The notes under the pieces were generated by a model. The model saw only the letters and a program-made list of their open reading frames with translations, did no database searches and had not been told where the DNA came from. From Bugula neritina (Eukaryota; Bryozoa; Gymnolaemata; Cheilostomatida; Bugulidae): 64,000 bases of DNA. Location: assembly GCA_964035545.1 (NCBI GenBank), contig OZ037766.1, positions 9,185,722 to 9,249,721 of the forward strand, given 5' to 3'. Position numbers and translations under genes: made by a program. Positions 1 through 64,000 of the stretch are shown piece by piece. Every line of letters starts with the position of its first letter. Position 1 is the first letter of the stretch.

Positions 1-5
1 TGTAG

Positions 6-3000
6 ACTTACTCTGGGCTCTTCTGTGTGGCTATCAACCCATACAGGAGGTTCCCCATCTACACCCAGGAAGTTATTGACTCCTACAAGGGCAAGAGAAG
101 GAATGAAACTCCACCTCACATCTTCTCAGTGGCTGACAATGCCTACAGTGACATGTTGATTGACCGTGAAAACCAGTCAATTCTTATTACGTATGTATTA
201 TTCCGCTCGGTCACCATCACTGTCCTCTTGTAGCTCATGAGAGTGGATTTGTGGTTGCAGTTGGCATTAACTTATGGTTGTGGTCTCATTTGATACAACT
301 GTTCCCAAACATGAGTGAAAAACCCATTCAAATAATGGAAAACAATGGGACTGTTGTGTATATGGTATATTTGATTACAAGTGCTATTGTGGGGAAATTA
401 ATATTTTTTGGTTTTCATAATATTGTGCTGCTTGTTGTAAGGTCATTAGCTTTATTTATTAAATAAGTCTTCCCTATTTTTCACACTTTTAAAGACTGTG
501 TTTTGGGTTATTTGCTTCTTACAGTAATACTATTGTGCTGTGTTTAAGATTTCCCTTGTTATTGGAACTTGGAAGTAAACAGTAAAAATATTTTTTCCTT
601 TCAACAGTGGAGAGTCTGGAGCTGGAAAGACTGAGAACACTAAGAAAGTAATTTCTTACTTCGCAAACGTAGCTGCTGCTTCCAAGAAGGGAGACGAGGA
701 GGAGAAGACCTCTCTGGAGGACCAGATTGTGCAAGCCAACCCCGTTCTTGAAGCTTACGGCAATGCCAAGACTACTCGTAACAACAACTCCTCAAGATTC
801 GTAAGTTTTCCTGAGTTTATAGTCTTTAGAACCAATTTCTAACCCTTCCCGAGTTTTCTTTCATCTGTTTTCATTTCCCTTATCTTGGTCTCATAAACTA
901 CAATCTGAAGTCAAATATGTTACATTCAGAAACATAAGTGACCACTATTTTTTATACCATTTAATAAAATTTTAAATAGACATTTTGAATATATGTTTTG
1001 CATAAAACAAATACATCTTTGGCTAATGAGTTTCTTATTGGGAATAAAATATGATAAATAATTGTGATTTCAAAGTTTATGTTGTCATGCTTCCCTTACC
1101 ATACCCTTGCTTGCAAACCTTGTAAAATATCACCTTCCATGATGTGTTAGTGTTGATTAAGTACATACAATATGCAAGTTGTCATCTCTTGTATAGCTTA
1201 GAGAGGACAATTCAACATGACTCTTGTTATAAATACAATCTTATAAGTATAATATTAATATAGCATATGGCTTTTGGAAAGAGAATTATTAAATATTGAT
1301 CAATAATATATTTAGAATATATGTGCAGTATATAATTGATATTTCTATGTTAATTTAAACATGTGTGTCTTCCCTCTAAGAAATTTTATGTTGCATGACG
1401 GTGTTTCCACATGTAGATGTTTATTTTTCTTCTATTACCCGTGTGATTTATTTACAATGCAGACTGTGGTGATTGCAATAACATACGGCTTACCCTATAC
1501 TCTCCCTGATGTTATACCCTGCCAGCTACATGGTTAGTTTATTCCTAGTGAGTAGTGTGACCATTGTACCAACTGTCTCAAGTATTATAGTTTCTTCAGT
1601 ATCAATTTTTTACACATTTATTTCTTTTAAAAACTGTGAAGTATCGATTTTGCAAAGATATAATATTTTAATATTAGACCTTATACAGCATTTTAAGGTA
1701 GATTTTGGTAAGGCCAGCTTTTATTAAAGTTTTGCATATAGTTCAAGTTTTTATACAAAATGCTTTAACATTACGGTATATAGTATTTTCATGTGCAAGA
1801 ACTGTTTTATTTATTCATGGTGTGAATTTTCCATGTTTAGGGAAAGTTCATCAGAATCCACTTTGGTACTACTGGTAAGATCGCTGGAGCTGACATTGAA
1901 TTCTATTTACTGGAGAAATCAAGAGTCACCAGTCAGATGAAAGCCGAGCGTAATTACCACATTTTCTACCAGCTGCTTTCACCAGCCCTTCCTGGGCTAC
2001 ACGAGAAGCTGCTGGTGGCGCCTGATCCTGGCCTTTACTCCATGATCAACCAGGGTGTGCTCACTGTTGACGGTATTGATGACGTTGAGGAAATGAAAAT
2101 GTGCGATGAGGCTTTTGCTGTTCTTGGATTCACGGCTGAAGAGAAATTGTCTCTCTTTAAAGCAACGGCTTCTATCCTCCATTTTGGTGAAATGAAGTTC
2201 AAACAAAGGCCAAGGGAGGAGCAGGCTGAAGCTGATGGTACAGCTGAAGCTGAAAAGGTTAATAATATAAATTCTTGCTAGTTGTGGTGATTCCATTTTA
2301 GCTCCTGTGAAAATTAAAGTCTTGCTATGCTAGTTTTGCTCAAAGAATATGCTTGTCACGTTTTGTCCAAATATTTTGTCAGGTTGCTTTCCTTCTCGGT
2401 GTCAATGCCAAGGATCTGTTGCAAAACATCCTGAAGCCCAGAGTAAAGGTTGGAACAGAGTTTGTAACTAAGGGACAAACAATGGCACAGTGTGACTACT
2501 GTATCCAAGCCACCGTCAAATCTCTCTACCATCGTATGTTTGCCTGGCTGGTTGAACGTGTGAACAAGACTCTTGATACCAAAGTCAAAAGGCAGTTCTT
2601 TATTGGTGTGCTGGATATTGCTGGTTTCGAGATCTTTGAGGTAGATCAAAATTTTAATTACAAAACTTTTTAATTTGCAAAAAATTACCTTGAACCTATT
2701 GTAGTCAAATTTTTAATTGAACAAAGTAGTGTAGTCATTGTTTCTTTCAACTCTAAATTATAAATTGTTATGCATGTTTGTAATCTTTTGTTTTTTCTTT
2801 ATTTTTTAGTACAATGGATTTGAGCAGATTTGCATCAACTTCACCAATGAACGTCTCCAGCAGTTCTTTAACCACCACATGTTTGTCCTGGAACAGGAAG
2901 AGTACAAAAAGGAAGGAATTCACTGGGAGTTCATCAATTTCGGCATGGATCTTCAAGAATGTATTGACTTTATTGAGAAGGTGAGAAATTCTCGGCTGTA

Positions 3001-6000
3001 ATACATAAAATCTTGTTATATAGATATACATGTTATTTTAATTTGTGTAGTTTTGTTAACATAGTGTTTCACTACATTTTTACACTTGGACTGTAAATAT
3101 ATGCAATTTTAATGTTTTTTAGCCTATGGGTCTGTTTTCCACTCTGGAAGAAGAGTGTATTGTGCCAAAAGCAAATGACAACACTTTCAAAGAGAAACTT
3201 TATCAGCAGCATCTTGGCAAGACTCCGTGCTTCACCAAGCCCAAGCCTGTCAAGGGGCGCGAGGCTCATTTTGAGTTGAGGCATTACGCTGGTACGGTGC
3301 ACTACTCCATAACTGGCTGGCTTGAAAAGAACAAGGATCCAATCAACGAGTGTATTGTCACTTTACTCTCTGAATCTAAAGAGGCTCTCATTGCCTTCCT
3401 CTTCAAGAAACCTGAAGAAGTTAAAGGTGGTGGTGGAAAGAAGAAGAAAGGTGGTGCTTTCCAGACCATTTCCTCAGCTCACAGAGAGTCTTTGGGAAAG
3501 CTCATGATCAATCTGAATAGTACATCTCCTCATTTCATCAGATGTATTATTCCTAATGAAACCAAGTCACCTGGAGTAATTGATGCTGAGCTTGTACTCA
3601 ACCAGCTCCAGTGTAATGGTGTGCTTGAGGGCATTCGTATTTGCCGAAAAGGATTCCCCAACAGGATCGTCTACTCTGAGTTCAAACAGAGATACACAAT
3701 TCTTGCTCCCAATGCTGTCCCCGCTGGCTTTGCTGATGGCAAAGTTGTAGCTGAGAAAGTTCTGGGATCTTTGGCTCTTGATGCTAATGAATATCGTCTG
3801 GGAATCACCAAAGTTTTCTTCAAAGCCGGAGTTCTTGGAGGTCTTGAAGATCTGAGAGACGAAGCTTTGACCAAGATTATTTCTAGATTCCAGGCCTTCA
3901 TTAGAGGTTATTTGATGAGGAAGAACTACAAGAAACTGCAAGATCAACGAGTTGCTCTTTCCGTCATCCAGAGAAACATCAGAAAATGGCTACTTCTGAG
4001 AAATTGGCAATGGTGGAAACTGTATCTCCGTGTCAAGCCTCTACTCAACGTTGCCCGTGCTGAAGATGAGATGAAGAAGAAGGAAGAGGAATGGGCAAAG
4101 ACAAAGGAGGAGTTGGAGAAGATTACCAAGCGGTACAAGGAGCTGGAAGAGCAGAACTTTGACCTGACCAGAGCCAAGAATGACCTGACCTTGGAGTTGG
4201 CTACTTACGAAGAGGGTGCAGCCGATTCTGATGAGAAGATGGCCGGCCTCATTACTCAGAAGGCAGATCTGGAGGCTCAGCTGAAGGAAATGGAGGATCG
4301 GCTGATGGACGAAGAAGATGCCGTTTCTGATCTGGAAGGAGCCAAGAAGAAGCTGATTGGTGATTGCGAAGAACTGCGCAAAGATGTTGAAGATCTTGAG
4401 CAGGCTTTGTCCAAGGCAGAGACTGAGAAGCAGAGCAAGGATCACCAGATTTCCACTCTGCAGGGCGAGATGGCACAGCTGGACCAGCAGATTGCTAAAC
4501 TGCAGAAGGAAAAGAAGAATAGCGAGGAGAATAGCAAGAAACTCACCGAAGATTTGCAGGCAGAAGAGGACAAAGTCAACCATCTTAACAAGATCAAACA
4601 AAAACTTGAGGCCAATCTTGATGAGGTGAGTTATATGATTATTTAGAGATCATCGATTTTGATTACTTTGATCATCAAGTGTCAATCAGTTTGTGATGTA
4701 TTCAGCTAATTTTGATTAATAACTTATAAAATCGGTAAAAATAACTCATCAACTTTTTGTAGCTGGAAGATTCTCTTGAGAGAGAAAAGAAGGTGCGTGG
4801 AGATGTGGAGAAGGCAAAGAGGAAGGTTGAAGGAGATCTGAAGATGACTCAAGAAACAGTTGAAGATCTTGAGCGAGTGAAACGTGAAATGGAGGAGTTG
4901 GTTCGTAAGAAGGAAGGCGAGATCAATGGACTGAACGGGCGTCTAGAAGATGATGCTGGTCTGATTGCTAAACTGCAGAAAACTATCAAGGAACTTCAGG
5001 TATTGCAATTCATGTGTATTCTTTAGTATAATGTACTTACATTGGTGCATGATAGAAACTTCACAATAACTTATTTGATTTAAAAAATTGTTTTGCTATA
5101 CATTTGATCAAAGCAACAAAATTTTCATTATTTTATATATTATATTACTCTATACTCTATATTACTCTGCCCACTACTTTGTTTAAAAAATCAATTTTAA
5201 TCATGTAAATATTTACTCTATTTTTTGTGCACTGAATTAATCATCTATTCCGCATGTAGTGTGCTAGTGCTAGTGTGCTAGTGCTAGTGTGCTAGTGCCT
5301 ACCAAATTTATCAGTGATACTAATTACTCTTTAATTTATGGTTTAATACGATTTTGGCTGTTAGTATGTTATCACAGCTTGCTAATTACGCCATATGGTG
5401 TGTTAAAAAATGTTAACTTTTACACTCAGTTAAAAATCAATTATTTTATCTTTTCGTATAAGAGTATCCCTAACTATATCATGTACTGTGAGCTGTAAAA
5501 TAATCAGTGCATTAGGCTGCAGCTCGCAATGTAGAATGGCTTCATCTGACAGACGCGGCTCACACATAGAACTTTATTCGGATATTGAATCAGAGTTTTC
5601 CGACAGTCAAAGCATGATAAATAACGGGGATAGTTCGCGCAAGTCTTCAGATTCCGCTTGGGGGTTAGATACTGGGGATGCTGGTCTTACCGATGCGTTT
5701 TATGAAGTGCCTCTTCCTCACACACCAGCACCAGAAGTCTTCATGCCAGTTTCAAGTACAAAGCTGCCTCCCGTTGGCAGATACATATCACAAGTTTATA
5801 TTAGTAACAATATTTCACACAGAAGCAAACGTCACATCCGTGATAGCCGAGAGTTGGAAACGATACCTCAAGTTAATCGCAATTTGCTTGAAGTAAATTT
5901 TACTGAAATACCACATTTTTTACTATATGTTCAGGTGCTCAAATTGGCTGACCATATAAAGTGGTCAGCTGTATTTACTTTTTGACATTTATAGAAAATC

Positions 6001-9000
6001 AAATGGAGTATTACGTGTTTTACAGGCTCGCATTGAAGAGCTCGAAGAGGAGCTTGAAGCAGAGCGTGCTGCTAGATCTAAGGTTGAGAAACAACGCAAT
6101 GAGTTGCAGCACGAGCTTGAGGATCTCTCAGACCGTCTGGATGAGGCTGGTGGCGCAACCGCTGCTCAGGTAACTTGCTACATTCTGTAGAATTAAGGCT
6201 ACATTGTATATTGTATAACCTGTGTAGTTGAATTGTAAGTTTTTTAAGCTACACTCTTTTATAATTTTGCAGTTGATAGTCCTTTGGTTTATTAAATTTC
6301 AAATTAAATATAAAGTTATAGTTTTATATTTTTATGGTACTTTTATCTCATGGTTCATTAATATGATATGCAGGTTGAGTTGAACAAGAAGAGAGAGTTG
6401 GAGTTGCAGAAACTAAGGCGGGATCTCGATGAGCAAGCTATGCAGAGCGAGGCTACCTCAGCATCTCTCCGCAAGAAGCAACAAGATGCCGTTAATGAGC
6501 TCTCCGATCAAATGGATCAGCTTACAAAGACTAAACAGAAGTAAGTGTTGTTGGATTATTTAGTTTAAACTAACCTCTTTTTAATAGACAAAGTCCTAAA
6601 TTTTGCACTAGCATTGTTTAGAAGTATGTACGTAGTTTTAGGTTTGAATATAATCATTATTATCAACTTTATTCATGTAAACTTTATGAAAAAATTCTTT
6701 AATTCACTTATGCAATTTTTAAAGGTCCAAGATAGTTTTTTAAATTAAGATGATTCAACAGCTTATTTGTATACTCTGATGGTCTAGTAGTGATAATGAT
6801 ACTTTGTACATGAATAGATATATGAATTACTAAGAGTTTTTTCTCTACACAGGGTTGAGAAAGAAAAAGCTCAACTCAAATCTGAATTGGATGACCTTGC
6901 CGGACAACTGGAGATGATGGGTCGCAGCAAGGTAAGCTTTCAAGCAGGAATGTGCTTTTGCAATCAAATCTTTTACAGCTATTTGTGTTTGCTCAAATAA
7001 CCAGTAAATTTATAAGTTGTAGACTACAGGTATATTAATTCAACATTGACACTAGGATAGCCATGAAATTAATTAACTTCTAATACTAAAATGTTGTATT
7101 TAACAGAGTAATGCTGAAAAGCTTGCCAAGTCTCTGGAAGCCCAACTGTCAGAGTTGCAATCTCGATTGGATGAACAAGGACGCCAGATAGTTGACTTGA
7201 ACAGCAGCAAGAGCCGCATGGGTCAAGAAAACCAGGATCTGTCCAGACAGCTTGAGGAGGCTGAGCACTCAGTCGGAGCTCTCACCAAACTCAAGGCTAA
7301 GCTGCAGTCTGAACTAGAAGAACTCAAGCGTAGTCTTGAGGATGAGACCCGCATGAGATCCAAACTTAGTAACGAAGTACGTAACCTGCAAGCTGATAAT
7401 GACACTCTCAGAGATCAAGTTGAGGAAGAGAGTGAAGGCAAAGCTGAAGTGCAAAGACACATGGCTAAAGTTCAGGGAGAGTTGGCATCATTGAGGGCTA
7501 AGATCAATAGTGGTGAATTCGGAAGTGGTGAAGCCAGTGAAGAAATGAAGAGGAAGATGGCAGCACGCGTTGCTGATATGGAGGCTCAACTGGAACAGGC
7601 AAATGCTAAATGCAGCAGTCTGGAGAAGGTCAAGAACCGATTAACCATTGAGATTGAAGATTTGATGGTAGAAGTGGAGCGCGCAAATTCTGCAGCCTCT
7701 GCATTGGAGAAAAGAGAGAAGCAATTTGATCGTACGTTGCAAGAATGGCAAGCAAAGTACCGTGATGCTCAAGCAGAACTTGAAGCTTCTCAGCGTGAAG
7801 CTCGAGGCTACTCCACCGAAGTATTCAGATACAGGTCGCAGATTGATGAGATTAATGATGTTGTTGAGTCTCTTCGAAGAGAAAACAAGAACTTGAATGA
7901 GGAAATTCATGACATCACTGATCAGTTGAGTGAAGGAGGACGCAATACTCATGAACTAGACAAGGCCAGGCGAAGATTGGAGAAAGAAAAGGAAGAGCTT
8001 CAATCTGCCTTGGAAGAAGCTGAGGCAGCGCTTGAACAAGAAGAGGCCAAGGTCATGAGGTTCCAACTTGAGCTCAGTTCTGTTAGATCTGAAATTGAGA
8101 AAAGAATCTCAGAAAAGGAAGAAGAATTTGATAACACCAGACGTAATCATGCCCGTACTCTGGAGTCAATGCAAGTTACTCTAGATGCTGAATCTAAGGG
8201 AAGGTCTGAAACACTCAGGCTGAAGAAGAAACTGGAACAAGACATCAATGAACTTGAAGTTGCTCTTGATGTGGCCAACAGAGGACGGGCAGATGCAGAG
8301 AAATCTGCCAAGAAATATCAAATCGATCTTCGAGATATCCAATCTTCATTGGAGGAAGAAGTTAGACAGAGAGATGACTTGCGTGAGCAACATGCTCTTT
8401 CAGAGCGAAGATGCACCATGCTCAACGGAGAGATTGAAGAGATGAGAACCTTGCTGGAGCAGGCTGAAAGAGGCCGCAAATCTGCAGAAGGTGAGCTTCT
8501 TGAAGCCGCTGACCGTGTGAATGAGCTGTCGGCATCTAATGCTCATGCCAACGCTCAGAAGAGGAAACTTGAGGGTGATCTGTCTTCTCTCAACTCCGAC
8601 CTGGAAGAGGCTAGCAATGAGCTGAGAGCGGCTGAGGATAGAGCCAAGAAAGCTGCTCAAGATGCAGCTCGTCTTGCTGAGGAACTTAGAGCTGAGCAAG
8701 ACCACAGCATGCACTTGGAAAAAATGCGCAAACAGTTGGATATGCAACAGAAAGAATTGCAAACCCGTCTGGATGATGCTGAAGCTAATGCTTTGAGAGG
8801 CGGTAAACGTGCTCTAGCTAAGTTGGAGGAGAGAGTCAGATATTTGGAAGCCGAACTCGATGGTGAACAGCGACGACACCAAGAAGAAATCAAAGTATCT
8901 AGAAAAACCGAGAGACGTCTCAAGGAGTTGCAAATGGCTGCTGATGAGGACAAAAAGAGCCAAGAAAGACTCACTGAACTTATTGACAAGTTGCAGAAGA

Positions 9001-9610
9001 AGATCCAAGTTTACAAACGTCAAGTTGAAGAAGCTGTAAGTTGGACAATACTTCTGTCTATACTTATATACTACTTGCAGTTGTGCATTTACTGAATGAT
9101 TAAGTGTGCTACTGCTTTATAACTGTTGATATCTGTAGTGGGATAATTTAGATTGCGTTGCATTGCTTCTAAACAATCAGAAATAGTTTAATTTCACCAC
9201 ATATTAGCTTAGCTATGAATTAAATTTGCTCTAACTTGATGATCGACTCTCTTGTGAAATTATAGGAGGAGATTGCTGCTGTCAACCTTGCTAAGTACCG
9301 CAAGGTACAGCACGAGCTTGAAGAAGCAGAGAACCGAGCTGATGAGGCAGAAAACAGTGTTGCCAAACTTCGCAGCAAAAGCCGCAGCAGCATGAGCCAA
9401 TCACGAACAGTTTCTGGTGGTGGTCCAGGAGTAAGTGTTTTAGTTAAAAACATTATATTCACTATGCCATAATCATAAATATCAAGTTTTGAGTAATAGA
9501 AAACCTTCCTTATGATAGCAAATGCCTTACGCTAAACATTGTGTTGTTAGAGCTCTGTGGTGATTAAAACAACCCGAAAAGTTGTCAGCAGCTCTACTAC
9601 TGAGCAATAA
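6..9610 (+). CDS. Mhc: Muscle myosin II heavy chain (5' partial)
   Basis: Actin-based motor and thick-filament rod of muscle. Exons: 6-190, 608-800, 1841-2257, 2383-2640, 2810-2980, 3123-4625, 4763-4999, 6026-6169, 6374-6540, 6853-6931, 7107-9035, 9266-9430, 9551-9610 (stop TAA). All junctions are GT-AG and the sum is 5508 bases, or 1835 residues. The family is usually about 1940, so about 110 N-terminal residues lie upstream of the window. Visible motifs: P-loop GESGAGKT (split by intron 1 before its first Gly), switch I NNNSSRF, switch II DIAGFE, a Gly/Lys-rich loop 2, the SH2/SH1 helix [14 protein letters not shown], two IQ regions for light chains ([29 protein letters not shown]), then an uninterrupted heptad coiled coil and a Ser/Thr-rich non-helical tail. 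No duplicated, mutually exclusive motor exons were seen; introns 2 (1.0 kb) and 7 (1.0 kb) are the only long ones. Intron 7 holds a separate start exon. Identity is certain; the striated or smooth isoform class is not resolved. Confidence 0.96.
5256..5298 (+). repeat. 14-bp tandem repeat upstream of the rod-isoform exon
   Basis: About three copies of GTGTGCTAGTGCTA lie in myosin intron 7, some 240 bases before the internal ATG at 5536. Each unit contains CTAGTG twice. It may be neutral or part of the internal regulatory region; nothing in the sequence decides this. Confidence 0.7.
5457..5463 (+). promoter_or_regulatory. TATA-like box for an internal myosin promoter (tentative)
   Basis: TATAAGA at 5457 stands about 30 bases before 5487, a usual TATA-to-start distance. 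That would give a 5' leader of about 48 bases ahead of the ATG at 5536. TATA-like words are common in AT-rich DNA, so this is suggestive only. A leader exon spliced at the AG just before the ATG is an alternative. Confidence 0.25.
5536..5892 (+). CDS. Catchin/myorod-like alternative first exon inside myosin intron 7
   Basis: Open frame in the intron between myosin exons 7 and 8. ATG at 5536 starts [19 protein letters not shown]; the frame runs 119 codons to a donor at 5893 (GAA then GTAAAT) in phase 0. The acceptor at 6026 opens exon 8 in phase 0 too, so splicing gives 119 unique residues plus the C-terminal 847 residues of the myosin rod, about 966 in all with no motor. An alternative phase-0 donor at 5935 (CAG then GTGCTC) would add 14 residues. 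The unique part is Ser-rich and polar, with RKSSDS as a possible kinase site and a Pro-rich centre ([11 protein letters not shown]). It is not coiled coil and resembles no motor sequence. From family knowledge, molluscan catchin/myorod has a unique Ser/Thr-rich N-terminus on a rod of roughly 830 residues from the myosin gene, and Drosophila myosin rod protein uses an internal Mhc promoter. That this exon is the homologue is inference; transcript evidence is lacking. Confidence 0.72.
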
Positions 9611-9617
9611 ATGAAGT
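9551..9617 (+). CDS. Mhc: Myosin C-terminal exon 13a (included form)
   Basis: Acceptor TTGTTAG precedes 9551. The exon encodes 19 residues, starting [10 protein letters not shown] and ending SSSTTEQ, then TAA at 9608-9610. A strong donor (AGT then GTAAGT) begins at 9618, seven bases after the stop, so the exon can be spliced onward with exon 13b as 3' UTR. AATAAA at 9606-9611 overlaps the stop codon and might instead allow cleavage here. Inclusion or skipping of this exon would decide the myosin tail, as in the penultimate exon of Drosophila Mhc. Confidence 0.75.
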
Positions 9618-10093
9618 GTAAGTTTTCTTGTCAACTGTTGGTCTTACTGCTTTAGAAATGTGTCCTTGTGCCTAGCATGTAAATGTAGCTTTGCAAGCTG
9701 TCAATCTCTTGCAATTCATGTTTTATTTCTACTGGCTAGCCAGCACTTCATACATTTGTTCATTATTTACAGTTCTAAATCATACTTGGGTATGTTGGTA
9801 TTGAGTGTTAGTAGGTATTGCTGCATGTTATCATTCCCTTCCCAGAAGTACTTATAGTCTGCATCACTAAATATTATTATATTATTCCACATATTACTTT
9901 TTTTTTAAAATATGAAACTTTGACTCGCTTTCTTTTTTAAATATTAACTCACACCATAAGCTTACTTTGTTATGTGTGGCTAAGCATGCAAATAACCAAC
10001 AATGACATTTCAGATTAAATAGAATAATATAGTATATACAATTATCAAACTCTTTTGCATTTTGTAACTGTTACATATAAATTGTTATTTCAG

Positions 10094-10183
10094 TATGCTA
10101 GTGGTTACTCCAGCTCCAAGTATAGCCAAAATTCACGAACTGCTTCACAAGCTGAGTATGATGGAGAAAGTCAACAGGAATAA
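10094..10183 (+). CDS. Mhc: Myosin alternative C-terminal exon 13b (skipped form)
   Basis: A good acceptor (TTGTTATTTCAG) precedes 10094. Joined directly to exon 12 (ends at 9430, phase 0), it reads 29 residues, from YASGYSSSKYSQNSRTAS to a QQE end, then TAA at 10181. The tail is Ser/Tyr-rich, uncharged at first, and contains SRTAS, a possible basic-directed phosphorylation site. This composition is typical of non-helical tailpieces of invertebrate muscle myosins. The alternative tail 13a is shorter (19 residues). AATAAA at 10179-10184 overlaps this stop codon too. Confidence 0.7.
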   Translation, partial: YASGYSSSKYSQNSRTASQAEYDGESQQE

Positions 10184-10308
10184 ATATTTTATTCAAGCCA
10201 ACCTTTGTGTCCTCAAATACAGAAACACTCATTTATCTATACTAGTATTTCAATCAAATGATACAGGATGCCCGACCTGTGCATTATTGAATTCTGTGTT
10301 ATAGATAA

Positions 10309-10314
10309 AATAAA
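10309..10314 (+). terminator. Poly(A) signal of the myosin gene
   Basis: AATAAA lies about 125 bases after the exon 13b stop and before the convergent gene's own signal. It is the best candidate for the distal 3' end of myosin transcripts. Confidence 0.55.
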
Positions 10315-10460
10315 GGCACACACTATTTATATATGTTTTAGTTTTTTGTCTTGGTTTCATTGTTTGAAGAAAATTAGAATAATTATGATATTTTTTGTTA
10401 TAGTTCAGCTTTTGTACTTTTAGTAGTAAAAGAGTGTGACCACTGCATATCTTTATCTTC

Positions 10461-10466
10461 TTTATT
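10461..10466 (-). terminator. Poly(A) signal of the CUB-like membrane protein gene
   Basis: TTTATT on the plus strand is AATAAA on the minus strand, about 325 bases past the TAA at 10792. The two convergent genes thus end about 150 bases apart. Confidence 0.45.
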
Positions 10467-10791
10467 AGATAAAAATAAATTGATTAACAATAATAATTAT
10501 CAATCATTTGTACTTTGTTCAGTAACTCAAAATACATAAAAAACATCATAGTGATATGATAAAAGATAACTTGATAAGCATTGTAGGTCGCAGTATACTT
10601 TTAACCAAAATAGAATATTCCAAATCAAGTAAAACCTTTGAAAAATCGGAAGGGGTACATAAATTATTATATATCTATTAGATTATAGTTTTCATTGAAA
10701 TAAAATGTATGAAAATAATGCATATTTAGTAACATAAGTAATGTAATTGATGAAGTATGCTTGGGTGAACAAGTAAGAGCAACAAGAAAGA

Positions 10792-13767
10792 TTAATTCAC
10801 CTCTCCAAACGCTGGTTGGGCCTGTGCTTGCGGGACCAAAAGCTCAGCAGGCAGTGGGGGTGCATCAGGAGTGGTGACTTCAAATTGCATCAGATCTTCC
10901 TGTTCTTGTCCTGTGCTAATCTCAACAAGGATGGCTTCAGGAATCACTCTCGCAGTTTCCTGCTGCACAACTGAAACGGTTCCTGGAGTATCCTGTTCTA
11001 CAGCCGGAAGCGTACGAATTCTAGATGAAGGTGCATCATGATAGAAGACAAAACCATTATATGACGGTTCTTGTGAAATTTGATGAAAGTTTGACGCAGG
11101 ATGATATGACTCAGAGGCAGCAGCCTGCGACAGCGATCTCACACTGTGGTATGGGGGCGGAGGGTCGTGCTGTATTTGAGACCCTGATGGGGGTGGCAAC
11201 CTACTCTGTTGTTGATTGGGTGGTGGTTGACTAAAGATATCTCTTGTTTCTTCTTGGCGTAAGATCGGGGTTGTGTCGCCAATAGCACCATAGCTTCTTG
11301 TGACCGAATAACCTGAGCAGAATTTTACAGTAATATAATATTATATATGACTATATATGGAGACGATGTGAACCAACCACTTTTTGTACTCTTGAGTTCA
11401 TACAATGTTAAAGAGCAGAGATAATGAAAAACGAATGATGTTATCAACATTCATGATAAGCAGTAAACTGTTCAACATGGCAGCTAAATGCAAACAAAGT
11501 AAATTTATTCGAAATTTTGTGGTTTATTATATAATTTAAAATATTCACAAACGATCTTAAATTTTCAGCATGTACAATAAAAACTATGCATTAGAAATCT
11601 ACCTTCTTTGCGGAGTTGTCTTATAATTCTCTCTTGCCGCTCACTTCGAGCTCTCTCCTTGTCTGAACAGCAGCAGCAATAACAGGCAACACATAGCAAA
11701 GTCAATACAGTGACACCACCCAAACACAGGGCTATAACTCCACAAGCGAATGAGAGCGGATAATCTATAAGCAAAAATAGAGCTGTCCATTAATGATTCC
11801 AACAGAGTATTTCAACTAACTCACAAATTTTACATTACCAACTGTTAAACTCATTATTATATTCAATACCAGACTTCAACACCCTTTGATAATTTCATCT
11901 TGGAAAAACCAATCTTTTTATTCCAGATTATTTTTTAATAAATCATAGAATTTCGGAACAATCAAATACATAATAATCATTGGTCGACATTTTGAGCTAG
12001 AATGGAAATAATCTTTAACCAGTTCAACAAAATTCTTTATGACTTCAAAGTTTATTATATAGTATAACTATTATTAACAAACTAAACTTGAAGGTACCTG
12101 TTATTGGACCATCAGCTGATTTCACGGTGAAATGAATAGCCCATGGCCAAGCATCTCCAACATTACCATTAATTATCACCATCGTCAGTCTGTTTGTCTG
12201 CAGCGTTTTACTATCTGAAATGTCTCCAACCATATCGCCAGAAGTAACCGAAGTAAAGTTCTTTAGCTACAACAAGAGTCACATGATGTTGGTTTTTATA
12301 GCCGAGTAGTAGGTCGTATATAGGACAACTTGGCGACAAGATGATGTCTTATCTCGCAGCTATTACAATCAACAGAGCCATTGTGTCATCATTCACAGTG
12401 TATTTTTATAAAGTTGAATGATAACTATGAGTAAGCAGCTGTGGTTTAGGGTGCTATTTATTGAGACGCATGTTGTTCAAGGATGGCAGGCTAGACCCTA
12501 TTGCTAATGTCAGTCGAAACATCTGTCTATAACTGCTTTTGTGCTACTTTGATGTTTGCAATACGGCTTGAGACAGAGTGTATAGCCCGGCTAAAAACCC
12601 TTGCAATTAGGGGTTCTCACATGGATTGAGACTATAAAACAGGTCCAGGAATGATAAGAATCATGGTCTATAGTCATGATAACACTGGAATGACTAGATG
12701 AACCAGTTGACATACAAATTATGACTCTCTAGTCTCTAGTTATATTAACATTATAACAAGAATGAAGTAAACCACTTACATCATCTTAGCAGAAAGAATG
12801 CAACTAAAATGTATCAAATAATGGGACAAACCCTGATAACTTCAATGACATACATTTATGCAACATATAACATATTTGTAAGCATTGATTTAATTGGTTG
12901 TAGAAAAAATGTAAACACCCTGATTGAAAAAAATACTTACCCAATGCATTGGTCTGATCAAGTTTGTTGTTAGAGAAAAATATTAAGATAGTTCGGTATG
13001 TTAGCATGTTCTGACTATTTGGAAACTTCCAATACGAGTACCCAAGTAGTTATCAAATTAAAGGTAACTTGAATGCTTTTATTTTCAAACATATTTAATT
13101 AGAATAAACTACTTTTTAATGAAGCATAAATTACACAAGATAGTAATATGAAAATAGAAACTAACCAGCACACGGTTAGATGACGTATCATCTGCATACA
13201 TCAGGATAGAAGTAATGTGGGAGTTTATATAACTTTTAAATCCATCACTCTCAGAAAACTTAAACACAATATTAGCAAATTTATCTGCTGTGGAAAACGT
13301 AACCATGCAGGTATCATTGAAAAAATGGAAAAGTGGCTGAGCCTTCACTTCAGTAACTTCATGGTTCAAAGGGAGAGTAAAGTCACTGGAGCAATCTTTT
13401 GACTTAAGATTAATGACTTGGACTAAAAAAGGAAGAAAACCATTAAGCTGAAAGATATGGTGAATATGATATTAACATTATAAATCAACATTATTTATTA
13501 ACAATATAATATTAGGTCTACATAAAATAACTGTAAAGACGCTTATAAAATATATATTTGCTGTCAACATTATACATACGAAGAAAACTAACAGAGCTAT
13601 AGCTATGGAATATCTATTTCAGGCTACATAAAGTATAATTCGCAGTTGCATTAATTAACTGGTTACTAAATAAGCATGTAGCAAATCTACTTTTTGTTAT
13701 TGCACCCACCTGCCCATGAGTTCCAAGCCAGTGATGCAACCAGACCAAGTATATAACAAGTTTTCAT
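10792..13767 (-). CDS. Type I membrane protein with CUB-like ectodomain and PPPY tail
   Basis: Five exons in transcript order: 13767-13710, 13422-13166, 12266-12098, 11764-11603, 11312-10792. They total 1167 bases, 388 residues, and all phases agree. Residues 1-19 (MKTCYILGLVASLAWNSWA) are a signal peptide. The ectodomain (20-163) has Cys30 and Cys58, 27 residues between them, then alternating hydrophobic strands and a WPWAIHF-type end, which recalls a CUB domain. Sites NDT and NFT may be glycosylated. A single helix at about 164-190 is followed by CYCCCC, a likely palmitoylation cluster, and a basic stretch. The 170-residue cytoplasmic tail is Pro/Gln-rich, with PPPY at 267-270, a ligand for WW domains such as those of Nedd4-type ligases. 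It could be a receptor or adaptor whose turnover is ubiquitin-controlled; that is inference. I do not recognise an orthologue. The gene is convergent with myosin. Intron 12267-13165 carries a SINE fragment. Confidence 0.85.
12583..12640 (+). mobile_element. SINE-like 3' fragment, copy C
   Basis: This short stretch in an intron matches the 3' end of the element at 38869-39076: AGCCC, a short A-rich run, an imperfect hairpin around AGGGGTT, TCTCACA, then GACTATAAA. Only the tail is present, as expected for a 5'-truncated retroposon copy. Confidence 0.55.
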
Positions 13768-16700
13768 ACTGAATCTAGTCTTTTTAAATCAAAATGAATA
13801 AATAACACCTACAGCAGAAATAAATATCAACTTTTAAAAACATTTGAGGAAAAATCAATGCATTACTTATGTTTATGGAATTTATCTATTAAAAATGCAA
13901 GCATGGCTTAAAATATTGTAATATTATTAATAAAAATAACTGATATTTTGATTTTTAACTACCTTTGTAAGTTTTGTGCCATATTCTTAACCTTGTATTT
14001 ACTTTCCACAAAGTGGCATGTATCTGATTACATAGTGCTCAAGTGCATGTGAACGTTTATTCTACAGGATTTACTGAAGTGATTAGTAAACAAACCTTGT
14101 AGCATAGGATGTAAAAATAATCATGAATATTGAACGAATCATCTTAAGGTAAATGAGCTAATAATGGCACAGTTCACATTGCTATACACAATGTATGATG
14201 CTATAATGATTTAAACTTTTTTGTAACTTATATACTATGGTGATGAGATCCTCAGAAAATAAATCATATGTTCTATAACCGAAGCAGCTTGCAGCAGTAC
14301 ATAGAACTGCATGTGTATTTAAACTTATATATTAGAGGTATATTGTGGAATTCATATTGAGTTTTTAATCAACCGAGCAATTGACCATTTTAAATGTTGT
14401 TCTGATGATACAATGTACAAGAGCACAATACACACAGTAAGGAAATTTGGGATATTATGGTTCAAACCCTACACCATGTTTCAACAAGTTATTACCAATA
14501 TTGTATAGAAATACAAACAAACGTCAACATGTTACTTGCAAGACTCAATTGCTGTGGAAACACTTGTATTGCAAAACACTAAACATATTTTTAACAAAAG
14601 AATTTTTTCAAATTCATAATAAAACACCAGTGGAGAGCTTCAAGTTTAGAACTTGAGCCATTTAAGTTTTACAATGAGAGCTTCCAATATCATATGCAGC
14701 TCTAAACATTATTTAAATATGGTATTATACTACAAATCCTCCCCTTGCTTTACCAACCAGCTCTGGCAACTCTAACCTTTGAATTGACCTTTACATCAAG
14801 GGTTTCAGTGACAGTTTGAATCAGTCAATCATACTCCATCACTATAAAACCAACCCCTGAACAGTCTCATCAAAAACAAGTTCAAGCCCTAGATTTAAGT
14901 AGGCAGTGATAAGTTACCTACTACTACTACTAGTAGTAGTACTATTAATAATATTATATTTTGATTGCTCATTAACTTCAAGTTTATTTTCATTCTTTCA
15001 CTTTCAGCAAGGTTGTGCAAGTAACAACCACAATCACAATAGCCAGTCATCTAATTCCATAGCCAATCATTGATTTTGAATGGGAAATTTCATATTTTTA
15101 CTTTGATTAACGATATTGATAAATTCATAAAAGTAAAAGCAAAACTAAAGGAGGCAACAGTCAAGTCGGTGATAGATTAGTAAATTTAATGTATTATCAT
15201 TATGTAATATTAATATAGTAATAGTAAAACAAAATGTAATATAATAGTTAAAGTTTAGTTACTTACTTAATTACTAATACTAATACGTCTAATAGTAATA
15301 GTAATTAATAATAAAAATTACTCTTAGCAATGCCAATTGAAATAAAAATACTCGGAAATATTAATAATAATATCATTTAAATTATTATTATATCCTTATA
15401 GTTATAGTTATAATAAAGTGATTATCATTATGATATTGCTTATAAACTAAAATAAATATAAAATAGATTAAATATTATCATTTTATTATGATTATCAATT
15501 TTACTTTCAGATCATTCAGTTTTACGATTTAATTTCCTTATAAATTATGATGAATGTGATTTTAATTAAATTTAATAATTCAACTCGATATTTCATATAT
15601 CAAGGTCATGATATTGATTGATGATTCAGGAAATCGCTAGAACTAGAAGCAGTGCGGGTGCCAAGTTAGGGATGACTGAGTGCAGCATCTGTAGAAACAT
15701 TTTTGTCCAAACTCCAAACTTGAGACCCGCGAATCACTGCAATGATTGACCACCAACTCAGTGCTGTTCGGTAGTTCAAGTTATTGGAAGATTTTTGGCT
15801 TTGAAATTATAGTAGCCATGATGATTAAGTGAACACAAACTTCTAGTTGTAACCTACAATCCAGGCTAATAATAATGATCACATGGTTGTGTTGATGTTT
15901 CCAGTGGCTTTTCATACGGTCATATGACGGAGAGAGTTCGAAATACGAAACCAAAGCTCCTGTAGACGACTGTAGAACTTAGGCTTTTATAATTAGATTG
16001 AAATGAAATAAGAATTGTTTTATAAACAGCTTCGAGCTGAGAGCACTAAACTCAAACTTTTCTAGTTCAATAACTGGGAGTGGATATTCAAAGTTTAAAG
16101 TTGGGGGTTTTGAGAAACCCCCAACTCCGAACTTGAATTATAAACTACTGCACTTAGTCACTCCCAACTTGGAGTTGCTTATAGAACAACTGAGCTTATC
16201 GATAATAACCAAATATTATTATATAATAATTATTATAATAATAAACTCTGGGTGTGGAGCTCACGAATTACTTTATAGAGTTGTCCTTTCTTAAATTGAG
16301 TTGCCTGATAACAATAGGAGTGATATAATATAGAGTTATCCTTAAATAATTCAAAGGAAAATAACTCTAAATTTAGTTTCTTTTGACGAGTTCTAATATA
16401 TCGTTTTATTTGGTTTCCAGGTTTCAGTACTACCACAACTTTGAGTACTTATAAATATAAGTAATGGATTTGAAAACCTTGCAGAAGTCTACGGGCGGTG
16501 AGAGAAGCATCAGCTGCTAGTTTCACTTTGGTAACGCCTTGAATTTAACTATCGAACTTGGTAAATTTTCATTTTAATACCATAATCACAATGACCAAAA
16601 TATTTATACTAGATTTAATAATAATATTAATAATATAATCACTTTATCAGTTTATGATCATGATGATATTCAATTTCATATTGATTCATTAATTTTAAAA

Positions 16701-18128
16701 GATCTGTTAGTGTTAATACAATAAATATAATACTTTAATATTAATACTAATAGTAATACTACTAGCTTCAGTATCACTAATCACTAATCAGTAACACTAA
16801 CTCGACTGTAATGCTCAGTCATAGTCATACTCTTATTAGTTATTACTATTAGTATTATCATATGAATCTTGTACTTGTACTCTTGTAGTGATATACCATT
16901 CACTAATTAAGTTTTTATTTTCTTTTATGTTGTTTCAAGTATTATCTCAACTAAAGTTTTACTAGTTATTTACTATTGGGTTTAGTCATCACCTTAGGCT
17001 TATCATTGTAGCGACCAAATGAAAACATGATAAACGAAAATATAAAGCAAATAACACTTACCTCTTATTTGTTTAAAAACAATTTTTATGACTGTGATTA
17101 TTATCAGAATCATTAATTTTAACTTTAAGTGATAATTAGACTAAGTAAAACAATATTTCATTGATGATTATAAGTTTAGTCATTGTACCTAGTTATAATT
17201 ATCAGTAATTTTATATTAGTCGCTACTATCACCATGTCAACTTGAGGGTAGAACTAGTTTTAAAATAATGCTATGTAGATTATTATGATTTTAGTGTGTG
17301 AATTTTGTTTGTTATAATCAATGATGGAATGATCATGATGGTTATGGTTATGCTTCCCATTGTAATTATTAAATATGATTTAATGATAGCAAAGTTTCAT
17401 AATTGAATTAAATGCATGAAATAGTACAATTATCATAAAGTCATATACAAATTATACAGAAGAAAGATGTTGATGTCATTCATTATTAAAAGCATCAATA
17501 CCGGCATAGCTAAAGAATAATATTGTTATTAGATGATTGTTTTGTTTCATTATTTATTTGCTAAAGTGTGACTCTTACCAATCGTTATTATACTGATTTT
17601 TTATATGTCAAAATAATTAGGCTTAAGTCCTACTTTTGTGAATTCCACTGGTTGCATTACAGCTTTTTGCTTGTGGACTCTCCTATCAACAATCTAGTTC
17701 TACTACGTTGGAAAGAATAGAACTTTTGTTCAGATATGAGCTGATCTTAGTGCGGCTGTCTGTTGGGTCAATGGGTATTTTTTCTCAGCTGTTCCAATTA
17801 GGGCTATTAAATGTAGTCTTGCATGTGGACCAAAGGGCTTCAATTACTAGTGTGACTTATTTTAAAAAGTTTCTAAAAGCAGGTGAGCTCTGGTGTCAGA
17901 TCCTTGTATTTTACTAACTTTTTTTATTTCTTTTTATCCAGTAGTCACCAGGGACAGCTATATCAATAATCATTGTTTCTGCATTATGCTTGTTCACTAT
18001 CACTATGCCTCTATACTTTTCATTATGGGACCGGTGTCATCTAAATGAAACCATGACCTATAAGCAAAAATTCATTCCAATAAAATAACTGTTTAAATTC
18101 ATTCAACGTACAGGAACAAGGGACTTGA
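13768..18128. other. AT-rich intergenic DNA, no gene recognised
   Basis: No open frame here shows protein-like composition or usable splice sites. From about 15180 to 17300 the DNA is very AT-rich with many TAA/ATT-type simple runs. A 20-bp perfect palindrome of TAC/AGT triplets sits at 14932-14951. The fold-back element at 16067-16170 is listed separately. The promoter of the minus-strand CUB-like gene must begin just above 13767; upstream signals of ZnT1 could lie at the far end. Confidence 0.6.
16067..16170. repeat. Fold-back (inverted repeat) element
   Basis: The core is a perfect hairpin at 16100-16125: GTTGGGGGTTT, loop TGAG, then the exact complement. The arms continue imperfectly outward: TTCAAAGTTTAAAG on the left pairs with the complement of CTCCGAACTTGAA on the right. 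Further out, AACTGGGAGTG near 16073 pairs with CACTCCCAACTT at 16159-16170. This looks like a small non-autonomous fold-back or MITE-like element. I found no clear target duplication, so the class is unknown. Confidence 0.55.
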
Positions 18129-18136
18129 TTATAGTC

Positions 18137-18418
18137 CAGGGGTGTCCAACCTTTTCAGAGAGAGGGCCACTAAAAGAGAATATTCCAGTGGCTAGGGCTA
18201 CATTGTAAACTTTAGCTTGTTCCAAATTCTTATTAATCATTGCACAATGAAGTTTCAATAATTCATGCAGACTGCTGTTTTGTAGCATGTGTATAAATAA
18301 GATATATTTTAAAAGCTTGTTTTTTACTCGAATCCGTGTATACAGTGAAAAATAATTTTAATTTTATGCCGTTGCGGGCCACATAAATGTAGGCTGGGCC
18401 TGCCTGTCGACAGCCCTG
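18137..18418. mobile_element. hAT-type MITE (282 bp) with intact 8-bp target duplication
   Basis: The element opens CAGGGGTGTCCAACC and closes with the complement of CAGGGCTGTCGACAGG, imperfect terminal inverted repeats of the hAT type. It is flanked by identical 8-bp copies of TTATAGTC at 18129-18136 and 18419-18426, the target-site size of hAT transposases. Near both ends it carries GGGCCAC, common in hAT-derived MITEs. It has no coding capacity, so it would have moved with a transposase made elsewhere. The intact duplication suggests a fairly recent insertion. Confidence 0.8.
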
Positions 18419-18426
18419 TTATAGTC

Positions 18427-19420
18427 AAAGAAAATGTTTGGTAACTGGGACAGGGCTCAGCAATTTTGGTAGCTAATTGTTACAAAGTATAAACAATATT
18501 TATAAGTATCTGTTGTAAATTGTGCATATTAAGTTATGACAATTTTTGTTCAATTATTTTATTTATCTTGGCTGCTATTATTTCAGATAATTAGTAGTCA
18601 TCTTGAATCTTTATTCTGTAAGCTAAAGCATAACAAAGCTATTTTTATTTTGAAAACTGTTTATAAACCTTTATTTTTACATAATATAAATATGTTTAGG
18701 TTTTCATTAGTTTATTCTTGTTATAAATTTAAAAAGTACAACTCCGTGCTTTTCTGTTCAATAATTTATATTTAGCGAAAACCAAAGCAGAGTGAGTGAA
18801 GTGTTAACACTGAATCAATATTGACCGCGTTTGTTTACATTAAGGTGCAACAACCCTTTTTCTTTTCAAAATTAAAGCAGTGGGGTCTTTTTGAGTACTG
18901 TAGTTGTAGCTGTAAATTAGAACAAGCCAGATCTAGTCTTAATGAAATTTCTTTATCAGATGCATGTATATTACAACCCCAGGGCGCGCCTTGTTAGCAA
19001 GATTAAATTGTTTTGTCTATTTAGCTTCTGTATTTAAGGAAAACAAAATTTGCTGATACAAATGCTATTTATTTTTGGTTGCATTTACTGTAGTGTTCAT
19101 TTAATTATTCAGCATATTATTATTAAGATCAACAGGTTGAATTTATTTGAACAATGTTCCAGTTTTATCGTTATACCCATCTACATTGTATTCGAAAGCA
19201 AAGAAGTTTATCAAAATAATTATTTATTATTAATTATAGTTTATTGACATTGCTTATTTTCATTCTTGCTTCTGTTGTTGGAGTATAAATGTTATTAGGT
19301 TCAAATATTTTAGATATATGCAACTTGAATATTTAGGTTGTATGCTTTATTTTTTAAAGTTAATAAAGATTATAATCATGTTGTAGAATGCATTACTGAT
19401 TGGGTACTCTAGCAGTCAGA
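18427..19420. other. Upstream region of the ZnT1-like gene
   Basis: About 1 kb of AT-rich DNA between the MITE and the zinc transporter ATG. It should hold the promoter and 5' UTR. I saw no convincing cluster of metal response elements (TGCRCNC) by eye. A lone GGGCGCGCC word occurs near 18982. No coding frame is convincing. Confidence 0.4.
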
Positions 19421-22400
19421 ATGGGGAAATGGACCGGCAAAGCCTGCCGTCTTATCGCTATGCTTTCCCTTACATTCAGCTTCTTCCTCGTGGAACTAAT
19501 AGTAGGATATACTACCAACTCTCTAGCACTGGTAGCTGACTCCTTCCACATGTTATCAGATGTAGTTGCTCTTATAGTAGGCCTATTGTCAGTCACCGTA
19601 AGTAAATTCTGCCGCTTTTTGCTTTATTCAAAAAAATTTAGTGTCAGCTCAAACAAGGTGCTTACATAAATTTGCAAATTTGCCAAAGCTTTTTTACATT
19701 GTCAATAAAAATTATCCACTGTATGAATAATGTGCCATTGAACTAATTTCCATTTTTCACATCTGCTTTTACAGTATGCAAAGAAGGGTTCATCAAAGAG
19801 CAACACGTTTGGTTGGGCAAGAGCTGAAGTTCTGGGGGCGAATGTAAATGCTGTGTTTCTGGTAGCCTTATGCTTTACTATATTGGTGGAAGCCATTCAG
19901 AGGATGGTAGAGTTAGAGCCCATAACCAATTCCAAACTGCTGCTCATTGTTGGAGGTGTGGGTCTAGGAATCAACCTCATAGGCCTGGCATTGTTCCACA
20001 ATCAAGGTAATTGATCATCTGCATATGGTAGAACATCTGGCCTGCGTTCATCATGCTTTTTGATCTGCAACATTGTACACAAGGCCATTCTGTTGGAATT
20101 GAAAGCTGTACAGAGATATGTATGTATGTATGTATGCATGCATGCGAGATAGTATTGTATAATTAGCCTATTAGTGAATGAGAGAGGTGGATCAATATAA
20201 ATGTGTGTCAAATACAACTTTGAGTTTGCATGATTTTCTAGCTCATGGCCATTCACATGGAGGGGGTGGGCATGGCCACTCCCATGGTGGGGGACATAGT
20301 CATGGTAAAAAAGCCAAAGGGCATGGCCACTCTCATAATGGAAACTCTAACAGTCATGAGAGAAAACCCCTCCAAGGTTGGTATAATTATCCTCATTATC
20401 TTTGTTTGTTCTAAAAGTACATATTTATTATACATTTTCTCTTTTAATTCAAGATATTTAGTTAAGTTCCTCATCCTTGATGTTATACTCACAATAATTT
20501 TTCAACTTTGATATATCTTTAGATCATGCTTTCTAAACTTAGTTCCAAAAATTATTTTAATGAATGTTTAGACAAAACAACCTCAAAATTTGCTAGGACA
20601 GCTAATTAACAATAATGACTTGTAGAAGCTGAGTCCAGACCTGAGATTGAGAACGAGGACTCAGATGAAGATAATGCTGAAATATCTATTGATGTGAAAC
20701 AAATGGATGGAACCATCAAAAATGTTATACTCACAAAAGATCCTAAACAAAGTAAGGTGTGGCGCTGATGCTTAACACATCATATGATATAGTAGCCTTA
20801 CTAGGTACAAGTAAACCTCCTATCACTACAGTCACAACTGAGGGGTTGAAGTGTTCAGTTTTACACGTTGTTGAACCCATCAATTTGATTAGTTGATTAT
20901 TCTCTGGCAAAGCATGCTAAATGTCTCATTTAAAGTTGCTTTGATAGGCTGACATATATATAAAATATGTGAGTTGATTTATGAATATACTAAAACTATT
21001 TTTAAGTTCAATAAATTCCATGCCATTCACTCTGTGCATGTAGTAATTAAGTGTGGTTACTTTCTAGGCTATTCTTTGTTATCTGTAAGGCAGTGCAATG
21101 AGTTTAAGCTACTAAACTTACCAGATAAATTTAGCTGCTTTCAGTACTGGCATAGGCAGAATTTTTTAGTAATTTTTCAAATCAAACCAAACCGGCAAAA
21201 TAGACTCTAAAATTCAAAATTCTTATACTTAGGTTTGGTAGCTTCAATCTACCACCTTTTTGGTGAAGGAAACTTGAAAAGCTAACTCAGAATTGTATAG
21301 ATGTGTATATATTTTGGCTAAATACAGCTCTACAAACTGATGGTTCTACATATTTGCAACCTGCAGACTTATTTCTTTTACTAGAAGTACTGGAGTGTTA
21401 TTAATACTGGATTTGAATCTGCCAAAAATTCAAGTGGCTAAAATGTCACAAAAAGTTCAAACAAAATTTATAGCATCGGTAGTTGATTTGATTGTATAAA
21501 TTAATGAACCAACTTATGTAGACTATACATGTTATATACAGTTCTACAAGCTTCTCGCATTACAATACTAGCTTAGATAGTTATTCTGTTCCCAATAGTC
21601 AACTGTTGCCAGCTGTAAGGCTTTGGATCAGCTGATTTAATGACTATAAGCGCTTTTTATGACTGCGAATGTGTTAAGCAAATACACAAAGCAGAATTTC
21701 TTTGTTTTACTACTGAGCAATTGTTAACCCATTATACTATCTAAAGGGTTTGGCTACTTTCTATGGACTCCTACTTTCTATAAGTTATGGTTGAGAGTAT
21801 CAATCAGCTGTATTTATCTATAAAAAGTTAGTACGACTGTACTTAGCTCTTCCTCCACACCATGGAGCAATTGCCTCGTGACCGTAGAATTGAGATTTAG
21901 TAATACTATTCCCACTTCCTTAATAATTCAATCTATTCAGATGCACCGCAGTTACTATCTGCTGTATACTAGTGTATAGTGATTTAATCTAATAAGAAAC
22001 TGCTTAGTATTATCAGTTTCATAACATGGCAAGCATAAGCTCTAGTATATATATAAGCTGGTCTCGCTGGTTGCCAATATGAGTTACTTCTTCCTAGCTT
22101 ATGTCACGTACAACATTTTCCAGAAAATGATATCATTGTAAACTTATAATATCTTATCCACTGTGATAGAATACAAAGCACTTTAGATTATTATTATTAA
22201 TCATTGATACTATTTATAGTTATTGTAGGCTTGTTTGTGTAATATTAGAGTTAGAGTGTGACTCAAGTTGCAAGTTGTAGGAGTTGTTTAGTGGAGATTT
22301 TAGCATTCAACTTCAAAAATATATTTGCTGAGTTAACCAAAAACATACTTTATGCTTATATTTGTATATATAAAATATTAATTTGAAATAGTATTGTAAG

Positions 22401-25400
22401 CCTTCAGTAATTAACAGTAGGAGTCGACAGAGTAAAGGAATTCCCCCCCCCCCCCTAACTTTCACCCTTTTGTTTTACCACTAGCCTTGTAAGTTTCCTT
22501 TAGTTGACAGCTATGAGCTTAAGATGGGGCACAAATTGGGTACAAAATATCTCTCATCATTTCTAATTGATTTTGTAGCTATTTTAGTTGTATATGTGGT
22601 TAGTTAATGTTTTCACTTTAAACTATCAATTGGTCTTTCAGCAGGAAAATAATGCTATAAATACAAACTTATTATCACTGTCATTGGTGTCCATCCTTTG
22701 TGTTGTTTATGGAGTTAATTTAAGCATCCTGTTGCTTTTTCTATCAACACATACAGTGATAGTAAATCAGTAGAGACCCCAGGGGCACTCCTGGTGAAAT
22801 ATGTAAGGTCAGGGGTTGTGACATAAAGGTAGCTGCACCTGCTCTATACTGGAAGTTTATGTTGCCAACAAAGTCTACCATCTCCTTTTAAGAAATGGCA
22901 TATGATATATAGCATTCAGCATAATATGATATATAGTATCCAGCATAATATGATATATAGCATTCAGCATAATATGAAATATAGTATCCAGGTATACATT
23001 ATATATTATCCAGTTATATAATATATAGTATTCAGCATGTTATAATATATATTATTCAACGTAATATTTTATTCAACATACTATGATATATAGTATTACT
23101 CAACATATAATATATAGTATTCAACGTAATATAATGATGATTCTAGGGTCAGCGGAGCAGTTAAACATGAAGGGAGTTTTCTTGCACGTGCTCGGTGATG
23201 CTCTGGGTTCAGTAGTTGTGATGATCAGCGCTATCATTTATATGGCAACAGAGCGCTGTGAACGGAGAGATTTTGAGATAGGAGGAGAGCGTGGCTCGGA
23301 CATGTTACGTCGTACAACTACCACCTCATTGACCACTCTCTCAAATTCTCTCAATATCTCCACAATCTCTGCTCTTATCAACGTCACCACTGAAGCCCCT
23401 GAGTGTTTCAAAACTGCACCTCATTGGATTAATTTTGTTGATCCAGTACTCAGGTAAGTTTATTCCACTCAAATTCAATTTAGGTTATGATGTCTTTCTC
23501 CATTAGCAGAATACAATGGGACTATGTGAATATTCAATATATTTTGAAAGTGTTTTACGCAGTAGCTTATAAATAGAAAGATGAGTTATAAGTTTCAGGA
23601 TAACGTTGAAAAAAACATTATATCTGCACTGCTCTACCATTTAGCGTTCTGATTCAATTTAATTTTAGCAATATTATTTATTAGCTATATTATTTTGTGA
23701 GAATGGGTTTTCAAATTGCTGAATTTTAGTCTTTAATCCTAATTTTTTAAATATACAACTAAGGCTGAGACTGATATCTTTAAGAAAAAATAATTTTCTC
23801 AAATGATGATAGTTGGATAGAAGCTATTTACTGAAAATAATTTAACAAGCTTCTAATTTTGAGGATCCAAATGAGATTCAAGTATGTTTCGTAGACTACA
23901 AAATTGAGTATTGATAAAATCAGCCGTTTCCATCAAAGAAATCAAAACCAAAAATACTCGTATATTGTAATAATTATTTTCGAATGCACTTTAAATTCTT
24001 CAACAGTATTATATTTCCACGACATGCCTTAAGCAACAGATAATGTTTAGTATTGTATAAATGTTAGCTCAGTGCAGCTGGTAGTAGGGTAGTTTGTAAC
24101 ATTCAAAAATTTTAAAGCCTGAATTCATACTTCTGTATTCATGCAAGTCACCATGTGATGAATGATTCTATAAGTTCATATAATGTTGAAGTAAAGTTTG
24201 TTATATCAAATTGTTGTCTGATTCAAAGTTTAATTTGCAATTATCTGTAGTTTCATAAGTTCAGGTTATGCCTGTAGGAAATATGGTGATAGCATTATCT
24301 GCGTCATGCTACTCAAATTAAGTAGTTTATCGAGTATATTTTCAGTACATTCAACACGCTTGTTTGGTTAGTTATTTTATCATAATTTCAAGTAAAGTCT
24401 TACATAGAATTGATGGCATATGCAGTGAATTGGTTTGCCAGGTCTATGGTTTTGTCGCCAGTCTATGTTTGTTCATCTTATAATTTAATCTTTTCAATAT
24501 TTGTAGCATATTTCTGGTGGTCATAATTCTCTCAACTTCCATACCATTAGGTAAGATACTGTTTCCAACTCACTTTGATTAAAATCCTTGTAAATCTTTT
24601 ACTCAGACTACTTGACACCATGACTTAACTTGTCTGCTTAACTATAGTTTGAATCTAAGTTCTTAAAATTTAAGCAAGTCCTAGTTTGAAGATATGTAAA
24701 TAATTCTCACTTATTTAATAACTTTTCAATCAATGATAAAGTAAATCAATTTATTAAGTAGTTTTGTGTTCAAAGTGTTTAAAAAGAATTGTAGTAATAT
24801 GGTAGTTATCTCATTATTCTTTGACTGTAAACAAACAAGCTTCCACAACTGGCACAACAGATCATCAATATTTATTAAAAACAAGATCAGCGGCAGAGAC
24901 TTGTAAATATAAAGTAATGATGATTAAATCTTGTGTGTCGCCAACACTTCATTTACCATCCTAAGACTTCAAGTAGGATTCAGTCTTAGCAAATTGTTAA
25001 TTGCATTTAGATCTCTTTGTTGTTAAACTTGGGACATAGATTTTATTAAATGCTAACAATAGTGCACTTGGCCAGCGTGTGAAACAACACGTGTTATTCC
25101 AGTAGCTAACAATACCTTATTAAATATAGATATATCAACATCACAGTTCATAAATGAGTATCAGTACTACAGTTTCAAGTTTGGTTGGCTGACTTCCACC
25201 ACATGTTGCCTAACAGATTAGCTTCAAGTTCCTCTCCATAATATCTACTTTATCTGCTCCTCTGCCAACTATGCAGTGCATTCACATTAAATGTTAAAAC
25301 ACTCAGTAAAAAGAGACAATATAGGACATAGGTGTTGAAAAGCAGGAGGGGGGGGGTGAATCCAATAATGTGGTCTTTTTGATTAGGTAAAAATTCTTTC

Positions 25401-28366
25401 ATATTTCATTAAATGGCATTTTGAGGTTTGAAACTTCTATCAATGTAAATTATGTTGTAGAAATATTAGCCATGATTTCAAAATACAACGTGTGATATTA
25501 GCAATTTGTAGTGCTAAGAAATTTTATTAGCCTAAGTTCTTTAATTTTCCCAATAAATTTTGGTTCAAAATTAGGGCGAGATTATAACTTTTTTCATATT
25601 TCTTCTCCTAAACAAAGTTCACCCTAACTTCCCTATTTGTTGCACTGCAAACCTTGAAGTATATAGTTCCAGGTTATATTGGGCAGACAATAACAGTATC
25701 TCATCTACTCACCTAATATTCATTATATCTATTCTAAAAGCAGTACTTAGTTATCTTCACTCAAGTTTTACAGCTGCTCAATTCTCAGCTCACTTATTGT
25801 ATTCTGCAGTGAAAGATTCTGGCTTGATCTTAATGCAGACAGTACCAACCCACATTGTTGTGTCCACCATGCAGGCTCATCTGGAGAAGGTAGTACTTTA
25901 ACTAAACTAGTCCTCAAATAGGTTCCAGTGAATCAGTCACTTGCACCTCTGTTTGTCATAATTAGTTGGCATTAGCTTTCAATAAATATTTCTTGTGTTT
26001 TTTGCATTTCATGCAGGTTTGACTGCACTGCTCTCAGAAATGCTCCGAGATTATTTGCACCTTTTTAGTTGTATAGCATTTAGTATTCTTAGTTTAATTT
26101 TTTGTTATTATATCACACCCCCATGTGCTACAACTGTGTTACACCCCTTGTGCTGCAACTATATTATGTTATATAGGTATAATAGAGTATATTTTGCCAC
26201 TGGTTAAAAACTAGCTGCTAGGATTTTCTGCATATCCCCTTCAACTGATTACCCTGAAAGTTGCAGTTTGTTTCCGTGATGTTGCAGATGGATGGTATAA
26301 TGGCTGTACACGAGTTCCACGTGTGGAGTTTGGCTGGAGACAAGATAGTTGCCTCTTTGCACATTCACCTCAGGACTTTAGAAGATTATATCAGAGTGTC
26401 TAATCAGGTCAAAGAGTATTTCCACGATGAAGGAATACATTCAGTCACTATACAGCCAGAGTTTGTGGATGTAAGATTTTAATGCTAAGTTTTTAGACTA
26501 TCTTTTCATCATAGGTTGAATTCGCTTGCAAGATTTTCCACAATGTGATGCTTTCAGCTGTTTCAAGTTTAAACACAGTGAAATAAAACACCATTGACTG
26601 TTGGCTGTAACTTTAAACAAATATATATTTGAAATATTGATAGCCTGTTGGGTAAAATGGCTTTACAATGATAAGCCACTAGCCTCCCTTTGCCATGCTT
26701 TGAAATAATATGAGGTCTTCCTAAAACTTTTAGTTTGGTACCACATTATTTTTTATCAAAATATACAAATTTTCTAATAGATACTTGATACAAAGTTCAA
26801 ATTCAACGGAGTTTTTGCACTTGAGTAGAGCTGATGAAATCTGCTTAAGTGTGTGACATTTGGCAAGCATATGTGCCGTGATAGCTTGTACTAATAGATA
26901 GCTTGGTGTAATACGATAGATCTGCACTTATTCTGAAGAGTGTTGCAAAACCTTTGCCATGTATTTCTACATTGCTAAAAGAATTGTTTGGATATAATTG
27001 TCAGTTCTTGACACTTGTACTAACAAAATATAGGGTCTATAAAGGTTCACACATCTTTATATACAGCTGTATTGTGATGCAATATACTGCCCCTGTCAGG
27101 CTGGTATTTTTATCCAGTCTGCAGTGTTGCAATGAAGCTATCCCATATTATCTTATATATTTCTGGCTAGGAATTTAGCTTGGTCACGGAAGCTGCTATG
27201 GTGTCTTTCAATAAACCTCTTAGTTGTAGCTGTGCGTTTGGCTTATGCTATTTTAAGTGTCATCTTTAGTGGATTGGCAACATTTTAATTGCAGCAAATA
27301 CTTCTCCAATGGGTTTTATTTGAACATAAGCTCATTAAATGATATTGCAATGTTTAAATATGGTGACAGTAGCTAAACAATGACTACCCTCCCCCCACCT
27401 CTTCCTACTGTTTAGTTGTGACATGTTGTTGAAGCAACTAACTTTGTACGAGACTGCAGAGTTTTTACTAAAATTTTGTAATTTTTCATAGCATTTTAGC
27501 TTTTATTAAAACTGATTCAAACTTTATATCTTGCAGCAGATCAGTAACAACAATTTTCAATATATTAACATAAATGGTAGAAGAAACGGAAATTACCTAA
27601 TCCACTCAATATTCAGTTAAATTTGTCAGTCACGTTAAGTCTAGAAAATATTTTGGTTTGCTGTTTATTAATTTTACACATTTGCCAATGGTATTCTTTT
27701 CTCTGAGTAATACCCTGTATGATTTCAGTTTATGGAACGAATTTTGAATATCATGCTTTTTACATTCCTCATGAAACATGCTGGCAAAGGTTTCTTTGTT
27801 GTGTAGGATTTGTCTTCTCATACTCATTGTATAGTCATTGAACTCTAAGGCTGCTGGGTGGGTTTCAGCTCTATTTTGGTCATATAAATTGAATTCTGAT
27901 TCACACACACAACTATAAGGATAGCTGTAATGGCATTAAATACAGGAGGTGGTTTATGGAGCTACCCATATAAATACTGAAACTGAGTTCTTACAAGTGA
28001 AAGGGTGTATATGTAGGGGAATAAGTGTTGCTACTTTGTGTTATTGATTGTAGTGGTAATATTTCTACTCAATATTGATTCAAATCTAATTTTAATGAAA
28101 TTTATTTGATGCATTACAATTGACTGTTTTAACTAAATTGTTGTTTGTTATTGCAGCTGCATGTAAAGAAAGCCGGTAGAGAATGTGTGTTAGAATGTGG
28201 TCCAGAAAAAGACTGTCACCCTGCTACATGTTGCAGTGTTAATCAGAAGACATTAGATGTCTCGGCTACAGGTTCACAGGCTAAAACTATGGATAATGAT
28301 GAAATTCGGCTACAGGATATCACTGTAATACCTGATGCCATAACTGCCAACTCTTCCCATGCATAA
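19421..28366 (+). CDS. SLC30A1: Zinc exporter of the ZnT1/SLC30A1 type
   Basis: Cation diffusion facilitator, expected to export cytosolic Zn2+ across the plasma membrane by proton antiport. Nine exons: 19421-19597, 19775-20006, 20242-20376, 20626-20751, 23147-23453, 24507-24550, 25810-25889, 26288-26470, 28157-28366. They give 497 residues (human ZnT1 is 507). Zinc-site pairs are intact: H43/D47 in TM2 (DSFHMLSD) and H237/D241 in TM5 (HVLGD). The TM4-5 cytosolic loop is His-rich (repeats of GHGHSHGGG, then KGHGHSH), followed by an acidic stretch. The TM5-6 extracellular loop is long, about 70 residues, Thr/Ser-rich with NIS and NVT sequons and two Cys. The C-terminal cytosolic domain has the family motif HEFHVWSLAGDKIVASLHIH, then a Cys-rich tail (CVLECGPEKDCHPATCC). 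The start is the ATG at 19421, matching the short N-terminus of ZnT1. Introns over 300 bases (20752-23146, 23454-24506, 24551-25809, 25890-26287, 26471-28156) show only repeats and one unexplained antisense frame. Confidence 0.93.
22443..22455 (+). repeat. Poly(C) run in ZnT1 intron 4
   Basis: Thirteen consecutive C residues. A length-unstable homopolymer with no evident role. Confidence 0.8.
22901..23132 (+). repeat. AT-rich 24-bp minisatellite next to ZnT1 exon 5
   Basis: The first four units are 24 bp, each built on ATGATATATAGYATYCAGC plus ATAAT, and alternate between C and T at two sites. Later units decay and vary in length (20-24 bp). The array ends about 14 bases before the acceptor of exon 5 (23147), so it occupies the branch-point and polypyrimidine region of that intron. 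Confidence 0.85.
27630..27908 (-). other. Unexplained 92-codon antisense open frame in ZnT1 intron 8
   Basis: The frame begins MCESEFNLYDQNRAETHPAA and runs to a stop at 27630. Its residues are unusually balanced for this AT-rich DNA (charged, few long hydrophobic runs). I recognise no domain and saw no convincing splice partners. It may be a decayed transposon fragment, a small unknown gene, or chance. Confidence 0.2.
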
Positions 28367-29071
28367 GTTGTCTAGCATCACCAGCTTGCTGCTCTCAAAG
28401 CTGTGTATATATAATATCAGGATGAATCTGTTTATTATCATAGGTAATAAATCTAGGCTCTATAATTTGTCAAAAAAGCCGATTAAATTGTATTTCTCAA
28501 ATGAATTTCATTTTTTCAGGTCTGCTGGTTTCCAAAGCTGTATATAAGATTATTTATCTATTATATATTTAACTTCCATCTTATGAAACTGGTTTTAAGC
28601 AACGTCTCTCTCTATATGCTGTTATAGTTTGCCTCGTCTATGTATGGGATCGCAACCCCAACATATCTTTTAGACTAGCATATGAAAATTTAATAGGTCA
28701 TTATTTCATTTATATTGTTTTTTTTCATTTATTTGTGTTATTATTCATAGGTTGTGTGATGAAAATCTAAAGTATGTTTTTATTACACTGATGTAAAATT
28801 GTATTTTACTTGCCATCCTTATGTGTAACTTCTGCTGTTTGTGTTGTTTTTTCTGGCCTGGATAGTGCATGCAAGGCCATGTGATATATGAACACTTATA
28901 TACTAAGATCTAATGATAAGGTATATTTTTATTTAATATATTGTTGTGATAATGCTAAAGTTATTTAATTTGTTTATGTTACTATTGCTGCAATAGTTGC
29001 CTCTAACACGCATTTGTATGACAATCAGTTCATTGCTTCACTGGAGATCTAATTTAAGCAATGTGTAATGC

Positions 29072-29077
29072 AATAAA
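29072..29077 (+). terminator. Candidate poly(A) signal of the ZnT1-like gene
   Basis: AATAAA about 700 bases past the stop at 28366. An earlier AATAAA at 28446-28451 would give a shorter 3' UTR; I cannot tell which is used. Confidence 0.4.
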
Positions 29078-30485
29078 ATGTTTGAAAAACCAACACAAGT
29101 TACTTACTTCTTTTCAAGTTATATTTATCTGCCATTTATGACACCTTTTGGGCAGTTTGTGACACTTTTAGGCAGTGGTTGCTACTTAAGGAAACTTGGT
29201 GAGTTTTAGCTGTTGGTGCATTTTATGGATGTTATGCAACGGTGATGTTGCTAATTTTGGTTTAAAGCAAGGCTTATAGATTATTGATATACACAGTGTG
29301 CATAGGAAGCTGCATTGTATGTAGTATGATACTGTATTGTCAAACTAAAAAATACAATTAGCATAATACAGAAACACAAATCACATCATGTTATCAGATT
29401 AAATAAAAGTAAATTTAAAGGAATTATAATCATCACACTTATAGTAATTCATTGCATTGCCATTTCTGCCAACTATCTTAGCAGATAAATTGAATGCCTA
29501 TAAACAAGCCTGCAATGACAGAGCAAACTAAAATAACATGCTAAACTGTGTTATACGTTCCAGAAAACCTGGTAATATTGTAGCTAACCAGTAGGAAAAA
29601 GTTTGAAAATAATGGGCTGTTCTATAAATTCTTTGTATTTTGAGCTAAATCTCATTTACTCTATGGAAAGTTAAAATGGTAATGAATTTAATTATTTTTA
29701 TTTTATCAAATGCCATACTTTCTTTAGACTTCAGTTGTTGCTTTGGACTTTAGATCGCCATTTGCCATGATTATTACTACATGACTGTAACGTTATGCTT
29801 ATGAAGTTTACCAAGTAAATTTAACTGACTACGCTGAACTGATCTGGGTATGAAAATAGTAGTTAGCAGTCTTTAAATATTGGGTAGCCAATAGCCCTAT
29901 TGGGTAGGGGTATGGATTTAAATCAGAAACATGAGTACACAAATCCAAATTATAACCAAGTGTAACTTTTAAACACACTAAAACTTGACAGAATATTAAA
30001 ATCTTGTACATCAGTAAAGTCTGCAGCCAACAAAATAATTGTAATAATATTTGCCCATATACATACAAACGAAACGCAATTGAAATTCTCTAAGATTATC
30101 AAGTTTGGTATTTGGAACAAGGAATTGTCTTCACAGGATTGTTGACCCTGTAAACACTGTTCTTCCCTGCAAACTAATGTATAAGTATGTTTCATACACA
30201 GATTAATTTCTGGTGAGTGTTGATAACTGTTTCTATTGCATTTAGTCTAGTGAGAAGTGCAGTCCTCAACATTCTCTATCTGCTCCAGTTTATAGTGCAT
30301 ACATATCTGCTGATACTAGGTGAAAGATAGGGTAACTCCTTAACCTTTCCTAAATGATTGCTGCTCTCTCACTGCAACTTTATATACTCATTACGACTGA
30401 AAACAAATTTCCCATGTCTTTTACCAGTTGTTACAATTACGAACTATTACAGCCTAAGAAAAGACTCAGTAACAAACCAGATTGA

Positions 30486-30834
<349 letters not shown>

Positions 30835-32104
30835 TTTCACTGTCTTTTTTTAATTAAAGCCATAGTGCTTGCTTATAAATAATTCCAATTTTAGAAGTAT
30901 TGTGGTTTGCATTTCTGCATTTTTCTTTTAAATTGACACAAGTCTACAAAAGCAAGGATGTAGCATACTGTATATTAGAAGTACAACATCAAAAATGTGA
31001 CTACTACTCAACTATACTCTCTCATTGGAGACTGCAAATATCCAAAGTTTACAGCTTCAGAGACACCTCGGATTTTGCTAAGAAGAGCAACCACAACTCC
31101 TAAGCTAGCAATTATGCACTTGGTGAGTCTGTTACAAAAATAAGTTGCAGATAGCTACAACAGCTTTTCCTGCAGACTTAGCTCCATGATAGAACAAAGA
31201 AATTTCATGCTGAAGCTGAACTACCTTCTATAATTATCATACTTCAAGCATTACACTTCCATGTATAAGTTACTCATACTAGGAGCTTAAGGAATGTCTC
31301 TGTAATATAAACTAATACTGGTTTGCTGGTACCTCTTCATGCAATGTGCTACCCTCAAATGACGAGCTATAAGACTTAGTTCAAGGAGACACTCATGGCA
31401 AGGTAACATGGACTCTTTAGTAACATGGAGACAAGGTAGTACTAGCATTTCTTATTTGTTACCAAAATTAATATTGTATTCACTTATCTTAGCTAACGGT
31501 AAATGCTTATACAATTATCACAATCATTATGTTTTTGCAATCGACTATTTGATGAATTTTTTCACTTTGTTCTAATGCTATATTGTGTTGATGCACCAAA
31601 TCAAACTTCTGAACAACTACTATCACTTTCATAGTAAGCTATATTACTGTGCAGCTATTACATGATACCAAACAATCAATATCTTTTAAAGTAACACTAT
31701 TGAAAAAAAAAAAAAACTTAAAAAGTATTGCTATTGCTGTAATGATTATGCCGTTATAAACTTTGCAAGTTTCAACAATACATGTAATTGTAATTGTATT
31801 ATTTTATATTCTATAATGGTTAAATCATTCTGAATGGAAATGTCATTATTAACAGATTAAGGCAACATAGAATACCTAAAGTTTAAACAGAATTTTGGCA
31901 GCTTCGAAACTAAATTATGCAATTTGTATGGTTGGTTGTTAGGAACAGCAGCTTTTAAGTTGTAACTCAAAGAAGCCTCCAGTTATAGGAAATGAGTACA
32001 ACATAATTGCCTAAATCATATAAATTCGACCAGAAGCCTTATAAACTTGGACATGTTGAAATAGTGTGAAGTGCACACAGAGTTAATACTGAGAATGTGA
32101 GAGT

Positions 32105-32209
32105 TGATACTGGAGGTGTAGATACTGGGGGTGTAGATACTAGGGGGTGTAGATACTGGGGGTGTGAGAGTACATAATGGGGGTGTATAGATACTGGGGG
32201 GTGTGCAGC
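32105..32209 (+). repeat. G-rich minisatellite
   Basis: Variants of GATACTGGGGGTGTA (15-16 bases) are repeated about five times, with one diverged unit (ACATAATGGGGGTGTA) inside. Each unit has a run of three to six G, so the array offers at least four G-runs on one strand, compatible with G-quadruplex folding. Confidence 0.85.
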
Positions 32210-34725
32210 AAATAATATGGCAGGGAGATGAGAGGTAACAATAGCTATAGGGGAATGAATAATGAGTAGACAAATAAGAAAGGTACCGTAAGCACATAGG
32301 GCTATGAAATTAAATGTCATAGCAAAGAGGAGAATAATACTAATTAGGAAATAAATAAAAGCAATATAAAACCAAATAATAAATTTAAAAGCATCAACAA
32401 TGCAAGTGTGAAAACAAATTATAGATATAGAGAAGTCTTCTTCGAGCATAAAATTAAATATTTTATTGTGAGCATTCGGGATATAATTAGTAACTTTTTG
32501 ACCAAAAAAGAATGTCTATGAACATGAAAATTAAATTGATATCAACTGTGACAGCCGATAATGGTTATTGTATCAGCTGATAATTGTTGCTGCGTTAGCA
32601 CGGGTGCTGTTTAGCACGGGTGCCTATGTATTGTGATTCACTTAATGAAGGGTGAATAAATGGAGGATACAGATGCAGGCCACAACTCTATTTTTGTCTA
32701 TTGCCAGCAGTATAATTATTTTCTAAGTTAGACTTCATTCATACTTAGACTCATACTCGTACTTTACTAGTACTCATACTTTACTGTAACCTATAACCAT
32801 AAAAATTACAAAAATCTTGTTAACTTAACATTAATTACATAGCTGACAAAACATTTAGTTAATAAAGTTCAAAACAAAAGATAATATAATACTTACAATT
32901 ATTTTGACAATTAAGTATAGATTGCCTGCATCTTTAGCAGGAGGAAAACTGAGCCACACTGACTCATCTACCAAAAACTGTCAATAAATAGCTATCGCGA
33001 AAGCTTTCACAAATAGCTTTCGTTACACAATGATTTTTGGAAAGCTGCCAAAAAGCCACTGCAAAAAAATTGTAATCACAATTTGGTCACTTAATAATCA
33101 AACCCAATATGGGGTATATTTGAAACTTATAAGTGTTGTTTTATATTGTAGCTACTATGTTATATATAATGTTGAATACCCAAATTTTTTGTTAACATTT
33201 AGCACTTAACATGGTAAAAAGGTTTACTGTTTACATTGACAATGAATCTGAGCCTTTGCTAATTTTGGGGTCTCAACATTTGCAACAATATTTTACCAAC
33301 ATCTACTTTCAATACTACAAGCCAAAACTCAGACACTATTGATCAAATGCTGAGATACATTTTGATAAATTAACATTTATTTAAAAGATGCTTTAAACAT
33401 TTATAAAAAGTTCACAATAGTATGTTTTGAAATATAGCAAGGTGAGAAGTATTTAATTGAAACAAATTCCCAAATCATGCTTGCATAAATAGTACCTATA
33501 AATGTTAAAATCAAAACTATTAAAAAGCTATAATTGTTTAATGAAATGCTTTACTACACATTTACAGTTTCCAATAAGGTTCTGCAATTGCTAATGAGTT
33601 GTCATGAGACATATGCAAAATTTTTGTAGTTTTGGTATAACATGTGTTGCCATACATACAGGTCTGTAAGTGTAGCACTTCACATCAAAGAACTTGCATC
33701 ATATGCTTGTGTTAGTAAGTTTAACTGCTACCAGCTATGTTACCTGAAAACAGTTTATTAACAATTAATACTTATCATTATACAGAATGCTAGTTGAACC
33801 TGGACAACTAAAGATGCTGGAATAAGCTCAAACCTCAAACCATGGAGAATCCAAAAAGCTCAAAGTTAGAAACAATTATTTCTCAGCTTTTGAAAATACA
33901 TGTAGTTGGAATGAGTCAGACGTCATATAAATCTATTGCCTCTTTATGTGTGTTAACTCAAGGTTCCCTTGTCAGCCATTGTTATTATTCCATTCTTTCA
34001 ATTTCCTGGTTATCCACAAAAGCTAGCTCTCTTTTTAAGTATCATAATTTCATAGAAAGCTGTAGAACAAAATGCCCAGCATTTTTGAAAGTCTATTTTC
34101 TGCACTTGTTTATTATATATAGGACAGGTTACGTAATTCACAGACATAGCCTGCTGAACCACTCACATCTGCATAGCCTAAGAACTAAATATTGTTTAAA
34201 CTCTAAAGCCTTCCCTTTAGCTATCATGTAGTGTAACATCAACATTATAGGATGTTTATAACTGTTAGTTGCTGATGGTATAGTAATTATTGACATATTG
34301 AATGTAACCAAATAATATTTTATGGAATGTGAACTTTATTCAGCGCGATCTAACTTCACTGTGCTAATTGTTACAAAGTATTTGATTTGCCAACTCTTTA
34401 TAATATGACTGTGAGAGGTTATAGGTATATAACATTTAGAAATAGGACGAATTTGATTAGCTGTTTTTTGAAATATTTAAAACAAGTATTTTAGGTAAAA
34501 GCTGATTTTGGCTAATCAGAATTGAAAGCACTTCTGCATTTCTGCCTTTCAGCAAGTTAAATTCATTGTATTTTGCGGTTTTCATTTCGCTATGTTTGCT
34601 GCAATATAAATTATTATGTTATTATATATAATAATTGAACAAAAACATTTTGCGCATTGCATATACATGTAACAGTTAATAGAGCAGGTTTTACTAAAGT
34701 TATACTTGTGTGTCTTTCCTCCCAG

Positions 34726-37700
34726 AACCGTACCAGATAGCTCAGCCTCCGCGTCTGGAAAATCCAATGAAGAACCTACAGATGATTCCCGCGGTACCAA
34801 ATTCAGTTGTGGCTGTAGCTATAGTTGGACAATAGTGGTTCTGCTATCAGTTGCAATGATATTCGATTATGTTCAGAGAGTTAACTTGTCAGTCACATTG
34901 CTCTCTGTTGCTCCATCAAAAGAACCCAATGCTACTACTATTGGCCCCATCGTGGACCAAGTAAGTGTCGTATCTAAAGCTGCAACAATTTTCATAATAA
35001 TACGTGTCGCAGTAAATATGTTTTTGCTATTCGTAAAAGCTGAAAAGTGAGTTTTTTTTTATAAAGAAGCTTATTGTAATACATAACAAAATATCATAAG
35101 TTTGTTCCCAAGGCTAAAAATTGAATTTTCCAGTTTTGTTCTTTTCTATTTTTATCTCAATAGTATATGTCATGGCATCTCTCATGAGTTATAATGCCGG
35201 CAGTAAAATGCACTACTTTTCAGCTCACTATACAGTGTCTCTCTGTTTAATAATAATAATAGCAACAATAACCCAGTATGGTTGAGCATGCAGTGTCATA
35301 GTAGGATGTTGCTCAACTAGCTGATAGCTGCTCTCGAATTTTATCAAAAAAACTGGAAGTAGAATCTCTTGAAACACTGGATGATGTTTAATCATAACAA
35401 ATATGAATTGATTAAACTTAGAAAATTAGGTTAATGGTGATTCATGATTTTTTCATTGAGCTGCAATATAATATTACAAATTGTTTTCATAAATATGAAT
35501 ATATCTCGAGTAAGTATAAGTATTAGTGATTCAACTAAACAAAACTCGGTCTTCAATTTTAGTAGCTTTTGAAATAATGCTCTGTTAAAAAAATGTGCAA
35601 TTTTTGTCCAGCCATGTCATTTATGCTGATTTTTATGGTTTTTTGTATTTTTGTAAACACACAAGTTGATAAAGTTGCACTGATTTACAGTGAATTATTT
35701 TTTTATGATGAGTGAATGTATTCCAGGTTGTCAAAACAACTTACAGAGTCAACTTGTATATCATTTGCATATTCTTTCAAAAACTGCTGGGTACAAATGA
35801 AGTTTATATAAGTGCAACTTTTTGATACCAGGTAAAAAGCATGACCAATCGTCATAATATATAAGCAGCTCAAGTGGGCAATGTGCAACCAAACTCGATA
35901 CCTGTTACAGTCTCGCCTATATAATATTTTCGTAGTCTTTGAAACGTCTTCTTTTGAATACATTGACTGTGTACAGCCTATATATACCAGCAGCAATGCA
36001 GTAAATAATACTAACATTACATCTTCCTTAACCTTACCAGCATAGCTGAAAATATCAACCCTTGCTGTATTCTTCTCTCTAAATAAATTAACAGATACTT
36101 ATTTGTTTATTTATTAAATATTTAATTATAGATTTTTGTTAATGAAGTTAGGGAATAAGTGAATTTTGTCTGTTATCTGAAATATGGAAGGGGAAAAGCT
36201 ACTTGTTATGGAGTATTTTACAAATATATAATACATAATAGGCCCTGAAAATTACTAAAAAGTAAAGCATAAGTAAATGCAGGAATATTGTTACAATGTA
36301 ATGCTACTTAGCGTTGAGTTTCTGCCATTTAGATTTTCGTTACAGGAAGAAAATTTAATGTTCATTTAATTTTGAATCTTATTAAAGCACTGATCATGCA
36401 CCTAGCGCTTATATTTTTACTTTCTGTTCTACCCGTTATATTAATGCATTGTAGGAGTTTGCCAGCACATTTTGGACGCCAGTAGAGATTGGTTTACTCC
36501 ACAGCAGCTACTATGCTGGTTTCCTAATCTCACAGGTTCCAGCAGCAATAGCAAGCTATTACTTTATGCCCCACAGGTTGAGTATTATATTATATGTGCT
36601 TTTTATGTAATACCTTTAGACCATTTTCAATGTTTATAACCAGTAAACGAAAACTATAAATAATATTTATTTACTATAAATAAGCCAATAGTGAAACTAG
36701 CTGCCAAAGTTATAGAAAAAATATATTTTGCTATTCGGAATTTATTTCTTCTTTTGTTCCTTTTGTCAGGTTTAGATTTTTATATGGCTGAGCAGTTAAG
36801 TGTTATGCAGCCATTGCAGTTAGCAATTTAACTTTTTTATTCCAAAATTTGAAATCAGAGTATTTATTTTTGCAAAATATTTTACTTTACATTACATTTT
36901 AGGACACTGGCTGTTGGCTTGCTTATTTCAGGTTCATTAAACCTGCTACTCCCGTTTCTCATAATCCATGAGATATACTGTTTAGTTCTCATCGTAAGAT
37001 TTCTCCAGGGTTTATTGGAGGTATGTTTACTTTACTTACACTTACTTTACTTACAGTTACTTTACGTTACACTTGCATTACTTAGACTTACTTTACTTAC
37101 CAAAGTTCATCATACACTGCAATATGCTACATATGTAACATTAGCATAAGCATTGTTTTTACTCTGCTCATACAACCAGCTGTATGTGTACAGTTATACT
37201 TTCAGCAAAAGGGCTACGAGCTTAGTTATGCACCATGTTGTATTTATATCATGTATTACTAAGGACTAGATTAGATGTTTCAGACTAACCAATTATTGCA
37301 AGTCACTAAAACTTTTGGTTTATTACAGCCTTGAAGTTTTGAATAGAGAAACATAGCAGTCTTATGAATTTTAAAAGGTTTCTTTTCTAAATACTTGCAT
37401 CAAGCTTTATTTTGACTCGGTGCAATTTTATTTGAATTTGTAGGTGAAGATCATAGCTATGATCTTCACCTACAAATTTAAATAAAATTGCATTGACAAA
37501 TCTATTGTAGAAGTCAAATTATTTATTAACATGCATAATCACTATATGAAGCCATTTTGTTTTACTTCAACTTATCGGTATAGCTACTTATGTGTTAATG
37601 TGATAATCAGCATAATATCTAAACTTCAACTAATTTATTTTATACAGGGTGTATTGTGGCCAGCCTCCTATGTCCTGTTGAATAGCTGGACAGCACAGAA

Positions 37701-40700
37701 AGAGAGATATAGAGCATCTGGCATAGTCGCTGCAGGTATCTTTAAGTACACTTAGTTGATCTGTTTCTAACCATACACTAAAAAAGTTCTAATAAAAATT
37801 TCAATTTCTTTTAATGGGGGGGGGAGGGGGTTAATCTAACATAAGAGAACTTTAGCTTTACAAGGGAGGTTAATGCTGAATAGGCCTAATAAATAAATAA
37901 TCTGCTAATCAAGAACAGTACAAGCATTTAGCAGTAATTTAGTAACGTAAAATTATAATGTATGATATATTGTGGCAATTCTAAATTGGCTAATGTTTTA
38001 CACAGTCACACTCAAAGTTGAAAGAAAAATTCTTTAATTGGTCCTGAGAGTTGAACTATTTGCAATAAAATTGTTTTTACTAAATCAGGTTGTCCCAGCA
38101 AGTCTCTTTAAATTTGTGGCCAATAAATTCCATCTCCCAACCTGTACGCCTCACAATCAAATAGAATTTGAACCTGCAGTTAGTTGCACTGGTTGTAAAT
38201 TCTGCTAAAATTGTAATAACACATTTGCACGTGATTGTTTTTTTTTGGTACACAATAACCAGCTATGAGATGCAACTGTAATGGCCAATGGGGACGCAGA
38301 AATTATCAAAATAAATTTTTACTTTTCGTTGCTAGGCTATTCCAATTAGGTTTCGTGCAGCTAAATAATGATCATTAATGAGCCTGCGATAACTTTTTAG
38401 GATCCTATGCAGGGCCTATTGTAGGCTTCCCTCTCTGTAGTTTGATAGCAGCCAACCTCGGATGGCCATACGTCTTCTATATTTCAGGTTTGATTATATC
38501 TATATATAGTAAAACTGCATAAAATTTGAATTGTGAAATGAGAGCTATGGTATAACATTCAATACAATGTAGTTACTGATATTTTTCAGCAGCTGCTAAA
38601 CATTTATTACTGCAGGTGGTGCCTGCATAGTGTGGACTATTTGTTGGATGATATTCTCTTCTGATAAACCAGAGAATCATCCGTATATTTCAGAACAGGA
38701 AATGATGTATTTGAAAAATGAAAATGTCCAATTAAGTGCTGACGTAAGTAGGCAATCGTTTTATGCAAGAGCAGTACATGCTGACAGTGCATTGCAACAT
38801 GCTTACAGAATGTTGGAGAAAAGTTACAGTAGCATTTCGTGTTTGTCTATCTATTATACAATGACTAGATGCTCTTCCTAACACCACCAATGGCCTTTGT
38901 CAGGGGGTCATGGGTTTGAACCCTACAAAGGCCATTGGTGATGTTAGAAAGAGCACCCAGTCATAATTGCTCCTGTGCCTCATCTGAATAAGTCCTTAGC
39001 CCCGATTAAACAAAAAAAAACCTTTTCATCTGGGGTTTCTCACAGGGGTGGTGACTATAAACTTGCATGAGTTTTTATCTATTATACAATAACTATTTAC
39101 AGTGTCATTCTCATATTTTATACCTATACGGTGTGCTGTACAGTCATGCATGCGTTATTATAGTGGAAGAGCACACCTTGGAGAAGCATGCTGAGATCCA
39201 AACCATTCATAGCCTTGTGCCTCTGTGGCTTTGCAAAAGGTTGGGTGTTTGACCTCTTACTTGCAGAAACACCAACTTTCTTGAATGCTTTTAATTTAAC
39301 CATTGAGGAGGTAAGACTTTAGAAAATAACCAGTTTGTGTGCGAGTTCACATGAGCAGTATAATGTAGACAGACTTTTCATCCACTGCAAGCACTATAAA
39401 AGTTACTCCCTAAATATTCTTAATTTTAACCTAATTATACTAATTCTGTACATTTATTATTCTATATAATATTATGATTACTTTTGTCGTGTAATTTTTG
39501 GCATGAGAAAAACTAGATCTTGGAACATGTGCTAATATTTAGCATATTTTGATGCATTAATATAAGTAGTAGTATTATATGTGGGACATATTATATTGTA
39601 TTGTATAATAACTGCTTATTTCTTTGTGATAAAACTTATCGATGTTTTGTAGATTGGACTTTTCTCTGCTCTACCGTTTGCACTACGACTAGCTATGTCC
39701 TACCTCAGTGCAATAATAGGAGACTATTTTATAAACAGAAATATTTTGAGTCAAACCACAGCCAGAAAACTGCTCAACACTATAGGTAATACAGCTGACT
39801 CACACCAACATAACTACTCACTTTAAGAGCTAAAATTATAAGAAATTTCAAGCTTTACTAACTGGTTCAGCAAGTATAGCAATTACCTTTTTATCTTCAG
39901 TCAATCTGCTTATTGAGTGCTAGAGTATTTGTTATCAAATGAGTTATCATAAACAAATTATATTATTTATATTATATCAAAATATATTGTAGACTGTTGT
40001 ATTATATTAATTTATAATATTATTTAGGTTTTGGTACAGAAGCAGCTTGTTTGTTTTCAATGGGGTTTATATATTCTGGCTCTGCCTGTGTGGTTCTGCT
40101 GACTATTGGCTCAGGGGCAGCAGGACTATATGTATCTGGTGAATATATTATCAACTATTATCATGATATTTAATCTGCTTTTAAGTGTTATTATATAGAT
40201 TGATGATGACAATATTTTGTTGAACAATGCAGAAGCAGTCAATAATTAAATGACCATTGCTACATATTCTATGGTATGTGACACATGGTGTATATGTCAC
40301 ATGATATATGTCACATGGTATATGTCACTTGATGAATATAGTTTTGATAAGAAAAACCTACAGCTATAGACATACACCAAGAGTAAAATATCATCTGAAG
40401 CTGTTGACAAAAATATGTTTGTATGCTCTTGGGTTCATTAAAAAGGAAGTGTTTTTACTTCTGTTTCTTTCTACAAAACTCATCTTTGAATAGCCCACAA
40501 TTTGCTTTATCAATCTCTTGGGTTGGTGCTATTGCCCACTTTCCAATACATACAAGTGTCAACAATGAACCTGACATCGTAAATTATTGAGTTTATTTTC
40601 TATAATTCTATTATTTTAGGATGGCAGACCAATCATCTTGATTTGGCTCCACAATACGTTGGGATATTAGTTGCCATTACTCAATCAGCATCAAATTTAG

Positions 40701-43269
40701 GTGGAATTATCAGCCCTCTTTTGGCTACATATTTCATATCCATAAGTGTAAGTTCTACCAATACAGTTAAAACATAGTTAGACAATAATATAGTAATATA
40801 TTTAGTCTACCATGTCTACATCGTATCGACCAGTTATCTGTTATAGCAACTATGGTATGATAGAACTTTCTGGTAGAAATTTCAATAAACAGGGTAAAAT
40901 AACTCTAGAGAAGTCATAAGTCAAACAACCAAGTTTCTGTAAACACTGACTACTAGCACACGCAACATAGCATAGAAGACTAACAAATTTTTATTTTTAT
41001 GCCCCGGTCTAATTTACATATCAAAGAAACAAATAAATTTATTCTGTGATTCAACAAAAGTCTTATCCAAAGCTTTTTTTAAAAAATAAAACTTCTTTCA
41101 TGGCTCTAAAACCTTATAAAATTAAAGAATTAAAATCGTCATAGCCTACGTATATTATTATATCATATTTTAGATGCCTATTTGATTACACTTTAATTTG
41201 CTATAAACCAGCTTTATAAACTTCCTGTGTGATTCTGTAACAGCATGTCTACCATTATGTCATAAAGCAGGATGTACAGCATTTTCTGATTATCTAAAAC
41301 AGAACAACACAGCTACTTGCTTATTGCTTTTAGGTGACAAGAATAAGCAGAATTAAAACCATTTGAAGTTATTTAAAATACTTTTACAATTTTATGTTTA
41401 TTTTTTTGTTTTTCAAACTTGTATAAAAGCAGAATAAAATTAAGGTTTTTCTTACTTGTCGTATAGCTATCAGCTCAACCTACAGTACCACCACTTTCTA
41501 GTGTGCAATTATTATAACTTATAGTATTATAGGCACTCTATACTGCATACATATATTATAAAAAATTATTTATCTGAAATGATATATGTATAAAAATACA
41601 TAAGAAATATAGTATGTGAATAAATTTCAACTTGATTCCCATCTAAGAGAGGATAATTGTAAGTAATACAAGTGTAAATCAATGATGTTAATTTTTTGCA
41701 GTATAATATTCTTATAATTATTAACTAAAAGCAAATAATAATTACAGTTATAATTGAATCAACTTCTTTTACGAGCTAGTTCAGTAATATAATTATACGT
41801 AGTATTTATCCTACTATTTCAGGGCAAGTTAACATTTGGTAGAGAAATTCCCCCAACTATTTCAGAGGTGAGTGCAAGCTTACAGACATATTCTCACTTC
41901 GACTATGAAAATTCACTCATTGTTTTATCTTGCAAGACAATAAAGTATCTATAGGTATGGACAAAAATAATAACAGAAGACCTAAAAGCATGAATAATGA
42001 GAGTATGAGAGCAAATTATAGACCTATGGGAGCTTTTTTAAGCATATGAGGAAGAATAATGGTTAGATACTTTATTGCAAGGATATGAGATAAAATAGTG
42101 AGTGAATTTTCCATATTCCACTACATGTGTTGTTCAGTTTGTGAACTTTATGTAGGCATTTAAGTATAGGTGTAGTGATATACTGTAAGCTGGCCATTCA
42201 AACTTTTGGATTTCAAGATACCTCGTGAAAGTTTTCTATTTGCACGACAGCAAAAAATACAAGAAGTGAACAAAAAAGTTGAAGTACATGAGTTGCTGAA
42301 ATTAAGCTTGTTCATACAAAACCTTTAGTTAAAATATAAAAAATAGAAAAATAAGAAAAAGAAAGGCCCAGAAACTATGTCCGTACATGAAGCAAAAAAC
42401 TCTTTTGAGTATATTTTAGGGCATATACGCATGGCACATGACGTTCCTGATTTCAGCTTTGATTAATGCCACAGGATGTGCCTTTTACGCGACATTTGCA
42501 TCAGGTAGGCAGATCAAACTAGTTTTATATAATAAATGACATAATAAGTTGTACTTGCTAATTAATAAGAATAAACTTATTTTAAAATCCCTGGCAACAA
42601 ATATCTCCGAATGGCATTTGTAAATTTTAACAAAATATTATGTTAAAAATGCCATATCAGTAGAACCAAAAAGCCAAGCTATGCTATCTAGAGCCTGCGC
42701 AGTGGGACAGGGGTTGTGTCCCCTTTTTGGGACAAGCTTTGGTTACTGCAAACCTAATGTGCTATAAATGTGTTCTAATTAACAAGCTTTTCTTTAAAAC
42801 CAGCTTAATAAAATGCCTCACCTGTACTAATTTAATTATCAAATAAATTGAAAATTTGATCTAACAAAAAATTAACAAGTATAAAAAGTATAAGTTGTAC
42901 TCGCATAATATGCTACTTAGTATTTTACAATAAAATTTTATTTCTCTGTCAAACTTATTTGTTTCTGTGAGCTTATTTTACTTATCAGCAATACTCCTGC
43001 AGGCTCTAGCAATAGTCTAAGGGCAATTTGCAATAGTCCTGGAACGATGCAAGCAGCGGCCTTTTTCTAGGTGACAGTTACTAGATTATATACTAGTTTA
43101 TAGGCTGTTAGATATTGTACCAGCTGAGTACATGCTATATATGATATTATTAGGAGATCTGCAACCTTGGGCCGCAGAAGAAGAAAGTCTAGATGAGCTT
43201 TCACCTGTTGCTTCAACGTCAGGTGCCAAGTTGTCTTATAATGCAATCAATCAAAATAAAATAAGATGA
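34726..43269 (+). CDS. SLC17 anion transporter, VGLUT/sialin type (first exon not found)
   Basis: Major-facilitator transporter for organic anions, in vesicular, lysosomal or plasma membranes depending on subfamily. Exons: 34726-34960, 36455-36576, 36903-37020, 37648-37735, 38401-38487, 38616-38743, 39164-39310, 39653-39785, 40028-40138, 40620-40747, 41823-41867, 42420-42504, 43154-43269 (TGA). Phases agree and give 513 residues plus one split codon. The first listed exon opens at a strong acceptor with no in-frame ATG before TM1, so a 5' exon is missing. Family marks: QRVNLSV in TM1, LHSSYYAGF in TM2 (His as in VGLUTs), RFLQGLLEG in TM4, GSYAGPIVG, GWPYVFYISG and a NHPYISEQE loop. At the TM7 position where VGLUTs have an essential Arg (RSW), this protein has Lys (KGW). 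The C-terminus is short and acidic (AAEEESLDE). The substrate cannot be assigned. Introns hold a palindrome, a TTACTTTAC repeat and a SINE-like element. Confidence 0.88.
37026..37100 (+). repeat. TTACTTTAC-type tandem repeat in an SLC17 intron
   Basis: Short irregular repeats of CTTACTTTACTTACA and relatives begin six bases after the donor of the exon ending at 37020. Low-complexity pyrimidine-rich DNA with no sign of coding use. Confidence 0.7.
37421..37492. repeat. 72-bp near-perfect palindrome without a spacer
   Basis: Two 36-base arms meet at 37456/37457 (centre ATCATAG then CTATGAT). They are complementary at 35 of 36 positions; the mismatch is in the AATTTG/AAATTT part. There is no loop, so the DNA can extrude as a cruciform or the RNA form a 36-bp hairpin. 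It lies in the SLC17 intron 37021-37647. Confidence 0.95.
38869..39076 (+). mobile_element. SINE-like retroposon, copy A, with 19-bp target duplication
   Basis: The element is flanked by ATCTATTATACAATGACTA (38850-38868) and a copy with one change (39077-39095). Such long duplications are typical of LINE-mediated retroposition. It contains GGGTTTGAACCCT near 38921, close to a tRNA/pol III B box (GGTTCGANTCC). The first about 38 bases are the inverse complement of the 38 bases after that box (ACAAAGGCCATTGGTG...), so the head can fold into a long hairpin. The body (GTCATAATTGCTCCTGTGCC, then CTCAT) and tail (TCTCACAGGGG, GACTATAAAC) recur in copies B and C. A clear A box was not identified. 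Confidence 0.75.
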
Positions 43270-43327
43270 AAGGAACCGTATTACCATGTTGGTTTGATGT
43301 CCCTGTATTTTGACTTGAATATGTTAT

Positions 43328-43333
43328 AATAAA
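43328..43333 (+). terminator. Poly(A) signal of the SLC17 gene
   Basis: AATAAA about 60 bases after the TGA at 43267-43269, the first clear signal beyond the stop codon. Confidence 0.5.
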
Positions 43334-46300
43334 AAATACATCAAGGTACAGCCTATTTGAATTAATAGTATTTGATTAATTGATTAATTATATAAGCTCC
43401 ATCGTATAGCATTTACCTATGAAGATATAATGTGTCTCCACAGGTCAGTTCTGACCATACAATGGGTAAACATACACCAACATATTTTAAATACATAAAA
43501 TGGTGTGTTAAAAAGCTTTGATTCAACATAGCAGATAGAATTCTTCTGCACCACGATTATAAGCAAATCAATGCATGAGGATTACAGTAAAAAACTAATT
43601 TATTCATGCATATGAAAAACTGTGTAATTTTGCTTTTACAAAATTTTTATTAATATAATAAGTGACAACCAGTTGTTAAAGTTAAACTCTGGCAATATAG
43701 AAATTAATTTTCAATAAAATTGAATTTAAAGAGTAATTTATTAAAATCAATTTTGCTAATAAGGATAAATATTTCATCTGGTAAATTTGAAAAATCTTTC
43801 TATAGTCTATCTTTTACAGTTGCTGCTTACACATTTTAACTTATGCACATTTCAAACTAAACAACCCAGTCTTTCGAGTTATCTAAGCATACACTGGAAG
43901 AGTTTGAATCAGCTAATCAGCTTGCAGGCAAGAAAACATTTAAGTTGTTAGATTTAACTGTAACTTGTATGACACACTTTTTCGCACAAGGCATTATTTT
44001 CGTATAGCAATTTACTTGTGTTTAATGATGTAGTCTTAACTTTTGAAATAATAATCTTTATGAATTAGGCCGCTTATTTTGAAGTTTAGATATCTTTATG
44101 AAATAAGTTGTGTAATTTTGAAACAGCGCTGCTAATATCTATCAATAAAAATAACATATTTGTATGTAAAAAATATTGATACTGGAGCTACTTCCTGCAA
44201 ACAATTTAGTATTTTTGAAGGGACTTTCTTAATTAGGGTAGAAACTAATGCAGTAAAACAAAAAACAGGAAAATATTGACAATGATGGTTAGGCTATGCA
44301 TGTTTTGTCAGACACTAATTTTATACACAAACCTAAACCTTGGCACACTTAGGTGTTGCCATAGTTATCACTATATTATTATATATATCCACATGCACTG
44401 TAAATATCAATATAAGTATATATAAATCTATGTCAGTATGAATATATTATAAACATGCACACAACACTCACACACTTATTGTTAGATAAAAATAACAAAT
44501 TGTAAGGCAAGTGAATACAGTATATGCTTTCATTGTTTTCACCACCATAAAAGAACTGCCCATAGTACAGGCAAATTGCATTCCATCAAATTATTTATGG
44601 GGTTTTCACCCCTTTTTTCCAATCTCCACAGGGAGCCAACTCATTATTTAGAAAGACAACTCCACTGCCTTACTTTATCCGCTAGCTAAGAGGGATAATT
44701 CCAGATGATGGATTTCTTGTAGTTTCTTTTTTAATCATTCTAGTCATCTCAACACTAAGGAACTGATCATCACTGTTGGTAGTTTTAAGGTATGTGCGCT
44801 TTGGACCAACTTCAAGTGTGTAGTTGTTGAAACAAATCGTAGTACTTGTTGAATATGTCTTATGCCCTAAAAGATTGGTTCATAACCCAAAAGTCATTAC
44901 AAGCTGGATAGAAGTGGTCCAATAACGTTTGCAGTCTCCCAGATTTTGAATAACAAATGCATTGGATCATACATGTAACTTTCCACAATACAATATATTT
45001 ATAGCAAAATTTATCATCAATAAGCTAAAACTTTCTGCTTGGGTCAAAAGTTATTTAGTCTGTACATATTTCAATTTGCAGTAAAATTTACCACTTTACT
45101 AATCTATACAAATATTGCTTCATCTTTTATGGCTTCGACATTAAATTTTCCTGCACATATAGAAGATGGTGAAACATAGATTAACTTTATCTAACTTGTA
45201 GCACAACTGTCACCATCTGCTCCTTTATTTTAGAACAAGTTGTCTCGTGGTTAAAAAAAAATTCTCTACTGTCTCAGAGTATTTCAAGTCTACAGAGACC
45301 AAATGCTTCCATACAATCGTTTAAAATTATCAGCTAAATTAGTGAACTGGTAAAAACTAGCTTCTTTGGTTTCTGTATTTAAGAACTGTGACATTCATAC
45401 CAGCAATATTTTATTAATTTGGTTCTTAAAGAACAAATAAAGAAAATAACTAAAATGAAGAATTATAATTATGACAATTAATATTAGTGTTTCCGATGAC
45501 AGTAATTGGCACTGATGAGATTTTTGCAATTATTTTCAAATTTAGAAAGCAGTGTTTTAATATTAGGCTGACTTTTTACGTTTGGTGCATTATATACAAG
45601 TAAGCTGCTTTATACTACAGTAATTTAAGAATGTGCATGTAAATAGTCCTGGTGTAGCAGCTACAGGATTTCTTCAGTAGATATTATGCATTGCACAAAT
45701 TACAACATGTAAGCACCTTTTCCTGTTGAAAACCAGTGATAATAAAATGTTACATTTTCTCTATTGATAAATTATAGGGAACATGTAATGCCAAAATAAT
45801 TGCATAAAAATGGTCGCCTAGTGTGTTTAAAATGTTATTGAACCCTTTTTCTCAAAATAGCTGGCTAAGATAGCTGAATTCAGAAATTATTGATAAGGTG
45901 AACGGCAGTTATATTTTTCATTATTGATCTCTTGAATGCTACAGGGCTGTAGTAGTGGGTGAATAATGAAAAAATCTATGAAATACCTACCTACAAGTAC
46001 AGAACAAAGTAGAGGATAATGTAGCTTACAAACTGAAATGCTCACAAATTAGGTAGATAGCCCGAAACTTTTAAAACTGACAGAATTTATATTTACTAGT
46101 CTTATCAAAAAGTAGAAAGAAAAATATTCCTACAAACAATGAATTCGGGTAACAAAATTAGTGTAACATTTCCTTCTAGAACTGTGAGAAAATGCAACAA
46201 TAAACTCAGGGAAAAGAAGAGAATATGACATTATTGAGAATGACAAAGTAATTAGCCAATTAAAGAGTAAAATGAGTCAATTAGCATAGATAGAAACAGT

Positions 46301-46620
46301 TTCTCAGCTGTTGCAGTAAGCAATCAGTCAGTTAGCTGCCATTTGGTCAGCAAACAGACTGTAATGCAGTCAGCATAAGTAATAAGTAGGGTACTATAAA
46401 TAACAAGCAGTAAACATGCTGTGTTGGTGACCAGATGGTATTATCTGGAACATTACATTGGTGCACTATACATATAAAGTCATGAAACCGTTTATAATAA
46501 AGTTTCTGCAAAAACTATTGAACAACGGATGATAAAAAAGTGTGCTAAGTCAAGAAAGAAGTATATTAAGTGCTGGGCATCTACAGAACTTATGTAAGTG
46601 TCTGTAAAAGGCGTAGTTGG
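43334..46620. other. Intergenic region, no gene recognised
   Basis: AT-rich DNA between the convergent SLC17 and hippocalcin-like genes. All open frames are short and without protein-like composition. The 3' UTR of the hippocalcin-like gene must lie in its right part; I did not settle on a poly(A) signal. Confidence 0.55.
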
Positions 46621-49600
46621 TCAATCTCCCTGGTTAGATGGATCACATTGCAGCAGTCTCACGATAGAAGGGTCACTCTTGGCTCCATCCAGAAATTCAT
46701 TGAACGACAACTTCCCATCCGCATTTTTATCCATCTGTCGAAATATTTTATCTACTCGCTTTTCTGGAGTCGATTCATCTTCTGGCATTTTCATCACAGA
46801 CCCCACCATTTTATAAATAGCCTGAAAGAGACACAACAGTATAATGTAAGCCTACGGCAAATACCAAAGGTGGCATTTACACATTCTAAATCAAAACTGT
46901 AGAGTGCATTTCATAATTCAATAACATGATATTAGAACTATTATTACCTATATATTCTTATTTGTACGCATAACAAACATATATTTTATCAGTTAAATTT
47001 TGAAGATGTTACCTAATCTTTATTGCCAGGTTCACATTTCAAAATATTTGGTCAAAATTTTATAAGTTATATGCGCCACATAAGTGATTACTTGGCACGC
47101 TATTTCATGACTGTATTTGCTAGTTGCTAAAATGAAAATTCAAATTTCATCTCATAATATTCTGCTATTTAAAGTAATTTTTCCCCCAATTTCAGTTGAA
47201 TATATTAAAACATAAATGTATATAAAAGTAATTATATTCAGGACACATGTACGCCATGAGCATATCTACGTAACATAATTATAGTTGTCTTATCATTAGC
47301 AAAACATGTTACTTCATCGAAATGGAATCAACCAGGTTCTAATGCAGCTAATATATTTGGATCACCATCCAGGAGTTTAGGGTTAGTATTCCTACATCAA
47401 TTTTTTCATTTCATCAACAGAAAATCTGCCAAAGATAATTTTGAACAAAAGGAATAAAAACACAGTAAAATTGAGACAAAGATTTTCCTATCACAACTGT
47501 AAATTTAGCCTGAATCAATAAGAAACAATGTTGATGAGTCTCCATATACATGCTTCTGGGTGAACAATAATTCTTTGGAAATAAGCCATTCAATATTACT
47601 GCTACCCACGACCTCAGAAAAGGTAAAACTAAAGAGGGCACACAAATAACAAATTCCAAGTTAATTTTTACTGTAATTGAAAATAATAATTTCACAGTGA
47701 TTAGATTAAATTCCATGTATTTCCGGAACATAAATGTGATCAAATGCTATCATGAGACTTTTTGGGTTACCTTTTGTTCACCAGCATCATGGGAAACTTT
47801 GCTATTACTAAATTTGCTGTAATAAAGCAAAAAGTTAATCAGTTTCAAACGCAGAGAAGAAAAGTCGTATTGATTTTGTATATGAAGTAATATAATTTTG
47901 TTGAGATTACTTCGTGGTATCCTGTATTCATATATTATAGGTAATTATTAGTTATTTTTACCCAAACTGAAACAAACTTTCCTATTCACTTTGATTGGAC
48001 CAATTAAAACTGTTCTTTCTAATAGGTTCATTTTTCAGACCAATCAAAAGCTTCACTTTTTAAAAAAATAATACTTCGCCATAATTCCATATGGTGGTGA
48101 ATGCTAAAAGAAACTCTGCAGTTCAAATCTTAAACCCTGTAACTATTTCTGTAATTCCACTATAACAGTGTCAGATAGTACAGAGGATTCACAAATTATA
48201 ATGATATGAAGCACTAAATACTGAAGCAATAAGAACCGAGTAAACTCCTATAATTCAACTTAATTTTGAGAAGTCACTATTATTCCGCCAGTGATCCTGA
48301 TAGTGCTACTACTTGCCGCGCATAGCATGGAGAAACAACCAACACCCTGACCATATTGACTTAACAATGTCTGCCATTCTCAAGATAAGAAGAAATAAGC
48401 TGGAGGACAGCCAAATAACGATGTTAATCATCACCAGTTCTACTACTACAGCTTTTGTGGATCTTTAAGAACGATCCTCACCTTCAGATTAAAAAAAATT
48501 AAGAATCTCAATAAAAGATTATAAAAAGCTGCATTGCAGTTGCTCATTAAAAGTGAAATAGAAGGATTGTTAGGTGAAGTGATTTTGTACATCATACTAA
48601 TGGCTTCAAATAAGCTGGTTGACGCAAACTTTTTAATTAGTAATATTAAAAGAGCAGGAAATCTACCAACAACTAACCTTGGCAGAGCACCTTAATATGT
48701 TATTCTCACAAGAGTTAGTAGCTAAGATTACTTCATGCGTATCAACCATACAGTATTATAGTATTTAGTGTACCACCAGAATTAGTGTGGTAAAGTATCA
48801 CCATGTATATAGTATGACTTAGTATGATGACACAACTTCCCTGGCCCTACGCCCTATTGCTATCAGCACGTAGTACTACCAGCATAAGTAGATTCCCAAG
48901 TATTAACCAATCTTATAGATTGTAAAGAGCATTGGCAGTAATAGTAACCTTGAGCAATCATCTACAACACATTCTGTTGAGCAATTCACACTTCTTAGCA
49001 AAATACATGTTAGGTCTACTATTTTCATAGTGTGAATAACACAAATTTCTATATAAACTTTCGACAGAAAAGAGTTCAAATCACAGCTCCCGTTGTGCAA
49101 TATGCAAGACAAGTCTTTAGAGGCAAGTGCAGCAATGCGGATACTGGGAAAACGCCTGTGTTCTAGGGGAAAAATGTAGTAAAGGAAGTTATGTTCCCCC
49201 AGGAGTCTTAAACCCCAGCCCAAACCAAAGTTTCCAAAGAAAATTAAATTTCCCCACTACTGCACCTAAGTATTTTTTAGTTACTTTGTGACACATTCAG
49301 TGACTTGACAGTATTTAAGGGCTACACTCAGTTAAAAGAAGGACAACTCTGCTCATAGTATGAAATGTAATAGCATCAGCACCACTACAGTTACATACTG
49401 AAGATGTTGGGAGAATGATTAGGCTTGTGGCATGGTTACTCAGCAGTGCAGTGTATGTAGTGGAACCAGCAACATACTTAATTGTGACGTAACGATGAGT
49501 TTTCGGAAAGGCTTGTCATATCTCAAGATGAACAGTAAATAACCAACTTGATAAGGGTACTGGTAGATCATTTAGTAGCAGAACGCAGTATATTAACCCA

Positions 49601-51554
49601 ACTTACTCACTCTAACCTAGTTTCTACTTGTAGAATATAAATCTAATTGGGGGAAGGGGTTGACTTTTACAAGTTACAGAAAGCATGATACTGTTCAAGA
49701 TCAACTAGCTACACACTACCTCTGTATTGTGAATTTCTTAAATGTTAAATATGTGGCTGGTTTTACTCAAGATCGCACAGTGATAAACAATGGTAGCTCT
49801 TGACATATGAGACTAGTCAACTACACCAGTTTGTAGAAATTTCCAATCTCAAGGTTGCTGTTTGTTTACTTCAATCTGAAGAGGAAAATAGCCAACAAAA
49901 TCTTGATTATTAGGTAACACTAACTGAATTCCATTTTCATTCTGATTCCAATATGCTAATACTAATACTGAGGCCAGTAAAAATATGAAATTCTAAATGA
50001 ATTTCCAAATGTAGCCGGGCTAACTTAGTTTACACCAAATTACTAACTTCCTTTCTAGGCTAAAACTCAAGGAGATGTTGAAACATGAAACAGTGGAAAC
50101 CGATAGCCACAGCATATCCATAGCACTAACACTGCTGTATACATAAAAAGTTGATGGTAGAATGAAAACTGGAAACAAATTTACCAACACTAGATAAAAG
50201 TGGTCACAAGTGTTAGTCAACGTCTGATGTGATATATAATCTATTGCAGTTTGTGCAGCTGCAAATTCTGCAAGCAACTTCAGGAGCTAAACGCAGGATA
50301 ATTGCAATGTGTATGGTGATTCCACTCTTAATTGACTATTTACCAAAGGTATATGCAAGTCCCTGAAGAGTATATTACCACTAGCTAAGCTCAGTTACTT
50401 ACAAGGCACTACATAAAGGATGGTATAGACCCGAGTAGCCTATACAATCCACCCACTCTCTGCTGGGACCCCTAGTGCTTATATTTCACTTTCCATACAT
50501 GTATTAGCTGACAATATAATATTATTTCATGCCATCACAACGCATGCTTCAGATGGCATGCTTCTAATGGTTTGAGGTCCATTGTTAGTTATGTCCAATA
50601 TCGATCTGTGTGAGTATAAAGCAGGTACCAACTATCATCATGCATAGCAGGTTCTACTGTATACTTTAGTTACTCTATTGTCACGTCAGTATTAAAAATC
50701 AAGTTTGTTGAATAACACTCTGGTTGTCAGGAAAAGAAATATAATGATGAGAAAGTATTGAACTAATTCAAGACAGCTTATTCCTATTCCAATGCCCTTT
50801 TTAGCATGTGAAATCAAAAACTATTGTACTAAATAGAAAAGGATATATAACTGCATTTAAGAATTTTTTTGAGATTTATAAAAATATTATGTGCTTTCAG
50901 CTAAAAGTTAGCTGCTTAAGTACGGGAATGAATGAATCTAAAAGAAGTTTCGTAGAACCAATTGTAGTAGAAAAAGAGGACCATTGAAATTCAACAACCA
51001 ACTGACAACATTTTGAAAACTGAGAAGCCGACATCTTCGAAAACCGACAAATTTAATGGAATTGCAAGACAACTCACAGTGCCTTAAGCAAAGAATTTAA
51101 AAACACAATTCTCAATTTCTGCTGAAATATAATTTAAACTTAATGCTTGACTACAGACTGTAAGGAAACTGCTTACCCTAACAATTTCCAGCATCTCACT
51201 TCGAGAAATGAATCCATTACCATCCAGATCGTACATACTGAATGCCCACTTCAGTTTCTGCTCCAGCTGCCCCCTCGATGTCACACTGAGTGCACAAATG
51301 AACTCTCTGAAATCAATTGTCCCGTCACGATTTGCATCAAACGTGCGAAATACGTGCTCAGCAAACTTTGATGCATCACCATAAGGAAAGAAGTTCCCAT
51401 ATATTTTCTTAAATTCTTCAACAGTCAAGTGTCCTGATGGACAATCTTTAAGGAACCCCTTATACCACTCTGTGATTTCCTCCTCGTTAAAAGAGGTTTG
51501 ATCCTTGAGGTCGCTAATAACTTCTGGTCGCAACTTGCTTGTCCCTTTACCCAT
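46621..51554 (-). CDS. Hippocalcin/neurocalcin-type neuronal calcium sensor
   Basis: Calcium-myristoyl switch protein of neurons. Two coding exons: 51554-51177 and 46821-46621, giving 192 residues (human hippocalcin and neurocalcin delta have 193). The start [10 protein letters not shown] carries the N-myristoylation Gly2. EF1 is degenerate with the family's CPSG, as in all members. EF2 (D73-E84, [12 protein letters not shown]), EF3 (D109-E120, [12 protein letters not shown]) and EF4 (D157-E168, [12 protein letters not shown]) keep all binding positions. The C-terminal part ([13 protein letters not shown], then [15 protein letters not shown]) is almost the vertebrate sequence. The intron is phase 0, just before AIYKMV, and 4.35 kb long (46822-51176) with nothing recognised in it. 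An acceptor (TTGTTACAG) lies two bases before the ATG, so there is probably a non-coding 5' exon upstream. It is next to a paralogue in the same orientation. Which of hippocalcin or neurocalcin it corresponds to cannot be said, since that split may be later. Confidence 0.95.
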
Positions 51555-54500
51555 GTCTGTAACAATCCAATCTTGTAGCACTTATGAAGGATTTCCAAAG
51601 ATACTATAATTTAAAGATACAGCACATTAATAGACTTGGACTCGAGCTCAATTGCCACACTGCGAGTCAATATACAATAAATATATTTATAAATGTATAA
51701 TATTTATATTACAAAAGCATTGCTACCACTCATATTGATTTTACACCAACTTTGCTATATTTATAGAAAAATTTAGGATTTACAATAAGAGACTGCATGT
51801 ATATAAGTAGCAATGACCAGTCTTATCTGAATATATCAAAGATAGCAATTAATGTAATTCTCTATTCACCTACCCAACAAGTGCTGAATACTAAAGTGTA
51901 AATACAGCTACTATGTCAAATAAAGGGACGGTTTGGCCAATCACAACTATTGAGTTATTCATATAGAGCTTACGTCAACATAAAGCAACTAGCAATGAGG
52001 AGATGCATGAATAATTGCCGCTTTTTCTTCAGCATTTGTGTATATAATGCAGTGGATGCAAATAGCAAATAAATATTAATGGGATTACATATCATGAATA
52101 AACATGAGCTACAAGCAAACCTTATGCAAACCGCTGCTAAGTCATTTTTCATAAAAACGATAGGGTTACCATCTCGAACTTGCTGTAGCATGCAGCAGTA
52201 GTAGATTGAGAATGTAATCCAAAAACACAAATTGAATACATGAAACTAAATCCCAGCAGTTTTAATCCAAATTTATTATGGTATTTTGATAAAAACAGCT
52301 TCTGAATTAATTCCAAAGCGCATATATACAAATTTTAAAATAATTAAACTTTTTAGGGGTTCAACTGTGAACATTGAGAAAAGTTGAAAAATTAAAAAAT
52401 AAAAACATCGCATGTCTAATATAAGCCAAAATTTTAGCTACAACAAACTGTTTTTGGAAGTTGTAGCAGAAAATAACAGTACGCTACATGAATGGAGTTA
52501 GTTGTGAAGGCCTGCACGCTGAGTGTATTGATAAATATACATTACTGATTGTACTCAAAGGCCTTATAAAAGATGACATAAATTATTAGAAATTCCTGTA
52601 TATAGGAAATAACTTTTCCAGCATTCTCAAGCAGTAGCTGCATAAATGACTCACTAAATCATTAAATTTCCTACGGTGTTTGGCCAAATGAAAACGGCAC
52701 ATTTTAAACCTTTTTGCTACAAAAAAGTGGTAGCTTATTGTATCTAATAAGTATGAAGATGCACATGATACGATAGTTTTGCCATTTTATAACCTAAAAG
52801 AAATGGATTATTTTAAAAAAAATTGAGAACTTTTTTAACTAGTTTTTCAATCATTTTTTGAAAGGCCACTACGTGAAAACTTAAATAACATAAAACTGTA
52901 GTCAATATTTACCAGAATTATATAATTTAAACTTCGCAAATAAATGTAGAGCAAAGAAGTTGGGCCAAAGTTTAAATTGCTAAGTTTTTACAGCAATGAT
53001 AATATATTTAAATGGTGGAGTTGGAAAAGATGGAAGTCTTAAAACTGAGGGATCATAAAGTTACGTGGTTGCCATTGATTTTACAATAAAAAAGTAATCA
53101 ATCATCATATTGTAAAAGAAAATTGGAAAAGGCGTAGCATCAAGTCTACTAGCTAAGGAAATGACAAACCAAAGCTAATCAGGTAGATTGTTATAAAATT
53201 GCAAAAAAAGGAACAACTATCAACTGCTCTCAGCATAATCATTATAACAAACAGTACTTAAATCATTACTAAATTTAGTAAAATGATAAATAGATTCTAA
53301 AAAGGGTCAAGTCATTAATAGGTAAATTATAAACAATTCAACGCAGAAATAGCTTTGCTGTATTCAACTACAGCCAATAATTTTTTTGCATAATTCTTTT
53401 AACAAGTATAACCACGTGCAATATAAAAACTACTACACCACTATTTTCAAAATGAAACGTAATGAAATTTAGCAAGTGTTGCAGATGAACTACCATTCAG
53501 CTTCAGCTTTAAATAGTCATGGGTTATTGAGAACAGCTAACTGACAGCATATAATAACTGACGGGAAACTGTTTACAAACTGTAAGAATTTTCAATTGAT
53601 GACTAAACTAAGCACAAAAATTAGGCTTTCAACGTTAGGGCGTAGGTTCCTGTGCATACAATTATTGAATTTCCTTTAATGCAAATTATTAAACATTTAG
53701 CTATAAATTCACCAAATGAATATTTAATTGTAAGTCATTTGCCACTTTATTGAGGTGTGCTAAATAAGTTGAATAGCACAAAAATTTCGAGATATCTCAC
53801 TTTGGTACCATCAATTCACAAAGACAAATAAAGAAATTTTCTGTAATGACCAAATTTTTATTTTTGCCAGTCAGTGAACAGACAGGCCGATTTCAGTTTT
53901 AAAGCAGACAGAACAGTGTGAAAATAAGAAACCAGTTAGCAGTAGTTCTGCTCAACTATGTAATCCAACTGTACAGTCACTAAGAACTCAGAAATTCAAC
54001 ACTTTCTGATTTCCTCATAGATGAATATTTCGATGAGGATTCCAGAATAGTTTTGACCTAACCTTGTTACCTAAATTCCTATTTAGCTCTGATTAATTTA
54101 GTCACTCTAATATTGCATTTTACTTGAGATTTTGAAAACAACTTGGTAGTTGACTTTCCTACCTAACTCATGGTGACCTTGATTGCTGTGGTCTAGCATT
54201 TAGCTATAAAAAAAAACTTTTATAGTTTATAGTCCCTGTGAGAAAACCCCTGATGGAAGGGGTTTTTGTTAAATCGGGCTAAGGACTTGTTTAGATGAGG
54301 CACAGGAGCAATTATGACTGGATGCTCTTCCTAACATCACCAATGGCCTTTGGCTTGAGAAGTTAAAAACACTAACTAGTTTTTAAGACAGCAAACATAT
54401 TTAAATGAATTGCATTAAATTCATAACTGTGATGATTTAGAGTGGTTATATCTCAAACAAAAACAAATTTCTTACTAGTTTAATAGTAAAAAAAATGAAA

Positions 54501-54970
54501 TTAAAAACTTCTCCTTTCCTTAGTTTTATAAAACTTGATAATTAAAATGCTAACAATTTTTTTCACCAGAAATTAAGGTCCAGCATTTATATTTCTGTGA
54601 ATTTTATCACACTCTACCTATACAAACAATGCACAATAATATTCATTAATGAAAACAACAGATAAATTATAGTGCAACCTAAACCAAAAATAAGATAAAG
54701 TTGTATCTAAATCTGAGTATATACACATAAAATACAAAAAGATATTTGTAGCAATTTATAACAACATGTTGTTTAACTACGCAGTAACCATCAACAACGA
54801 AATACATTAGATGTTCAGAATCTATACTCATGACTGAAAATATGTGATATTATAGAAGAGGTAAAAGGCCACATCAACATTTGTAATACCAAAATATTTT
54901 TACATATAATCTTAAAAAACCAGCTTTAAAAGTATTTTTGAGATACATGAATACATACACCATTTCAATT
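51555..54970. other. Spacer between the two calcium sensor genes
   Basis: AT-rich DNA with no convincing coding frame. It must contain the promoter and probable 5' UTR exon of the hippocalcin-like gene and the 3' UTR of the upstream paralogue. One SINE-like copy lies at 54222-54354. Confidence 0.5.
54222..54354 (-). mobile_element. SINE-like retroposon, copy B, 5'-truncated
   Basis: Read on the minus strand, this begins CCAAAGGCCATTGGTGATG and follows the body of copy A closely through GTCATAATTGCTCCTGTGCC and AGTCCTTAGCCC to TCTCACAGGGACTATAAAC. It lacks the B-box head and the inverted arm of copy A. 5' truncation is usual for retroposed elements. Confidence 0.75.
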
Positions 54971-57950
54971 TTATACATCATTAGAACTGTTGGCTGTGAG
55001 CATAGAACAAAGTACGTTATCAGCTAAACAGCCATCTATGAACTCTTTCTTTGTAAGGACGCCATCTTTGTTTTTATCCATTTGAATAAAAATTCTCTCA
55101 GTTCTTTGCTCTGGTGTTTCCTGGGGTGCCTCTCTATCGCTGCTACTAACCATTCTGTATATTGCCTACAAAAAGTGCTTTAACTATACTCATTGCTGTA
55201 AATAGTTTACAATTATTTAGTTCAACTTCTATAAAATGTTCAAAGACCACGAGCATAAGAACTACGGTGATAGTTCAAACTAAAGTTGTTCATGTATTAG
55301 AAGATAACTTGTATCATACCTGATATTTGAAAACTGCTAAATGTGAATGTAAAGTAAATTTTGAAAAATTGAAAAACAGTTAATAACTTTTTAAACTTAA
55401 AGTAATAACTATTAGAATAACCATGTAAACTGTAAACCTTTGTCTGAGCACACTTATACAGTGGCAACACTGGATAGTCCATGTGCGACTTTTTGACAAC
55501 TCTACTCAGATACAGAGCTTTTATTAATAAATACACATCAATAGCACATCTTAAGCATCCAGCTTGGTAGTTAGTATAATTTAGGTGTGCATAACTGCGT
55601 TAGTAAAAAAAGTAAGTGTGTGATCTAGTTTTATCTGGTTGTCTACAACGTACATCAAAACACGATTAAAATATACCAACTACATATGTAAACCACATAT
55701 ATAAACTCATGAAGCTAATGTATTTTTTTAAAACAAAATTAACTCTTTATAATTAGTTACTAAACAATGAAAAATGAAGTTAAAATTACAATACAAGAAA
55801 ACTGGCCTATACAAAATATGGCATATACAGAATTTGTTCCACTTATCTAATGCCACTCAAAAGCTAGACATTTCTTTGCTGTTTCTTGTAAGGAAGTTGG
55901 TTTATTGCAGTTGTGAAACTTATACTATTTTAGTAGTTCAAATAGAAGCATAATAAATGGCATAACTTTGAGATAGTTAGATGGAAGGACAACTCCTATA
56001 TTGAAAGTGTTCATATCACCTTCTCTTGAAACTATGAAGCACAACTCCTAATACATAAACAACTGACCTTCTATTCCTTTTAAATTTCAGTATGATACAA
56101 AAGAACCCTTATTACGATACTCACACTAATAATTTGAACCATTTCAGCTTTCTCTATGGTCCCATTTCCATCAATGTCGTACATAGAGAAGGCCCAGTTG
56201 AGTTTGTCGGAAATTTTCCCAGAAGAAGTTATGTTTATAGCCAAAAGGAACTCCTTAAAATCTATAGTTCCACCATTGTCAGCATCAAATGTTCTAAATA
56301 CATGTTCACAAAATTCTTCAGCATTTCCACCAGGAAAAAACTCGGAGTATACTTCCAGAAACTTCTGTCTGCTCAGCTGGCCAGCTGGACAATCCCTCTA
56401 AAATTACAATGTTCTTACATTAAGTATTTGAACATCATATATACCATTAGCTTACTGAAAATAATGTTCTGACACACATACCACATATTTACATTACATC
56501 GTTTCAACATGATTGCAACTAGTTGATAATAATATAAGTATTCTCTCCAGCTCAAGTGGTGAAATACGGGCTGCGTGAAAAACATTCCCATAATCACTGG
56601 CTTCTACCTATCATGGTTGATTGTGTTCAGTGCATTTGTATCATAACTTTGGTCTTATTAGTTTCCTTCTCTTATTTGAAATGAATGTTAGAAAATTTGG
56701 CTACATTCAGGTCGCCTATCTAGTATCTACAACGGGTTGGGACTTTATTTTATTTATTTATCAAGTTAACCACTCACTACTCTACAACCATACTTTCTCT
56801 TGTTGTCAGTTTATTTTAATTTTGAACAGGTGTGTAATATATCAACACACCATCTCGGCTGCTAACAATTGAGAATGAATATGTTGATTATTTAACACAA
56901 ATACTGATAGCACCAGAAGAAATCAATGTCACTAACAAGCATGGCAAGTAGTCTTGTATTATTTTGTAACTTAGTAATGGCAACCTGCTTTTTCTACCTC
57001 TTAAGTGTATGAGCTACTCAGCCCAGATCAATTTGGCAGTTTTTTAATGAATTGACTGGCCTTGGATATAAGCTGAGCAGATGGATTTACCAAAATAGAA
57101 GTTTCACGTGTTTCCAGGTCCTGACTACAGGTGAAGTGAGATGAAGCATGAGGAGCTGGTGAGAGAAGTGCACATGGAGAGTGAAGGGGCGAACAAGTGC
57201 AGATTTCCTCTGAATTACAAGACTAGTTGAGCTACATCAAATAGCACTAAGGTTTAAGAGTAGTGATGGTGGCCAGCTGGTAGATGTGAAGAAGAATAAT
57301 TGGTATCAGAAAATATAATAGAAGTAAACTGGATGAAACCCTATTAGAGGATTAATTAATAGCAAGGTGCCTCTGTATTCAAACAGTTAGTTATTATAGC
57401 ACCGCTGAGCATCTATTTATCATTATACATATAGGTCATTATAAACAGGCTCAAAATAAAAGGTGAGTGAAGGCACCAATTAATGATTACAAATGTTGGC
57501 TGAAAACTAGGTTAAAATTGATTACGAGTAGTTCATCTACACCTTCATCAACATTAAGGATTGTTATGCATCATAAATTCTAGGGATAGCAACAGAAACG
57601 TAAAAACTGCAACAAATGTATATAATATTCTCTGATGCAGCATTTTTATATTATATACACCACAAAAAGAAACTTATATCATACAATAACATCAAAACTC
57701 ATTCATTGATTCATAGCCACACTGATCACAGAGTTGGTATATCATTTAGGACATTTTGTGCTGTTCAATACACACAAATAGCTCTTATAATGTTCGGTTT
57801 CTCAGTTAACTAAAAGGTAGATGAAGTCTACAGGCTACTCACCATAAAGCCTTTATACCATTGCTTGATTTGAGCTTTGCTGAAAGTAGTATTGGCTAAA
57901 AGAAAAGCTAGATCTTCCTTTGGAACATGTGATGAAGAACTTCCACCCAT
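54971..57950 (-). CDS. Divergent neuronal calcium sensor (recoverin/VILIP superfamily)
   Basis: Three exons: 57950-57843, 56397-56125, 55165-54971; 191 residues, all junctions phase 0. [10 protein letters not shown] gives a Gly2 for myristoylation. EF1 is degenerate ([12 protein letters not shown], with the family CPxG). EF2 is D74-E85 ([12 protein letters not shown]), EF3 D110-E121 ([12 protein letters not shown]), EF4 D157-E168 ([12 protein letters not shown]). EF2 has Gly at loop position 5, where Asp, Asn or Ser normally supplies a side-chain ligand. The last intron lies before AIYRMV, at the same place as in the neighbouring hippocalcin-like gene, while the first intron (before RDCPAG) is absent from that gene. 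The C-terminus ([12 protein letters not shown]) differs from all the well-known classes. It is probably an old paralogue rather than a recent copy. Introns 55166-56124 and 56398-57842 show nothing further. Confidence 0.9.
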
Positions 57951-60900
57951 AATACAGTAATCACCAAAATAAAACACTGCAGTGACCACTTCGCAGCTAT
58001 TCCTTCCTACAAGAAAATGAATGTAAACCAAAGCAAAATCTTGCAAACTGTGCACAGACTAGATACACAGTTAGAAGACACTCTAGATATTACATGATGT
58101 ACTATATTTCAACTCATGGATTTGCTTTACCAACACTTTCCTCCCATAGTTAGACCAGAGTCTGGTAGAAAAAGAACATGACATGATGATGAGAAAGTTT
58201 ATGACAATAATACTTATATTAGCCTATCTAGTAGATATCCATGTTTATGTAAACCTAAACCAACTATCTACTGCACTGAAGAAAATGAAAGAAGAACTGG
58301 TCAGAAGTGCACGACTGTGACATTTTCACCTTAAAAACCACTCTTAAAATTAACACCTATGAGGAGCTAAAACTATGGCATGCTGACAGAAGATGGTAGA
58401 GAACCATTGAAACATGTGACTATAACTGATCAAAGAATCACTAAAAATTTCGAAGACATAAATCAAATCAACTTCCTATATATAAGCAGAGTAAAACAAA
58501 TCCAATATCATCGGCAACAAGAAACCAACTCGAAGAAAGCTATAATAGCAGACAAGAACTCAAAGGTGCTTCATTTCACATACCTCCCTAGTGTTCTGTA
58601 CACTTACCTGCCTTTCCTTTAACTACTGGTACAGATTTCCTATACACAGCACAGCATATGCAGCTACTCACTAACAGTATTGACTAGATAATCAAATCAA
58701 TAAACTGAGGAGAGCTCCTACAACTTTATACTATCTAGTGCTAATCTTATTAGTAGCTTCTGCAATTAAAACTGTTGGATGCTGTATCCACTATCCGTCA
58801 AACAACTAAACAAATCTTTATAAAACTTTCAAGTAGCTTACTTCTTCAGATGATCTATTTGTAACTATTCCAGTAGTGAATAGCTATGAACTATATCGAT
58901 CAATGGACTACACTGCTATGTAGAATGTACCAATATAAATAGGCATAGAGAAGAGTTAAGTGATTGCCGAGGAGCAGATTCAAGAGTATAAGTAAAATAC
59001 AAGTAAAATATTGGCCTATCAAACTGCAGCAGCCTAATATCAAGCAAAAGGCTGGGCATAGCTTCACCAGTTAGAAGGGATAACTATTAGGTATGTTAAT
59101 GAACAAGTATTGGCAACACAAGATAAATCAAAATTTCAAGCAACAATGCAAAAGAAACAGATGACCTCTGAACCTCCCAACTGTGCAGCACTATTTGAAA
59201 CTGGCTACCCGTACCATCATTAAATTTTCTCTACAGACTTGCTGGAACTGCTACACATTTAGTAATTCAGCTGAATTCTTCTGTTAGGTTCTCTAAATTT
59301 AGTTAATTTTTATATCTATGCTATTAGGTATTATATTTCATTAAATCCATAATTACTATCAGCACTGGTTTCAATAAATTTTCATCAACAAGCATTATTG
59401 GGCTCATATCAACTTAGGTTTAGGATGCTGCTACACAAAACTTCAACTATCAAGAAAATTAAGGAAAACTGCATGTAAACTGCACAATATAATTAATTAT
59501 ATTAATTACTTGACCATTACAGATTTACAGGTGAATCACTTACAAGTAAAAGAGAAACTATCAAGATTGGCAAATTGATAAACACCAGTATGCAGTATGA
59601 AACTAATGCATAAGAGTTGATTGAGTGTTAAAACAAAATCTCAGCTTTATGCAGACAGATAATACTGTGTCGTGCTTCAGGGAATTATATATGGGTTTGA
59701 GAATAATAAAAAATGACATGCTGTTTGCTTTATGAACTCCACAGGGTAGGGAATAGAAGCTAGCTAGAGCTATATGATATGAAGGTGGGTTAGAGGCTAC
59801 TAGAGCCAACAACAGCTTGTTAAAACCTCTTGTACCATCCTTACATTATTATAACGCTTTAAGATTATAAGACTTTACCTATTGATTCTAGATACACCGT
59901 AAAAGTGTATTTTGCAATGAAGACAAGGGCAAAGAATGTATTCTAGAAATAACATTAAGCCGTAAAATGTGAATTTCATTTGTTATTTATTTAAAATATT
60001 ATAAGACTTTCTCAGACGCTAAATATATTTAACAAGTCTCATGCTTTTCACTTATGTAAAAAAGTGTTAGGAAGCCGAAAACCTTACTTACAATACACAG
60101 CTAGTTCAATAAGGTATATGTGTACATAATAATTATAATAAACGTAGCTTCTATTTTATAAACCTATGTGTAAACGTAGACTAAGAAATATCTACGCAAA
60201 TATGTGAAAATACTTTTACGTACTACTGTAAAGGAACTAATTTTCATCTGTATTGCTTTCTGAGAGCTCCATGAAAAAAATATGAAAACATTCCTATGGG
60301 TTATAAATAAGAATAAATTATTATGCAATGCTGATATCACATAACAAGACATGTGCCTGAAACGATGATTTCGTCACTACAGCCATATGCTGTTACACTA
60401 AAGAGCTGCCACTATTTGTGAATTTCAAAGGTAAAAATTACACGTGGCAACCTGGATAAAACATGGATAGAACTGCTTTTGATCTTAAAGATGTAGCCAA
60501 GAATCTCCATCTATTTTGATTGCTAGTTGCGTTAATGGAAAGTGCAGGCCTACTGCATATAGTTAGTAGAGTGTTTCCCTACCCTAGCATGCTGAACATC
60601 AATCGACAGTTTTCACCTCACATAACATAATGTTAGATAGGAGCATCCTTTAACTTCAGTTGTTTTTGCTAGTTGCAAATAATTAGTTTAATGAACTATA
60701 ACTGACTCTGCCAACAAGCTTGATGATTAACTTCCTGTCAATTGTAAAAGGCTACTTTGCTAGACTCACCAATAGATAAGAGCAGCAACAAAGAATTACC
60801 TCCAGCAAAAAGGCAACAATCTGAATTTTTAGATCAGCAAATTATCTACCAGGGACTAGAACGTATATTTCTGTTTATTCCTATAAATGCTTAGCCTAAT

Positions 60901-63900
60901 TTCTTTTTATAAATGTTATTTTTTAGCTTCTCTCCACAATATTTGGGTACAAAATGCTAACCAGCTCAAGTTTGAAACATCCATTATTAGGTAACTTTGT
61001 GACCCATGATTGAAGGATAGTTGTGAGTCTAATATTTTACTAGATATGTTTAGGGTATAACACAAAATTATTTTCACTTTTACTGCCAAAGAAAGAGGCA
61101 AAAATAGTTGTTTTCAAATGAATCCTTAACAGTAAATAATACTTGAACTGTGGTGACTAGCTTTGTCAAATTTTAGGTAAAAGTCAATTGCCAATCAGAC
61201 CAAATGACCGTGACAGAATGAAGAGCTACAAAAACCACCATTAGAACTTAAAATTGTAAGCAACTAAAAATTAGACGAAAAAATATATTCATGTTGCTGT
61301 AAAGGTATACTTGTATGCATATAAATGATTCAGGTAACAAGATTGAGCAGTCAAAGTTTCTCTATAAGCTTGGGCAGCTAATTTACTATGTGTCTCTTGG
61401 TTCAGATTGCAAAATTTCAAAAACTGAAACTGAGTGTTGGAATACCATACTTTTATAACCGGGAATACTATTAGGACCCTTACAGTTGTAGCAGGCAATT
61501 TTAAATCTTAAGAAAATACTGAGCTTGAATTGAATTAATCATGGTTACAACTTTTTGGCATACTAAAATTTCTACTAGAAACTGTGGCAAATTAGTCATA
61601 GTAGCCGTAACTACAATACAGTGAACAAGGTGAACTAAATCTTATATCTTATACATTAAAATTAATTTAACATACATACATCCCTGCTTGATATAAATAG
61701 GCAAAGTATTAATATAAATGGAAATAGTTTGCACAGCTTGCAATGCAGTATATATTACAGTAGATGAAACATTTAAAAGTGGTAATAGGAGACCAATTAA
61801 CCTCATTTGACTCTTTTGCATGTTTACAGACTTACAGCTCATGCTTACCAATTGAAATCAAATAGGATTGCACTACCAGAGAGAATATGTAAAGATCAAT
61901 CAGCTTATAAATATCCCATAGTTGTATGGCATTATATCAACAGCAAATGTTAGGTAATTAAATAACAAGAGAAAACAGAACATAGGCTGGCACCTTGTAT
62001 GTGATATTAGTGATTGAAGATATCAACTAGTAGCTAATATAATTAATTTGTGAGTAGAGTGATAACATATCCTAGAAATATATTGAATAGAATGGAGTTG
62101 GTCAGACTTTTTATAATATGAGCCTGTCATAGCAAATCACTCATCTAAACTTACATAACCGTTGGAAAATGGCAAAAACAGCTACATTTACTGGTTAAGT
62201 TGTCCTAAAACATGATACACATCAATTGTAAATGCAATTGAGCTAATTGTTAGTTGAATCACAATTCGAAATAAAAATAAAACCAGCGAGAAGTCTCAGC
62301 ACCATTTTCCAATGATTGCACAAAATTTCCACCCAACATTTAACATTACAACTAAGGATAGATATTGAAAATGTACAAAGAAGTGTGCAGACACTGCAGA
62401 CATCAGAATAGGACAAGACAACTCCAAATTATTTTATCTATGATTAGCCATACAAGCTATGTACAGCAGAACATGGTAAGGTGGACAATTCCAATTCATA
62501 TAAATATGTGCAAGTACAATAGAAGAGATACTTTAGCAATTATGATACAAATATACTTTCTCTAGTAAATTATCATGCACATCATTAGCCATTTCAGCAA
62601 TAAATTGTAGTAATTTTAAAAACATACCTCAAGACGAATGGTCAAGTCTTGAAAACATCCCAATGGTCTAAAATGAATGGAATTTGACTGAAAAGGGTGA
62701 ATATGAGGGAATAATTAGGCAATAATCAAATTGCATTATATAGCACTTGGCGTAGTGACTAAGTAATTAATAACTAATAACTGGATGTGGGAAATCACTC
62801 ACCTGAATTGATTTCTTTGACAGAGTTAAGGCAGTTCATAATCCTTATTATATGGTGTGATTATTATAAGCTGTGAGGAAGGAATCATTAAATTAAACTG
62901 ATTTGGGAGCAGCCGGATATTCAGATTATTAGTTGCAAAAGACAGCGATATATGTTATATAACTGAAAGCAAATGAGTGTGCTTTTGCGCTGCTAAAATA
63001 CCGATTTTTGGTTTTCAAACTCTGTCATCATTTTTAATATTACAGAAATTGAATAATAAGTTCTCATGGCTAAACTCTACAGTTTTGCAATAATAAACAG
63101 TAATGTTAATGGAACCTTTTTATTTTCAGCTGCATATACATTGTTTTTGAAAAAAGAAAACAACTCTAAATAATAGATAATGTATATTCTGGCAAGCAGC
63201 TTTATAGAAAGATAGGCACTGGAAACAAATTTTGTCTTTTTTTGTCGATGTAGATGACTAAAAATTTTTATAGCTTTAGTAGTATAGCCATTGTCAAAAT
63301 GTTCAGCTGGTTTCTTATAGTTTTGTAAACATAAGGCAGTGCCTTTGATATAAGCATTATAAAAATTGCTGAAACACCTTAAAAGAGAACCCACTTTATT
63401 AACAATTTATACACATTGAACAGCATATGCTAATTGTGGAGCCAACTAATTTATTGGGACAACTTAAATAGTTTCAGAAAAATTCATATTACTTTGAAAC
63501 AGGGGGCACTTCATGACACACAAAAAACAAATGGTTTGTGCAGAATTTTGACACTATGGCATTAGTGCAACATTTTCCCTACCAAAATGTTTATTGCTAA
63601 TGAACAGCCCCGCTACATTTTTATATCTGTTTTTACTTCAACTTGTTACAAAACTTAATACAATTTTGGGAGTAAAAATCAATGAAATCTGTTGTCTGTC
63701 GTTGCATATCAATTGTAAAACTTTAAGTTTTCAAGAAAATTCACAAATACTCAAAGGTAAAAAAAATTTATTTGTAAAATGCATTAAAATATTATAAAAC
63801 CATTGATCATGGAGGTTAGGGTACGAGATACTATTCTAATAAAAGAGAACTAACTTTTTGCTAAAAAAGAAAACTAGTCTTAACATTGTTAAATTGTTCA

Positions 63901-64000
63901 AATGCAAATTTGCAGATGAATATGGAAATGACAGCAAAACACGTACTTTTGATGACAGACCAGTTAACTCTGTGGCTGCATTTTAATGTATATACTGTGT
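57951..64000. other. Non-coding flank, no gene recognised
   Basis: About 6 kb of AT-rich DNA upstream of the divergent calcium sensor gene. It presumably includes that gene's promoter. The open frames present are short (under 110 codons), lack recognisable motifs and have no good splice context. I saw no RNA gene or well-formed repeat here. Confidence 0.5.

Follow-up and report, generated by a model that had tools for sequence, protein, structure and literature searches.

The window, the whole 64,000-nucleotide stretch of Bugula neritina (Bryozoa) DNA that was analyzed, carries a muscle myosin gene that starts upstream of the window and has 12 introns in the part within it. When the myosin head was compared with the PDB, the top scores per aligned length among the best 60 of 158 matches belonged to 1qvi, 1kk7, 3i5f, and similar entries; we take these three to be scallop and squid myosins. 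An intron of 1,026 bp (positions 5000 to 6025) contains an ATG-started frame of 119 codons at 5536 to 5892 (Table 1). An initial annotation of this DNA had called it intron 7, a number that holds when counted from the window edge, but the gene begins upstream. The same annotation had described an exon within the intron, and the gene model returned identical coordinates, frame, and lengths: 119 residues are joined in phase 0 to 847 rod residues without a stop, for a total of 966. The proposed catchin-like layout, a unique N terminus in frame with a rod, was thereby confirmed at the sequence level. Mutually exclusive exons were not found when the window-encoded part of the protein was searched against the introns with tblastn. 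Rfam and tRNA searches gave no matches in the window, and no myosin relatives were confirmed in the genome-contig and viral-contig collections.

Table 1. Features of the myosin rod region, in window positions
Feature	Position	Strand	Basis or remark
Upstream rod exon	4763..4999	+	Full-length myosin only
Stop-free in-frame stretch containing the unique exon	5434..5982	+	183 codons
TATAAG, TATA-like; candidate core promoter of the putative short transcript	5457..5462	+	Motif scan; 79 bp before the ATG
ATGTAG start-stop pair	5529..5534	+	Sequence; one base before the main ATG
Predicted alternative first exon encoding the Ser-rich N-domain of 119 residues	5536..5892	+	Frame and splice signals
Last 42 N-domain residues, ungapped match with four catchin-like N-domains at their conserved end	5767..5892	+	Junction-anchored alignment
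Splice donor GTAAAT	5893..5898	+	Best-scoring in the intron
First rod exon	6026..6169	+	Acceptor common to full myosin and the predicted short form
Rod exon	6374..6540	+	Gene model
Rod exon	6853..6931	+	Gene model
Main rod exon, Myosin_tail_1	7107..9035	+	Gene model and Pfam
Rod exon	9266..9430	+	Gene model
C-terminal exon including the stop codon, one of two candidate C termini	9551..9610	+	Gene model

Splice signals and the open frame

The donor at 5892/5893 (GAA/GTAAAT, the slash marking the exon boundary) scored 7.7, the highest value of any GT in the intron. The gene's 12 donors, each left out in turn, scored between -0.1 and 10.5, and the weakest of them was that of the upstream rod exon (CAG/GTATTG). 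The rod acceptor at 6026 reads TTTTACAG/GCTCGC. Position 5934, which had been put forward as an alternative donor, is weak, with a score of 1.5 versus 7.7 at 5892. The main ATG is preceded by A at -3 and followed by G at +4. Positions 5000 to 5535 contain no MEF2 or CArG sites. A simple count gave three E-boxes in the same interval.

The unique exon lies within the longest stop-free stretch found in the 12 introns, the other 11 of which reach at most 91 codons. Chance expectation was estimated from 5,000 Markov resamples of 1,026 nt per model. Stretches of at least 183 codons arose at frequencies of 0.0004 to 0.0006 with the composition of the intron and 0.006 to 0.012 with the exon's own composition, whereas 119 codons alone were not rare (0.02 to 0.06 and 0.16 to 0.24, respectively, or 2 to 24% of resamples by model). 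The codon log-odds of the open reading frame were +0.14 per codon versus -0.70 to -1.07 for the flanking intron. On the reverse strand, two frames of this stretch scored +0.11 and +0.16, like the frame itself, so the codon signal is compositional and not frame specific. Both the commonness of 119 codons and this lack of frame specificity favor the view that the intron holds no exon and that the ATG, donor, and phase coincide by accident. Against it stand the rarity of 183 codons, the placement of the intron's best donor at the matching phase, the junction-anchored similarity to catchin-like proteins described below, and the length of the intron, which is 3.3 to 8.6 times that of the six remaining rod introns of the coding part (120 to 312 bp). 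We consider a chance open frame improbable.

The frame could also belong to another element: full-length myosin might include it as a cassette exon, or a small gene of its own might end at 5985. The frame continues past the donor to 5982, which makes an unspliced small protein possible on paper, and it contains two in-phase AGs (exon starts 5596 and 5644) as well as a good-looking acceptor at 5935. However, no AG that lies before the ATG at 5536 matches the phase of the upstream rod exon, and the two inside the frame scored -7.0 and -12.1, whereas the acceptors of the gene scored -2.3 to 8.1; in-frame cassette use in full-length myosin is therefore unlikely. Beyond 5892 the frame looks noncoding (log-odds, -0.93), and an end at 5892 fits the register of the match to catchin-like proteins. 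Taken together, these observations make either form of this alternative very improbable.

The predicted unique N-terminal domain

The 119-residue N-domain has no match in Pfam or PDB and one match in its own genome. When residues 1 to 140 of the 966 were searched against 5.8 billion proteins, 1,057 candidates were returned, none at an E value of ≤1. Catchin isoforms may be hidden behind the full-length myosin representatives of 90% clusters, although this is a guess. Serine and threonine make up 21% of the domain. A single-sequence AF2 model gave a pLDDT of 55, indicating disorder, with helix just at residues 104 to 106 and 115 to 118; since the model is of low confidence, this result is a prediction of disorder only. 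Two PKA-like consensus sites, RRGS (residues 6 to 9) and RKSS (residues 35 to 38), are candidates for phosphorylation. Ser104, 16 residues before the junction, occupies the place of mussel Thr141 if the 156-residue length of the catchin N-domain and the Thr141 number refer to the same protein. It was given no weight because the four catchin-like proteins described below have Gly at that place.

Comparison with catchin-like proteins

Two of the 120 rod matches listed (P0041 and P0083) and two proteins from a second search (P0121 and P0122) are catchin-like, making at least four among the 122 matches listed. These environmental proteins (source labels jgi and lgn) have 144 to 172 unique residues, versus 119 in Bugula, followed by a rod that is 47 to 51% identical to the Bugula rod. 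Their junctions were inferred from the onset of rod similarity. All four rods start with [AQT]RIKELEEEL (first residue A, Q, T, and A), which is the aligned position of the Bugula rod start. The initial annotation had placed the junction at the matching place in the rod, and its aligned residue agrees with that of the junctions in P0041, P0083, P0121, and P0122, the four proteins that this comparison covered. A motif preceding the junction in the four, S..[IV]S..S[RK]..[MI]R....L, is partly present in Bugula. In a quick tree of 42 rows, the four rods grouped in a single clade (SH-aLRT, 100), nested in a set of seven rows that includes Bugula and has a support of 99, and all five rods lay apart from those of vertebrates and ecdysozoans.

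The relatedness of the N-domains was examined with an ungapped match anchored on the junction. The last 42 residues of the Bugula N-domain scored 13.75 against a null of -36.4 ± 11.8, and register 0, in which the sequences are aligned on the junction, was the best of 75 offsets. Scores as high were reached by 1 of 11,121 stop-free six-frame 42-mers of the window and by 10 of 173,434 42-mers from 118 other proteins. Over window sizes of 20 to 60, the family-wise P value was 0.00045, for a test devised after a multiple alignment had been viewed. Omission of the five junction-adjacent residues gave a P value of 0.0009, anchored variants overall ranged from about 0.0001 to 0.0009, and the unanchored P value was 0.0086. 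Just 5 of 22 invariant columns were identical. Gapped Smith-Waterman alignment of the Bugula N-domain with the four N-domains was not significant (P values of 0.19 to 0.93), and an HMM of the four scored below zero on it. The junction-anchored comparison therefore lends statistical support to N-domain relatedness, whereas the gapped alignment and the HMM do not.

The bryozoan gene could instead have gained its own internal first exon, as in Drosophila, with an N-domain unrelated to that of catchin. The gapped alignment, the HMM, and the empty result of the large database search are in line with such independent invention, as is the divergence of myosin rod protein (MRP) N termini, for which PMC3912159 reports a lack of conservation even from Drosophila to mosquitoes. 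Yet the Bugula rod starts at the same aligned residue as the four catchin-like rods, whereas MRP starts elsewhere; the anchored and unanchored matches both argue for relatedness, and all five rods share one supported set. We regard independent invention as rather unlikely, with odds that overlap those of the preferred reading because both include the short-transcript first exon and the rod protein.

Discussion

The favored explanation is that 5536 to 5892 likely serves as first exon for a short transcript that would encode a motorless rod protein of the catchin/myorod type, 966 residues long, and that its N-domain and those of spiralian catchins are probably homologous. From the sequence evidence above, we assign this reading a probability of about 0.74. 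Transcription would begin from a promoter inside the intron, for which the TATAAG at 5457 is a candidate, and the first exon would be spliced to the common rod exons at 6026. The product would form a coiled-coil dimer that coassembles with myosin via the common rod, so that a disordered N-domain would occupy the head positions on the thick-filament surface. If mussel myorod is a guide, phosphorylation of the N-domain, perhaps at RRGS or RKSS, might tune actomyosin activity or tethering.

A defining trait of catchin/myorod is expression, at the mRNA and protein levels, on tonic-muscle thick filaments. Mollusc catchin/myorod was reportedly described by Yamada et al. in 2000. According to several papers, the muscle myosin gene yields it as an alternative product, with a long N-terminal exon encoding a 156-residue N-domain and a C-terminal rod of about 830 residues (PMC12040844, PMC4410989, PMC5963113, PMC3912159), and its N terminus is nonhelical (PMC5963113). 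The Bugula locus is likewise a muscle myosin gene whose C-terminal rod exons are common to full myosin, and its predicted N-terminal exon, unique to the short form, begins at an ATG of its own and reads in frame into the rod. Compared with the mollusc lengths given in those papers, the Bugula rod is similar (847 versus about 830 residues) and the N-domain is shorter (119 versus 156 residues). The Bugula N-domain is also predicted to be nonhelical. Both N-domains have possible phosphorylation sites, which in Bugula are consensus motifs alone and in mussel are represented by Thr141, a target of smMLCK. The likeness of the Bugula N-domain to those of the catchin-like proteins is faint and confined to the last 42 residues.

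The parallel drawn earlier with Drosophila MRP holds as an analogy, in that MRP and the predicted Bugula product have in common an internal start in a muscle Mhc gene, a motorless rod isoform, and a unique N terminus. It fails in detail: PMC3912159 describes MRP as about 260 residues longer and as beginning directly after the motor and light-chain domains, whereas the Bugula rod starts at the equivalent of residue 1113 of myosin-7, well inside the rod. The same source reports a rod-only product of Lottia gigantea Mhc8 that starts at the catchin position; this differs from the Bugula case in being a separate gene without a unique N-terminal exon.

The initial annotation had noted that the catchin architecture would be extended if the species were not a mollusc, and B. 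neritina is a bryozoan. As far as the titles and excerpts in the open literature searched extend, catchin/myorod was not found outside molluscs, no catchin-myosin paper title concerned a bryozoan, and no paper combined "myosin rod protein" with "bryozoan." The predicted bryozoan catchin was probably passed down from a spiralian ancestor rather than invented anew. More tentatively, at somewhat less than even odds, catchin did not arise in molluscs: the ancestor that they share with bryozoans already had this phosphorylatable motorless thick-filament protein with its internal start in the myosin gene, and bryozoans would employ it for energy-saving, catch-like holding in tonic muscles. N-domain homology, if true, would place the internal-start trick in an ancestor older than molluscs, and a bryozoan counterpart of the internal exon, sited at the equivalent point of the rod, would date the origin of this thick-filament part before them. 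The occurrence of catch-like muscle elsewhere would thereby become a testable question. The prejunction motif and the fixed junction could serve annotators as a handle for catchin exons still overlooked in the myosin genes of spiralians.

A predicted internal first exon within a myosin gene

The + strand of the window carries part of a muscle myosin heavy chain gene, starting just 5' of one of its exons. The 13 exons of this gene in the window, from 6-190 to 9551-9610, translate as a single myosin with zero internal stops. The 5' part of the gene, whose beginning, MAYDPNYAPWKEYL, was located in the sequence piece L003, lies upstream of the window. In the intron spanning 5000 to 6025, an ATG at 5536 opens a frame of 119 codons that runs to 5892 and is followed by GTAAAT. 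When 5892 is joined to 6026, the predicted product has 966 residues, composed of 119 unique and 847 rod residues. An ATG-initiated exon joining the rod in frame had been proposed in the initial annotation; the gene model places it at the same coordinates, and the joined exons gave the same lengths when recomputed. A six-frame search of the genome of the same species with the 119 residues matched only their own locus.

Features of the window
Feature	Position	Strand	Basis or remark
Myosin exon	6-190	+	Gene model
Myosin exon	608-800	+	Gene model
Myosin exon	1841-2257	+	Gene model
Myosin exon	2383-2640	+	Gene model
Myosin exon	2810-2980	+	Gene model
Myosin exon	3123-4625	+	Gene model
Myosin exon	4763-4999	+	Gene model
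Tandem repeat	5257-5298		Perfect, 3 copies of 14 bp, TAGTGTGCTAGTGC
ATGTAG	5529-5534		Start-stop pair
Unique exon	5536-5892	+	Predicted
Acceptor-like region	5915-5940
Rod exon, first 3' of unique exon	6026-6169	+	Gene model
Rod exon	6374-6540	+	Gene model
Rod exon	6853-6931	+	Gene model
Rod exon	7107-9035	+	Gene model
Rod exon	9266-9430	+	Gene model
Exon	9551-9610	+	Gene model
Possible C-terminal region	9551-9617
Possible C-terminal region	10094-10183
Cation efflux transporter exons	19400-20011	+	Pfam PF01545
(AC)n microsatellite	30487-30824		338 bp
EF-hand gene	51087-51581	-	Pfam EF-hand
EF-hand gene	56083-56397	-	Pfam EF-hand

Donors were scored with a matrix built from the gene's own 12 donors. 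The donor at 5892 scored 7.7, the highest among the GTs of the intron, whereas the one at 5934, which had been suggested as an alternative join to 6026, proved weak (1.5). The frame is unlikely to serve full-length myosin as a cassette exon, since no in-phase AG lies 5' of the ATG within the intron and the two within the frame score -7.0 and -12.1. An acceptor-like TTCAG/GTGC at 5934/5935 scored 8.6, a value exceeded in the intron only by the acceptor at 6026; because a GT immediately follows it, it is a candidate recursive splice site.

Independently of the ATG, the frame is open from 5434 to 5982 (183 codons), whereas no stop-free stretch exceeds 91 codons in the other 11 introns of the gene's window part. 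Stretches of at least 183 codons arose at a frequency of 0.0004 to 0.0006 in Markov resamples of the intron and of 0.006 to 0.012 under the exon's own composition. The corresponding frequencies for 119 codons were 0.02 to 0.06 and 0.16 to 0.24, which makes the ATG frame unconvincing on length alone. G+C content is 0.40 to 0.52 in 60-base bins from 5480 to 5779, falls to 0.32 to 0.38 in the final part of the exon (5780-5899), and is 0.18 to 0.32 in the bins upstream, except for one at 0.48 that corresponds to the tandem repeat. The frame has positive codon log-odds, but so do two reverse frames over this stretch, and the values thus reflect composition rather than frame.

Catchin-like relatives

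A search with the rod scored 7,988 candidates and returned 1,467 significant proteins. Among the best 120 of the 1,467, 12 combine an alignment to the first 300 rod residues with a length below 1,150 residues. Two of the 12, the environmental proteins P0041 (1,021 residues) and P0083 (990 residues), carry a long unrelated N terminus that stops at the start of the Bugula rod exon; the remaining 10 run on into upstream myosin or start within 63 residues of this junction. A second search, using the P0083 N-domain, added P0121 and P0122; its sensitivity was limited, since it did not return P0041. In the four N-domains (172, 144, 146, and 145 residues) the end is strongly conserved and reads H[IV]S.ESR.VMRKGFDLG..SP.LRM.YD, after which, as read from the protein alignment, the rod opens with A, Q, T, or A and then RIKELEEEL.

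A quick LG+G4 tree was built from 42 rods. Of the 122 proteins, 44 were tried and 3 were excluded because they overlapped too little; the window supplied one more rod. The four catchin-like rods form one clade with support of 100, and together with Bugula and two proteins with the source label merc they form a set of seven (support, 99) that excludes vertebrates, arthropods, a priapulid, and a nematode. We tentatively read this set as spiralian; it includes no named spiralian, and trees made quickly, with no mixture model, are of the weaker kind. Three other proteins labeled merc (P0086, P0089, and P0091) have rods placed among arthropods and begin just 10 to 30 residues before the same junction; they appear to be rod-only products or fragments.

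Standard methods gave no sign of a relation: Smith-Waterman comparison of the Bugula N-domain with the four N-domains gave p values of 0.19 to 0.93, and an HMM of the four scored it at -0.8 bits. In an anchored test, the exon end set the register and the last 42 residues were compared with the four, column by column and ungapped. The score was 13.75, whereas shuffles averaged -36.4 (SD, 11.8; p = 0.0001), and sizes of 30 and 45 gave p values of 0.0006 and 0.00025. The junction register was the best of 75. Scores as high or higher occurred in 1 of 11,121 stop-free 42-mers from the six-frame window and in 10 of 173,434 42-mers from the other 118 proteins. The family-wise p value across all window sizes from 20 to 60 was 0.00045; p was 0.0009 with the five junction-adjacent residues left out and 0.0086 unanchored. 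Each of the four taken singly gave 0.0002 to 0.0022, although they are not mutually independent (25 to 33 of 42 residues identical). Bugula is identical at 5 of 22 invariant columns (S at -26 and -23, R at -18, L at -13, and R at -5). Homology of the N-domains is probable but not shown, because the anchoring was conceived post hoc, after a multiple alignment had been viewed.

A candidate bryozoan catchin

The catchin exon is reported in Aplysia, Biomphalaria, Crassostrea, and Lottia by Kollmar and Hatje, who place the start of Lottia Mhc8 exactly at that of scallop catchin; their discussion of myosin genes from two annelids and several flatworms does not mention the exon (PMC3912159). The initial annotation had envisaged an extension of this architecture should the species not be a mollusc, and the source animal, Bugula neritina, is a bryozoan. 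At the sequence level, the catchin-like architecture held in the respects tested. The Bugula form is a real, well-formed candidate bryozoan catchin, and its transcription is predicted.

In the proposed mechanism, an internal promoter, for which TATAAG at 5457 is a candidate, would launch a short mRNA in which splicing joins the first exon to 6026. The rod would dimerize and coassemble with myosin, placing an unstructured N-domain at the filament surface in place of heads. AF2 run without an alignment gave the N-domain a pLDDT of 55, and on this model it is predicted to be unstructured; it contains 21% Ser+Thr and two PKA-like sites (consensus motifs only). In mussels, phosphorylation of the myorod N terminus raises the actin-activated ATPase of myosin when the two share a filament (PMC4410989), and myorod has been proposed to act as a tether in catch (PMC12040844; PMC5963113). 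The ATGTAG lies one base 5' of the unique-exon ATG and could possibly act as a translational brake.

Other features of the gene and window

Two C termini are possible for the myosin: inclusion of exon 9551 ends it in STTEQ and a stop, with a donor-like GTAAGT past the stop at 9618, and skipping to 10094 would end it in YASGYSSSKYSQNSRTASQAEYDGESQQE and a stop. Both C termini would hold for the short form also. A tblastn search with the window-encoded protein part revealed no mutually exclusive exon copies in introns of the myosin gene (1-10400 plus L003), in contrast to many mollusc myosin genes and the Capitella gene, for which such exons are described (PMC3912159).

Elsewhere in the window, the PF01545 transporter is presumably of the SLC30/ZnT type. 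The two neighboring EF-hand genes look, by eye, like the neuronal-calcium-sensor type. A GC-skew dip at 30 to 32 kb is probably due to the (AC)n microsatellite.
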